A DNA stretch of 64,000 nt from positions 4,154,001-4,218,000 of the forward strand of contig NZ_FNTV01000001.1 of the NCBI RefSeq assembly GCF_900105965.1, in the 5' to 3' direction. Shown here piece after piece: positions 1 through 64,000 of the stretch. Every line of letters starts with the position of its first letter. Position 1 is the stretch's first letter. The translations under genes and the position numbers were made by a program. The stretch is from Arthrobacter alpinus (GTDB lineage: Bacteria > Actinomycetota > Actinomycetes > Actinomycetales > Micrococcaceae). The notes beneath the pieces are model-generated. The model was not told where the DNA came from and did not search any database. It saw only the letters and a list, made by a program, of their open reading frames with translations.

Positions 1-562
1 GGACAACGTGTTCGCAGGCGTCTTGAGCGACGCCACGGGCGAGGCTGGTCTGACGGTCCACGGACGTGGTGTAGCTGCCCAGCTTGAAATCCTCGTCGAG
101 AACCAGGGCCGCATCAACTACGGCCCGTTCTTTGGCCAGGGCAAGGGCATTCTTGACGGTGTCCTGATCAACCAGCGCTATGTTTTCCACTGGGAACAGC
201 GGGCCATCGATCTGGACAGGCCGCTGGCGGAGCTGCTGTCGTTGGGAGCAACTGAGGCCACCGACGCCGCCGAGGCGGGGGCAGGATTCTTCCACGGCGA
301 GCTGGACGTTCACGAACCGGCGGATACTTATCTGGCGCTTCCCGGCTTTGGCAAGGGCTTTGTCTGGATCAACGGGTTCCTTTTGGGCCGTTTCTGGAAA
401 TCGGGACCGCAGGTCACGCTCTATGTTCCCGGGCCGCTATTGAAAGCTGGAATTAACGCCATCACCATCCTCGAACTTGAGCACAGTGGAACGGACGCCG
501 AGTTTCGCACTGAACCTGACTTGGGCGCCGTCGGGGTAACGTATGTTGAGGATTTGGGGTAA
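1..562 (+). CDS. Beta-galactosidase (GH35), C-terminal fragment, truncated by window start
   Basis: The reading frame is open from base 2, so the 5' part lies outside the window; the GTG at base 8 is only an internal codon. The visible 186 or so residues match the C-terminal beta-sandwich (jelly-roll) region of GH35 beta-galactosidases, with the typical stretch G-F-V-W-I-N-G-F-L-L-G-R-F-W, then G-P-Q-V-T-L-Y-V-P-G-P and a hydrophobic L-E-L-E end. The catalytic barrel is not visible, so activity and substrate cannot be judged. GH35 enzymes release terminal beta-galactose from oligosaccharides. The next gene follows 42 bases after the stop with its own strong ribosome binding site. Confidence 0.8.
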   Translation, partial: DNVFAGVLSDATGEAGLTVHGRGVAAQLEILVENQGRINYGPFFGQGKGILDGVLINQRYVFHWEQRAIDLDRPLAELLSLGATEATDAAEAGAGFFHGELDVHEPADTYLALPGFGKGFVWINGFLLGRFWKSGPQVTLYVPGPLLKAGINAITILELEHSGTDAEFRTEPDLGAVGVTYVEDLG

Positions 563-604
563 CCCGTGAGGCAAGCCCATCAGCAATAGTCAGGAGAGGT
601 CACA

Positions 605-1597
605 GTGCAGCGCAAATTCGTGCAGCCGAGATTCATGCACCGAAAGATCGCCGCTGCATTGACGGTGGCCGTGCTCTTTACGGGCGCGGCCACGGCCTGC
701 ACTCCCGAGCCGATCGTCAGCATTCCCAGCGCCTCGAAGGCGCCGGGTGAGACGGTTCTGAAAATCGGGACGCCGCACGTGCCCGACGGCGTAGACCCGG
801 CCGAAGGCGCACTGGTTGCCCACGTTTATGCGGCCGCCCTCTATGCGGCAGGCGTGCAGGCTTCAGTGGTCCAAACTCCTGCCCCCACGGGGACCTTGCT
901 GGCAAGCCTGGGGCAGGGCAGCGCCGATGTGGTTCCGGTGTACTCCCGCGTGGCCCTGGCCGAGGTGTCCGCGGAGGCCACGGCCGAGACAACGAGCGCC
1001 GTGGTGGATGCCTTGAAAGCTGAGTTGCCCAGCGGCTTGGAACTTTTGGACCCCGCAAAGGTGGAGGACCAAGACAGCATTGTGGTGACGGCCGTGACGG
1101 CCGAGAAATACCAGCTCAAGAGCCTAAGCGATGTGGGCAAGGTTTGCCAGAAGCTCAGCATGGGCGGCTCCGCCATGTTTAAGACCAAGGCAGGGGGACT
1201 GGCCGGGTTGGGTAGCGACTACAACTGCGTACCGAAGTCGTATGAATCCTTGGCCCCCACCCTGACCTTCGGCGATGACAGCACCCTGTGGGCGTTGCTT
1301 CGTGATGATGTTCAACTGGCGAGCATGCCCAACACCTCGCCGGCCATTGCGGACAATGCACTGGTGGTCTTGAACGATCCCAAGGGTTTGTTTCCCAGCC
1401 AAAACATTGTTCCCTTGGTGGCAACGAGCAAAGTCACCGATGCCCTTCAAGTGGTCATCGACAAGGTCAGCGCGGCTTTGACCACTGACGAGCTCAGCAA
1501 TCTCAACCGCCTTTCCCAGGATGGCCACTACGCCAATTTGAGCGAGGCTGCCACAGCTTGGCTGACGCAACAGGGGCTGGTCAAGGCCAGTTCTTAG
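605..1597 (+). CDS. Glycine betaine/osmoprotectant-type ABC substrate-binding lipoprotein
   Basis: This is a 330-residue exported lipoprotein. A basic N-terminus and hydrophobic core lead to a lipobox ending at Cys32 (A-T-A-C). The rest resembles the OpuAC/ProX-type periplasmic binding fold, notably the start K-I-G-T-P and the C-terminal run in which 'alpha-helix, L-S-Q-D-G-H-Y, A-W-L' recurs in quaternary-amine binding proteins. The GTG start is supported by AGGAGAGG five bases upstream; an internal ATG at residue 11 is the alternative. No permease or ATPase gene lies next to it, so it is either an orphan binding protein or works with a transporter encoded elsewhere. The ligand is not determined by the sequence. 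Confidence 0.7.
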   Translation: MQRKFVQPRFMHRKIAAALTVAVLFTGAATACTPEPIVSIPSASKAPGETVLKIGTPHVPDGVDPAEGALVAHVYAAALYAAGVQASVVQTPAPTGTLLASLGQGSADVVPVYSRVALAEVSAEATAETTSAVVDALKAELPSGLELLDPAKVEDQDSIVVTAVTAEKYQLKSLSDVGKVCQKLSMGGSAMFKTKAGGLAGLGSDYNCVPKSYESLAPTLTFGDDSTLWALLRDDVQLASMPNTSPAIADNALVVLNDPKGLFPSQNIVPLVATSKVTDALQVVIDKVSAALTTDELSNLNRLSQDGHYANLSEAATAWLTQQGLVKASS

Positions 1598-1664
1598 CCA
1601 TTGGCATCAACCGATCGGCACGTTGTGGAGGCCAATATGCGGTGCCGTGTGCCATATTGGGTAA

Positions 1665-2882
1665 ATGGCAGAATTCACCCAGTCCACCAAGCTCCACAAC
1701 GTTCTCTATGACATCCGCGGACCCGTCTTGGAACGGGCCCAGGAGTTGGAGGCCGAAGGCCACCGGATCCTGAAGCTGAACATTGGCAATCCGGCTCCCT
1801 TCGGCTTTGAAGCGCCGGATGCGATTCTGGTGGACATGATCCGCCACCTGCCCCATGCCCAGGGTTACAGCGATTCCCGCGGCATTTTTTCGGCCCGCAC
1901 AGCCGTTGTCCAGTACTACCAAACGCGTGGCATCCAAAACATCCATGTTGACGATGTTTACCTCGGCAACGGGGTCAGTGAACTCATCACCTTGTCCCTC
2001 ATGGCGTTGCTGAACAATGGCGACGAGGTGCTCGTCCCCACGCCCGACTACCCGCTGTGGACGGCCTCCGTGAGCCTGGCCGGCGGGCGCCCCGTGCACT
2101 ACATCTGCGATGAGGACAACGAATGGTGGCCGGATCTTGAGGATCTGGAAGCCAAAATCACGCCCAAGACCAAGGGCATTGTCATCATCAACCCCAACAA
2201 TCCCACGGGCGCCGTATACCCCAGGCACATTGTGCAGGGCATGGTGGATCTGGCCCGCAAGCACAACCTGGTGGTCTTCTCGGATGAGATCTACGAGAAA
2301 ATCCTCTATGACGGTGCCGAACACATTAATACCGCCACCATCACCGGTGACGACGTGCTGTGCATGACCTTCAGCGGCCTGTCCAAGGCGTACCGGATCT
2401 GTGGCTACCGCTCAGGCTGGCTGGCCATTTCTGGACCCAAGTCCCGTGCCGCGGACTACCTTGAAGGCATCAACCTGCTCGCGAACATGCGCATGTGCGC
2501 CAATGTCCCCGGACAGCACGCCATCCAGACGGCATTGGGTGGGCACCAGAGCATTGAGGACCTGATTCTGCCCGGCGGCAGGTTGAAGGAACAGCGCGAT
2601 ATTGCGTACCGCTTGCTCAACGAAATTCCGGGTGTCTCCGTCAATCAGGCCAAGGGCGCGCTGTACCTGTTCCCGAAGCTTGACCCAGTGGTGTACCCCA
2701 TCAAGAGCGATGAGAAGTTCGCCCTGGACCTGCTGGAATCACAAAAGATTCTCGTTTCCCATGGCACCGCGTTCAACTGGATCCGCCCCGATCACTTCCG
2801 CCTTGTCACCTTGCCCAACGTCAAGGATCTTGAAGAGGCCATTGGCAGGATTGCGGAGTTCCTGAGCACGTACAAACCCTAA
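1665..2882 (+). CDS. alaA: Alanine/glutamate-pyruvate aminotransferase (AlaA family)
   Basis: A 405-residue fold-type I PLP enzyme. The N-terminus (L-Y-D-I-R-G-P-V, then L-N-I-G-N-P-A-P-F-G-F) is very close to AlaA/YfbQ, which makes alanine from pyruvate and glutamate. Asn-Pro-x-Asn-Pro-T-G near residue 176, S-D-E-I-Y near 206 and the Schiff-base lysine Lys241 in S-G-L-S-K-A-Y-R are all present, followed by the R-S-G-W phosphate-site motif. The length is normal for the family. The gene stands 67 bases after the lipoprotein gene and 15 bases before the PPK2 gene, so the aminotransferase and kinase are probably co-transcribed. The function is a cytosolic core amino-acid step. Confidence 0.88.
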   Translation: MAEFTQSTKLHNVLYDIRGPVLERAQELEAEGHRILKLNIGNPAPFGFEAPDAILVDMIRHLPHAQGYSDSRGIFSARTAVVQYYQTRGIQNIHVDDVYLGNGVSELITLSLMALLNNGDEVLVPTPDYPLWTASVSLAGGRPVHYICDEDNEWWPDLEDLEAKITPKTKGIVIINPNNPTGAVYPRHIVQGMVDLARKHNLVVFSDEIYEKILYDGAEHINTATITGDDVLCMTFSGLSKAYRICGYRSGWLAISGPKSRAADYLEGINLLANMRMCANVPGQHAIQTALGGHQSIEDLILPGGRLKEQRDIAYRLLNEIPGVSVNQAKGALYLFPKLDPVVYPIKSDEKFALDLLESQKILVSHGTAFNWIRPDHFRLVTLPNVKDLEEAIGRIAEFLSTYKP

Positions 2883-2897
2883 GGAAAGGTTCCACCC

Positions 2898-3758
2898 ATG
2901 CCGTTGCCCGTTGGTTTTACCGACCACCCCGCCGACTTGTTGCGTGTTGGGCCAGGATTTTCCCTGGCCCAACAGCCCACTGATGCGCGCCCGGGGTTTT
3001 CCGGCAAGAAGGTCGACGGCGCTGCCGCCTTGGTAGCTCGGGCACCGGCACTGGCCCAGCTCCAGGAGCAACTCTTTGCCGAGAGCCGTTTTGGCGGAAA
3101 GAAGTCGGTGCTCCTGATTTTGCAGGCCATGGACACGGCGGGCAAGGGCGGCATTGTGGGACACGTGGTGGGTTCGGTGGACCCGCAGGGCATCAAACTG
3201 ACAACTTTCAAAGCGCCCACGGATGAGGAAAAAGCGCACGACTTCTTGTGGCGGGTGCGCCCCGGTGCGCCCGGTCCGGGCATTTTTGGCGTGTTTGACC
3301 GGTCCCACTATGAGGACGTGCTGATTCACCGTGTGCATGGCTGGGCAGACGCCGATGAACTCGAACGACGCTATGCGGCCATCAACGAATTCGAGGCCGA
3401 GCTGGCAGCGGCTGGCACCACAGTTATCAAGGTCATGCTCAACATCAGTCCGGCCGAGCAGCTGGAACGGCTCACGGCGCGCCTTGACGATCCCACAAAG
3501 TACTGGAAATACAGCCCCACAGACCTGGATGAGCGTAGGTTCTGGCCCCAATACATGGACGCCTACCAACGAGTCTTTGACAAGACGAGTACGGAGAGTG
3601 CGCCCTGGTATGTGGTTCCCGCGGACAAGAAATGGTACGCGCGACTGGCCGTGCAGGAAATTCTGATCCAGGCCCTTGAGGGGCTTAAATTGGCGTGGCC
3701 CACGGGCGACTACGACCTGGAGAAGGAACGGGCACGTCTGAAGGACGCCGTTATCTAG
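2898..3758 (+). CDS. PPK2-family polyphosphate kinase
   Basis: A 286-residue member of the PPK2 family, which uses polyphosphate to phosphorylate nucleotides. It has a Walker A-like loop Q-A-M-D-T-A-G-K-G-G at about 76-85, a Walker B-like F-D-R-S-H-Y-E-D-V-L at about 133-142, and the lid/late motif W-K-Y-S-P-T-D. Subclass (AMP, ADP or both) cannot be settled by eye. A ribosome binding site (AAGGAAAGG) lies just before the ATG. Its 3' end overlaps the convergent esterase gene by 8 bases, so transcripts from the two genes run into each other with no visible terminator. Confidence 0.88.
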   Translation: MPLPVGFTDHPADLLRVGPGFSLAQQPTDARPGFSGKKVDGAAALVARAPALAQLQEQLFAESRFGGKKSVLLILQAMDTAGKGGIVGHVVGSVDPQGIKLTTFKAPTDEEKAHDFLWRVRPGAPGPGIFGVFDRSHYEDVLIHRVHGWADADELERRYAAINEFEAELAAAGTTVIKVMLNISPAEQLERLTARLDDPTKYWKYSPTDLDERRFWPQYMDAYQRVFDKTSTESAPWYVVPADKKWYARLAVQEILIQALEGLKLAWPTGDYDLEKERARLKDAVI

Positions 3759-4611
3759 CAGGGGGCCAGGGCTGCAGCACCGGGAAAAACTCGGTCAGCG
3801 CCTCTACGGCACTGATGTCTTGGGTGGTTCTGCCCGCAATGGAAATGGTCTTTCGCCGGCGGTGGGGCACTACATGCCCGCCGCCGGCCACTGTGTAGAG
3901 TGCCACGGGCGGGTGTCCGTCTTGCTCAAAGCGGGACAGGGTAACCGAGGTTCGGCCGCTTTCCCTGCGGTGAGGCAGGGCAACGGTGACCGGCGGCGCT
4001 GAGATGAGGTTGCGCCGGGCAAAATACTGCGCGGTTTGCAAAGCGGATGGCCCACGTACTTTGCCGAAGAGGTTGGCGAACCAGCCCTCACCTCCGTAGG
4101 GTACGACGACGTCGTGGGTTCCATGGACCAGCATGACCGGCAATGGTTGGTGCTTATCGCTGAAAACGAGTCCGCCTGGACGGGGCAGTGTTGCGCCAAT
4201 AATCGCGGCTCCGTGGAGCTTGCCAGGGATCTCGTGGATCAGCCTGATGACCAATTGCCCGCCGTTGGAGAACCCGACGACGATTACCGGAATTGGGCCA
4301 TGGAGCCGGTGAAAATGATCAGCAAGCGCTGCCAGAAAGGCGACATCGTCTGTGGCCATGTGGGCTGACTTCTTGTGGTTCCACAGTTTCTTCAGCCCGT
4401 CAGGATATACAACAGCCACCCTGCCGGTCTCAGCGAGCTTGTCGAAACTGTTTCCACTGAAAGCCCGCATGGACAGACCGGTTTGGCTCGAACCGTGCAG
4501 CACAATGACAACTGCTTCCAAGCTGTGGGGAGCCGTTGGCTCAGTTCCCGAGCCTGCCGTGAGGACTATGAAAGATCGAGTCTGTCCTCCAACCAAGATT
4601 TCCTGTCGCAT
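3751..4611 (-). CDS. PHB depolymerase-like (LpqC-type) esterase
   Basis: A 286-residue alpha/beta-hydrolase. The start at the ATG before R-Q-E-I-L-V is chosen because it lies 8 bases after the xseB stop; a longer open frame upstream overlaps xseB and is Arg-rich noise. The oxyanion region V-L-H-G-S-S-Q near 38-43 and the nucleophile elbow G-F-S-N-G (Ser115) match the polyhydroxybutyrate depolymerase/feruloyl esterase family. A late histidine in G-G-G-H-V-V-P could complete the triad. No signal peptide is visible, so it may be cytosolic. It is the last gene of the xseA-xseB-esterase run; the association with exonuclease VII is positional only. Confidence 0.7.
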   Translation of the reverse strand: MRQEILVGGQTRSFIVLTAGSGTEPTAPHSLEAVVIVLHGSSQTGLSMRAFSGNSFDKLAETGRVAVVYPDGLKKLWNHKKSAHMATDDVAFLAALADHFHRLHGPIPVIVVGFSNGGQLVIRLIHEIPGKLHGAAIIGATLPRPGGLVFSDKHQPLPVMLVHGTHDVVVPYGGEGWFANLFGKVRGPSALQTAQYFARRNLISAPPVTVALPHRRESGRTSVTLSRFEQDGHPPVALYTVAGGGHVVPHRRRKTISIAGRTTQDISAVEALTEFFPVLQPWPPAR

Positions 4612-4619
4612 GGCGCGGG

Positions 4620-4865
4620 CTACTGCTTCGGCTGGTCCGGATCCTCGGAGGCGCGGGCCGCGTCGAGGCGTGCCTTGGCGCCCTCGAGCCACTCGTCGCA
4701 GCGCTTGGCCAAGGCTTCGCCGCGTTCCCACAGCGCAAGCGAATCTTCCAGACTGGAACTGCCGGCTTCGAGCTGATTGACAACGCTCATGAGCTGCTCA
4801 CGGGCTTGCTCATAGCTGAGCGCCGCAATGTCTGCTGTGGCCGGGTTGGGTTTGGGGGTGCTCAT
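4620..4865 (-). CDS. xseB: Exodeoxyribonuclease VII small subunit
   Basis: An 81-residue protein with the XseB signature: S-Y-E-Q-A-R-E-Q-L near 18, then L-E-A-G-S-S-S-L-E-D-S-L-A-L-W-E-R-G-E. It binds XseA to form exonuclease VII, which degrades single-stranded DNA to short oligonucleotides in both directions. The gene follows xseA on the same strand after a 53-base gap and is followed 8 bases later by the esterase gene. The length and helical-hairpin composition are normal. A good ribosome binding site (AGGAAATCC) precedes the ATG. Confidence 0.93.
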   Translation of the reverse strand: MSTPKPNPATADIAALSYEQAREQLMSVVNQLEAGSSSLEDSLALWERGEALAKRCDEWLEGAKARLDAARASEDPDQPKQ

Positions 4866-4918
4866 GGATTTCCTTCTGTCATTGCATGAATCTTTGGTGG
4901 GCTGGTAATTGCTTGTGA

Positions 4919-6154
4919 TTAATTGCTTGCGGCGGTGAAATCTCCACCGGCCACACGAATCTTCAGACTTGTGCCCGGTGGCACCTGATCGGGTGCCCGG
5001 ACAATGCTTCGATCTTCCAACTGGACCACGGCGTAGCCACGGTCAAGGGTTTTTTGAGGCGACAACGCACGGACCTGGGCCCGCAGGTGCGCCAATTGGT
5101 CATGATGGCGGCTGACCTGGGTGCGCACCGCATTCAGGGCCCGGCCGCGGAAGGCGGCAACGTCGTCGTACCTGGTGGTGATCATGACCTGCGGATTGGC
5201 AAGCACCGGGCGGGTTCGCAGGTAGGCGAGCCGTTCGATCTCCCGGTCCAAAAGGTCCTCAATGCGCCGGTTGAGCTGCGCCCGAGCCTGATTGATGCGG
5301 CGCAGTTCATCGCCAACATCCGGCACGATCCGTTTAGCGGCGTCTGTGGGGGTGGAGGCTCGAAGATCGGCCACCTCATCGAGCAACGGCCTGTCCGCTT
5401 CGTGACCAATGGCGCTCACCACGGGGGTTTGGGCGGCAGCCACGGCTCGCACCAGGGATTCGTGGCTGAACGGCAGCAGATCCTCGAGGGAACCACCACC
5501 GCGGGCAATGACAATGACATCAATCCGCGGATCGGCATCGAGCTCGGTCAGGGCGCCGATGACGCCCGTGACTGCGTTGACGCCCTGGACGGCAACCTCG
5601 CGAACCTCAAACTCCACGGCTGGCCAGCGCAATGACGCGTTGCGCAAAACATCCTTCATGGCATCGGAATTGCGGCCGGTAATCAGGCCGATACGGTGTG
5701 GCAGCAAGGGCAACGGCTTCTTGCGGCGAGGGTCAAATAGGCCCTCGGCGGCCAAGGCTTGGCGCAATTGTTCAATGCGGGCCAACAAATCGCCCAACCC
5801 AACGGGTCGGATGTCCTGGCCCTGCATGGATAGACGGCCCGTCTTGAGCCAGAAATCTGGTTTGAGTTGGGCCACCACGCGTGAGCCGCGCTCGATCGGT
5901 GCCTCTAAACGGCTCAGGACCGAACCCCATACCGTCACGCTTAGGGAGACCTCGGCGTCAATATCGCGCAGCGTCAGGTAGCTGACGTTGGCCCGCTTGT
6001 TCAACTCGATGACCTGAGCCTCAACCCAAGCCGGCGGTGCTTTTTCAATGTGCGCCTTGAGCTTTTGGCTCAACAGTTGCAGCGGCCACGGGTTGTCGGG
6101 TGTGGTTTCGGCCGCCGTTGGTGCAATGACCTTCCGCTCCGGTGTGTCCGCCAT
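4919..6154 (-). CDS. xseA: Exodeoxyribonuclease VII large subunit
   Basis: A 411-residue catalytic subunit of exonuclease VII. It has the N-terminal OB-fold, where W-V-E-A-Q-V-I-E-L-N-K-R precedes Y-L-T-L-R-D, the central nuclease domain with I-G-L-I-T-G-R-N-S-D-A, the D-V-I-V-I-A-R-G-G-G-S-L-E-D-L motif and S-A-I-G-H-E-x-D, and a C-terminal helical region ending in the conserved L-x-R-G-Y-A-V-V. All family motifs seem intact. It is the first gene of a minus-strand run with xseB. Long antisense frames over this gene are codon-bias shadows. Confidence 0.95.
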   Translation of the reverse strand: MADTPERKVIAPTAAETTPDNPWPLQLLSQKLKAHIEKAPPAWVEAQVIELNKRANVSYLTLRDIDAEVSLSVTVWGSVLSRLEAPIERGSRVVAQLKPDFWLKTGRLSMQGQDIRPVGLGDLLARIEQLRQALAAEGLFDPRRKKPLPLLPHRIGLITGRNSDAMKDVLRNASLRWPAVEFEVREVAVQGVNAVTGVIGALTELDADPRIDVIVIARGGGSLEDLLPFSHESLVRAVAAAQTPVVSAIGHEADRPLLDEVADLRASTPTDAAKRIVPDVGDELRRINQARAQLNRRIEDLLDREIERLAYLRTRPVLANPQVMITTRYDDVAAFRGRALNAVRTQVSRHHDQLAHLRAQVRALSPQKTLDRGYAVVQLEDRSIVRAPDQVPPGTSLKIRVAGGDFTAASN

Positions 6155-6305
6155 AACCGTGTCGCCGTCCTTTGTGCGTTGTTGCTTGTCCTTCGCCTTG
6201 AAATAACCATATCTTCAAGCACTGACACCGGCGCACCGTCATCCACAGGCATCGGCTAGTCTGGAAATCCTTAGTCGATGCCTTCTTCGTGGTTTGGGAT
6301 GATTC

Positions 6306-7139
6306 ATGCGCACTGCCGTCTCCGCTCTACTTGTCATTCTGGCCCTCGTGGTTGCAGCCGTGGCTGGACCTGCCCTGTGGCTACAGAAGAACGTCATCGA
6401 TCAGGCCGGTTTCGTTCAATTGGCGGGGCCGTTGGGTTCCAACAAGTCGTTCCAGGAGGGGCTCTCAGCCCTGGCTGCCTCACAGGCCACCGCGTCCGTC
6501 GACCTACCTCCGCAGTTGACTGATCTAGCCGCAGCACTCATCCAAAGTGCTGCCCAGAGCATCTACACCGAGCCCGGCTATGACGCCGCCTGGACCGAAA
6601 CTCTCAAGCGCAGTCACGCCCTGACATTTGCCGCGGCCGGCAACAAGGACATCCAAGGGGACTTGCAGCTGGACATAGCCCCGCTCGTGGCTCTGGTTGC
6701 CGCCAAGGTGAGCGACTCCACCAGCGTGCCGTTGGCTACGCCCAAGGACGTAGTCGTTGCCTTGGAACAGCCTGAACTTGCCCGGCTGCTGCCCGCGGCA
6801 ACCACGCTGGGCGGTTGGGCCGGCTGGATGGCGTTCATCGCCGTCGACCTTTTGGTGCTGGCCCTCGTTGCCGCGCGACGCCGGTCGCTGACCCTCATAC
6901 TCGCAGCCGCCGGGCTGGCCACCGTGGCCCTCGTGTGGTTGTTCGCCTCGGGGGTTGTTCAAAGCGTTTTGACCGGCATGGCGACGGGCCCCGCGGCAGC
7001 CCAACAGTTTGGGGTGGAACTGGGAGCCTTGGCGCGGGAGAGCTGGCAGGGCGGAATCAATGCCACGTTCGTGATTGCCGGGGTGCTGGCGTTGGCCGGT
7101 GTCGCAACTCTCATCATCAAGCGTAGACGCACCACGTAG
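6306..7139 (+). CDS. Predicted integral membrane protein of unknown function
   Basis: A 277-residue protein with one N-terminal hydrophobic segment (about 5-25), a soluble Ala/Leu-rich extracytoplasmic section (about 30-175), two close transmembrane segments (about 182-200 and 208-228), a short loop and a last segment (about 250-270) before a basic R-R-R tail. This one-plus-three layout recurs in uncharacterised actinobacterial proteins next to ispH. I do not recognise a named domain. It ends 10 bases before the ispH start, so the two are probably one transcript. Confidence 0.75.
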
Positions 7140-7149
7140 GATGGTGGGT

Positions 7150-8235
7150 ATGAGCTCCACTGCCGTTTCCTTGTCAATGCCCGCCGTTCCGCGTCGTCGC
7201 AGGTCACCTGAAGAAGTCGCCAACGCGGCCCCGGTGACCGGAGAAAAGCGCGTCTTGCTCGCTGCCCCGCGCGGCTACTGCGCCGGCGTGGACCGCGCCG
7301 TCATTGCCGTGGAGAAGGCCCTGGAGCACTACGGCGCACCTGTTTACGTGCGCAAGCAGATTGTTCACAACGTGCACGTGGTCTCCTCGCTGGAGGAAAA
7401 GGGCGCCATCTTCGTGGAGGAAAACGAGGAGGTCCCCGAGGGAGAACTGGTGGTCTTTTCGGCCCACGGTGTTTCTCCCGCGGTAGTCCAGTCCGCCGAG
7501 GACCGTGGGCTGCGCACCATTGACGCCACGTGCCCGCTCGTGACCAAGGTCCACAAGGAAGCCGTCCGCTTCGCCAAGGCGAAGAATCACATCCTGTTGA
7601 TTGGCCACGAGGGTCACGAGGAGGTTGAAGGGACGTACGGGGAAGCCCCGGAAAGCACCACGATCGTGAACAACCCGGCCGAGGCACGCACCGTCCAGGT
7701 TGAGGATCCCGACAACCTGATCTGGCTGTCCCAGACCACGCTGTCGGTGGACGAGGCCATGGAGATTGTTAACATTTTGAAGGAGCGCTTCCCCAAGCTC
7801 CAGGATCCGCCCAGCGACGACATTTGCTACGCAACCACCAATCGCCAGGTGGCCATCAAGAAGATCGCGCCGCAGGCAGAGCTGGTCATCGTTGTGGGTT
7901 CTGCCAACTCCTCGAACTCCGTCCGCCTGGTCGAGGTGGCGCTCGAGTACGGTGCAAAAGCTTCGTACCGGGTGGACTTCGCCAACGAGATTGACGAATC
8001 CTGGTTTGAGGGCGTGGCCACGGTTGGTGTAACCAGTGGTGCCTCCGTTCCCGAGATCCTGGTCCAGGATGTTCTGCGGCTGCTGGCCGAGTACGGCTAT
8101 GGAAGTCTCGAGGAGGTCGTCACCGCGGAAGAGGACATCTTGTTCTCCCTGCCCAAGGAACTCCGCGCCACCATGAAGGCCGCAGGGGATACCACCAACG
8201 GGATTGGCGGACACGGGAAACGCCCGGTCAACTAG
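7150..8235 (+). CDS. ispH: 4-hydroxy-3-methylbut-2-enyl diphosphate reductase
   Basis: Last enzyme of the MEP isoprenoid pathway: it reduces HMBPP to IPP and DMAPP with a [4Fe-4S] cluster. The 361-residue protein has the three cluster cysteines, Cys44 (R-G-Y-C-A-G-V), Cys128 (A-T-C-P-L-V) and Cys226 (C-Y-A-T-T-N-R-Q), and the V-V-G-S-x-N-S-S-N-S and T-S-G-A-S-x-P motifs. The ATG ten bases after the upstream stop is preferred; the frame stays open further upstream but would overlap the membrane-protein gene. An extra 30 residues before the conserved domain are usual in actinobacteria. A strong hairpin follows. Confidence 0.95.
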
Positions 8236-8252
8236 GGCCCTGCACTTAGCTA

Positions 8253-8293
8253 AGAAGAGCCTGCCCCGCCACCATGGCGGGGCAGGCTCTTCT
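8253..8293. terminator. Bidirectional hairpin between ispH and rmuC
   Basis: A perfect 18-bp stem with a 5-base loop lies between two convergent genes. AGAAGAGCC begins one arm and GGCTCTTCT ends the other. T-rich sequence follows on the plus side (TCGTTTGTGG), so it probably terminates both ispH and rmuC. Confidence 0.85.
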
Positions 8294-8315
8294 CGTTTGT
8301 GGGCAGCCGTGACAG

Positions 8316-9503
8316 TCAGCTGGCGCGTTCCTCAAACTCCGGGGCCGTGAGCATGCGCGGCGTGACCTCGACCTGGGCGGGGGACTCGAGCGTCTTCGGA
8401 TCCAGCGCATTGAGCTTGCGGGCCGTGGGCAGAACCCGCGACTCCAGCGTGCCGACCAGCTTGTTGTAGCGGTCCACGCTGGACTTGAGTGACACGCCGA
8501 CGGCCGAAACCGCCTCACCCATGGTGCCTAGGCGTGTGTAGAGCTGGGCGGACAGCTCAAAGAGCTCCTTGGCGCTTTCCGTCAGCACATCCTGGCGCCA
8601 GCTGAAGGCCACGGACTTCAGGATCGCAAGCAGTGAAATGGGGGAGGCCAGCACCACGTTCCGGGCCATGGCGTAGTCCAGCAGCTCCGGATCGGCCGTC
8701 AGGGCCGAGGACAGGATGGATTCCACGGGGACAAAGCAAATGACAAGTTCGGGGGAGTTCTTCGCCGAGGTCCAGTATTTCTTGCTGCCGAGGGCATCAA
8801 TGTGGGCCCGGACGGCCTTGGCATGGCGGAGCATGTGCTGCTGGGCCTCGACTCCGCCGGCTTCGGATCCGGCGGACTCGTGCGCGTTCAGGAATGAGGT
8901 CAGCGGGACCTTGGCATCGAGCACCAGCTCCTTGCCCCCGGGCAGGCGGACCACCATGTCGGGGCGGTGGACGCCGTCGTCCGTTGCGGTGTGGACCTGT
9001 TCAGAGAAGTCCACGTGCGCCAGCATCCCGGCAGCCTCCACCACGCGACGCAGCTGGACCTCGCCCCACTTGCCGCGGGCGCTGTTGGAACGCAGCGCCG
9101 AGGCAAGCGAGGACGTGGTGGCCAACAGCTTGGCATCGGCATCCTTGGCTTCACGAAGCTGTTCGGCAAGCTGGCCGTACTGTTCCACGCGGTCGCGCTC
9201 CAACAAGGCCACCTGGCGCTGCACGGCGTTGAGCTTCTCGGACACCGGACCGAGAGCTTGAAGCACGTTGGAATTGGATCCCTGCTGGGCGGAGAGCGCG
9301 TGGTTCTGCGAGGCCAACAGCCTGCGTTCGGCATCCGCCGCCGCGAAATTAGCGTTGAGTGCCGCCGCCCGTTCATGGGCAGCGTCAGCTTCCTCCGTGG
9401 CACCGCGCAACCTGCCCAGCAGCACCCACGCCACCGCCGCTGCACCCAGGACAGCACCAACCAACAACATTAAGATAGCTACAAGCCACGCGATTCCATT
9501 CAT
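8316..9503 (-). CDS. rmuC: DNA recombination protein RmuC
   Basis: A 395-residue protein with one N-terminal transmembrane segment (about 4-25), a long coiled coil (about 30-130) and the RmuC nuclease-like domain, seen in A-R-G-K-W-G-E-V-Q-L, R-P-D-M-V-V-R-L-P-G-G-K, L-V-L-D-A-K-V-P-L and F-V-P-V-E-S-I-L. RmuC limits DNA inversions and is related to restriction-type endonucleases. The ATG chosen has an AAGGTGG ribosome binding site; an upstream in-frame ATG would add 22 residues without one. It converges with ispH and diverges from ychF. Confidence 0.9.
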   Translation of the reverse strand: MNGIAWLVAILMLLVGAVLGAAAVAWVLLGRLRGATEEADAAHERAAALNANFAAADAERRLLASQNHALSAQQGSNSNVLQALGPVSEKLNAVQRQVALLERDRVEQYGQLAEQLREAKDADAKLLATTSSLASALRSNSARGKWGEVQLRRVVEAAGMLAHVDFSEQVHTATDDGVHRPDMVVRLPGGKELVLDAKVPLTSFLNAHESAGSEAGGVEAQQHMLRHAKAVRAHIDALGSKKYWTSAKNSPELVICFVPVESILSSALTADPELLDYAMARNVVLASPISLLAILKSVAFSWRQDVLTESAKELFELSAQLYTRLGTMGEAVSAVGVSLKSSVDRYNKLVGTLESRVLPTARKLNALDPKTLESPAQVEVTPRMLTAPEFEERAS

Positions 9504-9598
9504 GGATCCACCTTCGCATGAGGCTCTGACATTGTGCATTGCGGGCAGTGACATGGGGCGAATAAGCATAATCGGGGCCCTGCCGGTAAGCTTGTCCC

Positions 9599-10684
9599 GT
9601 GGCTCTTACTATTGGCATCGTCGGACTGCCCAACGTCGGCAAATCAACTCTTTTCAACGCACTGACGCGTAACAACGTGCTCGCAGCGAACTACCCGTTC
9701 GCCACGATCGAGCCCAACGTTGGCATCGTCAGCCTGCCCGATCCCCGTTTGGCAAAGCTGGCTGAGATCTTCGGGTCCGCACGCCTGCTGCCTGCTGTGG
9801 TGTCCTTCGTGGACATTGCCGGCATCGTCAAGGGTGCTTCGGAAGGTGAAGGCCTGGGCAACAAATTCCTCGCCAACATCCGCGAGGCTGAGGCCATTGC
9901 CCAGGTCATCCGCGTCTTTGACGACCCGGACGTTATCCACGTTGACGGCAAGGTTGATCCCCGCTCCGACATGGAGACCATCAACACTGAGCTGATCCTG
10001 GCGGATATGCAGACGGTTGAAAAGGCCATCCCGCGCATTGAAAAGGCAGTCAAGCTCAAGCAGAGGTCCGCGGCCGAGCTCAACGCCATCCTCGCAGCGC
10101 AGAAAGTCCTGGAACGCGGCGACACCATTTTCTCCTCCGTCAAGAGCGACAAGCTGGAGATGGAACACCTGAAGGAATTGGCACTGCTCACCGCCAAGCC
10201 GTTCATTTACGTGTTCAACGTTGATGATGCCGTGCTGGGCAACCCGGAACGTCAGGAAGAACTGCGCGCACTCGTGGCTCCGGCCGACGCGATCTTCCTG
10301 GACGCCAAGCTTGAATCAGACCTCGTTGAACTCGACGAGGAAGAGGCCCGCGAAATGCTGGAGATGAGCGGACAGTCAGAGTCCGGCATGGACCAGCTGG
10401 CACGCGTCGGCTTCCACACACTGGGCCTGCAGACCTACCTCACGGCAGGTCCCAAGGAAACCCGTGCCTGGACCATCCACCAGGGCGACACCGCACCCCA
10501 GGCTGCCGGCGTCATCCACACCGACTTCCAGCGTGGCTTCATCAAGGCTGAAGTTGTGCACTTCGATGACCTCATCGAGGCCGGATCCATGCATGAGGCG
10601 AAGGCCAAGGGCAAGGTTCGCATTGAAGGCAAGGAATACGTCATGCACGACGGCGACGTGGTGGAGTTCCGATTTAACGTTTAG
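9599..10684 (+). CDS. ychF: Ribosome-binding ATPase/GTPase YchF
   Basis: A 361-residue Obg-family P-loop protein: G1 loop G-L-P-N-V-G-K-S-T at 8-16, switch region, D-I-A-G-I-V-K-G-A, and a C-terminal TGS domain ending V-V-E-F-R-F-N-V. YchF binds the ribosome and prefers ATP. The GTG start gives the usual V/M-A-L-T-I-G-I N-terminus. The last ten codons of this gene recur as three direct downstream copies, which suggests the 3' end is an integration site. The gene's own stop is followed only by a weak 5-bp hairpin (GCCCG/CGGGC), unlike the displaced tails. Confidence 0.95.
10655..10684 (+). repeat. ychF tail, copy 1 (live gene end)
   Basis: The last ten codons of the functional ychF gene, encoding [13 protein letters not shown]. 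This is the reference for the three downstream copies and the left boundary of the accessory region. Confidence 0.85.
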
Positions 10685-10832
10685 GTCCGCTGCTGCCGTG
10701 CCCGGTTTCGGGCGATTGCAGCTGAAGTCCAGCGTGGTGAAGAAGCTCAGCGGACGGCCTCATGTATTCGCCGGGCCGTGGCTTACCCGCGGCGCAGCCG
10801 TCTCTCGCCACGAGCGTGAAAGCAGCAGTCCA

Positions 10833-11453
10833 ATGAAGACCTCACCGCGGGCCAAGCAGGCCAACGACTTCACTTCTTCGCCGGAGCACCACTGGCCCAG
10901 GATGAAAATGAGCATCCCGTACCTGCTCGCCGGCCTGATCGTGCTGGCATTGGGCGCGCTGATGATCCTCAACGACATCCCCGCGCCTGGCAGCTTCAAC
11001 AATGAGACGAAGAGGATCGGCTTTCAGTGGATGCCCGCCATCTGTGGCGCAGTCACTCTGTGGTTCGGCGGCTTCGGTGTGCTCGCTGCGTGGATGGGCG
11101 CGAGGCGCGAGGGCAGCGATGCCCTCGACCTCGCGTTCGCCCCGGACGGGATCATCGTGCGCAGTGGCCACGAGATCGCCTGGACGTCCATCGCGAGCGT
11201 CACAAACGTCAAGTACCGCTACTCGGCCAAATTCCTGCCCGTGTGGAAGATTGTCGGCCTGAACCGCGCGTTTGATGTCTACCTCAACGAGCCCCTGGAC
11301 ATCCCGCAGCTCAGGACGAAAAAAGGGAGGCCGTACGTGAATGTCACGCTTCTGAGGTATCCGGCCGCCGACTACGAGCTCCTCTTCGAGCGGTTCGTCT
11401 ACCAGTTCAATCGCCGGGGGATCCCGGTAAGCAATGAGCAGAGGCAGAGGTGA
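10833..11453 (+). CDS. Membrane-anchored protein of unknown function, paralogue A (206 aa)
   Basis: This start gives 206 residues, exactly the length of a minus-strand paralogue 0.9 kb downstream, and aligns the N-termini (D-F-x-S-S-P-x-H-x-W-P). It has two transmembrane segments at about 29-48 and 66-90, then a soluble C-terminal domain. Shared motifs are W-x-S-I-x-x-V-T, V-x-L-N-E-P-L-D-I-P-x-L-x-T-K, R-Y-P-A-x-D-Y and R-x-I-P-V. The layout (two helices, then a PH-like beta domain) resembles STM3941-type proteins, but that link is by eye only. The ribosome binding site is weak. It is the only gene between ychF tail copies 1 and 2. Confidence 0.7.
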   Translation: MKTSPRAKQANDFTSSPEHHWPRMKMSIPYLLAGLIVLALGALMILNDIPAPGSFNNETKRIGFQWMPAICGAVTLWFGGFGVLAAWMGARREGSDALDLAFAPDGIIVRSGHEIAWTSIASVTNVKYRYSAKFLPVWKIVGLNRAFDVYLNEPLDIPQLRTKKGRPYVNVTLLRYPAADYELLFERFVYQFNRRGIPVSNEQRQR

Positions 11454-11687
11454 CGTGGTCCGACTCTTGTGCGAGGCATACACAGCAGCCCTGGGTGGTC
11501 GATCGTCAAGGGCGTGACAGAGTCAGGGGAGCGACTACGCAAAACCATTCGTCACGGTGATGCGCAGGTAGGTGGCGCAGGAGCTCATCGGGGCGTTGCT
11601 CGGGGAGGGATTGGTTGTGCACGACTGGTGTTCGGACGTGAGGTGAGGTGTCGATTCGTCGCGCAGCCAGACGTTGGTTTGTGTGGC

Positions 11688-11717
11688 GACGCGGTTGAAT
11701 TTAGGTTCAACGTGTAG
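11688..11717 (+). repeat. ychF tail, copy 2
   Basis: Encodes D-A-V-E-F-R-F-N-V-stop in the same orientation as ychF. It differs from copy 1 at 8 of 30 bases, all but one synonymous. The Gly-Asp before V-E-F is also kept. The frame upstream is not ychF, so this is an isolated gene end. It closes cargo block 1. Confidence 0.8.
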
Positions 11718-11739
11718 TTCCGTGCCGGTTTAGACTGTA

Positions 11740-11777
11740 AGAAATGCCCGGAATGCTTTTGCATCCCGGGCATTTCT
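11740..11777. terminator. Hairpin after ychF tail copy 2
   Basis: A 12-bp stem (AGAAATGCCCGG with its exact complement) starting 22 bases after the displaced tail's stop codon. There is no clear T-run. Its position fits the old terminator of a ychF gene carried along with its tail. Confidence 0.65.
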
Positions 11778-12325
11778 GCGCTCAAAGGTGCGGTGTGTAC
11801 AACCAATGGCCAAGAGAGGCATGGATTTGTGGCGACCCTAGCCCTGGTCGGAATGGCCCACCGATATTTGACTTGGGTAGGCAATTGTTAGCCAAACAGG
11901 AATTAGTCAGTGCAGCGTCGTCCGGGTTGGCGGCAGGTGAGGAACCTGAGTTGGATTCGCACGAGAGCCGGTCGGCATCGATGAGCCGCAGCAGCCGGTG
12001 ACAGCTCGGATCAATCTGGTCTTCAACGCAGGGGCACGGATATACCCGTCTGCGCACTAACCCCTCGCCGCGGGTTCTCAGGGAGTCGCACTCGGGGCAA
12101 CGGAATGGCTAAGGGTCGAGGACCAACGCTGTGAGTGAGGTTGCCCTGAATCGGAAGACCGTCGACTTTGGATTTCGCACCAACCTCTGGCCACGCGAAC
12201 TGGTGGGAGCCGTCCATGTGGTCTGGCGTTTCTACACGAACGCTCCCGCTTGATTCGGCTCCTTCGATGGGCCTGTTGGCACTCACGCGCGGTCACCTCG
12301 AATTCGGCTTGATCGAAGACGTAGG

Positions 12326-12946
12326 CTACGTCTCTTTCGTTTTCATTTTCTTGTCGACCGGAATGCGCCTGCGTTCGAACTCGTCGATGACCCACTCATA
12401 GAGGGGCTTGTAGTCGACGGCGGGATAACGAAAAACGTTGATCTTCAGCTGCGGTACGCCGTCCTTTGTTTTGAGTCTCGGAATGTCCAAGGGCTCGTTG
12501 AGATGGACCACGAAAGCGCAATTCAGATCAGCCCGATCCCACATGGCCTGGATTGAGGCACGGTTGTAATACTGCATGCTGGTGACATGGGAAATGGAAT
12601 CCCAGGGGATCTCGTAACCTCCCCGCACAGTGAGCCCTTTTGCAGAAATCTTCAGGTCAATCGCGTTCTCTCGCTTGCGTACTGTGCCCTTCAATCCAAT
12701 TACAAACCCGATGCAGCCGAAGATGATGCAGATTCCGCCAGTCACCATCGGCAAACCGCTGACCCTGATCTGTGAAAGGTAACTCGGCGTGCCGGGAAGG
12801 TCAATGGTGGCCAGGTACAGGCCGGGCAAGAACATGAGAAGGCCGAAAAGGAGGTTTTTGAAGCTTCTATCTAGCACGGGCCAGTAGTGCGGACTAGAAC
12901 TGATGAAGTCTCTGATGGCGTATTTTCCAGATCTTACGTTCTTCAA
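12326..12946 (-). CDS. Membrane-anchored protein of unknown function, paralogue B (206 aa)
   Basis: A 206-residue full-length paralogue of the plus-strand protein 0.9 kb upstream. Common positions include D-F-I-S-S-S-P-H-Y-W-P, I-P-W-D-S-I-S-H-V-T, H-L-N-E-P-L-D-I-P-R-L-K-T-K, R-Y-P-A-V-D-Y and R-R-I-P-V. Two transmembrane segments lie at about 31-50 and 65-88; the C-terminus is Lys-rich. GC content and codon use look lower than in the flanking core genes, which suggests transfer. The ribosome binding site (AAGGAG-like) is weak to fair. Function is unknown; identical length and a shared insertion site suggest related cargo. Confidence 0.75.
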   Translation of the reverse strand: MKNVRSGKYAIRDFISSSPHYWPVLDRSFKNLLFGLLMFLPGLYLATIDLPGTPSYLSQIRVSGLPMVTGGICIIFGCIGFVIGLKGTVRKRENAIDLKISAKGLTVRGGYEIPWDSISHVTSMQYYNRASIQAMWDRADLNCAFVVHLNEPLDIPRLKTKDGVPQLKINVFRYPAVDYKPLYEWVIDEFERRRIPVDKKMKTKET

Positions 12947-13234
12947 GGAGTAAGGTTCTCGCTTCCTTTAGTGCCGCGCTACCCAGCTCCGCGGCTGCAT
13001 ATTTAGCGGCGGGCTGGCGCACCCGTATCGTCGGCGGCGACACCCCTCCTGCCTATTGTTGCAGGATCCGTCACAGCTGGCCTGATAGGTGCCGGTCACG
13101 AGGTCGTCAGACACCCCACGAACTTGATCGTGCGGTCACTCACGCCTGCGCGCGCTCTGAACCGATCCCGCTGCAGCGTACTTCTCCAGTCCCACTCCGG
13201 GATGCCGCGCAGTTCAGAGGTTGATTTGCACCGG

Positions 13235-13264
13235 AATGTGGTGGAGTTCCGCTTCAACGTCTAG
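13235..13264 (+). repeat. ychF tail, copy 3
   Basis: Encodes [13 protein letters not shown] in the same direction as ychF, with 5 of 30 bases differing from copy 1. The identity continues into GTCC just after the TAG stop, as in copy 1. Upstream sequence is not ychF. Confidence 0.8.
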
Positions 13265-13291
13265 GTCCTGACATTCATGCAACCTTTTGTC

Positions 13292-13333
13292 ATGGCCGCC
13301 AAGAACACGTGTTCTTGGCGGCCATCGCTTTTT
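13292..13333 (+). terminator. Rho-independent terminator after ychF tail copy 3
   Basis: A perfect 34-bp palindrome (ATGGCCGCCAAGAACAC and its complement) followed by CGCTTTTTT. It lies 27 bases after the stop of the displaced ychF tail and reads in the same direction. Confidence 0.85.
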
Positions 13334-13419
13334 TCGAGTGGTTGCCAAGTCGAAACGATGCCGTAGCTAGAGGACGACTCAACGTGACACGGACTGCAAA
13401 GCCAATGGCCGCAATCCCC

Positions 13420-14187
13420 TTAGAACAGCGGCCAGGGGACCGCTGGCATCTCACCGCTTGGAGCAGGGAACTGCCCTGCCGAGCGCAACCGGGCGCAGCG
13501 CGCGGCGAGGGATGCGATTTCTTCGGTGCTGAGCAAGTCCGTTAGGTTTTGGCCTAGTTCACCATGCAGTCCTTCGCTGACACGATCCAGGCCGTCTTCT
13601 TCCTCGGCGGTCAAGGCGTCCCCTAGCCACCCCCACAGCACCGTGCGCAGCTTGTGGTCACGGTGAAAAGTGAGCCCGTGGTCCACTCCGTGCCGGTGTC
13701 CGTCAGCCATGGACAGGATGTGGTCGCCCTTGCGGTCGGCGTTGTTGACGACGACGTCGAACACCGCCATGCGCCTGAGTGCCGGCGAGTCTTCATGGAC
13801 GAGGGCAACCATCCGTCCGTTCTCATCCCGTCCCTCGAGAACGTGTTTCCAGCCAGTTTCCGGCACCTGGTCCGCCGCGATCAGGTCCACGGCGTTTTGG
13901 ACGGGATCCTGCTCTTGCCAGAGCTGCACCATTCCTTCGCCCAGCGGACCATCGCGCAGCCAGGTGTGGGGCACCACGCCCCAGCCGAGGGCCTGCGAGA
14001 CCAGATAGGCGGCCACCTCCCGGTGGGCCAGCGTTCCCTGGGGAAAATCCCACAGCGGACTTTCGCCGGCTATCGGCTTATAGACGACCACCACGTCGCC
14101 GATGTTGCCAAGAAATGTAGCATTTGAAGCCGTCGTGATACGGCCGGTGAGAGTCAGCGCAGCGGCCACTAGGTCCGGCGTTGGCAT
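13420..14187 (-). CDS. SCO1664-family protein (PI3/4-kinase-like fold)
   Basis: A 255-residue protein. The start ATG overlaps the stop of the DUF3090 gene (TGATG), which implies translational coupling. Kinase-like landmarks are V-V-V-Y-K-P near 31 (nucleotide lysine), N-N-A-D-R-K-G-D-H (catalytic loop-like) and G-V-D-H-G-L (metal-binding Asp). This matches the SCO1664 family of actinobacteria, whose function is not established. In Mycobacterium tuberculosis the equivalents of this and the next two genes (Rv2133c-Rv2135c) lie near mshC; here mshC is not adjacent. Confidence 0.8.
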   Translation of the reverse strand: MPTPDLVAAALTLTGRITTASNATFLGNIGDVVVVYKPIAGESPLWDFPQGTLAHREVAAYLVSQALGWGVVPHTWLRDGPLGEGMVQLWQEQDPVQNAVDLIAADQVPETGWKHVLEGRDENGRMVALVHEDSPALRRMAVFDVVVNNADRKGDHILSMADGHRHGVDHGLTFHRDHKLRTVLWGWLGDALTAEEEDGLDRVSEGLHGELGQNLTDLLSTEEIASLAARCARLRSAGQFPAPSGEMPAVPWPLF

Positions 14188-14735
14188 CAGACCTCGGGAA
14201 GGGTGCAGGTGTGTCCGCCAGCGTCCACGGGATAACCGCAGAGCGGGCACATCGGACGCCCGGCACCCACGATCTCACGGGTGCGCTTGGCGAATGCGCG
14301 GGCGGTGCCGACAGGTATTCGCACGCGCAGCATCTCGGGCTCATTAGCCCCGTCCTCATCAAGCGATCCGTCGTTGTCATCATCATCTGTGATGGGGTGG
14401 GCTTCAATGACGATCTGGGCCGTGGTTGGGTCCCACCCCAAGCTCATGATCCCAGTGCGAAACTGCTCCTGGACGGCCTCGAGCGGGTCATTGTCGACAA
14501 GTTCAATGGGAGTGCCCGTGGGAATGCTGAAGGGATTGCTCTGGACGGTGATGAGCTCGTCGAGAATTTCGTCGATCTTCTCCGCGAGTAGAGCCGACTG
14601 CTGCTTCTCCAGGGCAATACTCACAACTTGCTTCCCTGCGCGCACCTGCAGGTAGAACGTGCGCGCCCCCGGAAGACCAAGGGTGCCAATGACGACCCGA
14701 TCAGGCCAGGAAAACTCGTGAACACGTGTAGGCAT
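14187..14735 (-). CDS. DUF3090 family protein
   Basis: A 182-residue protein of the conserved actinobacterial DUF3090 family (P-x-R-V-H-x-F-x-x-P-D-R-V-V-I-G-T at the N-terminus). The C-terminus holds a small zinc-knuckle pattern C-P-L-C-G-x-P-V-D-x-x-G-H-x-C at about 164-178. An acidic D-D-D-D-N-D-G-S-L-D-E-D stretch near 140 is a likely loop. It lies between the phosphatase gene (24-base gap) and the coupled SCO1664 gene, the usual order for this trio. Function unknown; the conserved linkage argues for a shared pathway. Confidence 0.85.
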   Translation of the reverse strand: MPTRVHEFSWPDRVVIGTLGLPGARTFYLQVRAGKQVVSIALEKQQSALLAEKIDEILDELITVQSNPFSIPTGTPIELVDNDPLEAVQEQFRTGIMSLGWDPTTAQIVIEAHPITDDDDNDGSLDEDGANEPEMLRVRIPVGTARAFAKRTREIVGAGRPMCPLCGYPVDAGGHTCTLPEV

Positions 14736-14759
14736 GTCAATATTCTAGGCCCAGGAGGT

Positions 14760-15452
14760 TCATGGCGCCTTTTGACCTGCGCCGCCACCCACCGGCGCAT
14801 CGTCGGAGTGGATGCCGTTAGACAGCCACGACAGATCACCCCCGTCCGTGTTGCTCGCGTAGACGCTCGGCCGACTGGGGCCGTAGCGCACGATCGATAT
14901 GGAGGCGGGGCCCACGTTGATCCGCTGGAACAGGTCAAGGTGCATGCCGAGGGCGTCAGCGAGGATTGACTTGATGATGTCACCGTGACTCACTGCCGCC
15001 CACACGGCCCCTGGCCCGTGCTCGGATTCGAATGCTGCATCGTGGCGTCGAATCGCTGCCACTGACCGGGCCTGCATCGCGGCCATGGATTCGCCGCCCG
15101 GAAAGACGACGGAGGACGGTTGCGACTGGACAACGGGCCACAAATCCTCGGTCGTGAGGTCACTGAGCATGCGGCCCTGCCACTGGCCGTAATCGCACTC
15201 GGTGAGGTCGGGATCAATGGGCGCGTACGGCGCGCCAGTCTGGCGATCGAGGATGAGCTGGGCGGTCTGCAGACAACGCTCAAGGGGGCTCGAGACAACC
15301 CCGACTAAGGGCACGGGCGCGAGCCGTTCTCCGGCAAGGGCTGCCTGGTCCCGCCCAATCTGGTCCAAGCTGACTCCGACAGCCCGACCCGCCAGCAGTC
15401 CAGTGGCATTGGCTGTGGAGCGGCCGTGCCGCACGAGAATAACTGTCGCCAT
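14760..15452 (-). CDS. Histidine phosphatase (MSMEG_4193-type putative phosphomutase)
   Basis: A 230-residue branch-1 histidine phosphatase. The catalytic R-H-G is at residues 8-10 (L-V-R-H-G-R-S), followed by S-S-P-L-E-R-C and the second catalytic histidine in A-V-S-H-G-D-I. It matches the group usually annotated as a putative phosphomutase beside DUF3090 in actinobacteria. The extra Gly/Ala-rich C-terminal tail is probably disordered. It is the first gene of a three-gene minus-strand run. The substrate is unknown. Confidence 0.85.
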   Translation of the reverse strand: MATVILVRHGRSTANATGLLAGRAVGVSLDQIGRDQAALAGERLAPVPLVGVVSSPLERCLQTAQLILDRQTGAPYAPIDPDLTECDYGQWQGRMLSDLTTEDLWPVVQSQPSSVVFPGGESMAAMQARSVAAIRRHDAAFESEHGPGAVWAAVSHGDIIKSILADALGMHLDLFQRINVGPASISIVRYGPSRPSVYASNTDGGDLSWLSNGIHSDDAPVGGGAGQKAP

Positions 15453-15618
15453 GCACCCAGCCTAACCACCCGCCGTCGACGAACCCAGCCCAGAAGCCGA
15501 GTGTCACCAACCTTATGGCGAATTAGAGCTAACCAGTTCAGATGGACCCCCTTGATCTGCCATCCATCAGATCATGGGCACATTGACCGGGCAGGGTCGT
15601 GGGACGGATGCTTTAGAC

Positions 15619-16500
15619 ATGAAACTCCTCGAGTTCGATAGCGTCTCCTTGGCGGTCGACGAGTTCGGCGACAAGGGTTCCCCGCCGGTCTTGCTCATCG
15701 CCGGAGCCACCCAATCCATGGACTGGTGGACCCCGGACTTCTGTCAGCTCCTCGCTGCGGAAGGACTGTACGTTATTCGGTACGACCAGCGGGATACCGG
15801 GGCGTCGACAATAAGCCCGCCGGGCAGACCGGACTACGTGGGCAGTGACCTGGCAAACGATCCTCTACGGATCCTTGATGCGCTCGGCATCGACGCGGCA
15901 CATCTCGTTGGTCTGTCGATGGGTGGCGGTATAGCGCAGTACCTCGGTGCCACCGAGCCGCTACGTGTTCGAACGCTCACGCTCATCGAGTCGTCACCGA
16001 TCGGAGGTGACTCGGGCGAGCTGCCGCTCCCAGACTTGAGCCTGGGAGCGGCGGAGAGCGAGCTCCCTGTGGTGAGCAACTGGAACGACGCCTCGACTGT
16101 CATTGATTACCGGGTCGAAGCCGAGCGCCCATATAGGGGGTCGTTCGGCTTTGATGAAGACCGTATCCGTGCAATCGCCACTATTGAGTTTGGCCGCACG
16201 AAGAACATTGAATCCTCGATGATCAATCACTTCCTCGTTGCAGGCGACACCGAGGTGGACCCGTCGACGATCACGATGCCGACTCTTGTCATCCACAGTG
16301 ACTCGGACCCGTTATTTGCGCTGCCCCACGGCGAGGCACTCGCCCACATGATTCCCCACGCCGCTTTGCTGCGTATTCATGGCATGGGGCACGAGGCACC
16401 GCCGCCGAAGGTGTGGGATGTCGTCGTACCTGCGCTTGTCGACCACATGCGGGGATATCGCGAGACGGCCACATCCGGAGCCGCAGGCTCCGATGAGTGA
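15619..16500 (+). CDS. Alpha/beta hydrolase
   Basis: A 293-residue alpha/beta-fold hydrolase with nucleophile elbow V-G-L-S-M-G-G-G near 98-105, G-A-T-Q-S-M-D-W-W and Y-D-Q-R-D-T-G-A-S early motifs typical of aclacinomycin-methylesterase/haloperoxidase-like enzymes, and a late G-H-E-A-P histidine region. The chosen ATG removes 15 weak residues of an upstream alternative start. Its stop overlaps the start of the methyltransferase gene by 8 bases, so the two are co-translated. The substrate cannot be inferred. Confidence 0.75.
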   Translation: MKLLEFDSVSLAVDEFGDKGSPPVLLIAGATQSMDWWTPDFCQLLAAEGLYVIRYDQRDTGASTISPPGRPDYVGSDLANDPLRILDALGIDAAHLVGLSMGGGIAQYLGATEPLRVRTLTLIESSPIGGDSGELPLPDLSLGAAESELPVVSNWNDASTVIDYRVEAERPYRGSFGFDEDRIRAIATIEFGRTKNIESSMINHFLVAGDTEVDPSTITMPTLVIHSDSDPLFALPHGEALAHMIPHAALLRIHGMGHEAPPPKVWDVVVPALVDHMRGYRETATSGAAGSDE

Positions 16501-17158
16501 GAATAACGCGGCACCTGACGTGCCCGCCTGGCTGACGGATACCCGGACTTCGTACGACGTCGATGCCTCCGGTTACGCAGAAAAGGTCCAAGGGCTGCTC
16601 GAAGCTCATCCGCACCTGCGGGCACACTTGGACGTGTTCGTGGAACTCGTCCAGCGCGACGGAGGCGGGCGGGTGGCCGACGTAGGTTGCGGCCCCGGAT
16701 ATGTCACGCGATACCTTCAGGATTCAGGTACCGAAGCGTTCGGGATCGACCTCTCACCCGCGATGGTCGCTATCGCCCAGCGTACCTACCCAGATCTGCA
16801 CTTTGAGGTGGGGACGATGACGAACCTCGATCTGGCCGCTCACTCCGTCGCCGGCATCGTCGCCTTCTGGTCCACGATCCACATTCCTGACCACGCCATG
16901 GCCGGTGTGATCGAAGAGGTTCATCGTGTCCTGCGGCCCGGCGGTCACGTCCTCGTCGGTTTCCACGTCGGGGACAGTACTGAGCACGCCTCCAGTGGAT
17001 ACACGGGCCAACCGATCAGCGTCGATACACACCGTCGACAGGCCAGCAAGATCTCTGACTGGTTGCGAGAAGCCAACTTCCAGATCGAGTCCGAGTCCGT
17101 CTTCCGGCCAGACGACATTGTTCCGGGTGGGATAGTTCTCGCCCGGAGACGTAGGTGA
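16493..17158 (+). CDS. SAM-dependent methyltransferase
   Basis: A 221-residue class I methyltransferase. Motif I is V-A-D-V-G-C-G-P-G near 61-69, motif II is G-I-D-L-S-P-A-M near 83-90, and R-P-G-G-H-V-L near 150 is motif III-like. The start ATG overlaps the hydrolase stop; the frame extends further upstream but would overlap the hydrolase by over 100 bases. The substrate is unknown. The hydrolase-methyltransferase pair is probably cargo of the third block at ychF. Confidence 0.8.
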   Translation: MSENNAAPDVPAWLTDTRTSYDVDASGYAEKVQGLLEAHPHLRAHLDVFVELVQRDGGGRVADVGCGPGYVTRYLQDSGTEAFGIDLSPAMVAIAQRTYPDLHFEVGTMTNLDLAAHSVAGIVAFWSTIHIPDHAMAGVIEEVHRVLRPGGHVLVGFHVGDSTEHASSGYTGQPISVDTHRRQASKISDWLREANFQIESESVFRPDDIVPGGIVLARRRR

Positions 17159-17438
17159 GCATTTTTCTGCCCACCCGTCGTGCATCCCTCGGGTGATGGC
17201 AAGCGTGTCGACGCAACAGAACAAATTCGAAACCGACGGACCTGGGCGGTCCACAAATACACCGCGAAAGTGACCGAACTGCAGTGCCCAGAACGTCCCG
17301 CCTTCGTCCAGTCGGTTGATGCCGGCACGGAGTCTGAACTCACTGAATCTCGGCATGATGCATGCGGGATTCGGAGCGTTCATCTTGCCTGGTTGCTCAC
17401 CATCCTCACACACGATGAGCGACCACGATTCCGACGAG

Positions 17439-17873
17439 TTAGCTTGCAGCTTTGCGGATGTGCTCCGCGATCTTCTTTTCAGTCTCGGGCGTCAACGCCA
17501 GCACGGCGAACGAGGTTACCCACAGGTCGCCGTCATCGAGCTTTGCGGACTCCTCGAATCCCAGGGTGGCGTAACGAGAGGTGAACTTCGAGGCGGCCTT
17601 GAAGAACACGACCACTTTCCCGTCCTCGTCGGCATACGAAGGGAACCCGTACCAGGTCTTGGGAACAAGATGCGGAGCGACTTCGGAAACGATCCTGTCG
17701 ATACCTTCGGCGAGAACCCGGTCCTCATCCGGTAACGCGGCGATCGCTTCACGAACTGCCTGCTCACCTGCGGCGCGGTTTTTCCCGGCTTTTTCCTGTG
17801 CACGCAGCTCCGAAGCGCGCTGTTTGACAGCATCGCGTTCTTCCTTGGACAGCCCGGCGTTCTTCTCAGCCAT
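17439..17873 (-). CDS. DUF1801-like (YdhG/iron-chaperone fold) protein
   Basis: A 144-residue protein. A charged helical N-terminus (about 1-40) is followed by a DUF1801-like domain with P-K-T-W-Y-G-F-P-S-Y near 91-100, G-K-V-V-V-F-F-K-A-A-S-K-F near 105-117 and L-G-F. Family members are small cytosolic proteins of poorly defined role. It is the last gene before ychF tail copy 4. The 280 bases between it and the methyltransferase hold no convincing gene. Confidence 0.65.
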   Translation of the reverse strand: MAEKNAGLSKEERDAVKQRASELRAQEKAGKNRAAGEQAVREAIAALPDEDRVLAEGIDRIVSEVAPHLVPKTWYGFPSYADEDGKVVVFFKAASKFTSRYATLGFEESAKLDDGDLWVTSFAVLALTPETEKKIAEHIRKAAS

Positions 17874-18029
17874 GTGATTCTCCTAAGTTCCAGTGCGGCA
17901 ACCATTGCCGCTTGGGAATCACACTACGGCCACCCATCGCGGCCCGCTTCTTGAATCCTGCTCGAATACTTTCTGCGCCTGGCCTGCTTGATCCTGCTGG
18001 CTAGACGGTAAGGCGTTAGTTGGCTAAGA

Positions 18030-18059
18030 AACGCGGTGGAGTTCCGGGTTAACGTCTAA
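18030..18059 (+). repeat. ychF tail, copy 4 (outermost)
   Basis: Encodes N-A-V-E-F-R-V-N-V-stop (TAA) in the same orientation as ychF, with 6 of 30 bases differing from copy 1. Phe has become Val in R-F-N-V. A drifting residue fits a copy no longer under selection. It marks the right edge of the accessory region. Confidence 0.75.
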
Positions 18060-18066
18060 GACTCCT

Positions 18067-18106
18067 AGAAAACGCTCTTGAGATTCCCACCTGAGGAGCG
18101 TTTTCT
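18067..18106. terminator. Hairpin after ychF tail copy 4
   Basis: An 11-bp stem (AGAAAACGCTC with GAGCGTTTTCT) begins 8 bases after the stop of the outermost ychF tail. Weak T content follows. In the accretion model this would be the original ychF terminator. Confidence 0.7.
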
Positions 18107-18229
18107 TGTATCCCGGCAATGAGGGCGGAGTCTAATGCCAGCCGGCTGTCGTCCAAAACCATTGCAGTTGGAAATCACTCTGGGCTAGGGTTCAAGTGAT
18201 TCCAGATGGCAGTCAAACAGGGAGATCTT

Positions 18230-18874
18230 ATGGCTCGGACGCGGGTACACAGCCTGTTCGTTTCCTCAGATGGATATGCTGCAGGTGACTATGTGACGCT
18301 CGAAAAGCCGATCGGTGAAGCCGGGGCGCTCTTCGGCAAGTTCGACGGACGCGTCATCCACGGCATCCATGGAGTGGACGACCCTGTGACCGTGGATCGG
18401 GCCATGTTCAGCATGTGGGGCCAGGGCATCGGGGCGGAGATTATGGGCCGGCGTAAGTTTGGTCCGCAGTCGGGCGAATGGCCCGACGACGGCTGGGAAG
18501 GATGGTGGGGAGACGCACCGCCCTTCCTTACCCCGGTGTTCATCCTGACTCACTATCCTCGTAAGGCGCTCGAGTTCACCAACGGCACCAGCTTCCACTT
18601 CATAGATGCGTCGCCGGAGAAAGCACTTCGGCTGGCGCAGGAAGCGGCTGGCGGGCTGGACGTTCGGATTGGCGGCGGGCCATCGACAGTGAGCGAATTC
18701 CTGCAGGCTGATCTCGTCGACTTCCTGCATGTGGTGATCGTTCCGATCGTGCTCGGCTCCGGTGTCCGGATCTGGGATCAGTTGGCTGGCTTGGAAGACC
18801 GATTCAGTGTTGAATCCATCAGCACGTCAAGTGGTCTCACGCATCAGCTGTGGAACAGGACCGGCCGCGTGTGA
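18230..18874 (+). CDS. Dihydrofolate reductase-family protein (RibD C-terminal domain)
   Basis: A 214-residue protein of the RibD-C/dihydrofolate-reductase superfamily, with M-G-R-R-K-F-G near 67, F-I-L-T-H-Y near 105, D-V-R-I-G-G-G-P-S-T near 143 and P-I-V-L-G-S-G-V near 169, which form the NADPH-binding fold. The ATG with GGGAG upstream is preferred to one 24 bases earlier. Such stand-alone proteins are NAD(P)H-dependent reductases of unknown substrate and are not the essential DHFR. It is the first gene downstream of the ychF repeat region. Confidence 0.75.
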   Translation: MARTRVHSLFVSSDGYAAGDYVTLEKPIGEAGALFGKFDGRVIHGIHGVDDPVTVDRAMFSMWGQGIGAEIMGRRKFGPQSGEWPDDGWEGWWGDAPPFLTPVFILTHYPRKALEFTNGTSFHFIDASPEKALRLAQEAAGGLDVRIGGGPSTVSEFLQADLVDFLHVVIVPIVLGSGVRIWDQLAGLEDRFSVESISTSSGLTHQLWNRTGRV

Positions 18875-18905
18875 AAGCTTCACGCCGTCGCTAAGAGGGC
18901 CCCGT

Positions 18906-19763
18906 TCAGGATGGCCAACTGAAATTGCCGTCCTTGCCGTAGGAATCCCGGCGCGCCGCGTACGCCAGGGCAGCATGCTCCCGTGCGTCGTCACCGATCA
19001 GCACCCGCAGCGGGCGATCAGCGCCAGAGAGGTGCGCGACAAGCAGCTCAGCCGCCAAGGCCGGGTCGGCGTCCGTCACCGGTGAATCAGGATCGACGGC
19101 GGGCCAGGGGATCTCCGCGGTACCAAACACGGCTGTGCGGAGATCGTCATACTCCGGTTTCGGGGCTGCGAACCTCATGCTCGGACCGGCCCAGTCTGTC
19201 GCGAAACCGCCAAGCTGGGCGATAGTCACATGGATCCCAAACTGGGCGACCTCGGTTGACAGTGCCTCGCTGAAACCTTCGAGGGCCCACTTACCGGCGT
19301 TGTACAGTCCAAACGTCGGCATCGAGCCGATGGCGCCGACCGTCGATATCTGAACGATGTCGCCACCACCGCGTGCCCGCAGGTGCGGGATCGCCGCCTG
19401 GGAGACCCACATTGCGCCGAACAGATTAAGGTCGAGATGTTCGCGGGCCGCCCGCTCGGCAACCTCTTCGATGGCTCCGACAAAACCGGCGCCGGCGTTG
19501 TTGATGACCACGTCGAGGCCGCCGAAGATGCTCTCTGCGTGATCCACGGCGACGGTGACTGCGGTTGCATCGCGGACATCGAGGAGGATTTCCCGTGCCG
19601 AGTTCGGGTGGTTGGCCAGGAGATCCGACATGGCTCCGGGGCGGCGGACAGTTCCGACGACGCGATCTCCTAGTTCCAGGGCGGCCAGCGCAAATTCCCG
19701 GCCGAGACCGCGTCCAGCACCGGTGATGAACCAGGTTCGAGAAGTGCGTGGTGATTCAGTCAT
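18906..19763 (-). CDS. Short-chain dehydrogenase/reductase
   Basis: A 285-residue classical SDR. The cofactor motif T-G-A-G-R-G-L-G lies at 14-21, N-N-A-G at 88-91, and the catalytic residues are Ser140, Tyr154 and Lys158 (Y-N-A-G-K). Arg residues after the first strand (V-R-R-P-G) favour NADP(H). The substrate is unknown. It converges with the reductase gene to its left; the 32 bases between the two stops hold no evident hairpin. Confidence 0.85.
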   Translation of the reverse strand: MTESPRTSRTWFITGAGRGLGREFALAALELGDRVVGTVRRPGAMSDLLANHPNSAREILLDVRDATAVTVAVDHAESIFGGLDVVINNAGAGFVGAIEEVAERAAREHLDLNLFGAMWVSQAAIPHLRARGGGDIVQISTVGAIGSMPTFGLYNAGKWALEGFSEALSTEVAQFGIHVTIAQLGGFATDWAGPSMRFAAPKPEYDDLRTAVFGTAEIPWPAVDPDSPVTDADPALAAELLVAHLSGADRPLRVLIGDDAREHAALAYAARRDSYGKDGNFSWPS

Positions 19764-19996
19764 GGCAAGATTCCCTCCAGTGAAACGCTCCTTCCTCGTT
19801 AGGCTAACAAGCGAACAAATTTAGTTTCAAGACAGATCGGCTCCTCTCCCGCTCCTGAGGGTATGAGTTACGTTGTCCTTCAAATCATGCTCAAGGAGAA
19901 GATGTGGGGAACAGGGTCGGGAAATCTCACTGAACTGGAGAAGGCCATAAATGGGCAGGCTGCTCTCGGCTCACGTCGTCTGCGCAAGCTGCTGGA

Positions 19997-20386
19997 TCAG
20001 CGCAGTTGGAGCTCGATGAGCGGGTGATCCGCGAAAATCTCAAGTATGAGCTCGAAGTACGTCTTCCCGAGTCCGCTCCACAAGGAGTCAAGATCAGACT
20101 GGATACGTTGCTGGTTGAAGGAATTCGATTGTGACAACTTGTTGTGCAGCCACCGCTGGGTCTCATCGAATCCGAGCGCGTCACGGCTGTGTGCATGGTC
20201 GGTCCAAATGAACGTAGCAGGATCACCGTCGCGGATCTCTGTCTCTACCCGGTAGAGGATGTCGTTGAACCCATCTAGGCTGGACCCGAGACGCCAGTCC
20301 TCGTCCGTCATCAGCTCTCGGTTGAGCTGCTCGTACAGATCGGAGATGCAGTGCACCTCGGCACCTTGGATTCGGTACAGCTTCAT
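19997..20386 (-). CDS. Barstar-like ribonuclease inhibitor (orphan)
   Basis: A 129-residue acidic protein. Its N-terminus follows the barstar pattern: I-x-G-x-x-V-x-x-I-S-D-L-Y-E-Q-L-N-R-E-L, then S-L-D-G-F-N-D-I-L where barstar has N-L-D-A-L-W-D-x-L. A longer-than-usual insertion (about 60-105) and a terminal helix follow. Barstars bind and block barnase-type ribonucleases. No barnase-like or polymorphic-toxin gene is next to it, so it may be a stand-alone immunity gene. The start ATG is supported by A-G-G-G-G-A-A-G-G in the upstream DNA. An alternative is an uncharacterised protein with a chance barstar-like fold. Confidence 0.6.
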   Translation of the reverse strand: MKLYRIQGAEVHCISDLYEQLNRELMTDEDWRLGSSLDGFNDILYRVETEIRDGDPATFIWTDHAHSRDALGFDETQRWLHNKLSQSNSFNQQRIQSDLDSLWSGLGKTYFELILEIFADHPLIELQLR

Positions 20387-20530
20387 GGTTCGGCGTCCTT
20401 CCCCTTATTTGTTCATGACAATAGGCCACGAAAAGGACTTGCGGCTTTTGCCACTCGGAAAGTCCGCCCCGCATTCCTGAGGGCTGTATCCTGACCAAAA
20501 CGTTTGCTGGAGCGGTCGAGAGGAAGCCCT

Positions 20531-21451
20531 TTGCCCATTCGTGTACCCGATCCGTTAATTCCGGTGTTCCTTAAAGCGACCCGGGCGAACCGGCCTTTTG
20601 TCAGCGAGGCTGGCGCACACCAGCGCATTCTTGAGCGCACATTGCGGCCGGCGTCCTATGGGCCGCCGGGGCGCCTGCGCGGTGTGAGGGTGGAACGCCG
20701 GGTGCCGAACCCGCTTGGGTGGCCCGTCTATGACGTGAAGCCTGAGGATGGGGGCCATGCATCGGTGGTCGTGTATGTCCACGGCGGCGGCTGGGTCAAC
20801 GAGATGTCCTTGCCGCACTGGCGCTTGATGGCCCGTATTGCTCGCGAATCAGGCCAGCGCGTGGTGGCGCCCATCTATCCTCTCGTGCCCTTCGGCACCG
20901 CGCGTCTGGTGCGGGACGGGGTCGTCGAACTTGTCCGGGCAGAACTTGAAGCCGGCAACGAGGTGCGGCTGGCCGGGGACTCGGCCGGTGGCCAGATCGC
21001 GCTCTCGGTGGCGCTGGGACTTCGCGATCGAGGGATCATCCTTTCCTCCACGGTCCTGCTCTCGCCTGCTTTGGATCTCTCATGGAAGAACCCGCGGATC
21101 GACGCAGTGCAGCCTAGCGACCCATGGCTGGGACGGCCCGGAGGGCGTGTGCTTGCGGAGGCCTGGCGAGGTCCCGACCCAATTGAGGACCCCGTGGTCA
21201 GCCCACTGTTCGGTGACATGTCCGGGCTTGGCCCACTGACCATCCTCACGGGCACGCGCGACGTCCTGAACCCTGATGCGCAGATCCTGCGGGACAAGGC
21301 GGGCACCGCAGGTGTTCAGGTGGCGTGGCACGAGGCCGAAGGGCAACTACACGTTTACGCACTTCTGCCCACCGAGACAGGCGAGCAGGGGACGCGAACT
21401 ATTGTGGAAAGCCTGCAGCCTTCGAACGGGATGCTCGGCGCCTCCATGTGA
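20531..21451 (+). CDS. Alpha/beta hydrolase-3 (hormone-sensitive lipase-like) esterase
   Basis: A 306-residue esterase of the HSL/GDXG group, with oxyanion motif V-H-G-G-G-W near 77-82, nucleophile motif G-D-S-A-G-G near 144-149, and a late Asp and His (T-G-T-R-D-V-L-N and G-Q-L-H-V-Y). The TTG start is selected because GAGAGGAAG lies 5 bases upstream; a TTG 27 bases earlier has no such site. No signal peptide is seen. Such enzymes hydrolyse short acyl esters. It diverges from the barstar-like gene. Confidence 0.8.
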   Translation: MPIRVPDPLIPVFLKATRANRPFVSEAGAHQRILERTLRPASYGPPGRLRGVRVERRVPNPLGWPVYDVKPEDGGHASVVVYVHGGGWVNEMSLPHWRLMARIARESGQRVVAPIYPLVPFGTARLVRDGVVELVRAELEAGNEVRLAGDSAGGQIALSVALGLRDRGIILSSTVLLSPALDLSWKNPRIDAVQPSDPWLGRPGGRVLAEAWRGPDPIEDPVVSPLFGDMSGLGPLTILTGTRDVLNPDAQILRDKAGTAGVQVAWHEAEGQLHVYALLPTETGEQGTRTIVESLQPSNGMLGASM

Positions 21452-21473
21452 GGCGTCACCCCAGGGGCGAAGC

Positions 21474-22511
21474 CTAGCGCGCCGGGGTCCAGCCTAGGGC
21501 AGGACCCAGCTTGGTGGCGATATCGGTGAGGATCTGGACATAGTCTTCATGGTCAAAACTGAAAGGCAGGGCGAAGGCAACCTCATCAACCTCCTGGAAG
21601 CCTGCGTGTGCATATAGCTGCTCGGCAATCTGATCGCTGGACCCGATGAGATCACGGGCAAACAGCATCCGCCGGGGCCCTTGCGGTGTGAGGGTTCGAG
21701 GTGTGCGCTCATCAACGTACCGCTGGTACTTTTCGCGTTGTTTCGGTGTGGCCGAATCCGTAGGGATCACCACCAAGCCTTGTGAAACCCTGGCGTTGCC
21801 CTGATGTCCCGCGGCCGCCGCGGCTTCACGGAAAGCACGGATCTGCGCCTGCTGGATGCTCGCGAACTCCGGCACTTGATCTGCTTCGGGGAAGATCACG
21901 CTGCTGGAGAGCAGATTGAAGCCGTTGTCCCCTGCCCAGATGGCAGATTTTGCGCTGGCGGCCCCGTACCAAAGACGTTGCCGCAGCCCGGCGGAGTACG
22001 GCTCCACGCGGTTGGAAAACTCCTCAACGACGCCCTGTTTGCCCGAAAACTCCCGAACAGCTTCTCCCGCAATCAAACGGGCCAAGCGGTCCACGCGTGC
22101 GTAGCTGAAGTCTTCCTGCTCGGCAGAGTCCGGGTACAACTGGTGCTTCACGGTGTCGAAGTGCATTGGTTCGCCTACGCTCAGCCCCGGATTGATTCGC
22201 CCGCCAGCCAGCAGATCCACCGTGGCCAGATCCTCAGCCAGGCGCAGAGGGTTTTCCCACCCCACAGGTGTCACCGCGGTGCCCAGCTCGATCCGGGAGG
22301 TGCGCTGGCTGGCCGCGGCCATGACCGCAATGGGGGAGGAGATGCCGAACTGCAGGTGGCGGTGCCGCAGCCAAGCACTGTCAAAACCAAGCTGTTCGCC
22401 CAACTCAATGACTTGCAGGGTCGATTCGTGGCCTGCGGCCGGATTCGCCGGATCGAACAGGCCAATGGTGAGGAATCCGAGTTTGCGCAACGGCTTTGAG
22501 GAGAGGGGCAT
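21474..22511 (-). CDS. LLM-class flavin-dependent oxidoreductase
   Basis: A 345-residue luciferase-like monooxygenase (bacterial luciferase fold, FMN/F420 type): F-L-T-I-G-L-F-D early, G-F-D-S-A-W-L-R-H-R-H near 40-50, R-I-E-L-G-T-A-V near 72-79 and P-L-R-L-A-E-D-L-A-T-V-D-L-L near 88-101. It stands alone between convergent and divergent neighbours. The flavin type and substrate cannot be assigned. The frame is clean, with a normal family length. Confidence 0.85.
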   Translation of the reverse strand: MPLSSKPLRKLGFLTIGLFDPANPAAGHESTLQVIELGEQLGFDSAWLRHRHLQFGISSPIAVMAAASQRTSRIELGTAVTPVGWENPLRLAEDLATVDLLAGGRINPGLSVGEPMHFDTVKHQLYPDSAEQEDFSYARVDRLARLIAGEAVREFSGKQGVVEEFSNRVEPYSAGLRQRLWYGAASAKSAIWAGDNGFNLLSSSVIFPEADQVPEFASIQQAQIRAFREAAAAAGHQGNARVSQGLVVIPTDSATPKQREKYQRYVDERTPRTLTPQGPRRMLFARDLIGSSDQIAEQLYAHAGFQEVDEVAFALPFSFDHEDYVQILTDIATKLGPALGWTPAR

Positions 22512-22806
22512 GAGCTACTTTCTCGAATTGGGTGGCAACTGTTCCCCATACTAGGGGCGGCTGGTAACTAGGCAGCCGGAATGGGACGGGACGTTACTTT
22601 CGAAGTCCTCGAAGGAATAAAACAAGCCCTCAGGTGCAGCGGTGAGTCCAGCAGAAAATGCGCTGTGGCCCCGGAGGCACGGTCTAGGATGATTTCTGCC
22701 TGGCTTTTTCATTTGAGCGCCAAAGAAGCTTTTCTGACGGTGCGTGAATCAGTGCCGGTCACAGGCGCATTGACTACACCAACCGCAACACCTCAAGGAG
22801 CGCACC

Positions 22807-23685
22807 ATGTCTGTTGGCTTGCTCGCCATCGTTGATGACATCCTGACCGCCGCATTGAAAGCGTCTGCCAAATCCGCTGGCGTGGTGATTGATGACGCCG
22901 CCGTCACCCCGCAGTATGTTGCAGGCCTGACTCCCGCCCGCGAACTTCCGGTGGTGGCCAAGATCGCCCGCGGCTCGCTCATCAACAAATTTGCCATCAT
23001 CATCCCGTTGGCCCTGCTGCTGACCGCGTTTGCACCATGGGTGCTTCCGTACCTGCTGATTATTGGCGGTGTCTACCTCTGCTTCGAGGGTGCCGAGAAG
23101 GTGACCGAATGGTTTGGCCACGTCCATGCCCACAAGGAAGAGGGCGCTCGCGATGAGAAGGCGCTCGTTGCTGGTGCCGTCCGTACTGACCTGATTCTTT
23201 CCACCGAGATCATGCTCATCTCACTGTCCAACCTTGACCCGGAAATGGGCTTCTGGATGCGGCTCGGTGCCCTCGTGGTGATCGCGTTGGTGATGACGGC
23301 GCTGGTCTATGGCGCGGTTGCGCTGTTGGTAAAGCTCGACGACGTCGGCGTCAAGATGGAGGGCAGCGACAAAAGCAACACACGCAGAATCGGCACGGGA
23401 ATTGTCCGTTCCATGCCAGCCGTGTTCCGCGTCATCAGCATTATCGGCACCGTGGCCATGCTCTGGGTTGGTGGCCACCTGGCCATCCTCAACCTGGGTG
23501 AGGTCGGGTGGCACTGGCCCGCAGACCTGCTGCACACGGTAGAACACGCGCTGGAGCCGCTGGGTGCCGTCATCACCTGGTTCGGCGATACCTTGGTTTC
23601 GGCGGTGGCTGGACTGCTGATTGGCCTGGCCGCCGTCGGCGTCATGCTCTTGGTCCAAAGGTCCGGCCCCAGCGGGACCACGTAG
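22807..23685 (+). CDS. DUF808 (YedI-type) inner-membrane protein
   Basis: A 292-residue polytopic membrane protein of the DUF808 family: S-V-G-L-L-A-I-V-D-D-I at the N-terminus, D-D-A-A-V-T-P-Q-Y-V, R-E-L-P-V-V-x-K-I-A-R-G-S-L-x-N-K near 57-73, F-E-G-A-E-K and D-L-I-L-S-T-E-I-M. About six transmembrane segments. Family function is unknown. A good ribosome binding site (AAGGAGCG) precedes the ATG. The 295-base leader upstream holds no gene that I recognise. Confidence 0.88.
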   Translation: MSVGLLAIVDDILTAALKASAKSAGVVIDDAAVTPQYVAGLTPARELPVVAKIARGSLINKFAIIIPLALLLTAFAPWVLPYLLIIGGVYLCFEGAEKVTEWFGHVHAHKEEGARDEKALVAGAVRTDLILSTEIMLISLSNLDPEMGFWMRLGALVVIALVMTALVYGAVALLVKLDDVGVKMEGSDKSNTRRIGTGIVRSMPAVFRVISIIGTVAMLWVGGHLAILNLGEVGWHWPADLLHTVEHALEPLGAVITWFGDTLVSAVAGLLIGLAAVGVMLLVQRSGPSGTT

Positions 23686-23689
23686 AGGC

Positions 23690-24088
23690 CTAGCTCGCCA
23701 GGGCCGCGTTTTCGGCCTCCGTCAACGCCCGCAAAATACAGAATTCGTTGCCTTCCGGATCTGCCATGACCACCCATGTGACGTCACTGCCTTGGCCGAT
23801 ATCAACCCGCGTGGCACCGAGGGCTTCCAAACGGGCAACCTCCGCAACTTGGTCAGCGGGGCGCAGATCAAGATGCAAGCGGTTTTTGACGGCCTTGGTT
23901 TCTGGGACGCGAAGGAACAAGATGTCTGGAAGAACCCCGGCCTCCGGGCTGCCCGGGGTTGGTTGCACAGCGATTTCATCATCGTCGCCGTCTTCGTCAA
24001 TCTGCCAGCCCAGGGCCTGCGCCCAAAACTGCGCCGTTTCAAACGGGGACGTGGAATCAATGGAAATGTTCTCGATGCGAAATGTCAT
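23690..24088 (-). CDS. VOC-family (glyoxalase/bleomycin-resistance-like) protein
   Basis: A 132-residue two-module VOC fold: I-E-N-I-S-I-D near 5-11, A-Q-F-W-A-Q-A-L-G-W near 19-28, N-R-L-H-L-D-L near 69-75, and M-A-D-P-E-G-N-E-F-C at 108-117. The pattern fits the glyoxalase-like proteins common in actinobacteria. Metal ligands are possible at His71 and Glu115, but the substrate is unknown. Its stop lies 4 bases from the stop of the DUF808 gene (convergent). Confidence 0.8.
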   Translation of the reverse strand: MTFRIENISIDSTSPFETAQFWAQALGWQIDEDGDDDEIAVQPTPGSPEAGVLPDILFLRVPETKAVKNRLHLDLRPADQVAEVARLEALGATRVDIGQGSDVTWVVMADPEGNEFCILRALTEAENAALAS

Positions 24089-24135
24089 GCCGTCATTCTG
24101 CCGTCTGAGGATCGGTTGCCGCTAGAGGCGGGGGT

Positions 24136-24933
24136 TCAGAGTCCCTCAAAGAGATCATGCAGAAGTGGCTGCCCGGCGCCGCGCGGCGGCCAGACCATGA
24201 CCGCCGGCTCACGGGAGACCACACGTTCCCAGCGGCGCACAGTTGAGCTTGGATCGATCAGGACGTCACGCTGGCTGCGGTGTTCAAGCAGTCCGGCAAC
24301 AATGCGTGAACTTACCGTTGAGGTGTCGACCTCAATGTCGATCTGGTCGTCGGGGACAGGGCGGAGGTGGTATTCCATCGTGGGATCCCACCCTGGCAGT
24401 CCGGCCCGTCGGCGTGCCACATTCCAGCGTTCAAAGGTGGAGGTGCGCAGTGCCCCATGGACCAGCCGGCGAAGGCCCGGTCCGGGTGTGTGCCGGGCCC
24501 GCTCAAACGCCTCGTCGGTGGCGCGGCCAATCATGATGTGGTCGCGGTGCCCCGTGATCCCGTCCGGCCCAAAGGTGGCCACCACCTGGGGCCGCTCGGT
24601 CAGCAGGATGTCCAACACGCGCCGCACCAATTCCTCGAATCCCACCTGAGGCAACCGCCCGTCGTCGTAGCCGAGCCATTCGTGGCGGACCGGGATTGTT
24701 CCGTGCGCACGCCACGCATTGGCGCTCTCCACCCGGCGGTAGGCGCCCAGCGTTTCGGGGGTGGCCGGGACCCCGGCGGAAATCTGTCCCGCGGCACCAT
24801 CAGTGGCCAGTACCAAAACAAAGCGGAACCCCGGATCGTGCTCATGCAGGGCGATCGATCCGGCGCACCCATAGGCATCGTCGTCGGGATGGGCGACGAT
24901 GACCGCGATGGAATGCGGTTCATTCATGGGCAC
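24136..24933 (-). CDS. PIG-L family deacetylase
   Basis: A 265-residue LmbE/PIG-L protein. The zinc motif A-H-P-D-D-D lies near 13-18, and the second histidine motif H-R-D-H-I-M is near 125-130. The family removes acetyl groups from N-acetylglucosaminyl compounds such as mycothiol and bacillithiol precursors. This copy is more divergent than the mshB homologue 11 kb downstream, so the mycothiol role is better assigned there. In-frame ATGs at residues 1 and 3 both fit. Confidence 0.8.
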   Translation of the reverse strand: MPMNEPHSIAVIVAHPDDDAYGCAGSIALHEHDPGFRFVLVLATDGAAGQISAGVPATPETLGAYRRVESANAWRAHGTIPVRHEWLGYDDGRLPQVGFEELVRRVLDILLTERPQVVATFGPDGITGHRDHIMIGRATDEAFERARHTPGPGLRRLVHGALRTSTFERWNVARRRAGLPGWDPTMEYHLRPVPDDQIDIEVDTSTVSSRIVAGLLEHRSQRDVLIDPSSTVRRWERVVSREPAVMVWPPRGAGQPLLHDLFEGL

Positions 24934-25056
24934 ATTTTAGTCCCAAGTGCTGCCACACAGTAGGGGCCCAGGGCCAGAACTAGCCACCCGATCGCGTGCA
25001 ACACAACAAGACGGCAGCACTGTCGTCGTGATGAGTGCATGTGCAATGGTTTACAC

Positions 25057-25593
25057 ATGGAATCCATACTTGAGCGCACCCCTGAGATACCCGACACCCG
25101 CACCGGTCCGCCGTTCATGGCGGGGGAGCGGGAGTCGCTGGAGGCGTGGTTGGAGTTTTACCGTTTCACCTTGCCCATCAAAGTTGGCGGACTCACTCCG
25201 GAGCAGCTTTGCAGGCGGGCCGTACCGCCCTCGAAGCTGACGGTGGTGGGAATTGTCCGGCACCTGTCCGACGTCGAACGGTATTGGTTTTCCAATGTGG
25301 TCGCCGGGAGCACCGAGCCTGCGCGCTACAAGGCGGAGGATCCTGACGCGGACTTCAACGGCATCACCGAATCCTGCGCCTTGGCAGATATTGCCGCCTA
25401 TGGGGACGAGCTTGTCCATGTCCGTGAGCTGGCAGCAGTGGTCGATGATCTGGATGCTCCCTTGCCGGGGCTCCGGCGTGGACAAGAAGTGAATCTGCGC
25501 TGGGTATACACGCACATGATCGAGGAATACGCCCGCCACTTGGGGCATCTGGACCTGCTGCGCGAATGCGTTGACGGCACCGCCGGATACTAA
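25057..25593 (+). CDS. DinB-family (DUF664) protein
   Basis: A 178-residue four-helix-bundle protein of the DinB/YfiT superfamily, DUF664 type. Seen: E-R-E-S-L-E-A-W-L-E-F-Y-R, L-T-P-E-Q-L, the metal-site pattern G-I-V-R-H-L-S-D-V-E-R-Y-W near 66-78, and the C-terminal H-M-I-E-E-Y-A-R-H-L-G-H-L-D. Members include mycothiol- or bacillithiol-dependent transferases, so a thiol-transferase role is possible but unproven. An ATG 18 bases upstream is an alternative start; neither has a clear ribosome binding site. Confidence 0.75.
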   Translation: MESILERTPEIPDTRTGPPFMAGERESLEAWLEFYRFTLPIKVGGLTPEQLCRRAVPPSKLTVVGIVRHLSDVERYWFSNVVAGSTEPARYKAEDPDADFNGITESCALADIAAYGDELVHVRELAAVVDDLDAPLPGLRRGQEVNLRWVYTHMIEEYARHLGHLDLLRECVDGTAGY

Positions 25594-25747
25594 CGCACCC
25601 CGCCGGAGGGCACCCCGCCGCCCGGTAAGCGGTACAGGCAACGCCCAAACTGCTGCGGTACGCTAACAAGCAGGCTAATTCCCGGGATTGGCGCATGCCC
25701 ATGACTTCCCGGACGGACCATATTGAAGCGAAAAACCTGGAGGTGAA

Positions 25748-27562
25748 ATGCGGCCCGGACGCATTTCCAAAGTACTGGCAGCGGCCGCAGTCGTGGCACT
25801 ATCCCTGGCAGCGTGCACACCCACGCCGCCAGCGCCCACCGAGACCACGGCAGTTCCAACGGCTGTGGATGGCGGGAACCTCACGGTTCTGGAGAGCGAG
25901 CCCTTCACCTCGTTTAACCCCACGAGCGTCACTGGCAATTCGCTGACGAACTCCCGTATTTCCTCCGCTACTCACTCAGGGTTCAGCTCCGTGGACAGTG
26001 CCTTGAACATCGTCAAGAACGAGCAGTTTGGCAAGTATGAAAAGGTCAAGGACGATCCTCTGACCATCAAATACACCATCAACAGCGGCGTGCAATGGTC
26101 CGACGGCGCGCCCGTGACGGCCGATGACCTCTTCCTGGAATGGGCCGCCGCCTCGGGCTATTTCAACGATGCCACCCTGGATGCGAAATTCGCCGTCAAG
26201 AGCGGTACAGCCTACTTCCACTCGGCGGGGGACAACTCGGGGCTGGCCCGCACCGCAATTCCTGTGATCAGTGACGACCGCGCCTCCCTGACGCTGAGCT
26301 ACACGTCTCAATTCTCGGATTGGGAGACCGCCCTCGGCTCCACCGTCAGCGTCCCGGCCCATATTGTGGCCGTGCGCGCCGGGCTCAAGGACGCCGAATC
26401 ACTCACAACGCTGCTCAAAAGCATGGAAAAGGGGGACCCTGCCAAACCCGCCGCGGTCAACCCGACGCTACGGAAGGTGGCGGATTTCTGGAACACCGGC
26501 TTCGACACCAAGGGCATGCCTGACCCGACCCTGGCTCTGTCCAACGGGCCCTTCCTGGTCAATGGCATCACCGCGGACAAAGAACTCATCCTTACCCGAA
26601 ACCTCGATTACACATGGGGAGCCGCCCCCAAGCTGGACACCCTCACGGTCCATTACGAGAATGATCCGGACAAGCAGGTCGCGGCACTTGAAGATCAAAC
26701 GGCGGACGTGATCTCTCCCGCCGTCACCGCGGAACGGATAGCTGCGCTCACGGCGTTGCAGGACAAGGGCGTTGCCCTGCAGCAGGGGCAGGGGCTCGGT
26801 TTCGACCAGGTGGTGCTGAACTTCAAGGGTGTTCTTGCCGATCCGAATCTGCGAAGCGCATTCCTCCACACCGTGCCCCGCCAGGAGATCGTGGATCAGG
26901 TGGCCAAGCCCCTTGATCCCAAGGCCGAGGTTCTGAACTCCTTCGTGTTCCGCCCCGCACAAATTCCCTACAAGGAATCTGCCAGAAGCAATGGCGTTGA
27001 CACCTACTCGGTCCCTGCCGTGGATGCCACCGCAACGCCGGCGCCCGATCAGGCCAAGGAACTGCTCGACGGCGCCAAGCCCACCGTGCGCATCCTCTAC
27101 AATTCTGGCGATCCGGAGCGCGTCAAGGAGTACTCCTTGATTGCCGCCGCAGCCACGAAGGCCGGGTTTGTTGTTACAGATGCTGGCAAGGGCGCCGATC
27201 AGTGGCTCGATTCACTCAAGGACGGAGCCTTTGACGTTGCCCTCTACGGGTGGACCAGCAACCCCACCGGTTCCGTCCAGGTGCCACAAGTCTTTAGGAC
27301 GGGTGGCATTTCCAACTTGAACAACTTCTCCAATACCGTGGTGGATCAGCTCACGGAGCAGCTTGCGCTCAACCCTGACATGGCGAAGCAAAACGCTCTA
27401 AAGATGCAGATCGATCGGCTCGTCATTGAAGCAGGCTACGGTTTGCCGCTCTTTCAACGCACGGCCCTGAGCGCCAGCGGCCAGCACGCCACGGGAGTGG
27501 CCTACTCGCCATTGGCCCTGGGGCCGTGGCAAAGCGTTGCCCAGTGGGCTTACGTCAAATAA
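25748..27562 (+). CDS. Peptide ABC transporter substrate-binding lipoprotein (family 5), copy 1
   Basis: A 604-residue exported lipoprotein with lipobox L-A-A-C (Cys23) and the family-5 solute-binding fold: Y-T-I-N-S-G-V-Q-W-S-D-G-A-P-V-T-A-D-D near 105-123, S-N-G-P-F-L-V-N-G, and P-R-Q-E-I-V-D. GGAGGTG precedes the ATG. No permease genes are adjacent: typA follows, then a second binding-protein gene heading the permease operon. It could share that permease or work with a distant one. Two hairpins follow the gene. Confidence 0.85.
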   Translation: MRPGRISKVLAAAAVVALSLAACTPTPPAPTETTAVPTAVDGGNLTVLESEPFTSFNPTSVTGNSLTNSRISSATHSGFSSVDSALNIVKNEQFGKYEKVKDDPLTIKYTINSGVQWSDGAPVTADDLFLEWAAASGYFNDATLDAKFAVKSGTAYFHSAGDNSGLARTAIPVISDDRASLTLSYTSQFSDWETALGSTVSVPAHIVAVRAGLKDAESLTTLLKSMEKGDPAKPAAVNPTLRKVADFWNTGFDTKGMPDPTLALSNGPFLVNGITADKELILTRNLDYTWGAAPKLDTLTVHYENDPDKQVAALEDQTADVISPAVTAERIAALTALQDKGVALQQGQGLGFDQVVLNFKGVLADPNLRSAFLHTVPRQEIVDQVAKPLDPKAEVLNSFVFRPAQIPYKESARSNGVDTYSVPAVDATATPAPDQAKELLDGAKPTVRILYNSGDPERVKEYSLIAAAATKAGFVVTDAGKGADQWLDSLKDGAFDVALYGWTSNPTGSVQVPQVFRTGGISNLNNFSNTVVDQLTEQLALNPDMAKQNALKMQIDRLVIEAGYGLPLFQRTALSASGQHATGVAYSPLALGPWQSVAQWAYVK

Positions 27563-27598
27563 CCAGCCGGAGAGCGCCCAGGAGTCAGATTTTTATGA

Positions 27599-27647
27599 AC
27601 GACGGCGGCAGGTGAGTTTCATCACGAAACTTGGCTGTCGCCGTCGT
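27599..27647. terminator. Imperfect hairpin after binding-protein gene
   Basis: Outer arms ACGACGGCG and CGCCGTCGT with an inner AGTTTC/GAAACT pairing. It belongs to a set of intergenic hairpins in this window that begin with CGACGGCGG-like arms. Confidence 0.6.
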
Positions 27648-27650
27648 ACC

Positions 27651-27674
27651 GATGGGGCGAAAATCCGCCCCATC
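27651..27674. terminator. Second small hairpin upstream of typA
   Basis: A 9-bp stem (GATGGGGCG with CGCCCCATC) and a 6-base loop directly after the larger hairpin. There is no T-run, so a terminator role is uncertain. Confidence 0.45.
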
Positions 27675-27870
27675 GGCGGGGTTGGGCGCCTCAACGGTGC
27701 GCTAGGTGGCAAAAAATCTGGCAATCATGGGATAAAGTGGCTAGGCCGTATTTGTCAGTACGACTAGAATGGTGTTATCTGCCGATTCTTCACGGCCAAT
27801 CATCAATGTGACTTTCTGCTTTAGCCCTACCGGGCCTGCAGCCGGGCCCAACTGAAACGAGTCTTAACGC

Positions 27871-29787
27871 ATGAGCGATCTTTCCCTCAATACTGCCTCG
27901 CGCAATGACCTGCGCAACGTCGCCATTGTGGCGCACGTTGACCATGGAAAGACGACCCTGGTCGACGCCATGCTCCAGCAGACGCACGCATTCGCCGCTC
28001 ACGGTGACGTTACTGAGCGCGTCATGGACTCCGGTGACCTGGAGCGCGAAAAGGGCATCACCATTCTGGCCAAGAACACGACCGTTGCTTACAACGGCCC
28101 CTCGGCCAATGGTCTGGCCATGACCATCAACGTCATCGACACCCCCGGCCACGCCGACTTCGGTGGCGAAGTTGAGCGCGGTCTGTCCATGGTTGACGGA
28201 GTTGTTCTTCTCGTTGACGCTTCTGAAGGCCCGCTGCCGCAGACCCGCTTCGTGCTGCGTAAGGCACTGGCTGCAAAGCTCCCCGTAATCCTTTTGGTCA
28301 ACAAGACCGACCGTCCCGATGCTCGCATCGACGAGGTTGTTGCTGAGTCCATGGACCTGCTCCTGGGCCTCGCCTCCGACATGGCTGACGAAGTTCCGGA
28401 CCTGGACCTCGACGCCGTTCTGAACGTTCCGGTTGTTTACGCATCCGGCAGGCTGGGCCGCGCCTCCACCGTGCAGCCCGAGAACGGTGCCGCACCGGAC
28501 AACGAAGACCTTGAGCCGCTGTTCAAGGTCATCATGGACCACATCCCGGCCCCCACCTACAACCCGGAAGGTGTCCTGCAGGCGCACGTCACCAACCTGG
28601 ATGCTTCACCGTTCCTGGGCCGTCTGGCTCTGCTGCGTATCTTCAACGGCACCCTGCACAAGGGCCAGACCGTTGCCTGGTGCCGCCAGGATGGCACGGT
28701 TAAGTCTGTCAAGATCACCGAACTCCTCGCCACCAAGGCATTGACCCGTGTTCCGGCCGAGTCCGCTGGCCCCGGTGAAATCGTTGCTGTTGCAGGTATC
28801 GAAGACATCACCATTGGTGAAACCCTGACCGACGTTGACAACCCGCAGCCGTTGCCGCTGATCACGGTTGACCCGCCGGCCATCTCCATGACCATTGGTA
28901 TTAACACGTCCCCGATCGCCGGCCGCGTCAAGGGCCACAAGGTCACCGCCCGCCAGGTCAAGGATCGCCTTGACAAGGAACTCGTCGGTAACGTTTCCTT
29001 GAACGTTCTCCCGACCGAGCGTCCCGACGCCTGGGAAGTACAGGGCCGTGGCGAATTGGCTCTGTCCATCCTCGTTGAGCAGATGCGTCGTGAAGGCTTC
29101 GAACTGACCGTTGGCAAGCCGCAGGTTGTTACCAAGCTGGTTGACGGCAAGGTTCACGAGCCGATGGAACACATGACCATCGACGTCCCCGAAGAGTACT
29201 TGGGTGGCGTAACCCAGCTCCTGGCAGCTCGCAAGGGCCGTATGACCAACATGGCCAACCACGGTACCGGCTGGTGCCGCATGGAATTCGTCGTTCCTGC
29301 CCGTGGCCTGATCGGTTTCCGTACCCGCTTCATGACCGACACCCGCGGTGCCGGTATCGCAGCCTCCATCTCTGAAGGCTACGAGCCGTGGGCCGGCCCG
29401 ATCGAATACCGCACCAACGGTTCAATCGTGGCTGACCGCTCCGGTGTCGTCACCCCGTTTGCGATGATCAAGCTCCAGGAACGCATGAACTTCTTCGTGC
29501 AGCCCACCTCCGAGGTATACGAGGGCATGATCGTTGGCGAGAACTCACGCGCCGATGACATGGACGTGAACATCACGAAGGAAAAGCAGCTCACCAACAT
29601 GCGTGCAGCTTCCTCGGACACCTTCGAGAACATGACGCCGCCGCGCAACCTCACCTTGGAAGAGTCACTTGAATTCGCTCGCGAAGACGAGTGTGTTGAG
29701 GTTACCCCTGAGGCAGTTCGTATCCGTAAGTTGATCCTCAACGCCGGAGACCGCGCCAAGCAGTACCGCTCACGCGCCAAGAACTAA
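27871..29787 (+). CDS. typA: Ribosome-associated GTPase TypA/BipA
   Basis: A 638-residue translational GTPase: G1 A-H-V-D-H-G-K-T-T near 20-28, G2 region with E-K-G-I-T-I, D-T-P-G-H-A-D-F near 91-98, N-K-T-D near 145-148, and the BipA-specific C-terminal domain (G-T-G-W-C-R-M-E-F-V-V-P-A-R-G-L-I-G-F-R). Codon use is strongly biased to C-ending codons, as in highly expressed genes. BipA helps ribosome assembly and stress or cold growth. A strong terminator follows. Confidence 0.95.
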   Translation: MSDLSLNTASRNDLRNVAIVAHVDHGKTTLVDAMLQQTHAFAAHGDVTERVMDSGDLEREKGITILAKNTTVAYNGPSANGLAMTINVIDTPGHADFGGEVERGLSMVDGVVLLVDASEGPLPQTRFVLRKALAAKLPVILLVNKTDRPDARIDEVVAESMDLLLGLASDMADEVPDLDLDAVLNVPVVYASGRLGRASTVQPENGAAPDNEDLEPLFKVIMDHIPAPTYNPEGVLQAHVTNLDASPFLGRLALLRIFNGTLHKGQTVAWCRQDGTVKSVKITELLATKALTRVPAESAGPGEIVAVAGIEDITIGETLTDVDNPQPLPLITVDPPAISMTIGINTSPIAGRVKGHKVTARQVKDRLDKELVGNVSLNVLPTERPDAWEVQGRGELALSILVEQMRREGFELTVGKPQVVTKLVDGKVHEPMEHMTIDVPEEYLGGVTQLLAARKGRMTNMANHGTGWCRMEFVVPARGLIGFRTRFMTDTRGAGIAASISEGYEPWAGPIEYRTNGSIVADRSGVVTPFAMIKLQERMNFFVQPTSEVYEGMIVGENSRADDMDVNITKEKQLTNMRAASSDTFENMTPPRNLTLEESLEFAREDECVEVTPEAVRIRKLILNAGDRAKQYRSRAKN

Positions 29788-29797
29788 TTGGTTCAAC

Positions 29798-29834
29798 AAA
29801 AGCCCGCCCCAGCATCTGCTGGGGCGGGCTTTTG
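29798..29834 (+). terminator. Rho-independent terminator of typA
   Basis: A 17-bp GC-rich stem (AAAAGCCCGCCCCAGCA and complement) with a 2-base loop, ending in a TTTT run, 11 bases after the typA stop. Confidence 0.9.
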
Positions 29835-30005
29835 TGGTTAAGGTCTCATCTCTATAAAGATCTTCCCAGAATGTGGGCTTGTTTACTTGCAGGTAACATA
29901 TTGCCGATAGGCTCATCGAGTATGAGTTGAAACACTACCCGCCCAACAAGGAGCCGGGAAGTATGGGGTTTTTGCTCGCGTCCATATCATAAACAAGGAG
30001 GCGGA

Positions 30006-31640
30006 ATGCGTTTCTCACGCACTTCCAAAGCATTGGGCCTGGCGGCAGTTGTTGCCCTGTCCCTGTCCGCATGTGGTGGCGGTACCGGTGGCGACACCAC
30101 TGCAACCGGCGACACAACCAAGGTCATCACCGCTAACGGCACAGAGCCGGAAAACGGCCTGTTGCCCGCTGACACCAACGAAGTTGGTGGCGGTCGCGTC
30201 ATGGACCTCATCTTCAGTGGCTTGGTCAGCTACGACGCAGATGGCAAGCCCGTCAACGAAGTTGCCGATTCCATCGAATCAAGCGATTCCACCAACTACA
30301 CCATCAAGTTGAAGGCCGGCAAGACCTTCAGCGATGGCACCCCCGTCACGGCCAAGAGCTTCGTTGACGCGTGGAACTTCGGTGCAGCCGCTAAGAACGC
30401 ACAGAAAAACTCCTACTTCTTCGAGTCCATCAAGGGTTACGACAAGGTTTCTGCAGAAGGTTCCACCGAGGCCGCCATGGAGGGCTTGAAGGTTGTCGAT
30501 GACACCACCTTCACCGTCCAGCTTTCTCAAGCCGAGTCTGACTTCCCGCTGCGCCTTGGCTACACCGCGTTCTTCCCGCTGCCCGAGTCGGCTTTCGCGG
30601 ACCCGAAGGCGTTCGGCCAGAACCCGGTAGGCAACGGCCCGTATGTCATCGCTGCCGATGGTTGGAAGCACGATGTTTCCATCGCCCTGGTCCCGAATGA
30701 GAAGTACGACGGCCCGAGCAAGGCACAGAACGGTGGCGTGACCTTCACGCTCTACGCTTCCTTCGATGCCGCTTACACCGATGTTCAGTCTGACAACTTG
30801 GACGTTTTGGATCAGGTGCCGCCGAGCAACCTGCAGAACTTCCAGACAGACTTCGAAGGCCGCTTCATCAACCAGGCTTACGCTGGCAACGCCACCATGA
30901 CGATCCCGAGCTACATGCCCGAGTTCCAGGGTGAAGCCGGACAGCTGCGTCGCCAGGCAATATCCATGGCCATCGATCGTCAGCAGATCATCGACAAGAT
31001 CTTCTACGGCAACAAGAAGATCGCCACCGAATTCACCTCACCGGTCATCGACGGCTATGAAGCCGCCCTCCCCGGTTCCGAGGTTCTCAAGTTCGACGCC
31101 ACCAAGGCCAAGGAACTCTGGGCAAAGGCTGACGCCATCAGCCCGTGGCCGGCCGACAAGGTCTTCACCGTCTCCTCGAACATCGATGGTGCCGGCAACA
31201 AGGAATACATCACGGCCATGGCCAACCAGATTGCCACCAACCTGGGCATTAAGGCTGAGCTTAACCCGATCGCCACCTTCAAGCAGATGCGTGAACTGGT
31301 CAACTCCAAGAAGCTCACCGGTGCATCACGCGCCGGTTGGCAGGCTGACTACCCGTCGCTCTACAACTTCCTGGGCCCGCTGTACGGCACCGGTGCAGGT
31401 TCCAACGACGGTGACTACTCCAGCGCTGAATTCGACGCAAAGCTGAAGGCCGGCCTTGCAGCAACCAGCGTTGAAGAAGGCAACAAGCTCTTCAACGAAG
31501 CTCAGGAAATCCTCCTCAAGGACCTGCCGGTTGTGCCCCTGTGGTACCAGGCAGTTCAGGGTGTATGGAGCAACAACGTCACCAACGTGAAGTTTGGTTG
31601 GAACGGCGTGCCGATCTACAGCGAGATTACCGCTAAGTAA
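30006..31640 (+). CDS. Peptide ABC transporter substrate-binding lipoprotein (OppA/DppA-like), copy 2
   Basis: A 544-residue lipoprotein (lipobox L-S-A-C, Cys23) with the family-5 binding fold: G-K-T-F-S-D-G-T-P-V-T-A-K-S-F near 105-119, G-N-G-P-Y, R-R-Q-A-I-S-M-A-I-D-R-Q-Q-I near 314-327, and P-L-W-Y-Q. AAGGAGG gives a strong ribosome binding site. The signal peptide is very like that of the copy upstream of typA. It heads the operon with two permeases and a fused ATPase; a hairpin after it should allow more binding protein than permease to be made. Confidence 0.9.
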   Translation: MRFSRTSKALGLAAVVALSLSACGGGTGGDTTATGDTTKVITANGTEPENGLLPADTNEVGGGRVMDLIFSGLVSYDADGKPVNEVADSIESSDSTNYTIKLKAGKTFSDGTPVTAKSFVDAWNFGAAAKNAQKNSYFFESIKGYDKVSAEGSTEAAMEGLKVVDDTTFTVQLSQAESDFPLRLGYTAFFPLPESAFADPKAFGQNPVGNGPYVIAADGWKHDVSIALVPNEKYDGPSKAQNGGVTFTLYASFDAAYTDVQSDNLDVLDQVPPSNLQNFQTDFEGRFINQAYAGNATMTIPSYMPEFQGEAGQLRRQAISMAIDRQQIIDKIFYGNKKIATEFTSPVIDGYEAALPGSEVLKFDATKAKELWAKADAISPWPADKVFTVSSNIDGAGNKEYITAMANQIATNLGIKAELNPIATFKQMRELVNSKKLTGASRAGWQADYPSLYNFLGPLYGTGAGSNDGDYSSAEFDAKLKAGLAATSVEEGNKLFNEAQEILLKDLPVVPLWYQAVQGVWSNNVTNVKFGWNGVPIYSEITAK

Positions 31641-31671
31641 GTAGTTCTTCTTACTGCCGTGGATTTATAGG

Positions 31672-31707
31672 GGGAACCCGGCCAACGAGCCGGGTTCCCT
31701 CTTTTTT
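31672..31707 (+). terminator. Terminator/attenuator between binding protein and permease genes
   Basis: An 11-bp stem (GGGAACCCGGC with its complement), 6-base loop, then CTTTTTT. Placed inside the transporter operon, it probably reduces read-through into the permeases. Confidence 0.85.
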
Positions 31708-31846
31708 CGCGGGTTACACAAGTTTTTTGCTATATTCCGTACAGACAACTGCGGTGGATCCCGTCAGCTGAATGTACCGACAACTATTGAACAGGTAATT
31801 TCATGAACGCATTGCGATCGGGAGCCTGGCGAAAGGGGACACCACA

Positions 31847-32773
31847 ATGGTGATGTTCGCTTTCCGCCGCTTCCTGCAGCTGATACCCGTATTCTTCGGG
31901 GCCACGCTGTTGGTTTACTTTTTGGTCTTCGCCACCCCTGGAGACCCCATTTCCGCCTTGTCGGGCGGCAAGCCGATGGCCCCCGCCGTCGAAGCCGCGC
32001 TCAGGGCCCAGTACAACCTGGACCAACCTTTTTGGGTCCAGTACGGTTTGTACCTTAAAAACTTGGTCACCTTGAACCTCGGCCAAACCTTCTCAGGCCA
32101 GGAAGTCTCGGCAGTTATTGCCCGGGCCTACCCTGTAACGGCCCGCCTGGCCATCATGGCCCTGGCCATTGAAGCGATCTTTGGCGTGTTCTTCGGAGTT
32201 ATTGCCGGCCTGCGCAAGGGCAAGCTCTTCGACAGCACCGTTTTGGTTGCGTCTTTGGTTGTCATCGCCGTCCCCACCTTCGTTCTAGGCTTCGTGCTGC
32301 AGCTGGTCGTTGGCGTTAAGCTCGGTTGGGCTCGCCCCACCGTCAGCGGTGGTGCGCCGTGGAACGAACTTCTACTGCCCGCCATTGTTCTTGGTTTGGT
32401 GTCGCTGGCCTACGTTATTCGACTCACCCGTACCTCCATCGCCGAGAACATGAACGCCGATTATGTGCGCACCGCAACGGCTAAAGGCCTGAGTCGGCGC
32501 CGCGTAGTTGTCGTGCATATTTTGCGCAACTCACTGATCCCCGTGATCACCTTCCTCGGCGCCGACCTGGGTGCCCTGATGGGTGGCGCTATTGTCACCG
32601 AGGGAATTTTCAACGTTCCCGGCGTGGGCAACCTGCTGTACAAGGCTATTTTGAAGGGCGAGAGTGCAACCGTTGTTGCCGTCGTCAGCATCTTGGTCAT
32701 TGTGTTCGTGGTAGCCAACCTCGTCGTTGACTTGTTGTACGCGTGGCTCGACCCAAGGATTCGTTATGTCTGA
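31847..32773 (+). CDS. Peptide ABC transporter permease (OppB/DppB-like)
   Basis: A 308-residue permease with six transmembrane segments. The N-terminus R-R-F-L-Q-L-I-P-V-F-F-G-A-T is typical of DppB-type proteins, and the EAA loop (Y-V-R-T-A-T-A-K-G-L) lies near 205-214. GAAAGGGGA sits 8 bases before the ATG; a second ATG two codons later is possible. The stop overlaps the next permease start by 8 bases. It forms the membrane channel with the neighbouring permease. Confidence 0.9.
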   Translation: MVMFAFRRFLQLIPVFFGATLLVYFLVFATPGDPISALSGGKPMAPAVEAALRAQYNLDQPFWVQYGLYLKNLVTLNLGQTFSGQEVSAVIARAYPVTARLAIMALAIEAIFGVFFGVIAGLRKGKLFDSTVLVASLVVIAVPTFVLGFVLQLVVGVKLGWARPTVSGGAPWNELLLPAIVLGLVSLAYVIRLTRTSIAENMNADYVRTATAKGLSRRRVVVVHILRNSLIPVITFLGADLGALMGGAIVTEGIFNVPGVGNLLYKAILKGESATVVAVVSILVIVFVVANLVVDLLYAWLDPRIRYV

Positions 32774-33779
32774 GAACCTCACACCCAAAAATGACCTGAC
32801 CAAGCCGGCGACCCCGGCTGCCCGTCAGGGAAAAGTCTCCACGCGTGTTATCGAGCACTATGTGGCACCCCTGGAAGAAACACCGCTGGCTGCGGTCGAC
32901 AAGGTCGATGTAACAGCCGCACCGTTGAGCCTTTGGGCTGATGCTTGGAAGAACCTGCGCAAGCAGCCGTTGTTCATCATCTCGGCTCTCTTGATTGTCC
33001 TTGTTGTTGTTGTGGCAGTCTTCCCCCAGCTGTTCTCCAGCGTTGCGCCCACCAGCTGCACTCTCGACAACTCAGGCGAGGGAGCACGTTCCGGTCACCC
33101 GCTGGGCTTCACGCTGCAGGGCTGTGACGTTTACGCACGCATGATCTACGGAACTCGCGCATCCTTGATGGTGGGTATCTTCACCACCATTGGCGTTGTT
33201 GTCATCGGTGGCATCATGGGTGCACTCGCTGGATACTACGGTGGCTGGCTCGATGCGATCCTGGCCCGCTTGGGCGATATCTTCTTCGCTCTGCCGCTGA
33301 TCCTCGGTGCCATCATCATCATGCAGCTGCCGGCATTCCGCGACAACCGCAGCGTTTGGACGGTTATCGTGACACTCATTGCCTTTGGCTGGCCGCAGAT
33401 CGCCCGCATCACCCGTGGTGCCGTGATTGAAAACCGCAACGCCGACTACGTCACGGCCTCCAAGGCATTGGGCTTGTCCTCGTTCCGCGCTTTGGTAAAG
33501 CACGTCATTCCCAACTCCATGGCTCCGGTTATTGTTGTTGCGAGCATTTCCTTGGGTACGTTCATCGTGGCCGAGGCGACCTTGTCCTTCCTGGGCTTGG
33601 GCCTGCCTCAGTCCGTTATGTCCTGGGGCAATGACATCTCTGCAGCTCAGCCGCAGGTTCGCAACAACCCGGCCGTATTGCTCTGGCCCGCTGTGGCGCT
33701 GTCCATCACCGTCTTGAGCTTCATCATGCTCGGTGATGCACTCCGTGATGCGCTGGATCCCAAAGCAAGGAAGCGGTAA
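32766..33779 (+). CDS. Peptide ABC transporter permease (OppC/DppC-like)
   Basis: A 337-residue permease. The chosen ATG overlaps the end of the preceding permease gene. A charged, longer-than-usual cytoplasmic N-terminus (about 1-60) precedes W-K-N-L-R-K-Q-P and six transmembrane segments; the EAA loop Y-V-T-A-S-K-A-L-G-L is near 222-231. The conserved late motif F-L-G-L-G-L-P is present. It pairs with the OppB-like subunit. Confidence 0.9.
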   Translation: MSENLTPKNDLTKPATPAARQGKVSTRVIEHYVAPLEETPLAAVDKVDVTAAPLSLWADAWKNLRKQPLFIISALLIVLVVVVAVFPQLFSSVAPTSCTLDNSGEGARSGHPLGFTLQGCDVYARMIYGTRASLMVGIFTTIGVVVIGGIMGALAGYYGGWLDAILARLGDIFFALPLILGAIIIMQLPAFRDNRSVWTVIVTLIAFGWPQIARITRGAVIENRNADYVTASKALGLSSFRALVKHVIPNSMAPVIVVASISLGTFIVAEATLSFLGLGLPQSVMSWGNDISAAQPQVRNNPAVLLWPAVALSITVLSFIMLGDALRDALDPKARKR

Positions 33780-33784
33780 CGGCC

Positions 33785-35506
33785 ATGTCATTTAATGAAA
33801 GAAACACCTCCATGAATGCCGCCGCAAGGGATGCCAATGTTCCGTTGTTGGAAATCCGAGATCTGGCAATCACCTTTGACACCGCCAACGGGCCGGTCAA
33901 CGCGGTGCGCAATGCGCACCTGACCATCATGCCCGGTGAAACGGTTGCCATTGTGGGCGAATCCGGTTCCGGTAAATCCACCACCGCACTGTCAGCGATT
34001 GGCCTGCTTCCGTCCAACGGACGGGTCAGCGGCGGACAGATCATTTTCGACGGCGAGGACATCACCCACGCCGGCGAAAAGCGCATCATTGAGTTGCGCG
34101 GCAACTCAATCGGCATGGTTCCACAGGACCCCATGTCCAACCTGAACCCGGTCTGGAAGATCGGTTTCCAGGTCCAGGAAACACTCAAGGCAAATGGCCT
34201 GGCCGGTTCGAACTCCAAGGAGCGCGTTGCGGAGGTGCTGGCGGAAGCAGGTTTGCCCGATGCGGCAGCCCGTGCCAAGCAGTACCCCCACGAGTTCTCC
34301 GGCGGTATGCGCCAGCGTGCGTTGATCGCCATTGGTTTGGCATGCCGTCCCCGCCTGCTGATTGCCGATGAGCCCACGTCTGCACTGGATGTCACCGTCC
34401 AGCGCCAGATTCTGGACCACTTGGACACCATGACGACCGAGCTGGGCACCGCGGTGCTGCTCATTACGCACGATCTTGGCCTCGCAGCCGAGCGTGCCGA
34501 AAAGGTTGTTGTTATGTACAAGGGGCAGGTGGTTGAATCGGGTCCCGCACTGGAGATCCTGCGCAACCCCCAGCACCCGTACACGCAGCGTCTTGTAAAC
34601 TCGGCGCCGTCGTTGGCTTCTCGTCGCTTGCAGTCCGCCAAGTCCAAGGAGGCGGCAACGGTTGTCACTGAACCGGCACAGGTTTTGGTGCCGAAACCTG
34701 TGGCAGCCGACGCTGGCGATAACATCTTGGAAATCAAGAACCTGACAAAGGTCTTCAAGATCCGCGGAGCATTGGGCAAAGCCAATGCCTTCAAGGCAGT
34801 GGATAACGTGTCCTTGAACGTTCCCCGCGGCACCACAACCGCGGTTGTGGGCGAGTCCGGTTCCGGCAAGTCCACGGTGGCGCAGATGGCGTTGAGCCTG
34901 TTGGCGCCAACCGAAGGCAACATCACGTTCGACGGCGTGGACGTCACCACCCTCAAGGGCCGTGCACTGTTCGATTTCCGCCGCCGCGTGCAGCCGATCT
35001 TCCAGGATCCCTATGGTTCCCTGGATCCGATGTTCAACATCTTCCGCACCATTGAAGAGCCGTTGAAGATCCACAAGATTGGTGATGCCAAATCCCGCGA
35101 GAAGAAGGTGCGCGAGTTGTTGGACCAGGTTTCCATGCCTGCAGCCACCATGCATCGCTACCCGAACGAGCTCTCCGGTGGCCAGCGTCAGCGCATCGCC
35201 ATTGCGCGGGCACTGGCACTGAACCCGGACCTGATCATTTGTGATGAGGCCGTCTCGGCTCTGGACGTCCTGGTTCAGGCTCAGGTTCTGAACCTGCTGG
35301 CTGAACTTCAGGAAGACCTGGGCCTGACGTACTTGTTCATCACGCATGACCTGGCCGTGGTTCGCCAAATTGCGGACACCGTGTGCGTCATGCAGAAGGG
35401 CCGTGTTGTCGAGTCGGGCACCACCGATGAGATTTTCGCGAACCCCACGCAGGCCTACACCCAGGACCTGCTCAACGCCATCCCGGGCGCCACGCTCCTG
35501 GCCTAA
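33785..35506 (+). CDS. Fused double ATP-binding protein of peptide ABC transporter (OppD-OppF fusion)
   Basis: A 573-residue protein with two complete ABC domains. The first has Walker A G-E-S-G-S-G-K-S-T at 58-66, signature F-S-G-G-M-R-Q-R and Walker B L-L-I-A-D-E-P. The second has Walker A near 355-365, signature L-S-G-G-Q-R-Q-R and Walker B L-I-I-C-D-E-A. After each domain the oligopeptide-type tail (Q-H-P-Y-T-Q-R-L and Q-A-Y-T-Q-D-L-L) is present. The fusion replaces separate OppD and OppF. It starts 5 bases after the permease gene and ends the operon. Confidence 0.92.
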   Translation: MSFNERNTSMNAAARDANVPLLEIRDLAITFDTANGPVNAVRNAHLTIMPGETVAIVGESGSGKSTTALSAIGLLPSNGRVSGGQIIFDGEDITHAGEKRIIELRGNSIGMVPQDPMSNLNPVWKIGFQVQETLKANGLAGSNSKERVAEVLAEAGLPDAAARAKQYPHEFSGGMRQRALIAIGLACRPRLLIADEPTSALDVTVQRQILDHLDTMTTELGTAVLLITHDLGLAAERAEKVVVMYKGQVVESGPALEILRNPQHPYTQRLVNSAPSLASRRLQSAKSKEAATVVTEPAQVLVPKPVAADAGDNILEIKNLTKVFKIRGALGKANAFKAVDNVSLNVPRGTTTAVVGESGSGKSTVAQMALSLLAPTEGNITFDGVDVTTLKGRALFDFRRRVQPIFQDPYGSLDPMFNIFRTIEEPLKIHKIGDAKSREKKVRELLDQVSMPAATMHRYPNELSGGQRQRIAIARALALNPDLIICDEAVSALDVLVQAQVLNLLAELQEDLGLTYLFITHDLAVVRQIADTVCVMQKGRVVESGTTDEIFANPTQAYTQDLLNAIPGATLLA

Positions 35507-35535
35507 GGCAATTCCGCAGCGGCACTAGCACTACC

Positions 35536-35584
35536 AAAGCTGGCGCATCCGAAAGAAACTTTCTTCCGGATGCGCCAGCTTTTT
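35536..35584 (+). terminator. Terminator of the peptide transporter operon
   Basis: A 16-bp stem (AAAGCTGGCGCATCCG and complement) with a further small inner stem, ending in TTTTT, 29 bases after the operon's last stop. Confidence 0.9.
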
Positions 35585-35665
35585 GCGATTGTGCCCGTAA
35601 GGGGTTAACCGGAGTGCTGCGGAGGCGGCTGGGGCTCTGCGCTTCGCTGCGGGTAGATTGGAGGC

Positions 35666-36523
35666 ATGGAAACACCTGCTTTGCTGCCCGGCACCGCTCC
35701 TGGGGACACGATGCTCTTCGTGCACGCCCACCCGGATGATGAAACCATCGTCACCGGCGCCACGATGGCGGCCTCGGCGTCGGCTGGAGCCAACGTTGTT
35801 CTCGTGACGTGTACGCGCGGCGAGTTGGGTGAGGTTATCCCTGCCGAACTAGCCCACCTAGAGGTGAAAACTGCAGACGTTGCTGCCAACGATGGAGCGG
35901 CACTGGGAGCAGGGCTGGCGTTTGAACGCGAACGTGAATTGGCCGCTGCCCTGAGCGAATTGGGCGTGGACAGGCACATCTGGCTGGGCCAGGATCTGAC
36001 GGCACCGTCTGGCGGCCCCGTTGTCTTCCGCGATTCGGGGATGCAGTGGGGACCCGATGGCCGCGCCATGGCTGCCTCAACAATTCTGCCCGGCTCCTTC
36101 TCCCGGGCCGGGCTGCCGGAAACCGCCGCCCTGTTGGCCGCAGCCATCCGCGCATTGCGCCCCACCGTGGTAGTTACGTACGCTGCCGACGGCGGCTACG
36201 GCCACCCCGATCACGTGTGGACCCATCGGCTCACCATGGCCGCTCTGCGCCAGGCGGCCGAACCCCCAGCCATGGACGCTTGGCGTGTGCCGTACCTTTA
36301 CTCGATCGTCAGCGACCGGCCGGAACGCCCACTCGAGGCTGGAATGCCGCGGCTGGCCATCGAGGGGGACCTGGCCGCCAAGACAGCCGCCATGCAAGCC
36401 CACCGGACTCAAATCACCGTCGATGGTGCCCGGTATGCACTCTCAGATGATGTCTGGAAGGACATCTCGGCCGTAGAAGAGTTTGTTGCCCTTGATCTCG
36501 ATGCTGTTTACGGAACGCCATGA
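35666..36523 (+). CDS. mshB: Mycothiol biosynthesis deacetylase MshB
   Basis: A 285-residue zinc deacetylase acting on GlcNAc-inositol in mycothiol synthesis. A-H-P-D-D-E lies near 21-26 and the second metal motif G-Y-G-H-P-D-H-V-W near 172-180; T-C-T-R-G-E-L-G-E-V near 50 is the MshB hallmark. Length and motif spacing fit MshB better than the shorter PIG-L paralogue at 24 kb. The ATG closely follows TTGGAGG. Its end overlaps the next gene (ATGA). Confidence 0.88.
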   Translation: METPALLPGTAPGDTMLFVHAHPDDETIVTGATMAASASAGANVVLVTCTRGELGEVIPAELAHLEVKTADVAANDGAALGAGLAFERERELAAALSELGVDRHIWLGQDLTAPSGGPVVFRDSGMQWGPDGRAMAASTILPGSFSRAGLPETAALLAAAIRALRPTVVVTYAADGGYGHPDHVWTHRLTMAALRQAAEPPAMDAWRVPYLYSIVSDRPERPLEAGMPRLAIEGDLAAKTAAMQAHRTQITVDGARYALSDDVWKDISAVEEFVALDLDAVYGTP

Positions 36524-36930
36524 CTGCACCCGAACGGAAAACCCGTATGGCATTTCCCACACCGAAACGGTGGGCAGTGCTGGCCGCGGCGATGGGCGCA
36601 GGGGTTGGTGCGGGCCTCTTGGGGACCGCGCTGCACGGGCACGCTTGGTTCCCGGATGGCGCCAACAGTGCCGTTCCCTACGGCTCAGCCCTGGCGCTGC
36701 TCCTGCTCGCTGCGGTGAGCATGTTTGTGGGTCTGTGGAGTAAAAGTTCCTGGATTGTGGTGTGGTGCGGAGCGGCAGCCTATGCCACGGCCGGACTGTT
36801 GTCCATGCAATTGGGCTCTTTTGGCATGATTTTCGATAACACCCAGGGCAGGGTTTGGCTCTATGGAATCGCCTTCGTTACGCCGCTCGTGGCGTGGCTG
36901 GCCTGGGCTGTTCTGCGCGCGCGCAATTAG
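36520..36930 (+). CDS. Small predicted membrane protein, coupled to mshB
   Basis: A 136-residue protein with four hydrophobic segments (about 18-38, 52-70, 75-97, 110-131) and a basic N-terminus. The start overlaps the mshB stop by four bases, so it is translationally coupled. No known domain is recognised; a similar small membrane protein next to mshB is common in Arthrobacter-like genomes, as far as I recall. Function unknown. Confidence 0.75.
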   Translation: MTAPERKTRMAFPTPKRWAVLAAAMGAGVGAGLLGTALHGHAWFPDGANSAVPYGSALALLLLAAVSMFVGLWSKSSWIVVWCGAAAYATAGLLSMQLGSFGMIFDNTQGRVWLYGIAFVTPLVAWLAWAVLRARN

Positions 36931-36949
36931 CTGGCCAACGCGCTGCAGG

Positions 36950-37180
36950 CTATGGTGCTGCCCGCTCGCGCCGCACTGGAGGCGGGGGAACAGGCTTTGC
37001 CAGCTGGACGTCGTCGAACCTTATGGTGACCGGACCGGAGCGCGTGGTGATGGTGCAGCCAAGACTGTCGCGGTCCGTGAGATCGCCCAGGGCGTCGGTC
37101 AATCCGCCGTCAATCCGGTAGCGGACAACCATTCGGGTGCCCAAGGGAAGTTCGGCGAGTCGGTCAAGTGCACTATTCAC
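36950..37180 (-). CDS. Stand-alone SH3-like domain protein (Rv0428c N-terminal type)
   Basis: A 76-residue protein with L-G-T-R-M-V-V-R-Y-R near 13-22, a central T-D-A-L-G-D-L, and a Pro-rich basic end K-P-V-P-P-P-P-V-R. This resembles the SH3-like domain that precedes the GNAT acetyltransferase domain in Rv0428c-type proteins; here no acetyltransferase part follows. It lies opposite and between the membrane protein and fdxA. The assignment is by eye. Confidence 0.6.
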   Translation of the reverse strand: MNSALDRLAELPLGTRMVVRYRIDGGLTDALGDLTDRDSLGCTITTRSGPVTIRFDDVQLAKPVPPPPVRRERAAP

Positions 37181-37291
37181 TTCTTCATACTAAGTCTCGC
37201 CAACGTGCATAGCGTGGCGGCGGTGGGGGATAATGGGAGCGCCGGTGACGATTCGTGCCGGAATGAGACTTTTGAAGGAAGGTTGGGGTTC

Positions 37292-37615
37292 GTGACGTAC
37301 GTAATTGCGCAGCCGTGCGTGGATGTCAAGGACAAGGCATGTGTTGAGGAGTGCCCTGTTGACTGTATCTACGAGGGTGAACGCTCGCTCTACATCCACC
37401 CCGACGAATGCGTTGACTGCGGTGCCTGTGAGCCCGTATGCCCTGTGGAGGCCATCTACTACGAGGATGACACCCCGGACGAGTGGGCCGAATACTACAA
37501 GGCCAACGTGGAGTTCTTTGACGTTCTCGGCTCGCCGGGTGGTGCTGCCAAGGTTGGCAACACCCACACCGACCACCCGTTCGTCGCGGCCCTTCCGCCG
37601 CAGAACCAGGACTGA
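37292..37615 (+). CDS. fdxA: Ferredoxin FdxA (7-Fe type)
   Basis: A 107-residue low-potential ferredoxin. The GTG start is chosen because T-Y-V-I-A is the conserved FdxA N-terminus and AAGGAAGG lies upstream; the frame is open further upstream but unlike ferredoxin. Cys9, Cys17, Cys21, Cys25, Cys40, Cys43, Cys46 and Cys50 make the eight-cysteine pattern of [3Fe-4S][4Fe-4S] ferredoxins. It is followed 10 bases later by dapC, an arrangement common in actinobacteria. Confidence 0.93.
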   Translation: MTYVIAQPCVDVKDKACVEECPVDCIYEGERSLYIHPDECVDCGACEPVCPVEAIYYEDDTPDEWAEYYKANVEFFDVLGSPGGAAKVGNTHTDHPFVAALPPQNQD

Positions 37616-37625
37616 TCCGCGCACC

Positions 37626-38774
37626 ATGACTTCAGTTCCGCGCACCTTTGGCTTGCAGCTTCCCGATTACCCGTGGGACGCGTTGGCGCCGTATCACGCA
37701 ATCGCCGCCGCGCACCCTGACGGGTTGGTGAACCTTTCCATCGGCACACCCGTGGACCCCACGCCAAGGTTGATCCAGGATGCCCTGGTTGCCGCGGCTG
37801 ACGCTCCCGGTTATCCCACCACCCACGGCACGCTGGCCCTGCGCCAGGCGGTTGTGGACTGGTTTGCACGGCGCCGCAACGTGCCCGGGCTGTCGCCGAC
37901 AGATGTGATGCCAACGGTTGGGTCAAAGGAGCTGGTTGCCTGGCTGCCGCTCCTGCTTGGCCTTGGTGCCGGCGATGTCATTATGCGGCCCACTGTCGCC
38001 TACCCCACCTATGACATGGGTGCGGTATTCGCCGGTGCCACCTCTGTGGCGGCGGATTCCCTGGACGAGCTCGACGCCGAAACACGCGCCAAGGTGCGCC
38101 TGATCTGGGTCAACTCGCCGGGCAACCCCACGGGAATTGTCCGTGGCGTTGACGAGCTGGCTGCTTTGGTGGTGGCGGCTCGGGAGATTGGCGCCGTCGT
38201 CGCTTCCGATGAATGCTACGGCGAGCTGGGCTGGGGCCAGTGGGACCCCGAAAATGGCGGCGAGGCCGTTCCCAGCGTGCTTGATCCGCGTGTCTGCGGC
38301 GACTCCCATGAGAACCTGTTGGCCATCTATTCCCTGAGCAAGCAGTCCAACGTGGCCGGCTACCGCGCTGCGTTTGTTGCCGGCGACAGCGCAATTGTGG
38401 CGAACCTGGTCAACAGCCGAAAGCACGCGGGCATGATTGTGCCCTATCCGGTTCAGGAAGCCATGCGAGTGGCGTTGGGGGACGACGCCCACGTAAGCGC
38501 CCAGAAGGCCTTGTACCGGGCGCGTCGTGAGCAACTGGTCACTGCGCTGGAATCGTTCGGGCTGACCATCCACCACTCCGAGGCCGGACTGTACCTCTGG
38601 TGCACCGCCGGTGAGGACACCTGGACCACCATTGGACGCCTTGCAGAGTTGGGAATCGTTGCCGGGCCGGGCACGTTCTACGGTGACGCAGGGGCGGGAT
38701 TCATCCGTGTTGCACTCACCGGCACGGACGAACGCATCGGTGCCGCGGTGGAACGACTCGGCGCAAAATCCTAA
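37626..38774 (+). CDS. dapC: Succinyldiaminopimelate transaminase
   Basis: A 382-residue fold-type I PLP aminotransferase that makes N-succinyl-LL-DAP in lysine and peptidoglycan synthesis. N-S-P-G-N-P-T-G is at 163-170, S-D-E-C-Y near 194-198, and the PLP lysine is Lys239 (S-L-S-K-Q-S-N). The N-terminus L-P-D-Y-P-W-D matches actinobacterial DapC. The ATG is 10 bases after fdxA. Together with dapD (5 kb away) and dapE (10 kb away) it covers three steps of the succinylase branch. Confidence 0.9.
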   Translation: MTSVPRTFGLQLPDYPWDALAPYHAIAAAHPDGLVNLSIGTPVDPTPRLIQDALVAAADAPGYPTTHGTLALRQAVVDWFARRRNVPGLSPTDVMPTVGSKELVAWLPLLLGLGAGDVIMRPTVAYPTYDMGAVFAGATSVAADSLDELDAETRAKVRLIWVNSPGNPTGIVRGVDELAALVVAAREIGAVVASDECYGELGWGQWDPENGGEAVPSVLDPRVCGDSHENLLAIYSLSKQSNVAGYRAAFVAGDSAIVANLVNSRKHAGMIVPYPVQEAMRVALGDDAHVSAQKALYRARREQLVTALESFGLTIHHSEAGLYLWCTAGEDTWTTIGRLAELGIVAGPGTFYGDAGAGFIRVALTGTDERIGAAVERLGAKS

Positions 38775-38988
38775 CGTTTTGGTGGAATTCACACACTTTA
38801 TACCCTCAGGATTAGTGTTGAAGGCCTACTTCGCGGTAGTTTCGTAGGTAGCCGTCTCGGCTACCGGACGCTTTATGTGCTGATTTTTTCTTGTGGTTTT
38901 TCCTCAACGGGCGCGGGCGCCCGCGGATAAGAAGAACAGCATTGAACCAACCAAAGCCTTTCGCAGGCTACCTCATGAAGGGGACTCC

Positions 38989-40272
38989 ATGACTGACTCC
39001 ACGAGCGCTTCACTGCGCTACGACGGCGGAGAACTTGAACTTCCGCGACTAGAAGCAGTAGAGGGCAACGCCGGCTTCGACGTTTCCAAGCTTCTGGCCA
39101 CCACTGGCGCTGTCACTTATGACCCCGGCTTTGTGAACACGGCAGCGACGTCCTCCGCCATCACCTACATCGACGGTGACAAGGGCATCCTGCGCTACCG
39201 CGGATACCCCATCGAAGAACTGGCCGAGCACTCCAGCTTCCTGGAAGTTTCTTTCCTTTTGATCTACGGCAACCTGCCCACCCCGGCAGAACTGGAAGCT
39301 TTCGACCAGCGCATTCGCCGCCACACCATGCTGCACGAAGACCTCAAGGGTTTCTTCGGCGGCTTCCCGCGCGACGCGCACCCCATGCCGGTGCTGTCCT
39401 CGGCCGTTTCTGCGCTGTCAACGTTCTACCAGGACTCGCTGGACCCGTTTGATGACGAGCAGGTTGAGATGGCCACCATCCGCCTCATGGCCAAGATGCC
39501 CGTCATCGCCGCTTACGCGTACAAGAAGTCCATCGGCCAGCCCATGCTCTACCCGGACAACTCCATGAACCTGGTGGAGAACTACCTGCGCCTGAGCTTC
39601 GGCCTGCCCGCCGAGCCTTACGAACTGGACCCGGTAGTAGTCAAGGCTCTTGACCTGCTGCTGATCCTGCACGCTGACCACGAGCAGAACTGCTCCACCT
39701 CAACGGTCCGCCTGGTAGGTAGCGCCAACGCCAACCTGTTCGCCTCGGTCTCTGCCGGCATCAACGCACTCTTCGGCCCGCTGCACGGTGGCGCCAACGA
39801 GGCCGTGCTGAACATGCTCCGCCAGATCCAGGAAAGCGGCGAGCCCGTCGAGAAGTTCGTCGAGCGCGTCAAGAACAAGGAAGACGGCGTGAAGCTCATG
39901 GGCTTCGGGCACCGCGTCTACAAGAATTACGACCCGCGCGCCACCATTGTTAAGGCAACGGCTCACGAGATCCTGCAGAAGCTCGGCGGCAACGACGAGC
40001 TCCTGGACATTGCCATGCGTCTGGAAGAAGTCGCGCTGACGGATGAGTACTTCATCTCCCGCCGCCTCTACCCGAACGTGGACTTCTACACCGGCCTGAT
40101 CTACAAGGCCATGGGCTTCCCCGAAAAGATGTTCACGGTTCTGTTCGCCATTGGCCGCCTGCCGGGCTGGATTGCCCAGTGGCGCGAAATGATGAAGGAC
40201 CCGGCCACCAAGATCGGCCGTCCCCGCCAGCTGTACACAGGCGAACCGGAGCGCATGTACCCCTCGCGGTAG
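38989..40272 (+). CDS. gltA: Citrate synthase
   Basis: A 427-residue type II citrate synthase. Catalytic residues are visible: His in L-H-A-D-H-E-Q-N region and G-P-L-H-G-G-A-N-E, G-F-G-H-R-V-Y-K, and Asp in Y-P-N-V-D-F-Y. The ATG is preferred over an upstream in-frame GTG because GAAGGGGA lies just before it and the domain starts there. The 214-base leader holds a small 8-bp stem (GGTAGCCG/CGGCTACC) at about 38850 that might end dapC or fold in the gltA leader. Confidence 0.95.
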   Translation: MTDSTSASLRYDGGELELPRLEAVEGNAGFDVSKLLATTGAVTYDPGFVNTAATSSAITYIDGDKGILRYRGYPIEELAEHSSFLEVSFLLIYGNLPTPAELEAFDQRIRRHTMLHEDLKGFFGGFPRDAHPMPVLSSAVSALSTFYQDSLDPFDDEQVEMATIRLMAKMPVIAAYAYKKSIGQPMLYPDNSMNLVENYLRLSFGLPAEPYELDPVVVKALDLLLILHADHEQNCSTSTVRLVGSANANLFASVSAGINALFGPLHGGANEAVLNMLRQIQESGEPVEKFVERVKNKEDGVKLMGFGHRVYKNYDPRATIVKATAHEILQKLGGNDELLDIAMRLEEVALTDEYFISRRLYPNVDFYTGLIYKAMGFPEKMFTVLFAIGRLPGWIAQWREMMKDPATKIGRPRQLYTGEPERMYPSR

Positions 40273-40294
40273 CTAGTATTTCTAAAGCACGACG

Positions 40295-40341
40295 GCGGCG
40301 GGAGACTTTCCCTTGGGAGAGTCACCCGCCGCTTTTCTTTT
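40295..40341 (+). terminator. Terminator of gltA
   Basis: An 18-bp stem with two mismatches (GCGGCGGG pairs with CCCGCCGC) and 2-base loop, followed by TTTTCTTTT. It shares the GACGGCGG lead-in with other hairpins in the window. Confidence 0.8.
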
Positions 40342-40369
40342 GCGTAATCTCGGATGAAAGTAAAAAAAT

Positions 40370-40561
40370 ATGAAAATGTCGACATTGCTGCTGCACACCT
40401 TCTCCATGGCCTTCCCGATTGTTGTTGTGGTGTTGGGCATCATGGTGCTGGTTGGCAAGAGCGTTTTCCTGCCGTTCTTCATCGGTGCCCTGGTCATCAT
40501 GCTGGCACTGCTGGTGTTGATGTACCTGGACAAGAAGAAGAACCGCGCCGCGGGTCAGTAG
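40370..40561 (+). CDS. Small two-helix membrane protein
   Basis: A 63-residue protein with two hydrophobic segments (about 8-29 and 32-52) and a Lys-rich end (D-K-K-K-N-R-A). A possible ribosome binding site (GGATGAAAG) lies 11 bases upstream. It sits between gltA and a TetR regulator. No known family is recognised. Confidence 0.6.
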   Translation: MKMSTLLLHTFSMAFPIVVVVLGIMVLVGKSVFLPFFIGALVIMLALLVLMYLDKKKNRAAGQ

Positions 40562-40628
40562 GCTGCCACGTTTGTGCCTGAAGCTCCATGATTGAAGAAT
40601 CATGAAACAAGTGTGCTAAAAAAGATGT

Positions 40629-41255
40629 GTGCCTAAAATTGTTGATGCTGACGACCGCCGCGAGCTGGTTGCAAATGCCGTTTACCAAGTCATTGCGGAC
40701 AGCGGGCTGACACAAGCCTCGCTACGTAATGTGGCCAAGGAAGCAGGCCTGGCCTTGGGCTCGGTGCGGCACTATTTCGACAATCAGGCTGAACTCATGG
40801 AGTTTGCCTTCAGGGTCAATTCCGAGCGGATCCACCTGCGGGCGCTGGATTCCTTGGAAGCGTTGGAGCAGGACCCGTTGCCCACGGACCGCAGCAGACT
40901 GCTGGAGAAGTGTGCAGTGGTGCTGGAGGAGCTGCTGCCGCTGGATGAGGCTCGCCGGGCTGACGCCGTGGTGCACATGGAATTCATGCTCGATGCCCGG
41001 ACCAACACAGGCCTCATGGAGGCCGCGCAAGACGACTACCGCGCCACAGGTGCCGTTGTGGGCCGTGTGCTGCTGCAGCTCATGGAAAGCCCGCTAGCGG
41101 CCGATTCCCTGGTCCCTGTGGATGAGGCCGAGCGGCTCATTGGCTTGTTGGACGGGTTGAGCCTGCGCATGGTCCTTCAGCCCGCGTGGGCCGGAGCCGA
41201 ACAAGGCCAGGCCACCCTCCGCCGACATCTAGAATCCCTCCTGGCCTCCGTCTAA
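40629..41255 (+). CDS. TetR-family transcriptional regulator
   Basis: A 208-residue regulator with an N-terminal TetR helix-turn-helix: A-V-Y-Q-V-I-A-D-S-G-L, S-L-R-N-V-A-K-E-A-G, and S-V-R-H-Y-F-D-N-Q. The C-terminal ligand domain resembles the TetR_C_6 type. GTG start; no strong ribosome binding site. A target may be the adjacent small membrane protein or the next gene, but no operator was recognised. Confidence 0.85.
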   Translation: MPKIVDADDRRELVANAVYQVIADSGLTQASLRNVAKEAGLALGSVRHYFDNQAELMEFAFRVNSERIHLRALDSLEALEQDPLPTDRSRLLEKCAVVLEELLPLDEARRADAVVHMEFMLDARTNTGLMEAAQDDYRATGAVVGRVLLQLMESPLAADSLVPVDEAERLIGLLDGLSLRMVLQPAWAGAEQGQATLRRHLESLLASV

Positions 41256-41346
41256 TTCGGAGTAGCGTGCCGGAGGTCCAGCTTCGGAGTAATCTTGTAT
41301 GCAGGGATTGCTGCACTCACAGCGCAGCAGGCTGGAGGCGGTAACT

Positions 41347-41958
41347 ATGCATCACACCGGTGGCCCAGGCTGGCGGATTACCATGGACACGTGCGCGCCC
41401 ATGTTGATGGCACTGTACTTGCGGGATGTGGCCGGGCTCGTCGGCGCCGGCACCCCGGCACTGTCGAACGTGGCGCCGTCGATCAGGGCGGCAGATCATT
41501 CCATGTTGATCCACGGCGTTGGCGGGACAGACGCCTTGCGCGATCAGTGGGAAGTCTGGTGGGGCCGCTTGCTCCATAACCTCCCCGACGCTCAAGAGAA
41601 TCTCACACCGCCTGAATTTCCAGAATTGGCCGGAATGCCGGCGCTTCAACGCGTGGCTCACGCACACTACGGTGCGGCCCTGAGCTGGTCCCGGGAACAA
41701 ACGCAGCTCTATTCCATCATGGCTGCCGAGCGCGAGACGCTGGGAGGGCACAAGATCTTGGCAGATCTGGTGCAAAACCGTGAGATGGAATTAGGACGCA
41801 GCGCCCGAGACTTCACGCTGACCATCGTGGAGATTCCCTTGGCCGAACAACGTGCCTGGTTCATAGAACCAGACCAACTCATCATGAGCTCGCACCTGCT
41901 GGCTGACCAAGAGGTCTTCCGCAGTTTTGTCCAGCCCGTAGTTGAATTGCTGGTCTAG
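41347..41958 (+). CDS. Conserved hypothetical protein
   Basis: A 203-residue protein starting at an ATG with GGAGGCGG six bases upstream. It is mixed alpha/beta by eye with W-R-I-T-M-D-T-C near 9-16, no transmembrane segment and no motif that I know. The C-terminal half (I-V-E-I-P-L-A-E-Q-R-A-W) is well ordered in composition. It converges with the lysozyme-like gene, with 4 bases between stops. Function unknown. Confidence 0.6.
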   Translation: MHHTGGPGWRITMDTCAPMLMALYLRDVAGLVGAGTPALSNVAPSIRAADHSMLIHGVGGTDALRDQWEVWWGRLLHNLPDAQENLTPPEFPELAGMPALQRVAHAHYGAALSWSREQTQLYSIMAAERETLGGHKILADLVQNREMELGRSARDFTLTIVEIPLAEQRAWFIEPDQLIMSSHLLADQEVFRSFVQPVVELLV

Positions 41959-41962
41959 AAAA

Positions 41963-42844
41963 TCAACCGGTGGCAGCTGCCGCGGGCAACAAGATCGTCA
42001 CCTGAGTTGCGGTCGTTGCACCGCTTGGCTGCCAACCAACGTTGTGGCCGTCAGCATTGGCGTTCCTGTCCCACGCCTTGCCGTCATGGCCGATTCCTAC
42101 AATGCCAAACTGGTTGGCGTTGGCCAGCGCCCAGTGCGCCAGCATCCAGCCAAAGGCCTCGTTGACCTCGAACTGGAGGGTGGTTCCGGCTTCGCCTTCA
42201 GACGTGCTGGCCGTCAGGTGGCCAACGGCCGTCTGCGCGGCCGCGATCACCAGATCCGGGGTGCTGGCAGTTGCGGCCGGTTCAAGGGTGCAGTTCAAGG
42301 CGTGCGGGGATTGCCCTGTCAACGCCGAGGCAAACGCACGGGACAGTTTTTCATGCTGTGCATAGGCGTGCGGGAAGCCCGAACGCTGGACAATCTGGGC
42401 GGCATCGTTAATGGGAAGGTCAACATAGTTCGGCACGTCCGCAAGGACATCAAAAAAAGCGTTGGTGGAATACACAGGATCCATGATTTCTTCCACCGTG
42501 CCCCAGTCCTGGGACGGGCGCTGTTGGAAGATCCCCACCGAGTCCAGGTCGCCATAATCAATGTTCCGTAGCTTGGACTCCTGCATGCCGGTGGCCAGCG
42601 CAATCGTGGCGGCCCGCGCTGGCATTCCACGTTGAATCGCGATTGTGGAAATGAGCGCGGCATTTTGAGCCTGGTCAAGTGCCAGTGAATACTTGGCGTC
42701 CGCAACGGTGGCTGTACAACCCAGCGCCAATCCCGGGGCAAAGGTTGCCTTCACGGTGTTCAGAACCCAGATGCCGCCGCCGACGAGGGCAGCTGTGGCT
42801 GCCACCAAAATGACGAGCCAGCCAAGGGCGGCGCGGCCTTTCAC
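41963..42844 (-). CDS. Secreted or membrane-anchored lysozyme-like (transglycosylase-type) protein
   Basis: A 293-residue protein with an N-terminal transmembrane anchor (about 8-30) and an extracytoplasmic part. The stretch A-L-A-T-G-M-Q-E-S-K-L-R-N (Glu89 candidate catalytic acid), then S-V-G-I-F-Q-Q-R-P-S-Q-D-W-G and D-P-V-Y-S-T-N-A-F-F-D resembles lysozyme-like domains of actinobacterial cell-wall proteins. The C-terminal half, with W-A-L-A-N-A-N and G-I-G-H-D-G-K-A-W, is unassigned. It lies next to dapD, but a link to cell-wall synthesis is only suggestive. Confidence 0.6.
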   Translation of the reverse strand: MKGRAALGWLVILVAATAALVGGGIWVLNTVKATFAPGLALGCTATVADAKYSLALDQAQNAALISTIAIQRGMPARAATIALATGMQESKLRNIDYGDLDSVGIFQQRPSQDWGTVEEIMDPVYSTNAFFDVLADVPNYVDLPINDAAQIVQRSGFPHAYAQHEKLSRAFASALTGQSPHALNCTLEPAATASTPDLVIAAAQTAVGHLTASTSEGEAGTTLQFEVNEAFGWMLAHWALANANQFGIVGIGHDGKAWDRNANADGHNVGWQPSGATTATQVTILLPAAAATG

Positions 42845-42886
42845 GGCCGGCCGCCCTCAAACTGGAGGTCAAACGCTGCCAAGAAC

Positions 42887-43876
42887 TTAGTTAGCATGCA
42901 GGCTTTCATTCAGGGCCACCGTGGTGCCCAAACGAGGGAGGACTTCAACCTCACCCGTGGTGGAGTTGCGGCGGAACAGCAAGTTGGCAACGCCGGAGAG
43001 TTCGCTGGCCTTGACGATCACGGTGGTGTCTTCCCCGTCGTCGTTCTTGGGTCCCAGAACGCGAACCCGGGTACCGGCTGTCACGTAAAGGCCGGCCTCG
43101 ACCACGGAGTCGTCGCCGATGCTGATGCCCACGCCGGAGTTCGCGCCGAGCAACACACGCTCACCCAGGGTGATGCGCTGGGTGCCACCACCGGACAGGG
43201 TGCCCATGATGGAAGCGCCGCCACCAACATCGGTGCCGTTGCCAACCACTACACCGGCAGAAATGCGGCCCTCAACCATGGAGGTGCCCAGAGTTCCGGC
43301 GTTGAAGTTCACGAAACCTTCATGCATGACGGTGGTGCCTTCGGCCAGGTGCGCGCCGAGGCGGACACGGTCGGCGTCGGCAACACGCACGCCCGAGGGG
43401 ATGACGTAGTCAACCATGCGAGGGAACTTGTCCACGGAGTAGACGGTGACCGGGCCGCGGCTGCGGAGCTTGGCCCGGGTGAGTTCAAAACCTTCGACGG
43501 CGGCCGGGCCAAAGTTGGTCCACACCACATTGCTGAGTTTGCCGAAGACGCCGTCCAAGTTGATGCTGTTCGGGGCCACCAGGCGGGTCGATAGCAGGTG
43601 CAGGCGAAGGTAGGCGTCGACGGCGTCGGCGGGCTCGGCATCGAGGTTGATCTGTGCAAAGACAACGCTCTGGTGAACGCCGCGTGCTGCATCGGCGCCG
43701 GATTCGGCCAAGGCGGTCAGCTCGGGGCTGGCCTCAGGGGCGTTGCCCAAGGCGTCAGCGGCGACGCCCAATGCGGGGGCAGGGAACCAGACATCCAGCA
43801 CGGTGCCGGAATCTGTGATGGTGGCAAGGCCAAAGCCATGGGCGGAACGGTCGGTCAACGGCGCAGATTCAGTCAT
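42887..43876 (-). CDS. dapD: 2,3,4,5-tetrahydropyridine-2,6-dicarboxylate N-succinyltransferase
   Basis: A 329-residue DapD of the long actinobacterial type. It transfers succinyl from succinyl-CoA to tetrahydrodipicolinate. The left-handed beta-helix with hexapeptide repeats spans about 160-270 ([34 protein letters not shown]). The ATG start at T-E-S-A-P fits. Long frames on the opposite strand are shadows. Confidence 0.93.
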
Positions 43877-43937
43877 GGCCCCAGTCTATCGAGGCAGCCG
43901 CGGCTCCCCAACATCTGCCACCAGCGCTGGACGTTGT

Positions 43938-45521
43938 TTAGGTGACAGTGAAGTTGATGGAGTGCCATCCGGTGGAACCATCCGGCTCCGGCGGCGCCTG
44001 ATCCTCAATTTGCAGTTCCCCAGCAGTGTCATAGGCGCGCACCCGGACCTTGTGCGTGCCGGCCGGGGCATCGTTCCAGATGTACGACCACTGGCGCCAC
44101 GTGTCCACGGAGGCCTCGTCCGCGAGCGTAGCCTGCTGCCAAGCGCCGTCGTCGAGCTGGATCTCCACTTTCGAGATGCCCTTGGTTTGGGCCCAGGCAC
44201 TGCCGCCAATGGATACTTTTCCTGCCGGAATTCGTCCGAAAGCGCGGGGTACCTCAACCCGTGAAGCGGTCTTGATGGGCCCATGGGAGGACCACCCGCG
44301 GGAGGTCCAATATCCGGCCTTTTCGGCAAAGGTGGTGACCTCCAGATCAACAACCCACTTGGTGGCCGAGACAAAACCATAGAGCCCTGGAACCACCATG
44401 CGGACGGGGAAGCCGTGTTCCAAGGGCAGTGGCTCGCCGTTCATGCCGATCGCCAGCATGGCATCCCTGTCGTCCTGCAGGACGGGAAGGGGAGTGGAAG
44501 CGCTGAAGCCGTCACTGCTTGTGGACAGAACCATGTCGGCACCAGCCTTGGGCTTGGCGCGAGCCAGTACCTCTCTCAACGGAAAGCCCAGCCATTTGGC
44601 GTTGCCGGCCAGATTTCCGCCCACAACATTTGAAACACAGGTCAGGGTTACATGAGACTCAATAAGCTCCGATTTCAGGAGCTGATCAAAGGTGATGCTG
44701 AATTCTTCTTCCACCATTCCATGGACCCGCAATTCCCAGGACTCAGGATCCAGCTCAGGAACAATCAGGGCCGTATCAATGCGGTAAAAGTCCTTGTTCG
44801 GTGTGACGAACGGCGTGACGCCTTCCACAGGGGCTTGTACACCGGCAGGAAGGGCCTCTGCCTTGATTTTGGGGGCTGGGAGCTTCAGGGCGTCACGGAA
44901 CGCCCTGGCCGTGTTGCGTGTGGCGGAAAGGACGCTGCCTCCAAAACCGGCAACAACGGCAACGCCCGCCAATGCTGCAGACCTGATCAGGAACGTGCGC
45001 CGACTAGGGGTCACACCTTGTGAGGGTGCGGGTTCGCCATTGCTTTTGGCAGCTGGCTGGCCCAGGAAACTCCGGATCAATAGACGCAGCGCCCACAATC
45101 CGGCGGCTGTTCCAATCAGAAGGGGTAGAAGGTCAAAGGGGCCGGCGCCTGAACGGGTAATGATGCAGGCCGCCATGACAATGGCAAAGGCTGAGACCAT
45201 TCCCAAAGCTATGCGGAGGGACTTTAGGGCCACGACTCCGGCGACTGCCGATAGCAGGGCCGCCACGATCCCCATGGACAGCAGGAGCACCATCTTGTCA
45301 TTGGTGCCGAAGGTGGCAATGGCAAAGTTCTTCATCCACGCTGGTGTGAAGTCGATGAAGGTTGAACCCACGGATGTCAGCGGGGACGCCACAGGTCCAA
45401 AGAATGCGGCAACCAGTTCGGCGATGGCGAACAGCACACCAGCCGAGATCAGCCCGGCTAGAGCCCCGATGCCGAATGTGCGCCAGTCCTGTTTTTTAAA
45501 CGCCGTGCTTCGCTTGCCCAT
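43938..45521 (-). CDS. Membrane-bound molybdopterin-dependent oxidoreductase (sulfite-oxidase/YedY-like)
   Basis: A 527-residue protein with about four N-terminal transmembrane segments (about 17-45, 77-98, 104-122, 131-150), a twin-arginine-like S-R-R-T-F-L at 173-178, a sulfite-oxidase-type Moco domain with ligand Cys295 (T-L-T-C-V-S-N), and a C-terminal Ig-like Mo-dimer domain (about 430-527). The substrate is unknown. Upstream lies an element matching that of the fasciclin gene, fitting control by the SigK encoded nearby. Confidence 0.88.
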   Translation of the reverse strand: MGKRSTAFKKQDWRTFGIGALAGLISAGVLFAIAELVAAFFGPVASPLTSVGSTFIDFTPAWMKNFAIATFGTNDKMVLLLSMGIVAALLSAVAGVVALKSLRIALGMVSAFAIVMAACIITRSGAGPFDLLPLLIGTAAGLWALRLLIRSFLGQPAAKSNGEPAPSQGVTPSRRTFLIRSAALAGVAVVAGFGGSVLSATRNTARAFRDALKLPAPKIKAEALPAGVQAPVEGVTPFVTPNKDFYRIDTALIVPELDPESWELRVHGMVEEEFSITFDQLLKSELIESHVTLTCVSNVVGGNLAGNAKWLGFPLREVLARAKPKAGADMVLSTSSDGFSASTPLPVLQDDRDAMLAIGMNGEPLPLEHGFPVRMVVPGLYGFVSATKWVVDLEVTTFAEKAGYWTSRGWSSHGPIKTASRVEVPRAFGRIPAGKVSIGGSAWAQTKGISKVEIQLDDGAWQQATLADEASVDTWRQWSYIWNDAPAGTHKVRVRAYDTAGELQIEDQAPPEPDGSTGWHSINFTVT

Positions 45522-45584
45522 GGGAGGCTCCTTTGAACTCTTTATTGGCTACCGCTTGGCAGCCGGTAGAAGTACGTGTTGGTA

Positions 45585-45611
45585 CTTCGGAGCCAAACAC
45601 CCTCCGGATTG
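45585..45611 (-). promoter_or_regulatory. Putative SigK promoter of the molybdo-oxidoreductase gene
   Basis: On the minus strand: CAATCC, 15 bases, CCGAAG, then TAC. The spacing, core and following bases equal those before the fasciclin gene. M. tuberculosis SigK promoters are described as CCATCC/CCGAAT-like. The start codon lies about 57 bases beyond the expected transcription start. Confidence 0.65.
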
Positions 45612-45623
45612 CTCCGGAGGGTG
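45598..45623. terminator. Hairpin after rskA, overlapping the downstream promoter
   Basis: Perfect 11-bp arms (CACCCTCCGGA and complement) with a TTGC loop, 8 bases beyond the rskA stop. The -35-like CAATCC of the next promoter lies across its loop and one arm. Confidence 0.7.
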
Positions 45624-45630
45624 AAGGATT

Positions 45631-46413
45631 CTAGATTTCCTGTACCAGGATGGGGGTCGTGGTGGGCTTCGCCGAGCCGCCCACTGGTTCCACCGTGATG
45701 CCAACGTGTGTTGCCCCGCCCATGGCGCCGTCGAGCAGCTGCATGGCCGGTGCCTTGGGACTGTCCATCAAACCGGCCGGCACTGCGCCTGCGGCCGAGA
45801 TGAACCAGAGCTCGTAGGTCTTGCCCTCTGGCAGCGGCGGCATGTCATTGACCATGACGGCTGCCTTGTTGGCTTTCCCGGAAGATGCAACTGTCACGGT
45901 TCCGCCATTTGAGAGCGGGGTCGTGGCAATTTGGGCATCAGGGGAACTCATAATGGCCAGCATGGCTTCCTGCTGTGCCTGTGAGGCGGAAAGTTGTTCC
46001 TTGATGTCCTGCTCTGAAGAGTTTTGGCCTGCAACCCAACCGCCCACTCCCACACCGGCAAACAGTGCCAGTGCGGCCGCGGCGCTCAGAGCCGGCACCC
46101 AACGACGGCGCTCTGTAGCCCTGCCTTGAGAACTCGCCTTGGCGCTGCGGGCGGAGGAGATGTCCCGCACGACCGAACTTGCAGGCAGCTGGCGGGTATT
46201 CCGAATTGCTGCCATGACATCGGCCTTCAAGGCCGGTGGCGGTGTTTCTTCGGGAGTTCCGAACGCCAGCAGGGCTGCGGTCTCGCTGAGACTGCGCACT
46301 TCCTCCAGCGTCTGTGGATCGGTGAGGGCATGGCGTTCAAAGTCGCTGCGCTCACCGTTGGTCAGGGAGTTCAAGGCGTAGGAGCCGGTCAGTAAATGCA
46401 ATTGTTTTTCCAT
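45631..46413 (-). CDS. rskA: Anti-sigma-K factor RskA
   Basis: A 260-residue single-pass anti-sigma factor. The N-terminal sigma-binding domain (about 1-75, H-L-L-T-G-S-Y-A-L-N-S-L-x-x-x-E) precedes a transmembrane helix (about 108-130) and an extracytoplasmic RskA domain with P-P-L-P-E-G-K-T-Y-E-L-W near 193-204. RskA holds SigK until proteolysis. The ATG overlaps the sigK stop by one base (TGATG; a GTG one codon earlier is also possible), so translation is coupled. Confidence 0.9.
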   Translation of the reverse strand: MEKQLHLLTGSYALNSLTNGERSDFERHALTDPQTLEEVRSLSETAALLAFGTPEETPPPALKADVMAAIRNTRQLPASSVVRDISSARSAKASSQGRATERRRWVPALSAAAALALFAGVGVGGWVAGQNSSEQDIKEQLSASQAQQEAMLAIMSSPDAQIATTPLSNGGTVTVASSGKANKAAVMVNDMPPLPEGKTYELWFISAAGAVPAGLMDSPKAPAMQLLDGAMGGATHVGITVEPVGGSAKPTTTPILVQEI

Positions 46414-47024
46414 CACGCCACCCCTAACTTGTCCCTGAGCCTGATCATGCCGTCTCTAATTCTAGTTTTAACAGTACCGACCGGGATTTTGAGCAGCTCG
46501 GCTACTTCCTGATGGGTGTATCCACCGTAGTAGGCCAAACTGATAGCTTCCCGTTGCGGATCTGTGAGAGTCTCCAACGCTTTGCGTACACGTTCGGCCT
46601 CCATCTGTGTTTCCACGGTGTCGGCGACGTCATCGTAACTTTCTTGGTACTCCTTGATGCCTTGGCGCAAGTCCCGATCCGCGCTGGCCTGGCTTGCACG
46701 AACCCTGTCAACGGCCCTTCTATGGGCTATGACAAGAATCCAGGACATCGCCTTGCCTCTATCGGCATCAAAGCGGGTAGCTTGTGCCCAGACGTCCACA
46801 AAGACCTCTTGGGTGACCTCCTGGCTTTGTGCCGGGTCCCGAACCACGCGGCGAACGAGTCCGTAGACCCGTGGTGCCACCGCATCGTAGAGTTCTTCAA
46901 AGGCCGCCTCGTCGCCGAGGGCGACGAGGCGGATAAGGTCCTCATGGGTAGGTGGTGCCAGTGGCTCCACGGACCGCATCCAAGGTAAACGCATGGTGTC
47001 TACCTTGCCACGGTCCGTGCCCAT
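46413..47024 (-). CDS. sigK: ECF RNA polymerase sigma factor SigK
   Basis: A 203-residue ECF sigma factor of the SigK group: sigma-2 region about 25-95 (D-E-A-A-F-E-E-L-Y-D and T-Q-E-V-F-V-D-V-W), linker, sigma-4 region about 140-200 (L-T-D-P-Q-R-E-A-I-S-L-A-Y-Y-G-G and V-G-T-V-K-T-R-I-R-D-G). An internal ATG at residue 11 could be the real start. Paired with rskA; the nearby fasciclin and oxidoreductase genes are likely targets. Confidence 0.92.
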   Translation of the reverse strand: MGTDRGKVDTMRLPWMRSVEPLAPPTHEDLIRLVALGDEAAFEELYDAVAPRVYGLVRRVVRDPAQSQEVTQEVFVDVWAQATRFDADRGKAMSWILVIAHRRAVDRVRASQASADRDLRQGIKEYQESYDDVADTVETQMEAERVRKALETLTDPQREAISLAYYGGYTHQEVAELLKIPVGTVKTRIRDGMIRLRDKLGVA

Positions 47025-47078
47025 GAGCCCATTCCCTCCAAGACGTGTTGCAATTTGTTCCCTGAGAAGCCGGTGTTG

Positions 47079-47753
47079 CTACTTGGCCGGCGGCATCAGG
47101 ACGGTGTCGATGAGGTAGACAGTTGCGTTGGCTGTCTTGACGCCACCGCAGATCACCTTTGCGCCGTTGACCATCAGGTTGTCGCCGCTTCCGGTGACCT
47201 CCAGGTTGCTGCCCTCAGCCGTTGCATGCTCGCCGGCAACTGCACTCGGAGCCAACTGGCCGGGAACCACGTGGTAGGTCAGGATGGAGGTGAGAGTCTT
47301 CGAATCGGTCTTCAGGCCCTCGATGGTTTCTGCCGGGATCTTGGCGAAAGCGTCGTCAACGGGTGCGAAGACTGTGAAGTCGCCGGAGTTGAGCGTGTCC
47401 ACCAAGTTGACGTCCTTGTTCAACTGGCCGGAGACGGCTGCGGTGAGGGTCTTCAACAGCGGGTTGTTGGAGGCTGCCGTGGCAACCGGATCGGCAGCCA
47501 TGCCGGCAACGGAGCCGGCGCCGTCGGGAACGGCTGCTGCGTAGGCTGCACAACCCGAACCAACAAGATCAGAGGCCGGGTCCATTGCTGCGCTGGTGGC
47601 CGGCGCCGGAGCGGAGGTCGCCATGGGTGCCTCAGAGGAAGCGCTGGGGGTGCTGGCCGAGCTGCAGGACGTCATGCCCAACGCTGCGACGGCCAGGAGA
47701 CCGAGTCCCATGGTGATGCTCTTACGGGTTCCAAACTTCTGGGTAACGCTCAT
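47079..47753 (-). CDS. Fasciclin-domain lipoprotein (MPT70/MPT83-like)
   Basis: A 224-residue lipoprotein: signal peptide and lipobox ending at Cys30 (M-T-S-C), an Ala/Ser/Pro linker, then one fasciclin (FAS1) domain with [12 protein letters not shown] near 135-146, Y-H-V-V-P-G and a final D-T-V-L-M-P-P. In M. tuberculosis MPT70 and MPT83 are SigK targets, and here the gene lies beside sigK-rskA with a matching upstream element. The chosen ATG gives a normal signal peptide; the frame extends upstream without one. Confidence 0.88.
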
Positions 47754-47851
47754 GATGATTCTCCATAGTGTGAAGGCGGAAAGATTCCGTGGTGCTTCTC
47801 CCGAATTGCTTCTCAAGTTCCAGATCCGCAACGGTGGGCTGTCAGGTAGTA

Positions 47852-47878
47852 CTTCGGAGCCCTTGGGGAAGCGGATTG
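47852..47878 (-). promoter_or_regulatory. Putative SigK promoter of the fasciclin gene
   Basis: On the minus strand: CAATCC, 15 bases, CCGAAG, then TAC, the same as upstream of the oxidoreductase gene. The 5' leader to the start codon would be about 90 bases. It lies in the divergent space with dapE. Confidence 0.65.
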
Positions 47879-47930
47879 GAAAGTATTTAAGAATTCTTTT
47901 GGCACCCTCATGCGCCGGTAAACTGTCCTA

Positions 47931-49061
47931 ATGACAAACTCCACCAGCGCCGCCTCGTCCACGTCATTGCCAAGTGGGCAGGGCGCCGTCGTTCTTGACC
48001 TGACCCAGGATGTGGCGCTCTTGACGGCGGCATTGATGGACATTGAAAGTGTCTCCGCCAATGAGCTGGCCATTGCCGACGCCGTGGAAGTCGCCTTGCG
48101 GGCCCTGCCGCATTTGTCTGTGACTCGCAATGGGGATTCGATCGTGGCCAGGACCGAGTTGGGACGTGCAGAGCGCGTGATTCTGGCCGGACACCTGGAC
48201 ACCGTGCCGCTGCCCACCACCGCCGGCTCCCGGGGCACGGTCCCAAGCAGCTGGGACGGCGAAGTCCTGTACGGCCGTGGCGCCACGGACATGAAGGGCG
48301 GCGTTGCTGTGCAGTTGGCCCTGGCCGCCACCTTGGCCGAACCCACCAAGGACATCACCTTCATCTTTTACGATCACGAGGAAGTCGCCGCGGTCAAGAG
48401 TGGGCTGGGACGCCTGGTGCGGGAGAACCGGGAACTGCTCGACGCCGATTTCGGCATACTGCTGGAGCCCACCAACGGCACTGTTGAGGGTGGCTGCAAT
48501 GGCACCATCCGTTTTGAGGCCACCACCCGAGGCAAGGCGGCGCACTCCGCCCGTGCATGGATGGGGGAGAACGCCATCCACGCCGCCGCCCCGATCCTGT
48601 CCCGCCTGGCCGCCTATGAGCCCGCAACTGTCAATGTGGACGGTTTGGATTACCGGGAATCGTTGAACGCGGTCAAGGTTCATGGGGGCACAGCCGGGAA
48701 CGTGATTCCGGATCTCTGTGTCGTGGAAATCAACTACCGCTTCGCCCCGGATAAGAGCCCGGATCAGGCCGAGGCGCACGTTCGCGGGTTGTTGGCCGGA
48801 TTCGATCTGGTGCGCACGGATTTCTCGGCCGGGGCACGTCCTGGCCTCAACGCCCCGGCGGCAGCATCGTTCGTGGCGGCCGTGGGTCGCGAACCGTTGC
48901 CCAAGTACGGCTGGACAGACGTTGCCCGACTGAGCGAAATGGGCATCCCCGCCGTCAACTTTGGTCCCGGCGATGCACTCCTGGCACACAGCGACAACGA
49001 ACACGTCCATGCAGATGCCATCCGTGAGTGCCTGGCCGCCCTGACTCGCTGGCTGGTCTAA
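47931..49061 (+). CDS. dapE: Succinyl-diaminopimelate desuccinylase
   Basis: A 376-residue M20 metallopeptidase that removes succinate from N-succinyl-LL-DAP. Zinc-site motifs are A-G-H-L-D-T-V-P near 84-91, R-G-A-T-D-M-K-G-G near 116-124 and D-H-E-E-V near 145-149; L-L-E-P-T-N follows. The dimerisation domain (N-G-T-I-R-F, A-H-S-A-R) is present. It diverges from the SigK locus and completes dapC/dapD/dapE within 11.5 kb. Confidence 0.92.
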   Translation: MTNSTSAASSTSLPSGQGAVVLDLTQDVALLTAALMDIESVSANELAIADAVEVALRALPHLSVTRNGDSIVARTELGRAERVILAGHLDTVPLPTTAGSRGTVPSSWDGEVLYGRGATDMKGGVAVQLALAATLAEPTKDITFIFYDHEEVAAVKSGLGRLVRENRELLDADFGILLEPTNGTVEGGCNGTIRFEATTRGKAAHSARAWMGENAIHAAAPILSRLAAYEPATVNVDGLDYRESLNAVKVHGGTAGNVIPDLCVVEINYRFAPDKSPDQAEAHVRGLLAGFDLVRTDFSAGARPGLNAPAAASFVAAVGREPLPKYGWTDVARLSEMGIPAVNFGPGDALLAHSDNEHVHADAIRECLAALTRWLV

Positions 49062-49076
49062 GCTGCGTTAAAAGTG

Positions 49077-49125
49077 CGACGGCGGGAGGTTGCCTTTTCG
49101 ATGAAAAGGCAACCTCCCGCCGTCG
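49077..49125. terminator. Hairpin between dapE and gluD
   Basis: A perfect 22-bp stem (starting CGACGGCGGGAGG) with a 5-base loop between convergent genes. It probably ends both transcripts. One of several hairpins with CGACGGCGG arms. Confidence 0.85.
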
Positions 49126-49144
49126 TCATGGCGAGAAGCTGGAA

Positions 49145-49987
49145 TCAGCCGGCGATGCCAGCCTTGGCCTTGACGACCTTCACACGTGAGGACATCTTGG
49201 ACTCCACGAGCTTGGCAATGCCGGAGAGGATCAAGCACAAGCCAACGTAGATAACGGCCGTGACCATGAGCGCCGGGACCACGGGCGAACCGTACTGTCC
49301 CTGCGAGCCCAGGAAGTTGGCGTACTTGAGGATCTCGTCGTAGGTGATGAGGAAGCCGAGCGCCGTGTCCTTCATGATGACCACGAGCTGGGCGATGATG
49401 ACAGGAAGCATTGAGCGCACCGCCTGCGGCAGCAAAATGGTGCGCAGGACCTGGCCCTTGGTCAAACCAATGGCAAAACCTGCTTCACGTTGGCCCTTGG
49501 GCAGCGATTCAATGCCGGCGCGGAAGACTTCCGCCAGTACGGAACCGTTGTACAGGATCAAGCCAACCACCACGGCGATGAAGGGCGTGATGCCCTTGAC
49601 GCCGGCTGACGGCAGGCCGTAGTACATGATCATCATCAGGATCAATAGAGGCACGGCACGGAACAGCTCGGTGAACCAGTAGCACGGGATCCGGACCCAC
49701 TTGGTGTCTGCCAGACGGCCAAAGGCCAACAGCACACCCAAGACGATGCTGCCTACCGCGGCGACGCCGAAGGCACTCAACGTGGCGCCGATGGCCTCCA
49801 CGAACTTTTGTTGCACGCGGGGGAAGGTAAAGATCTCCCACTTCTTGGCCGTGAACTGGCCGGACTCGTAAAACCTGAACAGGATGAAGCCGACGATGAC
49901 AGCCACCACAACAATGGTGAAGATGTTCAGGTAGACGTTGCGTGTGCGGGCCTTGGGGCCCGGAACGTCGAAAAGTACTGCGCTCAT
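49145..49987 (-). CDS. gluD: Glutamate-type ABC transporter permease GluD
   Basis: A 280-residue polar-amino-acid permease with five or more transmembrane segments and the EAA-like motif (R-E-A-G-F-A-I-G-L-T-K-G) near 175-186. The start is set by the ATGA overlap with gluC. It is the last gene of a gluABCD-type operon for glutamate or glutamine uptake. Confidence 0.88.
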   Translation of the reverse strand: MSAVLFDVPGPKARTRNVYLNIFTIVVVAVIVGFILFRFYESGQFTAKKWEIFTFPRVQQKFVEAIGATLSAFGVAAVGSIVLGVLLAFGRLADTKWVRIPCYWFTELFRAVPLLILMMIMYYGLPSAGVKGITPFIAVVVGLILYNGSVLAEVFRAGIESLPKGQREAGFAIGLTKGQVLRTILLPQAVRSMLPVIIAQLVVIMKDTALGFLITYDEILKYANFLGSQGQYGSPVVPALMVTAVIYVGLCLILSGIAKLVESKMSSRVKVVKAKAGIAG

Positions 49988-50634
49988 CGCGCCACCTTCC
50001 ACTTCTTCTCGAGGTAGCGTTGCAGCGGTGTCAAAATGCCCAGCACCAGCACCACGAAGATCACGGCAACCCAGAGCAGACCCGGTAGCAAAGGCTCACC
50101 CCGCTCGCTGAGGTAGGCCCGGATGGCACCGGCCTCAAAAACGGAGAAACCGGCGGCGACGGTGGTGTTCTTCAACAAAGCGATGAACACGCTGAACAGG
50201 GGCGGCACCACAGAACGGAAAGCCTGGGGCAGCACGATCAAGGACAACGTCTGCATAAAGGGAAGACCGATGGCCCGAGCAGCCTCGGACTGGCCGACGG
50301 AAACCGTATTGATACCGGAGCGAATGGCCTCGGAAACGTAGGTCGCCGTGTACAGGGACAGGCCGATCGCGGCGGCCGCAAGGAAGCTGACCGGAGGCAA
50401 TCCGAGCTTTGGATAGCCCAGCGCAAAGAAGGCCAGGATCAGCGTCAGCGGGGTGTTGCGGACAAAGTTGACGTAGATGGTTCCGGTGGCACGCATGGCC
50501 GGTGCCGGAGACACACGCATGCCGGCAACGATGGTGCCCAGAATCAGGGCGAAGAACGCGGCGATGACAAACAAAATTCCGGTGTTCTTGAAACCCGTCA
50601 GGAACAGGTCGCTGTTATCAGTAATTACATTCAC
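49984..50634 (-). CDS. gluC: Glutamate-type ABC transporter permease GluC
   Basis: A 216-residue permease; transmembrane segments at about 15-38, 58-78, 84-105 and 185-205. The permease motif S-E-A-A-R-A-I-G-L-P-F is near 137-147. Its stop overlaps the gluD start by four bases. Forms the channel with GluD. Confidence 0.88.
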   Translation of the reverse strand: MNVITDNSDLFLTGFKNTGILFVIAAFFALILGTIVAGMRVSPAPAMRATGTIYVNFVRNTPLTLILAFFALGYPKLGLPPVSFLAAAAIGLSLYTATYVSEAIRSGINTVSVGQSEAARAIGLPFMQTLSLIVLPQAFRSVVPPLFSVFIALLKNTTVAAGFSVFEAGAIRAYLSERGEPLLPGLLWVAVIFVVLVLGILTPLQRYLEKKWKVAR

Positions 50635-50723
50635 AGGCCAGTGTCGCTTTCAGTGAATTAGAGAAGACGAAGTGGTGGTGCTGCGCCGGCCCAAGGCAAG
50701 TGCAACACCACCACTGGCGGGTT

Positions 50724-51629
50724 TTAGTACTGGTTGACTGCGGGCTGTTCAACCTTGGTGCCGGAGAGGCCCAAGGTTGCATCGTAGATCTTGGTCCACG
50801 TGGCGTTGCCGTCCGTCAGTGTCTTGTTCAAGAAGGTACGCAGCGCGGTGTCGCCCAGCTTCATGCCGATGCCGTAGTTTTCCGTGGTGAACGGCTCGCC
50901 AACAACCTTCAGCGCGTCGGGATCCTGCGAAGCAAAGCCCAAAAGAATGGCCTGGTCTGTAGTGACAGCATCCGTGTCACCGTTCTTCAAGGACTCAACG
51001 CACTTGGAGTACAGATCGAATTCCTGGGGTGTGGCCTCAGGGAAGTTCTCGCGAATGTTCTGGATAGGTGTTGAACCGGTGGCGGAGCAAACCTTCTTCC
51101 CGGCCAGATCCTTCTCGCTCTTAATGTCAGTGTTGTCCTTGGCCACCATGAGGCCCTGGCCTGTCACGAAGTACGGTCCGGCAAAGTCAACAAGCTTCTT
51201 GCGCTTGTCGGTGATGGAGTAGGTGCCTACGTAGAGGTCCACATCGCCATTGGCCAGCGCGGTCTCGCGGTTGGCTGACGGGATGGCCTTGAATTCAATC
51301 TTGTCCGCGGCTACGCCCAAGGAGGCTGCCATCCAGGTTGCGATCTGAATGTCGAAGCCTGTGCGCTCACCCGTTGCTGCATCGAGGTAGCCAAGACCAG
51401 GCTGATCTTCCTTGACGCCGATGCGAATTTTTCCAGAGGACTTGATCGTGTCAAAGGTGGGGCTGCCGGTCAGGGCAACATCCTTGGCTACTTCGAAGGC
51501 CGGGGCGTCGCCGCCGGCGCCAGCGGATTCGCCGCCACCGGTGTCGCCACCACAACCGGTCATAGCCAGTGCGGCCGCCGTCAAGACTGCGGCAAAGCCG
51601 AGGGTTTTCTTGCTAAAGAACTTTTTCAA
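50724..51629 (-). CDS. gluB: Glutamate ABC transporter binding lipoprotein GluB
   Basis: A 301-residue lipoprotein, lipobox M-T-G-C with Cys26, then a Gly-rich linker and a family-3 solute-binding fold: I-R-I-G-V-K-E-D-Q-P-G near 70-80, G-F-D-I-Q-I-A near 92-98, and G-V-E/D-x-Y sites. The order gluA-gluB-gluC-gluD matches the glutamate uptake operon of Corynebacterium. AAAGGAACC precedes the ATG. Confidence 0.9.
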   Translation of the reverse strand: MKKFFSKKTLGFAAVLTAAALAMTGCGGDTGGGESAGAGGDAPAFEVAKDVALTGSPTFDTIKSSGKIRIGVKEDQPGLGYLDAATGERTGFDIQIATWMAASLGVAADKIEFKAIPSANRETALANGDVDLYVGTYSITDKRKKLVDFAGPYFVTGQGLMVAKDNTDIKSEKDLAGKKVCSATGSTPIQNIRENFPEATPQEFDLYSKCVESLKNGDTDAVTTDQAILLGFASQDPDALKVVGEPFTTENYGIGMKLGDTALRTFLNKTLTDGNATWTKIYDATLGLSGTKVEQPAVNQY

Positions 51630-51707
51630 TGCGGGTTCCTTTCATAGTCGGCCACATGCGGCCGGTGTAATGAGTGGCGGTAATCGCCGGAATTCTGTGA
51701 GAGCGAG

Positions 51708-52466
51708 CTATCCGTTGGTCAGGATCTTCGAAAGGAAGTCCTTGGCGCGCGGTGTCTGCGGGTTGGTGAAGAAGTTCTCGGGGGTGGCCTCTTCCACAAT
51801 CTGGCCGTCGGCCATGAAGATGACCCGGTCGGCAGCCTTGCGAGCAAAACCCATCTCGTGGGTGACAACCACCATGGTCATGCCCTCCTTGGCCAGTTCA
51901 ACCATGACGTCAAGGACCTCATTGATCATTTCCGGGTCGAGAGCACTGGTGGGTTCATCGAAAAGCATGACCTTTGGCTTCATTGCCAAAGCCCGTGCAA
52001 TCGCCACGCGCTGCTGCTGACCACCGGAAAGCTGGGCGGGCAACTTCGCTGCCTGATGCCCAACGCCCACGCGCTCCAACAAGCTCAAGGCGAGTTTGTC
52101 GGCGTCGGCCTTGTTCATGCCCTTGACCTTGATGGGGCCGAGCGTGACATTTTCCAGAATGGTCTTGTGCGCAAACAAGTTGAAGGACTGGAAGACCATG
52201 CCAACATCGGCACGGAGGTTGGCAAGTTGCTTGCCTTCCTTGGGTAGTTCCTTGCCATCGATGGTGATGGAGCCGGTGTCGATGGTCTCCAGGCGATTAA
52301 TGGTGCGGCACAACGTTGACTTGCCGGATCCGGACGGACCAATGACAACCAAAACCTCGCCCTTGGCGACCTCTAAGTTAATTTCTTGAAGCACATGGAG
52401 GGAGCCGTAGTGTTTATTGACAGCTTTTAGCTCCACGAGCGCAGGAGCATGTGCGGGATTTGTCAT
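51708..52466 (-). CDS. gluA: Glutamate ABC transporter ATP-binding protein GluA
   Basis: A 252-residue ATPase: Walker [10 protein letters not shown] at 43-51, signature L-S-G-G-Q-Q-Q-R near 146-153, Walker [10 protein letters not shown] near 165-173, and the switch His in V-T-H-E. First gene of the minus-strand gluABCD run. The family transports polar amino acids; glutamate is inferred from operon order. Confidence 0.9.
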
Positions 52467-52587
52467 GGATCGAATCTATCGACATTTCCGAGGGGCAGTA
52501 AAGGTTTAGGCCATGTCGGCGTGGATCGTAACGGTAACGAGATGTTGTGACTCTGGACACGGAGTCTTTTCGCGTACCCTTGGTGGC

Positions 52588-53364
52588 ATGAGTGCACCCA
52601 CAGGATCCAGCCGCCCCTCCACTACGCCAACAAAAGGGTTTGGTGCTTGGCGAAAAAATGGTGGCATGCATGAGACCGCAGACGCCCGGCTCCTTGAAAC
52701 ACCGCGCAGCAGCGACTTCACCCACACCGATCCGTGGCGGGTGATGCGCATCCAAAGCGAGTTCGTTCAGGGTTTCCAAGCACTCGCCGAGATCGGCCCG
52801 GCCATCAGCGTCTTTGGCTCTGCCCGAACCAAGCCGGATTCCCCGTACTACGCCACCGGCATGGAAGTGGGCCGGCGTCTGGTGGAAGCCGGTGTTGCCG
52901 TCATTACCGGCGGCGGCCCAGGTTCCATGGAGGCTGCCAACCGCGGCGCTGCGGAGGCCGGGGGGCTGTCCATTGGCTTGGGTATTGAGCTTCCCTTTGA
53001 ACAGGGCATGAACGAATGGGTTGGCCTGGGGGTCGACTTCCGCTACTTCTTCGCCCGCAAGACCATGTTCGTCAAGTACGCCCAGGGCTTCGTGGTGCTG
53101 CCAGGCGGCCTTGGCACCCTCGATGAAATGTTTGAGGCCATGGTCCTGGTGCAGACAAGCAAGGTGGTCCAGTTCCCCATAGTCCTGGTCGACAGGACCT
53201 TCTGGGGCCCGCTGATCGACTGGATCCGCGACGTCATGGTTGCCCAGGGGCTTGTCTCGCCCGGGGACATGAACATCATCTCCCTCGCGGACACGGCCGA
53301 AGAAGCCGTGGAACTGGTCATGGCAGGCAAGGCAGGGGACAGGGTTGCCGCGCAGGAAGGCTAG
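52588..53364 (+). CDS. LOG-family (TIGR00730-type) Rossmann-fold protein
   Basis: A 258-residue protein with the LOG motifs P-G-G-x-G-T-x-x-E (V-V-L-P-G-G-L-G-T-L-D-E near 163-174) and the nucleotide pocket I-T-G-G-G-P-G-S-M-E-A-A-N-R-G near 109-123. F-F-A-R-K-T-M-F is also typical. LOG proteins hydrolyse cytokinin-type ribonucleotides; in bacteria the substrate is often unclear. The ATG at M-S-A-P is preferred (GGTGG upstream). Confidence 0.85.
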   Translation: MSAPTGSSRPSTTPTKGFGAWRKNGGMHETADARLLETPRSSDFTHTDPWRVMRIQSEFVQGFQALAEIGPAISVFGSARTKPDSPYYATGMEVGRRLVEAGVAVITGGGPGSMEAANRGAAEAGGLSIGLGIELPFEQGMNEWVGLGVDFRYFFARKTMFVKYAQGFVVLPGGLGTLDEMFEAMVLVQTSKVVQFPIVLVDRTFWGPLIDWIRDVMVAQGLVSPGDMNIISLADTAEEAVELVMAGKAGDRVAAQEG

Positions 53365-53409
53365 CTGGCAGATCGCACCAAGCCGTTGCGCATCTGGCAA
53401 CATGTACCT

Positions 53410-53748
53410 GTGACCTATTTCCTGATTTTTCTGGCCGTGATGGTGGCGGCCGCGGCCGCGCTCTACGTTGTGGGGCTGAATAAGTCTGCGGCGGATGCCC
53501 CCATTTACGAGGACGCCCTGGCCGCGCCCGTGGCGAACCTGCCACCCGTTCTTCTGCCCGGCACGCCCATGCCGGCGGACGTGGACCGGCTGCGCTTTTC
53601 GTTGGGCCTGCGAGGTTACCGCATGGATCAAGTGGACGAGGTTCTAGACCGCCTGCGGGATGAACTGGCAGGCAAGAACCTGCGTATCGCGGAGCTGGAA
53701 GCCTTGGTGGCTGGCACACACGACGCCGGAGACTCCAATGAGCGCTGA
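53410..53748 (+). CDS. DivIVA-domain membrane protein
   Basis: A 112-residue protein with one N-terminal transmembrane helix (about 3-22) and a short C-terminal DivIVA-like region: V-D-R-L-R-F-S-L-G-L-R-G-Y-R-M-D-Q-V-D-E-V-L-D-R-L (near 57-80), then a short coiled coil. The GTG start is chosen because it opens directly into the membrane helix. It overlaps tag by 11 bases. A polar or division-related role is possible but unproven. Confidence 0.7.
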   Translation: MTYFLIFLAVMVAAAAALYVVGLNKSAADAPIYEDALAAPVANLPPVLLPGTPMPADVDRLRFSLGLRGYRMDQVDEVLDRLRDELAGKNLRIAELEALVAGTHDAGDSNER

Positions 53749-54307
53749 CGGCAAGATCCGCTGCGCCTGGCCCGGCCTTGAAAACGATGAGCTGTACCAG
53801 CGCTATCACGACACCGAATGGGGTCGGCCGGTAACGGGCGAGGCCGAACTCTTTGAGCGGCTGAGCCTGGAAGCTTTCCAGTCGGGGCTGAGCTGGATCA
53901 CCATCTTGCGCAAGCGCGAGTCGTTTAGAGCAGCTTTTTCCAACTTTGACCCTGAGAAAGTGGCAGAGTTTGGTCCCGAGGACTTTGAGCGTCTCATGAA
54001 CGATGCCTCGATTGTGCGCAATCGTTTGAAGATCAATGCCACGATCGGCAACGCACGGGCGCTCCTGGCTCTCCCGGACGGCATCACCTTGGGTTCGTTG
54101 ATTGCCCAGCACACGCCTGCAGCCAGGGCTGCCGGTGAACCCGCACCAGCCCATACACCCGAATCCAAGGCATTGGCGAAGGCCTTGAAGAAGCTCGGCT
54201 TCGCATTCGTGGGGCCAACCACCGCCTACGCCATGATGCAGGCCATCGGTGTGGTTAACGATCACCAGCACGATTGTTGGCTGGCTGGCGGCACGGAACC
54301 ACGTTGA
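53738..54307 (+). CDS. tag: DNA-3-methyladenine glycosylase I
   Basis: A 189-residue base-excision glycosylase removing 3-methyladenine. R-C-A-W-P near 8-12 replaces the usual R-C-x-W, Y-H-D-x-E-W-G near 23-29, L-E-A-F-Q-S-G-L-S-W near 45-54, and the C-terminal zinc-snap H-D-C-W-L near 178-182 is present. The start overlaps the DivIVA-domain gene end. Confidence 0.92.
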   Translation: MSADGKIRCAWPGLENDELYQRYHDTEWGRPVTGEAELFERLSLEAFQSGLSWITILRKRESFRAAFSNFDPEKVAEFGPEDFERLMNDASIVRNRLKINATIGNARALLALPDGITLGSLIAQHTPAARAAGEPAPAHTPESKALAKALKKLGFAFVGPTTAYAMMQAIGVVNDHQHDCWLAGGTEPR

Positions 54308-54470
54308 GGTTAGGCGGCGAAACGACGGGGCACGCCAAGACGGCCGGAACCACCATCAATGATGAGCTGTATTCTTCGCTGCGCCGTTTGCTGGCCCCCT
54401 GCGCCGCGCGCCGTGGTGGCTCAAGGTAACCCTGCTGTACCTGGCCGCAAGGCTTGTCAGTTATGCCATC

Positions 54471-55553
54471 TTGCTGGGTGCCGCATGGCACGCCGAGGAG
54501 TCGCCCTGGGGTGGACGGCAGCCGGACTACCTCACCTTCATCGACCGCTGGGACGCCGGCTGGTACGAGAGAATTTTCGACGGCGGATACCCCACCACCA
54601 TTCCGCGGAACGAAAACGGCACCGCCCAACCCAACCAGTGGGCCTTCTACCCGGTCTTCCCCTTGCTGGCTCGCGGGCTGAGTGCCATCACGGGGCTCGG
54701 ATGGCCGGCCGCCGGTGCCATCGTTGCCACGGCGGCCGGGCTGGGCGCCGCCTTGATGATTTATGTCCTGTTCAAGAACTTTGCCTCACCCGGCACGGCG
54801 TTGTGGGGTGTGGCGTTTTTCGCCATGTTCCCCATCTCGCCGGTACTGCAGGTGCCATACGCCGAATCGCTTGGCGTGTTCTTCCTCGCGGCAGCCCTGC
54901 ACTTCCTCATCCGGGGCAACTACTGGGCGTCGTTGCCCATGGTGGTGCTGCTGTGCCTTTCGCGGCCGGCAGGGGTGCCGTTTGCCGCCGTTGTACTTCT
55001 CCACCTGCTGCTGCGCTGGCAAAAGCGGCAGCCATTTCCTGCTCGGGACGTGGTGGCGGGCACGGTTCTATTGCTTGCCAGCGGCGTCATGGCGTTCGCC
55101 TGGATGCTGATTGCGTGGTGGGTGACCGGGGAACGCACGGCCTATACGGACACCGAAACCGCTTGGCGCGGCTCCGAGCTGGTGCTGTTCAAGCCCTGGT
55201 TTGACGCCGGCGTTGACCTGGTGGGGCCACTGTGGGGGCCCGTGTTGCCGGTGCTGTTCGTTGGGCTGGCGGCGCTGTACCTGAATTCGAGGGCTGTTCG
55301 GCTCATTGGCCTTGAGCTGCGGATTTGGTGTGCCATGTACATGCTGTATTTACTGGCCGTCCTGCATCCGCAATCGAGTACTTTCCGGATGCTGCTGCCA
55401 CTGTTTCCCCTGGCGCTGGCGGCCGCCTTCATCTCACGTTCACGGGCCTACCGTTGGAGCGTGTTGGTAATGTTCACGCTCCTGCAGGTTGTGTGGGTTG
55501 TGTGGCTATGGCAATTTTCGGCAATCAGCACGGGGCAGGCCTGGCCGCCCTGA
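54471..55553 (+). CDS. PIG-V-like membrane mannosyltransferase, N-terminus uncertain
   Basis: A polytopic membrane protein (at least 360 residues, about 8-9 transmembrane segments) with D-R-W-D-A-G-W-Y near 25-32, F-Y-P-V-F-P-L near 57-63 and L-H-P-Q-S-S-T-F-R-M-L-L-P-L-F-P near 306-321. These resemble bacterial GPI-mannosyltransferase-2 (PIG-V) homologues. Only a TTG start without ribosome binding site fits the annotated frame, yet the frame stays open to 54366 and encodes a further plausible transmembrane helix upstream. Either an unusual start or a frameshift near 54363 is likely. Confidence 0.7.
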   Translation: MLGAAWHAEESPWGGRQPDYLTFIDRWDAGWYERIFDGGYPTTIPRNENGTAQPNQWAFYPVFPLLARGLSAITGLGWPAAGAIVATAAGLGAALMIYVLFKNFASPGTALWGVAFFAMFPISPVLQVPYAESLGVFFLAAALHFLIRGNYWASLPMVVLLCLSRPAGVPFAAVVLLHLLLRWQKRQPFPARDVVAGTVLLLASGVMAFAWMLIAWWVTGERTAYTDTETAWRGSELVLFKPWFDAGVDLVGPLWGPVLPVLFVGLAALYLNSRAVRLIGLELRIWCAMYMLYLLAVLHPQSSTFRMLLPLFPLALAAAFISRSRAYRWSVLVMFTLLQVVWVVWLWQFSAISTGQAWPP

Positions 55554-55744
55554 CGGAGGGACCGAGGTTACCAATGAGTAAGAAGATGACAAAAAACGTG
55601 CTCAAGTGACCCCTCGCAGAGCGCGCCGATTAGCACCCGGGCCCTCACATACGGAATAATGGGCTGTGAGCAAGACAACATCAAACGCCTCGTTGGGTAA
55701 AACTCAGGCGCGGCGTGAATGCACTACGAAAAGGGGAACTCCTG

Positions 55745-55912
55745 ATGGCGGCCATGAAACCAAGGACCGGCGACGGTCCAATGGAAGTGACTAAAGAAGG
55801 TCGGAGCCTGATCCTGCGGCTTCCGCTCGAAGGCGGCGGACGGCTCGTGGTTGAGATGAATGCGGATGAAGCAGCCAACCTCAAGGAGTGCTTGGTAGGC
55901 GTGACCGAATAA
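55745..55912 (+). CDS. DUF3117 family protein
   Basis: A 55-residue protein of the conserved actinobacterial DUF3117 family (A-A-M-K-P-R-T-G-D-G-P-x-E-V-T-K-E-G-R). GGGGA lies 7 bases before the ATG; an upstream ATG would add ten residues. Function is unknown. A strong bidirectional hairpin follows. Confidence 0.9.
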   Translation: MAAMKPRTGDGPMEVTKEGRSLILRLPLEGGGRLVVEMNADEAANLKECLVGVTE

Positions 55913-55934
55913 GGTCCGCACCATAGCCTTAAAC

Positions 55935-55976
55935 AAGGAACCGGCGGGACAGCACAAGCTGTCCCGCCGGTTCCTT
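55935..55976. terminator. Hairpin between DUF3117 and the O-methyltransferase
   Basis: A perfect 19-bp stem (AAGGAACCGGCGGGACAGC) with a 4-base loop between convergent genes; TTTATG follows on the plus side. Confidence 0.9.
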
Positions 55977-55995
55977 TATGTTTTGCGCTGCTCGT

Positions 55996-56637
55996 CTAAC
56001 GCTTGACTGCCAGCAGCAGGCCGTCGCCGGTGGGCAGCATCGCACTGACCATCGACTCGTGCTCGCGGATCATCTTCCCCACCCGGCGCAGCACCACGGT
56101 GCTGGTTTCACGGATGGCCGGATCTGAAACACGGTCCTTGTCCAAGGCGTCATTGACGATCAAGAGTCCGCCGGACTTCAGCAACCGCATGCCCTGCTCA
56201 ACATAGTCAGGGAAGCTGGGCTTGTCTGCGTCGATGAATACCAGATCGTAGGCTTCGTCTGTCAGGCGCGGCAGAACGTCCTGTCCGCGCCCGGAAATGG
56301 TGCGGGTGCGGTTGGCGGGGGAGCCGGATTCGGCAAACGCCTCGCGCGCGGCCTTGAGGTGATCCACATCGGGATCAATAGTGGTCAGCACAGCCTTGGG
56401 GCTGAGCCCGCGCAGCAGGGCCACGCCCGATACGCCTGCGCCGGTGCCAACTTCGACGGCGGTCTGAGCCTTGGACGTCGCGGCAAGGACCGTCAATGCC
56501 GCCGCGACCCCCGGGCTTACGGCGAAAAGGCCCAGCTCGTGTGAGCGTTCGCGGGCGCGTCGCAGGACACTATCTTCCACGGGCAGGCCCTCTGCATAGG
56601 ACCAGCTGGTGGATTTATCGGCACTCATGGGTGGCAT
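55996..56637 (-). CDS. SAM-dependent O-methyltransferase
   Basis: A 213-residue class I methyltransferase of the COMT/CCoAMT type: V-E-V-G-T-G-A-G-V-S near 61-70, T-I-D-P-D near 87-91, and the metal/substrate region F-I-D-A-D-K near 134-139. An ATG at residue 4 is an alternative start. Similar genes next to sigE are common in actinobacteria (M. tuberculosis Rv1220c). The substrate is unknown. Confidence 0.88.
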   Translation of the reverse strand: MPPMSADKSTSWSYAEGLPVEDSVLRRARERSHELGLFAVSPGVAAALTVLAATSKAQTAVEVGTGAGVSGVALLRGLSPKAVLTTIDPDVDHLKAAREAFAESGSPANRTRTISGRGQDVLPRLTDEAYDLVFIDADKPSFPDYVEQGMRLLKSGGLLIVNDALDKDRVSDPAIRETSTVVLRRVGKMIREHESMVSAMLPTGDGLLLAVKR

Positions 56638-56820
56638 TTCCTAAACTGTTGCGGTGACTAGCTCTAGCCTACTGCCTGCACACTGGGGGAACCTGCCGTA
56701 ACCGTTCAGCAAAATGTCAGCTTTGTTTGGCAGACTGTGGGAACAATGGGGAAGCGTTCTACCGTTATTTCCCGTCACCGGATGTCCCGTCACCGGGAAA
56801 AGTGGAAGCGAGGTGCAGCG

Positions 56821-57504
56821 ATGAACTCAGCCGTCAGCTCCGCGTTTCGTCCTGCAGAAGTACCCCAGAGCCAGGCCGCCACTGCCGCAGAGTGGGTCAC
56901 GCCGTCGTGGGATGAGGTTGTCACCAACCACTCGGCCAAGGTTTTTCGCCTCGCTTTCCGCCTGACAGGCAATAGGTACGACGCCGAGGACCTCACCCAA
57001 GAAGTGTTTGTGCGCGTCTTCAAGTCCCTCGCCAACTTCAAGCCAGGCACACTCGATGGCTGGTTGCACCGGATCACCACAAATCTCTTCCTTGACCAGG
57101 CGCGCCGCAAGCAGCGGATCCGCTTCGACGCACTCTCCGAGGATGCCGCAGCACGCCTTGCTGGCAATGACCCGGGCCCTGAACGCACCTTTGAATTCAA
57201 CAACCTGGACAGGGATATCGCCGCCGCATTGGAAGCACTGCCGCCGGATTTTCGGGCCGCAGTGGTGTTGTGTGACATGGAGGGCCTCTCCTATGACGAG
57301 GTGGCCCATGCCCTGAACATCAAGCTCGGAACCGTCCGCTCCCGGATCCACCGCGGGCGGGCCATGTTGCGCGAATCCTTGGCAGACAGGGCGCCGGGGC
57401 GGGATCTTGGGCAGTCCTCAGGCAAAGGCTCTGGTGGCACAAAACAGCTGCGCCCTGCGCGAAAGCCCTTGCTGTCACTGCCACGGATTGCCGGCGCACG
57501 TTAG
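56821..57504 (+). CDS. sigE: ECF RNA polymerase sigma factor SigE
   Basis: A 227-residue ECF sigma factor: sigma-2 [23 protein letters not shown] about 41-63, sigma-4 [23 protein letters not shown] about 140-162. The ATG with GAGGTG five bases upstream is used; in-frame GTG and ATG starts up to 84 bases earlier could add residues, as multi-start sigE genes do. No anti-sigma gene follows; tatB does. Confidence 0.88.
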
Positions 57505-57633
57505 ACTTTTGGCTCTGGCAGCAAGCGGTCTCGCAATGGCCAGGTACGCGTATCCAAGTCAATAAGCTAAATACTTTCGAGCGTTACCGCTAGGAATCGT
57601 TGCTTTTAGTGTTGAGAGGGTAATCTTCCTAAC

Positions 57634-58074
57634 GTGTTTGGTATCAATACCCCTGAGCTGATCCTGATTGTCGTCCTGGCAGTTTTGGTCATTGGCCCCA
57701 CCCGGCTCCCAGGCTACCTGGAGCAGCTGAAGAACCTCATCCGCGAGGTGCGCAAGATGGCTTCCGGCGCGCGCGAAACCATCAAGGAAGAGGCCGGGGT
57801 TGATATTGATGACATCGATTGGAAGAAGTACGATCCCCGCCAGTACGACCCCCGCCGCATCATTCGCGAGGCTCTACTGGACGATGAGGACGTAGAAAAG
57901 CTCAACTCCCTCAAGATGGCGCCGACCGCAGCCATCGCGTCCATGATGGGCAAGGACGAGCTCAAATCCAAGGACAACTCCGAAGCACTTGCCGGATCCG
58001 CAGTTCCTGCAGCTCCCGAGATTGAACGACTGGCAGAGGGCCAGCGAGCCCCCTTCGACGCAGAAGCCACCTGA
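57634..58074 (+). CDS. tatB: Twin-arginine translocase subunit TatB
   Basis: A 146-residue TatB: short membrane anchor (I-N-T-P-E-L-I-L-I-V-V-L-A-V-L-V-I-G-P about 4-22) followed by an amphipathic helix and acidic tail. TatB helps recognise twin-arginine signals. GTG start. In this clade tatB often sits with sigE and mrp, as here. Confidence 0.88.
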   Translation: MFGINTPELILIVVLAVLVIGPTRLPGYLEQLKNLIREVRKMASGARETIKEEAGVDIDDIDWKKYDPRQYDPRRIIREALLDDEDVEKLNSLKMAPTAAIASMMGKDELKSKDNSEALAGSAVPAAPEIERLAEGQRAPFDAEAT

Positions 58075-58091
58075 CCCTTTCCCAAATTCAT

Positions 58092-58122
58092 GAACGCCGC
58101 ATCACTGGTTGATGCGGCGTTC
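58092..58122. terminator. Hairpin between tatB and mrp
   Basis: A 13-bp stem (GAACGCCGCATCA) with a 5-base loop, followed by GCGTTT, between convergent genes. Confidence 0.75.
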
Positions 58123-58168
58123 GCGTTTAATGGCTCGTACGTGATGCGGCGGTTGATGATGGGGTCTG

Positions 58169-59290
58169 CTAACGGGGGGTGACGCCCAGCTTCATGCCAG
58201 CCAGGCCTCGCGGACGCACCGCGAGTTTGCTGGCAATTTTGATCAGCGCCTGTGCAGCCGGCGATTCCGGGGCGGAAAGCACAATGGGAAGCCCTGAGTC
58301 TCCGCCCTCCCGCAAAGCCATATCCAAGGGAATCTGACCCAGCAATTTCACCTCGGAGTTCATCGTCTGGCTCAACCGCTTGGAGAGAATCTCTCCGCCG
58401 CCGGAGCCAAAAACCTCCATGGTGCTGCCGTCGGGAAGAGTCAAAAAGGACATGTTCTCGATGACTCCAGCCACCTTCTGTCCCGTCTGCACGGCAATCG
58501 CGCCCGCACGTTCGGCCACATCGGCCGCAGCCGCCTGAGGAGTTGTCACCACCAGGATCTCGGCCTTGGGCAGCAACTGCGCCACCGATATGGCGATGTC
58601 GCCCGTGCCAGGAGGCAGATCCAGAAGCAGGATATCAAGATCGCCAAAGTACACGTCGCCCAAGAACTGTTCCAGAGCACGGTGCAGCATGGGGCCGCGC
58701 CAAGCAACGGGCTGGTTCCCGGCCACGAACATGCCAATGGAAATGACCTTCACGTCATGTGCCACGGGCGGCAGGATCATTTCATCCACGCGGGTGGGCG
58801 TCTGGGTGATGCCCATGAGTCCGGGGACCGAGAAACCGTGAATATCGGCGTCCACAATGCCCACGCGCAACCCCTTGGCCGCCAAGGCACAAGCGAGGTT
58901 GACAGTCACACTGGATTTCCCCACCCCGCCCTTGCCGCTGGCCACGGCGTAAACACGGGTCAGGGAGTCCACGTCATTGAACGGGATCCCACGTTCGGCC
59001 GCTGTGCCCTTGAGTTGTTCCTTCAGCTGGGCGCGTTGCTCGGCCGTCATCACGGTGAGTTCAACGGTGACGGAGGCGACGCCGTCCAGCTTTGACAGCG
59101 CGTCGGTGGCGTCCCTCGTGATGGTCTCGTGCATGGGGCAGCCGGCAATGGTGAGCCGAACGACGGCGGTGACCTTGCCGTCGTCGTCCATCTCCACCGA
59201 GGCCACCATCCCCAACTCCGTGATGGGCTTGCGCAACTCTGGGTCGATGACCGTGGCGAGGGCGGCGAGCAGTACGGATTGGTCGATCAT
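58169..59290 (-). CDS. mrp: Mrp/ApbC-type iron-sulfur carrier ATPase
   Basis: A 373-residue protein: N-terminal DUF59/MIP18-like domain (about 1-80, D-P-E-L-R-K-P and C at A-G-C-P-M-H), then a MinD/Mrp P-loop domain (G-K-G-G-V-G-K-S-S near 119-127) and D-A-D-I-H-G. Mrp proteins transfer Fe-S clusters. The late C-x-x-C of other Mrp proteins is not evident. Confidence 0.9.
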   Translation of the reverse strand: MIDQSVLLAALATVIDPELRKPITELGMVASVEMDDDGKVTAVVRLTIAGCPMHETITRDATDALSKLDGVASVTVELTVMTAEQRAQLKEQLKGTAAERGIPFNDVDSLTRVYAVASGKGGVGKSSVTVNLACALAAKGLRVGIVDADIHGFSVPGLMGITQTPTRVDEMILPPVAHDVKVISIGMFVAGNQPVAWRGPMLHRALEQFLGDVYFGDLDILLLDLPPGTGDIAISVAQLLPKAEILVVTTPQAAAADVAERAGAIAVQTGQKVAGVIENMSFLTLPDGSTMEVFGSGGGEILSKRLSQTMNSEVKLLGQIPLDMALREGGDSGLPIVLSAPESPAAQALIKIASKLAVRPRGLAGMKLGVTPR

Positions 59291-59302
59291 GGGGTGCAGG
59301 CC

Positions 59303-59902
59303 TTAGGAGTTGGTGGGGCGCTTGTTATTGCCGTTTTTGGCGGAGACGGACTTCATGGACGAGGTGCCAGGATGACGGTGATTGTCCCGGCCGTCCCGGG
59401 CATCATCCTCGTCCTGGTGCGCAATAAGCTCCTCGAGGAGGCTGCGCAGCTCGGACCGGACAAAGTCACGCGTGGCTACCTCTCGCAGTGAGATGCGCAG
59501 GGCGGCCACCTCACGCGTCAGGTATTCGGTATCGGCAAGGTTGCGTTCGTTGCGGGAACGGTCCTGCTCAATCTGGACGCGGTCACGGTCATCCTGACGG
59601 TTCTGGGCAAGCAGAATCAGCGGTGCCGCATAGGAAGCCTGAGTGGAGAAAAACAGGTTCAGGAGGATGAACGGATAGGGATCCCACCTCAGGCCAAAGA
59701 GACCAATCACGTTGATCGCAATCCACACCACCACAAAGATGGTCATGTACAGCAGGAAGTTTGCCGTGCCCATGTAGCGGGCAAAACGTTCGGCGAAACG
59801 GCCAAAGAAGTCTGGATCGCTGGTCAGGCTCGGCAGCAGCCGGGACTTCAGCTCCATGGGTGTGTCAAGGCCAGCGCCCTTGGTGTGATGCCGCTCAGCC
59901 AA
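59303..59902 (-). CDS. DUF1003 membrane protein
   Basis: A 199-residue protein with the DUF1003 core: two transmembrane helices (about 48-68 and 77-98), F-F-S-T-Q-A-S-Y-A-A-P, then R-D-R-V-Q-I-E-Q-D-R-x-x-N-E-R coiled coil. The TTG start is strongly supported by AGGAGG five bases upstream. It overlaps the MgtE-N protein end by 8 bases, implying joint translation and a shared envelope or metal role. Confidence 0.85.
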   Translation of the reverse strand: MAERHHTKGAGLDTPMELKSRLLPSLTSDPDFFGRFAERFARYMGTANFLLYMTIFVVVWIAINVIGLFGLRWDPYPFILLNLFFSTQASYAAPLILLAQNRQDDRDRVQIEQDRSRNERNLADTEYLTREVAALRISLREVATRDFVRSELRSLLEELIAHQDEDDARDGRDNHRHPGTSSMKSVSAKNGNNKRPTNS

Positions 59903-61178
59903 TGCGTCCTCCTAGCTTCCTGAAGGGTGCGCCATCTTCATGGGTGCGCCAGTCGTCAGGCAAAAGATGATCCAACAGGTCATCGACGGTGACCGCACCA
60001 ACCAGCCGGCCCTCCTTGTTGACCACGGGAAGTGAGTTCAAGTTGTAGGAGGCCATGATGTGGCTGACGGTACTGATGTCATCCTGGTCGGAGGCCGGCT
60101 CCAGGTTTCTGTCCACGATCGTGCCCAGTTGTTCCGGAGGTGCGCTGCGAAGCAGCTGCTGGATATGCACAACACCTAGAAAACGGCCAGTGGGCGTTTC
60201 CAGAGGCGGGCGGCAAATGAAAATAGCGGAGGCCAATGCGGGGGAGAGATCTTCGCTGCGAACATGGGCCAGTGCCTCGGCCACGGTGGCCTCCGGCGGC
60301 AGGATCACCGGAACTGGCGTCATGAGCGCACCGGCCGTGCCTTCCTCGTATTGCAGAAGACGCCGGACGTCCTTGGCCTCGTCGGGTTCCATGAGCAGCA
60401 GGAGCTCCTCGGCCTTGGCCTGGGGGAGATCGGCCAGGAGGTCGGCGGCGTCGTCGGGATCCATTTCTTCCAAGACGTCGGCGGCGCGTTCATTGTCCAG
60501 TGCTGTCAGCAGCGTGACCTGGTCGTCCTCCGGGAGCTCGGACATGATGTCTGCCAGGCGCTCATCCTGGAGTTCACTGGCTACCTCAACCCGCCGTTTA
60601 TCGCTCATTTCCTGCAGCGCGTCAGCAAAGTCGGCTGCCTTGAGGTCCTCATGGGTAGCGACAAAGTGTGTGGCGCTTTGCGGCTCGGCTGCGGAGTCGG
60701 TGTGGGCCTCGGACCAGTCGATCAGCATGGTGTGTCCGCGGCGCAGACCGCGCAGCCGGGAGGTGGAGGAACCGCGACGGACAAAAAGCTTGGTGATCAG
60801 CCAGTCGCCGTTGCGCTGTTGATCCATGGCGATGTCTTCGATAACAGCGACACTGCCGTCGTCGACAAGTGTGACCTTGCGGTCAAAGATGCCGCCGACC
60901 ACCAATTGCTCGGCCCCGCGCTGTTCGAATCGTCTCAGGTTAACCAAACCCGTACATATGATTTGCGATTGGTCCATGGAGGTCAAGCGGGTCATGGGGA
61001 CAAACACGCGCTTCTTACCGGGGACTTCCACCACAATGCCGACGGCGTGGGGTGCGGTGTTCTGTGCCCGGCCCAGCACTACGACGTCGCGCAACTTGCC
61101 GAGCCGGTCGCCGATGGGGTCAAAGACGTCAAGGCCCAGTAGTCGGGCGACAAAAATGCGCGTTGGTTGAGTGCTCAC
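59895..61178 (-). CDS. MgtE N-terminal/CBS-domain protein without channel
   Basis: A 427-residue cytosolic protein. N-terminal PRC-barrel-like part about 1-170, MgtE N-domain with repeated E-E-M/L-P-x-D-D-x-x-x-L-L about 190-280 (D-P-D-D-A-A-D-L-L), then two CBS motifs about 285-410. The transmembrane magnesium channel of MgtE is absent. The N-domain usually gates magnesium entry; here it may act as a metal sensor for another protein, such as the adjacent DUF1003 protein. Confidence 0.85.
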   Translation of the reverse strand: MSTQPTRIFVARLLGLDVFDPIGDRLGKLRDVVVLGRAQNTAPHAVGIVVEVPGKKRVFVPMTRLTSMDQSQIICTGLVNLRRFEQRGAEQLVVGGIFDRKVTLVDDGSVAVIEDIAMDQQRNGDWLITKLFVRRGSSTSRLRGLRRGHTMLIDWSEAHTDSAAEPQSATHFVATHEDLKAADFADALQEMSDKRRVEVASELQDERLADIMSELPEDDQVTLLTALDNERAADVLEEMDPDDAADLLADLPQAKAEELLLLMEPDEAKDVRRLLQYEEGTAGALMTPVPVILPPEATVAEALAHVRSEDLSPALASAIFICRPPLETPTGRFLGVVHIQQLLRSAPPEQLGTIVDRNLEPASDQDDISTVSHIMASYNLNSLPVVNKEGRLVGAVTVDDLLDHLLPDDWRTHEDGAPFRKLGGRIG

Positions 61179-61291
61179 AGATACAGGCTACTTCCCCTCT
61201 CTGGCAATAGCCCAAACCTTGACGCACTGTGATTGTTTCACTCCCAGCGATACTCCAGCCAACGTGCAGGAACATGGTGAACAATGGGGGT

Positions 61292-62119
61292 ATGGCAAAC
61301 CTCTTTGGACGCACCCGACCCCTGGACGAGGCACGCCTTGTCCCAACGGGCGAAACAATCGGTTCCTACATCTCCTACCTGGACGCCCAGAAGGCGGTTG
61401 ACTACCTGGCGGATGAGAAATTCCCCGTCCGGCACGTGTCAATTGTGGGCAACGACCTGAAAATTGTGGAGCGCGTAACCGGCAAGCTCAGCTACCCCCG
61501 AGTGGCTCTCACCGGCGCCATGACAGGCGCCTGGTTTGGTCTGTTCATCGGCGTGATGCTCTCCTTCTTCGACTCGGCAAGCAACGCGGGCGCTCCCTAT
61601 GTGAATGTTTTCACGGCCGTGCTGTTGGGCGCAGCGCTGTGGATGTTGTTCGCGATCATTGGCTACGCCGCCCAGCGTGGCAAGCGCGACTTTACATCCA
61701 CCAATCAGGTTCTGGCCTCCAGCTACGATGTCATCGTCACCGCTGATGTGGCAGGGGAAGCGCGCCGGCTCCTGGCCCAACTGCCCATGAACTCCAATGC
61801 GCCGCGTCCCGTGCAGGTGCAGGACCCGCAGGGCTACCGTCCGCCGGTTCAGCCACCGGCTGCCTCGGGGCCTGTCCCGACCCGTCCGGAAGGGTGGCAC
61901 GATCCTTACGCGCCGGCCGATCCTGCTGCAACTGCAGCGCCGGAGGGCAATGACCGTCCGGGCCAGGCTCCGCTTGACGGCCCGCGCCGCGGACAATTCC
62001 CTGATTTGCCCGACGGCCGCCCACAGTACGGCATCCGCGTGGACGCCCCGGCACCGGCCGAGGAACAGGATCCGAACGTGCCCGGAGAGCCGAAAGCTCC
62101 GCAGAACCCGGAACAGTAA
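61292..62119 (+). CDS. General-stress-protein-17M-like membrane protein
   Basis: A 275-residue protein with an N-terminal GSP17M/YflT-like domain (I-G-S-Y-I-S-Y-L-D-A-Q-K-A-V-D about 20-34, F-P-V-R-H-V-S-I-V-G-N-D), two transmembrane helices (about 73-100 and 108-128), and a Pro-rich, disordered C-terminus (about 165-275). The ATG is chosen because it precedes the domain. The family responds to general stress. Confidence 0.8.
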   Translation: MANLFGRTRPLDEARLVPTGETIGSYISYLDAQKAVDYLADEKFPVRHVSIVGNDLKIVERVTGKLSYPRVALTGAMTGAWFGLFIGVMLSFFDSASNAGAPYVNVFTAVLLGAALWMLFAIIGYAAQRGKRDFTSTNQVLASSYDVIVTADVAGEARRLLAQLPMNSNAPRPVQVQDPQGYRPPVQPPAASGPVPTRPEGWHDPYAPADPAATAAPEGNDRPGQAPLDGPRRGQFPDLPDGRPQYGIRVDAPAPAEEQDPNVPGEPKAPQNPEQ

Positions 62120-62132
62120 ACTACAGCGCGCG

Positions 62133-62201
62133 AAAATGCCGCCGTTCCTGACAATTGCCGCTGTACGACCAGCGGCAATTGTCAGGAACGGCGGCATTTT
62201 T
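62133..62201. terminator. Long perfect inverted repeat after the stress protein gene
   Basis: Two exact 31-base arms with a 6-base loop, ending in TTTTT on the plus strand, 14 bases after the stop. Longer than the other terminators here; it probably ends transcription of the stress gene. Confidence 0.85.
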
Positions 62202-62240
62202 GATTTGGGCGGTGGGTGGACTCGCAGGTCCCCGTAATTG

Positions 62241-62283
62241 ACTTTCCGCTTAGGAAAGTGTTTGACTTTCCATTATGGAAAAT
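62241..62283 (+). promoter_or_regulatory. Double inverted-repeat operator
   Basis: Two sites of the pattern ACTTTCC-N5-GGAAA(G/A)T, 24 bases apart. The first has perfect 7-bp arms (spacer GCTTA); the second (spacer ATTAT) overlaps the start codon of the following gene. TTGACT, a -35-like element, lies at each site's left edge. This suggests autoregulation by the winged-helix regulator in this operon. Confidence 0.6.
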
Positions 62284-62730
62284 CAAACACGTGAAGACGC
62301 CGCTGCCGCCCTTGCCGCTGTTGGTGCAGCACAGGCTGATGCTGCCGCCAGGCTCGTTACGCCGTGGTGGTACCACCCCGCTCTCGGACTGCTTGCCGCG
62401 GTGTTTGTTGTCGCCTACACAATCGGCGGCACCGTGATCATGATCGGTGTCGCCGTTGTGTATTTCCTGGGCATTGGCATCCTGATGGGGGCCTACAAGG
62501 AGAAGACTGGACTCTGGATCAATGGGCTAAAGGCGGGCAAGGCCAGCTGGTGGACGGTTCCCCTCGTGTTGCTCATGATCATTTGCATGATTGGTGCCTA
62601 CTACTTTCATGCCGAGAAGGGGTTCCACTGGCCAGCATGGGTGGCCGGGGCCATCGTTTTTGTGGCCGTAAACGTCTTCGGGCGGCTCTTTGACGGCGCC
62701 TTGCGCACACAGCTGCGGACCGCCGAATGA
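62275..62730 (+). CDS. Predicted membrane protein in regulator operon
   Basis: A 151-residue protein with four hydrophobic segments (about 36-55, 57-72, 91-108, 119-137). No ribosome binding site is seen before the ATG, which lies inside an operator half-site; it may be made from a leaderless or near-leaderless transcript. Its stop overlaps the regulator start (ATGA). Function unknown. Confidence 0.7.
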   Translation: MENQTREDAAAALAAVGAAQADAAARLVTPWWYHPALGLLAAVFVVAYTIGGTVIMIGVAVVYFLGIGILMGAYKEKTGLWINGLKAGKASWWTVPLVLLMIICMIGAYYFHAEKGFHWPAWVAGAIVFVAVNVFGRLFDGALRTQLRTAE

Positions 62731-63038
62731 CGCCCGCCCTGAACGAGGTGATCCACGCGCCTAACAGGCTGCGCATCTGTGCTTTTCTCAGCAGTGTGGA
62801 ACAGGCCGAATTTGGCGTTATTCGCGACATGCTTGGCGTGGCCGATTCGGTGGCCAGCAAACAGCTCAAGGCGCTCCAAGAGGCCGGCTATGTGAGACTC
62901 ACCAAGCCCACGGGCAAGGGCCGCGTGAAGACGTGGGCGTCGCTGACCGCCGAGGGCCGGGCCGCCTATGAGGATCATGTCGCGGCGCTGAAGGCACTGA
63001 TCGCCGGAGTCTCGACAGGCCGGACAACCGAAGAATAA
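62727..63038 (+). CDS. Winged-helix transcriptional regulator
   Basis: A 103-residue MarR/PadR-like winged-helix protein of the short type: I-H-A-P-N-R-L-R-I-C-A-F-L about 9-21, S-V-A-S-K-Q-L-K-A-L recognition helix about 41-50, and a basic wing (G-K-G-R-V-K-T-W). Coupled to the membrane protein by an ATGA overlap. Likely binds the double inverted repeat upstream of the operon. Confidence 0.85.
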   Translation: MTPALNEVIHAPNRLRICAFLSSVEQAEFGVIRDMLGVADSVASKQLKALQEAGYVRLTKPTGKGRVKTWASLTAEGRAAYEDHVAALKALIAGVSTGRTTEE

Positions 63039-63040
63039 CA

Positions 63041-63090
63041 ACGACGCCGGGTGGTCACCTTTGCTGACAAAGGTGACCACCCGGCGTCGT
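63041..63090. terminator. Hairpin between regulator and aminopeptidase genes
   Basis: A perfect 23-bp stem (ACGACGCCGGGTGGTCACC...) with a 4-base loop, 2 bases after the regulator stop, between convergent genes. Confidence 0.85.
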
Positions 63091-63112
63091 AGTTGATCGA
63101 GAGCCGAGAAAG

Positions 63113-64000
63113 CTAGCCGGCCAGGCCGGCCATCCAGGCCTCAACTTCTTCGGGCTTGCGCGGAAGGGCGGCGCTCAAGTTGACCGGGCCGGTGGCGGTG
63201 ATGAGGATGTCGTCCTCGATGCGGACTCCGTGGCCGCGGAACTCGGCCGGAATGGCCAGATCCTCTTCCTTGAAGTACAGGCCGGGCTCAATGGTGAAGA
63301 CCATGCCTTCGGTGATGATGCCATCGAGGTAGAGCTCGGCACGGGCCTGGGCGCAGTCGTGCACGTCCATGCCCAAGTGGTGGCTGGTGCCGTGCGGCAT
63401 CCAGCGGCGGTGCTGCTGGCCCTCGGGCGAGAGCGCAACCTCGGCGGCAACTGGCAGCAGGCCCCAAGCAGCCAGACGGTCTGCCAAAACCTCCATGGCT
63501 GCCGTGTGCACCTCGCGGAACTTGCGGCCCGGGACTGCCACGGCGAAGGCTGCATCGGCAGCATCCAGAACGGCCTGGTAGATCTTGCGTTGAACATCCG
63601 AGTACGTACCGTTGACGGGAATCGTGCGGGTGATGTCCGCGGTGTAGAGCGAATCAGCCTCAACGCCGGCATCAACGAGCAGCAGCTCGCCCTCGTTGAC
63701 GGTTCCGGTGTTCCGGTTCCAGTGCAGCACGGTGGCATTGTTACCGCCGGCGGCGATGGTGTCATAGCCGAGCTCGTTGCCTTCTTCGCGGGCGCGGGCA
63801 AAGAATGCGCCTTCAACCACGCGCTCTCCGCGCTGGTGGGCAACCGCGCGTGGCAGGGCCCTGACGATGTCCTCGAAGCCGTTCACGGTGGCCGCGACAG
63901 CAATCTTCATCTGCTCGATTTCCCAGGCGTCCTTGATCAGGCGCAGCTCGGAAAGCGCCTCGGCCAGCTTGCCGTCCAGATCATCCAATGCGCCGAAGTC
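63113..64000 (-). CDS. Aminopeptidase P-family protein (Xaa-Pro), N-terminus outside window
   Basis: The frame is open to the window end; only the C-terminal catalytic part (about 295 residues) is visible. The M24 pita-bread fold shows metal ligands in L-L-V-D-A-G-V-E, A-D-I-T-R-T, H-G-T-S-H-H-L-G, I-E-P-G-L-Y-F and G-x-R-I-E-D-D. It cleaves N-terminal residues before proline. The internal ATG at 63988 is not taken as the start. Confidence 0.9.
   Translation of the reverse strand, partial: DFGALDDLDGKLAEALSELRLIKDAWEIEQMKIAVAATVNGFEDIVRALPRAVAHQRGERVVEGAFFARAREEGNELGYDTIAAGGNNATVLHWNRNTGTVNEGELLLVDAGVEADSLYTADITRTIPVNGTYSDVQRKIYQAVLDAADAAFAVAVPGRKFREVHTAAMEVLADRLAAWGLLPVAAEVALSPEGQQHRRWMPHGTSHHLGMDVHDCAQARAELYLDGIITEGMVFTIEPGLYFKEEDLAIPAEFRGHGVRIEDDILITATGPVNLSAALPRKPEEVEAWMAGLAG

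Follow-up and report, generated by a model that had tools for sequence, protein, structure and literature searches.

Small gene cassettes bounded by copies of the ychF 3' end in Arthrobacter alpinus and a probable role of large serine recombinases in their movement

Results

The window analyzed here is a stretch of 64,000 nucleotides of Arthrobacter alpinus (assembly GCF_900105965.1, contig NZ_FNTV01000001.1, positions 4,154,001 to 4,218,000). It carries ychF at 9599..10684 on the forward strand, an open reading frame of 361 amino acids with full-length matches in relatives, which is the target gene and holds the live copy of a short tail. The tail (10655-10684) is found again at 11688-11717, 13235-13264, and 18030-18059, always on the same strand. 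A preliminary description of this DNA had listed four such copies in one orientation, and re-reading of the letters confirmed them; letter comparison likewise gave the 8, 5, and 6 mismatches per 30 bases to copy 1 that had been counted for copies 2, 3, and 4. When the whole genome was searched with a 23-base tail pattern and at most one mismatch, 5 matches were obtained (0 in the backwards control): the four already named and a fifth within a 3' fragment of ychF on the second contig.

The repeated unit is longer than the tail. It is a recombination site of about 49 bp, with a left arm conserved from position -25 and a right half that ends at the stop codon. The live site (10636..10684, forward strand) is of attB type (B|B'), consisting of the left side of ychF and the tail GTGGAGTTCCGATTTAACGTTTAG, and its crossover dinucleotide is predicted to be the GT at 10661-10662, a position deduced from the dyad. 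The displaced sites are of attR type (P|B') and lie on the forward strand as well: site 2 at 11669..11717 (left-arm score, 19.69, reached by a fraction of 3e-5 of the window 24-mers), site 3 at 13216..13264 (25.07), and site 4 at 18011..18059, past the native block described below (14.81). Because each displaced tail has a common 25-bp left arm that is missing from ychF, these are recombination sites and not gene-end debris. The earlier view of an old tail pushed outward thus holds as to the displacement but fails as a description of the whole, since the displaced sites bear a P-type left arm. The same arm bears on the idea that no site-specific enzyme was involved and that the tails passed from one ychF gene to another through homologous recombination or template switching. 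Right halves do vary in the manner of coding sequence, as that idea would have it, but we consider it very improbable, given that the displaced copies share an arm that ychF lacks, that the breaks fall at one position, that the shared homology is only about 24 bp, and that large serine recombinases (LSRs) occupy the same site in relatives.

Two small cassettes, delimited by the site spacing, lie between ychF and its native neighbors. Cassette 1 (10663..11695, forward strand, about 1,033 bp) ends at sites 1 and 2 and has a gene for a 203-amino-acid protein (10842..11453, forward strand), whose frame stays open farther upstream. Directly past site 2 there is a terminator-like hairpin with 17-bp arms (11740..11777, forward strand). 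Cassette 2 (11696..13242, forward strand, about 1,547 bp) has a gene for a 206-amino-acid protein on the reverse strand (12326..12946). The two proteins are about 37 to 39% identical to each other, and neither has a Pfam or NCBIfam match. Cassette 2 is 84.5% identical to a cassette of another genome of the genus (L140_5), over 90% of the latter and 61% of cassette 2.

Behind site 3 follow the native ychF terminator, a perfect inverted repeat of 17 bp (13292..13325, forward strand), and three native genes on the reverse strand, encoding an SCO1664 family protein (13420-14250), a DUF3090 protein (14187-14735), and a histidine phosphatase (14760-15452). Between this native block and site 4 (15574..17873) are genes for an alpha/beta hydrolase and a methyltransferase on the forward strand and for a 144-amino-acid protein without a Pfam match on the reverse strand. 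Three cargo blocks had been proposed originally. Two of them stand as the cassettes of 1.03 and 1.55 kb between ychF and the SCO1664 gene; the third (13.26 to 18.03 kb) opens with native neighbor genes of ychF and so is not all cargo. Past site 4 lies a gene for a RibD_C (reductase-like) protein (18206..18874, forward strand). The RibD_C gene has a tail behind it in three relatives (L133, L265, and L270) and, if 3 mismatches are allowed, in L132, so that in these genomes it probably belongs to a cassette. A scan of nine window proteins showed no phage structural family.

Since the native terminator and the SCO1664 gene still follow it, we read the tail at 13.24 kb, the right half of site 3, as the probable original chromosomal ychF tail. 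Across loci, the native terminator stands behind 11 of 12 tails adjacent to an SCO1664 gene and behind 1 of 55 other tails; that the tail on the side of the native genes retains it indicates that newer insertions are closer to ychF. Two genomes of the genus (L129 and L132) have empty sites, with the SCO1664 gene directly behind the ychF tail and a hairpin resembling the native terminator of the window. In 8 of 20 loci of the genus the SCO1664 gene is not directly behind the close tail, and the distance there is 0.7 to 3.4 kb. Tails past the native block occur at 18036 in the window and also in L261, L262, and L270, and in one genome (G157) a tail is 1.6 Mb away from ychF.

The pattern recurs in relatives. 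In 23 genomes of the genus there were 62 tail-pattern matches and 1 control match; 15 of the 23 had at least two, on one strand within each genome. Around 80 named ychF loci, with at most 2 mismatches allowed, 45 matches lay downstream (in 22 loci), and none lay upstream or on the opposite strand. A 45-base composite site was searched in 245 genomes of the family, with 0 matches in every control among those listed. Counting live ends, 383 tails were forward and 3 reverse. Chance similarity, or membership of the tails in unrelated genes, is refuted by these controls (0 in the own genome, 1 against 62 in the genus, and 0 upstream or reverse at the 80 loci). Arrays were found across Actinobacteria, with up to ten segments per locus. 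The 205 segments have a median length of 1.5 kb; 12 of them hold the SCO1664 gene, so that not all are mobile cassettes. The segment and matrix counts leave out L143 and also L022, whose record is that of L261; in these and in the terminator and hairpin counts, tails closer together than 70 bp were taken as one. The site-specific accretion in steps behind ychF that had been put forward is supported, and relatives have both the empty sites (in two genomes of the genus) and other cargo flanked by the same tail.

The same segment can be found in different loci, with 29 pairs matching at 98% or more mutual coverage. The ends are exact, several pairs are at differing array positions, and three cases cross genus borders; in addition, L130_1-3 and L254_2-4 have a block of three cassettes in common. 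We scanned 125 proteins for family matches, comprising the 2 window genes and 123 segment open reading frames drawn from the 150 longest of 195 selected (27 were dropped as native-block frames or from doubtful loci, and segments above 7 kb had been excluded from the list). The cargo is diverse and includes defense-type and toxin-antitoxin-type genes. The first 25 families (of 116) include models of known or candidate anti-phage systems, matched by single members: AbiD, AbiEi, PifA, TIR-TM, type IV restriction, PDC-S06, PDC-S56, HEC-06, and others. A hairpin is present at the cassette start at 41 of 325 sites, compared with 7 of 325 random pieces.

The tails themselves had been thought to come from other lineages. 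Their arginine codon usage does look foreign: AGA or AGG occurs in 6 of the 21 live tails and in 65 of the 183 displaced ones, whereas in the ychF body of the genus 8 of 345 arginine codons are of this kind. Third-position divergence of the tails alone is no higher than that of the ychF body.

In relatives, LSR-bearing elements are found at ychF, and their crossover is predicted at a GT within ...GACGTGGTGGAGTTCCG.... Their own P' arm replaces the last ychF codons in frame (for example, FR-SGLTSGGKK followed by the stop), and their far end is P|B', made of a P arm and the old ychF tail; in related elements of two genera the right end is exactly at the tail. We checked 15 genomes that carry an LSR: it lies no more than 12 kb from ychF in 12 of them and is unlinked in 2, and in 1 the contigs are split. 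Eleven of the 12 linked LSRs come with an element-type ychF tail, and the other (G062) is a broken LSR inside an array. In G127 and G166, LSR elements lie in front of arrays. Resolvase and recombinase domains are found in relatives' LSRs; that of L176, for example, matches PF00239 and PF07508.

The half-sites connect these elements with the arrays. Array junctions are P|B', and live ychF ends are B|B', with a foreign-looking live tail in part of the genomes. The junctions in the window have P-type half-sites, as expected for LSR elements at ychF, and its live end is B|B', not the B|P' (attL) present in LSR loci. With a matrix trained on array arms only, the best of 96 live right arms was outscored by 12 of 13 P' arms from LSR attL sites, and the best of 96 live left arms by 7 of 12 P arms from attR sites; the other 5 attR arms fall in the range of live left arms, and the arms of L227 and L237 are weak. 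P' positions +16 to +18 read AAC in 8, TAC in 4, and TGC in 1 of 13 arms, and the ychF tail has AAC or AAT at +11 to +13, i.e., the P' motif is shifted 5 bp outward. Such a shift is known from LSR attP sites. The array sites have the look of double-stranded LSR half-sites rather than of folded attC sites.

One could take the cassettes for remnants, no longer moving on their own, of LSR elements or prophages whose LSR and P' end were deleted or were lost when another strain's ychF end was acquired by homologous exchange. Such decay agrees with the pieces of LSR genes behind ychF in L035, L071, and L238 (with a weak one in L121) and with a broken small resolvase inside the array of G001, and homologous exchange in ychF would likewise import foreign tails. 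We regard this as unlikely, because cassettes match from core to core at other positions and in other genera, and random decay does not give 29 full-length matches among segments with a median of 1.5 kb.

The window itself has no LSR gene, and its genome has none at E values of 1e-40 or below (6 of 14 candidates scored); all 13 resolvase-domain matches of the genome are outside the window. The early remark that no integrase is present was correct in that the window encodes no recombinase in cis. The only LSR-sized gene of the genome (C1:228866) is a distant relative, just 25 to 39% alike over partial matches, and the 5.5 kb examined there contain neither a ychF-type core nor an attP dyad. Mobilization would therefore have been by other or departed elements. 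Tyrosine recombinases had been suggested as the enzymes integrating at ychF. This was not borne out, and the LSRs found at ychF in relatives are likelier; among the matches listed, the nearest gene of PF00589, the family that would also include an integron integrase of the IntI type, is about 39 kb from a tail (G006; 7 of 10 PF00589 matches of the own genome were taken in).

Searches of sequenced phages with the L176 LSR gave 1,071 matching records, all below 60%, and a class B LSR gave 934 phage and 246 plasmid records, again all below 60%. Four of the phages matched by the L176 LSR (SuMoo, Percival, LastHope, and Caron, at 37 to 44%) have no ychF-type attP in the 2.5 kb flanking the integrase match on each side. 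Against viral contigs, this LSR matched its own contig alone.

Discussion

Our main reading, to which we give a probability of about 0.8, is that a group of LSRs in Actinobacteria uses the 3' end of ychF as its attB and that passive cassettes are moved by these enzymes. The LSRs would act either in trans or in cis. Simple integration of attP into attB does not produce the array sites, which are P|B' and not P|P'. The simplest model that uses canonical LSR reactions only is shuttling by a helper. An LSR element would integrate in front of an array, exit via a more distal P|B' site and carry cassettes along, and integrate with them at the ychF of a new host; leaving alone via the near site, it would deposit the cassette, with the donor tail now live and the host tail displaced. 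In the window, this route may have run at least once, with both cassettes jointly, or twice, after which the helper would have been lost. Several observations weigh against the main reading: the window genome shows no close LSR, the SCO1664 gene is set apart from the close tail in 8 of 20 loci, some tails lie past the native block or far from ychF, some arms are weak, and no excision circle was seen.

A different account dispenses with the helper. Small P|B' circles could be inserted directly at attB (B|B') by a tolerant LSR, as in an integron built on a serine recombinase; substrates and products would be the same in type, and insertion and excision would be freely reversible with no directionality factor needed. 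B|B' live ends with P|B' junctions in one orientation, single small cassettes, sharing across genera, and the diverse cargo with its defense-type and toxin-antitoxin-type genes would all follow. To our knowledge, however, canonical LSRs do not recombine attB with attR; no excision circle and no active recombinase were seen; and the triple block shared by L130 and L254 fits helper-carried transfer better. We therefore hold direct insertion to be possible but rather doubtful. Whether an LSR can use a P|B' and B|B' pair, or a helper has to carry the cassettes, is the mechanistic question that the arrays raise.

More tentatively, at somewhat short of even odds, ychF could be a phylum-wide, integron-like cassette platform based on LSRs and the hybrid P|B' site, with cassettes of many kinds, some bearing anti-phage or toxin-antitoxin genes, crossing genera. 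Cassettes would be captured and stacked with the newest first, each insertion would regenerate a usable attB, and the array could keep growing without a resident recombinase. Integrons and CALINs are arrays of small cassettes in one direction, with one site per cassette and the newest nearest the anchor; integrons are rare in Actinobacteria. The ychF arrays resemble them in the small one-way cassettes, the single site each, the order with the newest at the anchor, and the defense and toxin-antitoxin cargo, and differ in enzyme class, site type, the anchoring at ychF, and the hairpins at some cassette starts. If the platform is real, Actinobacteria would have a counterpart of their own, in which accessory genes are exchanged by way of a defined site. 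Its 49-bp signature would offer a handle for mining cassettes, the arrays may suit the search for new defense genes, and the LSR elements supply natural attP and attB pairs as possible genetic tools.

Among the matches listed, the literature showed no ychF cassette system of Actinobacteria. One of the closest known parallels is in Dehalococcoides, where tandem islands lie behind the single-copy ssrA gene and are bounded by repeats of its 3' end, with the gene for a CcrB-like serine integrase, DsiB, at the left edge of the element; 15 islands without an integration module are suspected to be mobilized in cis by accretion, and the island sizes overlap those of SCC (PMC3146451). The ychF arrays share with these the tandem segments behind a single-copy gene, the 3'-end repeats, and, in the LSR elements of relatives, the serine integrase gene at the left edge, but the Dehalococcoides target is ssrA in another phylum, and the ychF segments have a median of 1.5 kb, replace a protein tail in frame, and have distinguishable half-site types. 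SCC/SCCmec and the Enterococcus cassette chromosome (ECC) use CcrAB at rlmH, and multiple attR sites are given for 16 of 32 ECCs; LSRs, the 3' region of a conserved gene, and att sites of about 50 bp with inverted repeats are common ground, whereas ECC sizes are given from 21 upward (PMC6222049). The ychF elements are not SCC, which is defined by insertion into rlmH by Ccr: the target is ychF, and relatives' LSRs score far under the cut-offs of the NCBIfam Ccr models.

A CIME (cis-mobilizable element) keeps att sites but has no recombination or transfer genes. The window cassettes agree with this definition in their att-type sites, judged as such from their letters, in the absence of an LSR match from the window, and in that the main gene of each cassette matches nothing in Pfam or NCBIfam. 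Streptococcus CIMEs have a classical size of 1.2 to 13 kb, att sites, and no integrase, and are mobilized by accretion; like the putatively passive ychF cassettes, they are passive segments at the 3' ends of genes, where they stand in tandem with helper elements, but their composites have two or three elements in the passages cited, while ychF arrays have up to ten and LSRs as the likely enzymes (PMC7563491). The prophage site between dnaN and ychF in pneumococci, upstream of ychF, has only the gene name in common with the arrays, with a 14-bp repeat of unrelated sequence (PMC6375853).

Distribution of ychF tails

The preliminary description placed four copies of the ychF 3' end (tails) in the window, at 10655 to 10684 (live, at ychF itself) and at 11688 to 11717, 13235 to 13264, and 18030 to 18059 (displaced), and all four were found there, on the same strand, with spacings of 1,033, 1,547, and 4,795 bp. 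A pattern search of the whole genome returned five matches, compared with none in the backwards control; four are the window tails, and the other is on the second contig within a ychF piece spanning residues 268 to 361. This 3' fragment with its tail (G000:C2:218693-218974; L090:11696-11978) covers 94 amino acids with 86% identity; it is followed by the apparent C-terminal part of a HigB-type gene and flanked by two similar sequences which we take to be Tn3-family ends. The region is possibly a plasmid vehicle for cassettes, the inserted segments of DNA between successive tails.

Across 23 genomes of the same genus, the tail pattern gave 62 matches versus 1 in the control, and 15 genomes had at least two tails, on a single strand within each genome. 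In 80 named actinobacterial ychF loci searched with up to two mismatches, 45 matches lie downstream of ychF, in 22 loci; none was found in 721 kb upstream of ychF or on the reverse strand. Displaced tails also occur in loci of Demequina, Kocuria, Nesterenkonia, Janibacter, Microbacterium, Brevibacterium, and Arthrobacter castelli, among others. With up to three mismatches, a composite site was present in 86 of 245 family genomes, the control rows listed all giving 0, and prevalence figures vary with the pattern used. Tail sites were also seen away from ychF, 1.6 Mb off in one genome (G157, locus L266) and on another contig in a second (G044, L264), and one of the two carries a cassette related to the first segment of locus L124 (L124_1).

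Empty sites and insertion order

A check of relatives for empty sites, as proposed in the preliminary description, identified two loci, L129 and L132, in which the native gene SCO1664 directly follows the ychF tail. SCO1664 was located in 20 of the 23 same-genus loci. In 12 of these, 117 to 183 bp separate it from the start of the last close tail ahead of it: the two empty sites, nine array loci including the window, and L139 (genome G019). In the remaining eight the distance is 0.7 to 3.4 kb, so other changes occurred there. The same terminator hairpin is found at 11 of the 12 SCO1664-adjacent tails versus one of the 55 remaining tails in the genus. When the window ychF end is joined to position 13241 onward, it agrees with the empty sites across tail and terminator, with 244 (L129) and 252 (L132) of 320 positions alike versus 212 of 320 for an array locus (L131). 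Together, the SCO1664 adjacency, the terminator, and this agreement indicate that insertions enter at the tail, between ychF and its native neighbor; the original tail and its terminator are apparently pushed outward. Of the three cargo blocks first described, two therefore stand as inserted cassettes (10.66 to 13.24 kb), but the third is the native region with further genes and the fourth tail. Tails beyond the native block (18036 in the window; L261, L262, and L270) and the distant sites in G157 need another step.

Site architecture

The comparison set comprised 196 displaced sites and 96 live ends, all distinct. The left arm of the displaced sites, absent from live ychF, has the consensus AGAGGTT at -25 to -19, T at -16, and CCGGAACGTG ending at -1. 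To the left of -25 conservation weakens, and its right limit is the stop codon; the right half varies like coding sequence. Of 183 displaced tails, 65 use AGA or AGG for arginine, as do 6 of 21 live ones, compared with 8 of the 345 arginine codons in ychF bodies of the genus. At third codon positions, divergence rises from low values immediately ahead of the core to higher ones inside it, and that of the tail falls in the gene-body range, so the foreign origin proposed for the tails is marked by codon choice and not by divergence.

Many cassettes begin with a second, degenerate core located exactly 23 bp past the tail (L123, L130, L140, L142, L242, L245, L246, L247, L252, L253, L255, L257, L261, and L278).

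LSR elements at ychF

A tail scan of viral contigs gave three matches, two of which carry a large serine recombinase (LSR) gene that points away from the tail, its start 34 bp distant in one and 43 bp in the other. A search with one of these LSRs matched 56 of 245 family genomes, and 15 of the better ones were checked for linkage. In 12 of the 15, ychF and the LSR are no more than 12 kb apart; ychF has an element-type tail in 11 of them, and the other (G062) has a broken LSR inside an array. In G188 the contigs are split and ychF has an element-type tail, while linkage is absent in G154 and G022 (38 to 41% identity). Two further linked LSRs were found beyond these 15 (G166 and G214). The elements replace the last ychF codons in frame (e.g., with FRSGLTSGGKK, FRHNTTSPQKK, or FRHGITSAAQGKK), and their far end, where read, is an attP left arm (P) followed by the old ychF tail. 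Related elements occur in two genera (G241, ~54 kb; G127, ~43 kb), with 92% identity over the left 7.0 kb, ychF included, and 90% over the right 1.86 kb; comparison of both ends showed that the right-hand match stops exactly at the tail end. In the window genome, no LSR match at E ≤ 1e-40 was found among the 6 of 14 candidates scored. Its single LSR-sized resolvase frame, 3.9 Mb away, is 25 to 39% alike over partial matches, and the 5.5 kb read there contained no ychF-type core or attP dyad.

Several loci have further features. In G166 (L281), an LSR element with relaxase-like and small serine recombinase-like genes stands ahead of a six-segment array, which suggests a mobilizable helper. In G019 (L139/L280), the element at ychF is 19.5 kb long and has an element-type tail, a far tail adjoining SCO1664, and large genes resembling those of a type I restriction system; the stretches read there contained no LSR match. 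The G062 array (L238, 6652 to 7098) includes a second partial ychF (residues ~213 to 361) directly followed by the broken LSR gene, and a broken small resolvase gene lies within the G001 array (G001:C1:2670219-2670569).

Half-site types

A matrix trained on array left arms only was tested on the independent LSR sites. Reverse-complemented right arms of attL (B|P', the element-type tail) fell below a background fraction of 4e-4 in 12 of 13 cases, and the same 12 outscored every one of the 96 live right arms (maximum, 3.5); L237 was the exception. Left arms of attR (P|B', the far end) fell below 5e-4 in 10 of 12 cases, the exceptions being L227 and the second L233 tail; only 7 of 12 scored higher than all 96 live left arms (maximum, 7.7), because ychF shares letters beside the core. 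These scores indicate an attP built as a dyad about the central GT, and by sequence the left arm of the arrays belongs to the LSR P type. Counted from GTTCCG, P' has AAC (8 of 13), TAC (4 of 13), or TGC (1 of 13) at +16 to +18, and in the ychF tail AAC or AAT occupies +11 to +13; a 5-bp outward shift of attP relative to attB is usual for LSRs. LSR elements thus read B|P' ... P|B' and array segments B|B' ... P|B'.

Cassette sharing and proposed mechanism

With up to three mismatches, 75 loci contain 205 segments between successive tails, with a median length of 1.52 kb (range, 0.3 to 12.3 kb) and up to ten per locus; SCO1664 lies inside 12 of them. In seventy pairs of segments the match covers more than 60% of each member, and in 29 of these at least 98%. 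Position 1 of 2 in L122 (genus g1) matches position 2 of 8 in L245 (g24) over 680 bp at 90%, a block of three cassettes is common to L130_1-3 (g1) and L254_2-4 (g23) at 94 to 96%, and L255_1 (g15) matches L268_1 (g24) at 93%, such cross-genus matches depending on public assemblies (contamination of G229 is given as 5%). Further pairs are L242_1 and L246_2 (97.6%) and L248_1 and L249_2 (95%).

At the level of sequence, these comparisons establish the exact site, direction, and order of insertion, LSR elements at the same site, and a common half-site type; we infer that the cassettes are moved by LSRs. A single attP × attB event would not be expected to leave a P|B' junction together with B|B' at ychF. 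A helper element could integrate ahead of an array, excise together with cassettes via a more distal P|B' site, reach a new host, and subsequently excise there via its nearer site. This route would use canonical reactions only and would account for foreign-looking live tails, arrays without an LSR, helper elements ahead of arrays (G127 and G166), and the three-cassette block. Alternatively, the LSR might recombine P|B' with B|B' directly, an integron-like reaction that we consider less likely.

Among described systems, the ssrA islands of Dehalococcoides come closest: they are reported to stand in tandem, to have a CcrB-like serine integrase, and to include 15 islands that lack integration genes (PMC3146451). 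SCC/ECC at rlmH (PMC6222049) and CIME accretion (PMC7563491) are of the same kind with another target or enzyme. Among the matches listed in literature searches on ychF systems or serine-recombinase cassettes, drawn from the main text of published, mostly open-access papers, none described an actinobacterial ychF system. The ychF arrays are therefore a variation on an already described kind of system, and the bolder integron-like reading of them falls somewhat short of even odds.

Cassette cargo

Families among the matches listed for 125 segment proteins include hydrolases, transporters, acetyltransferases, and PIN and TIR domains, with single matches to anti-phage models. The proteins of the two neighboring window cassettes, at 10842 to 11453 and 12326 to 12946, are related (37 to 39%) and on opposite strands, and family scans gave no match to a known family. 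A frame starting MIRSFG, presumably HigB-like, recurs after 16 of 325 sites, and a perfect stem of at least 8 bp occurs within 95 bp after 41 of 325 sites versus 7 of 325 random pieces.
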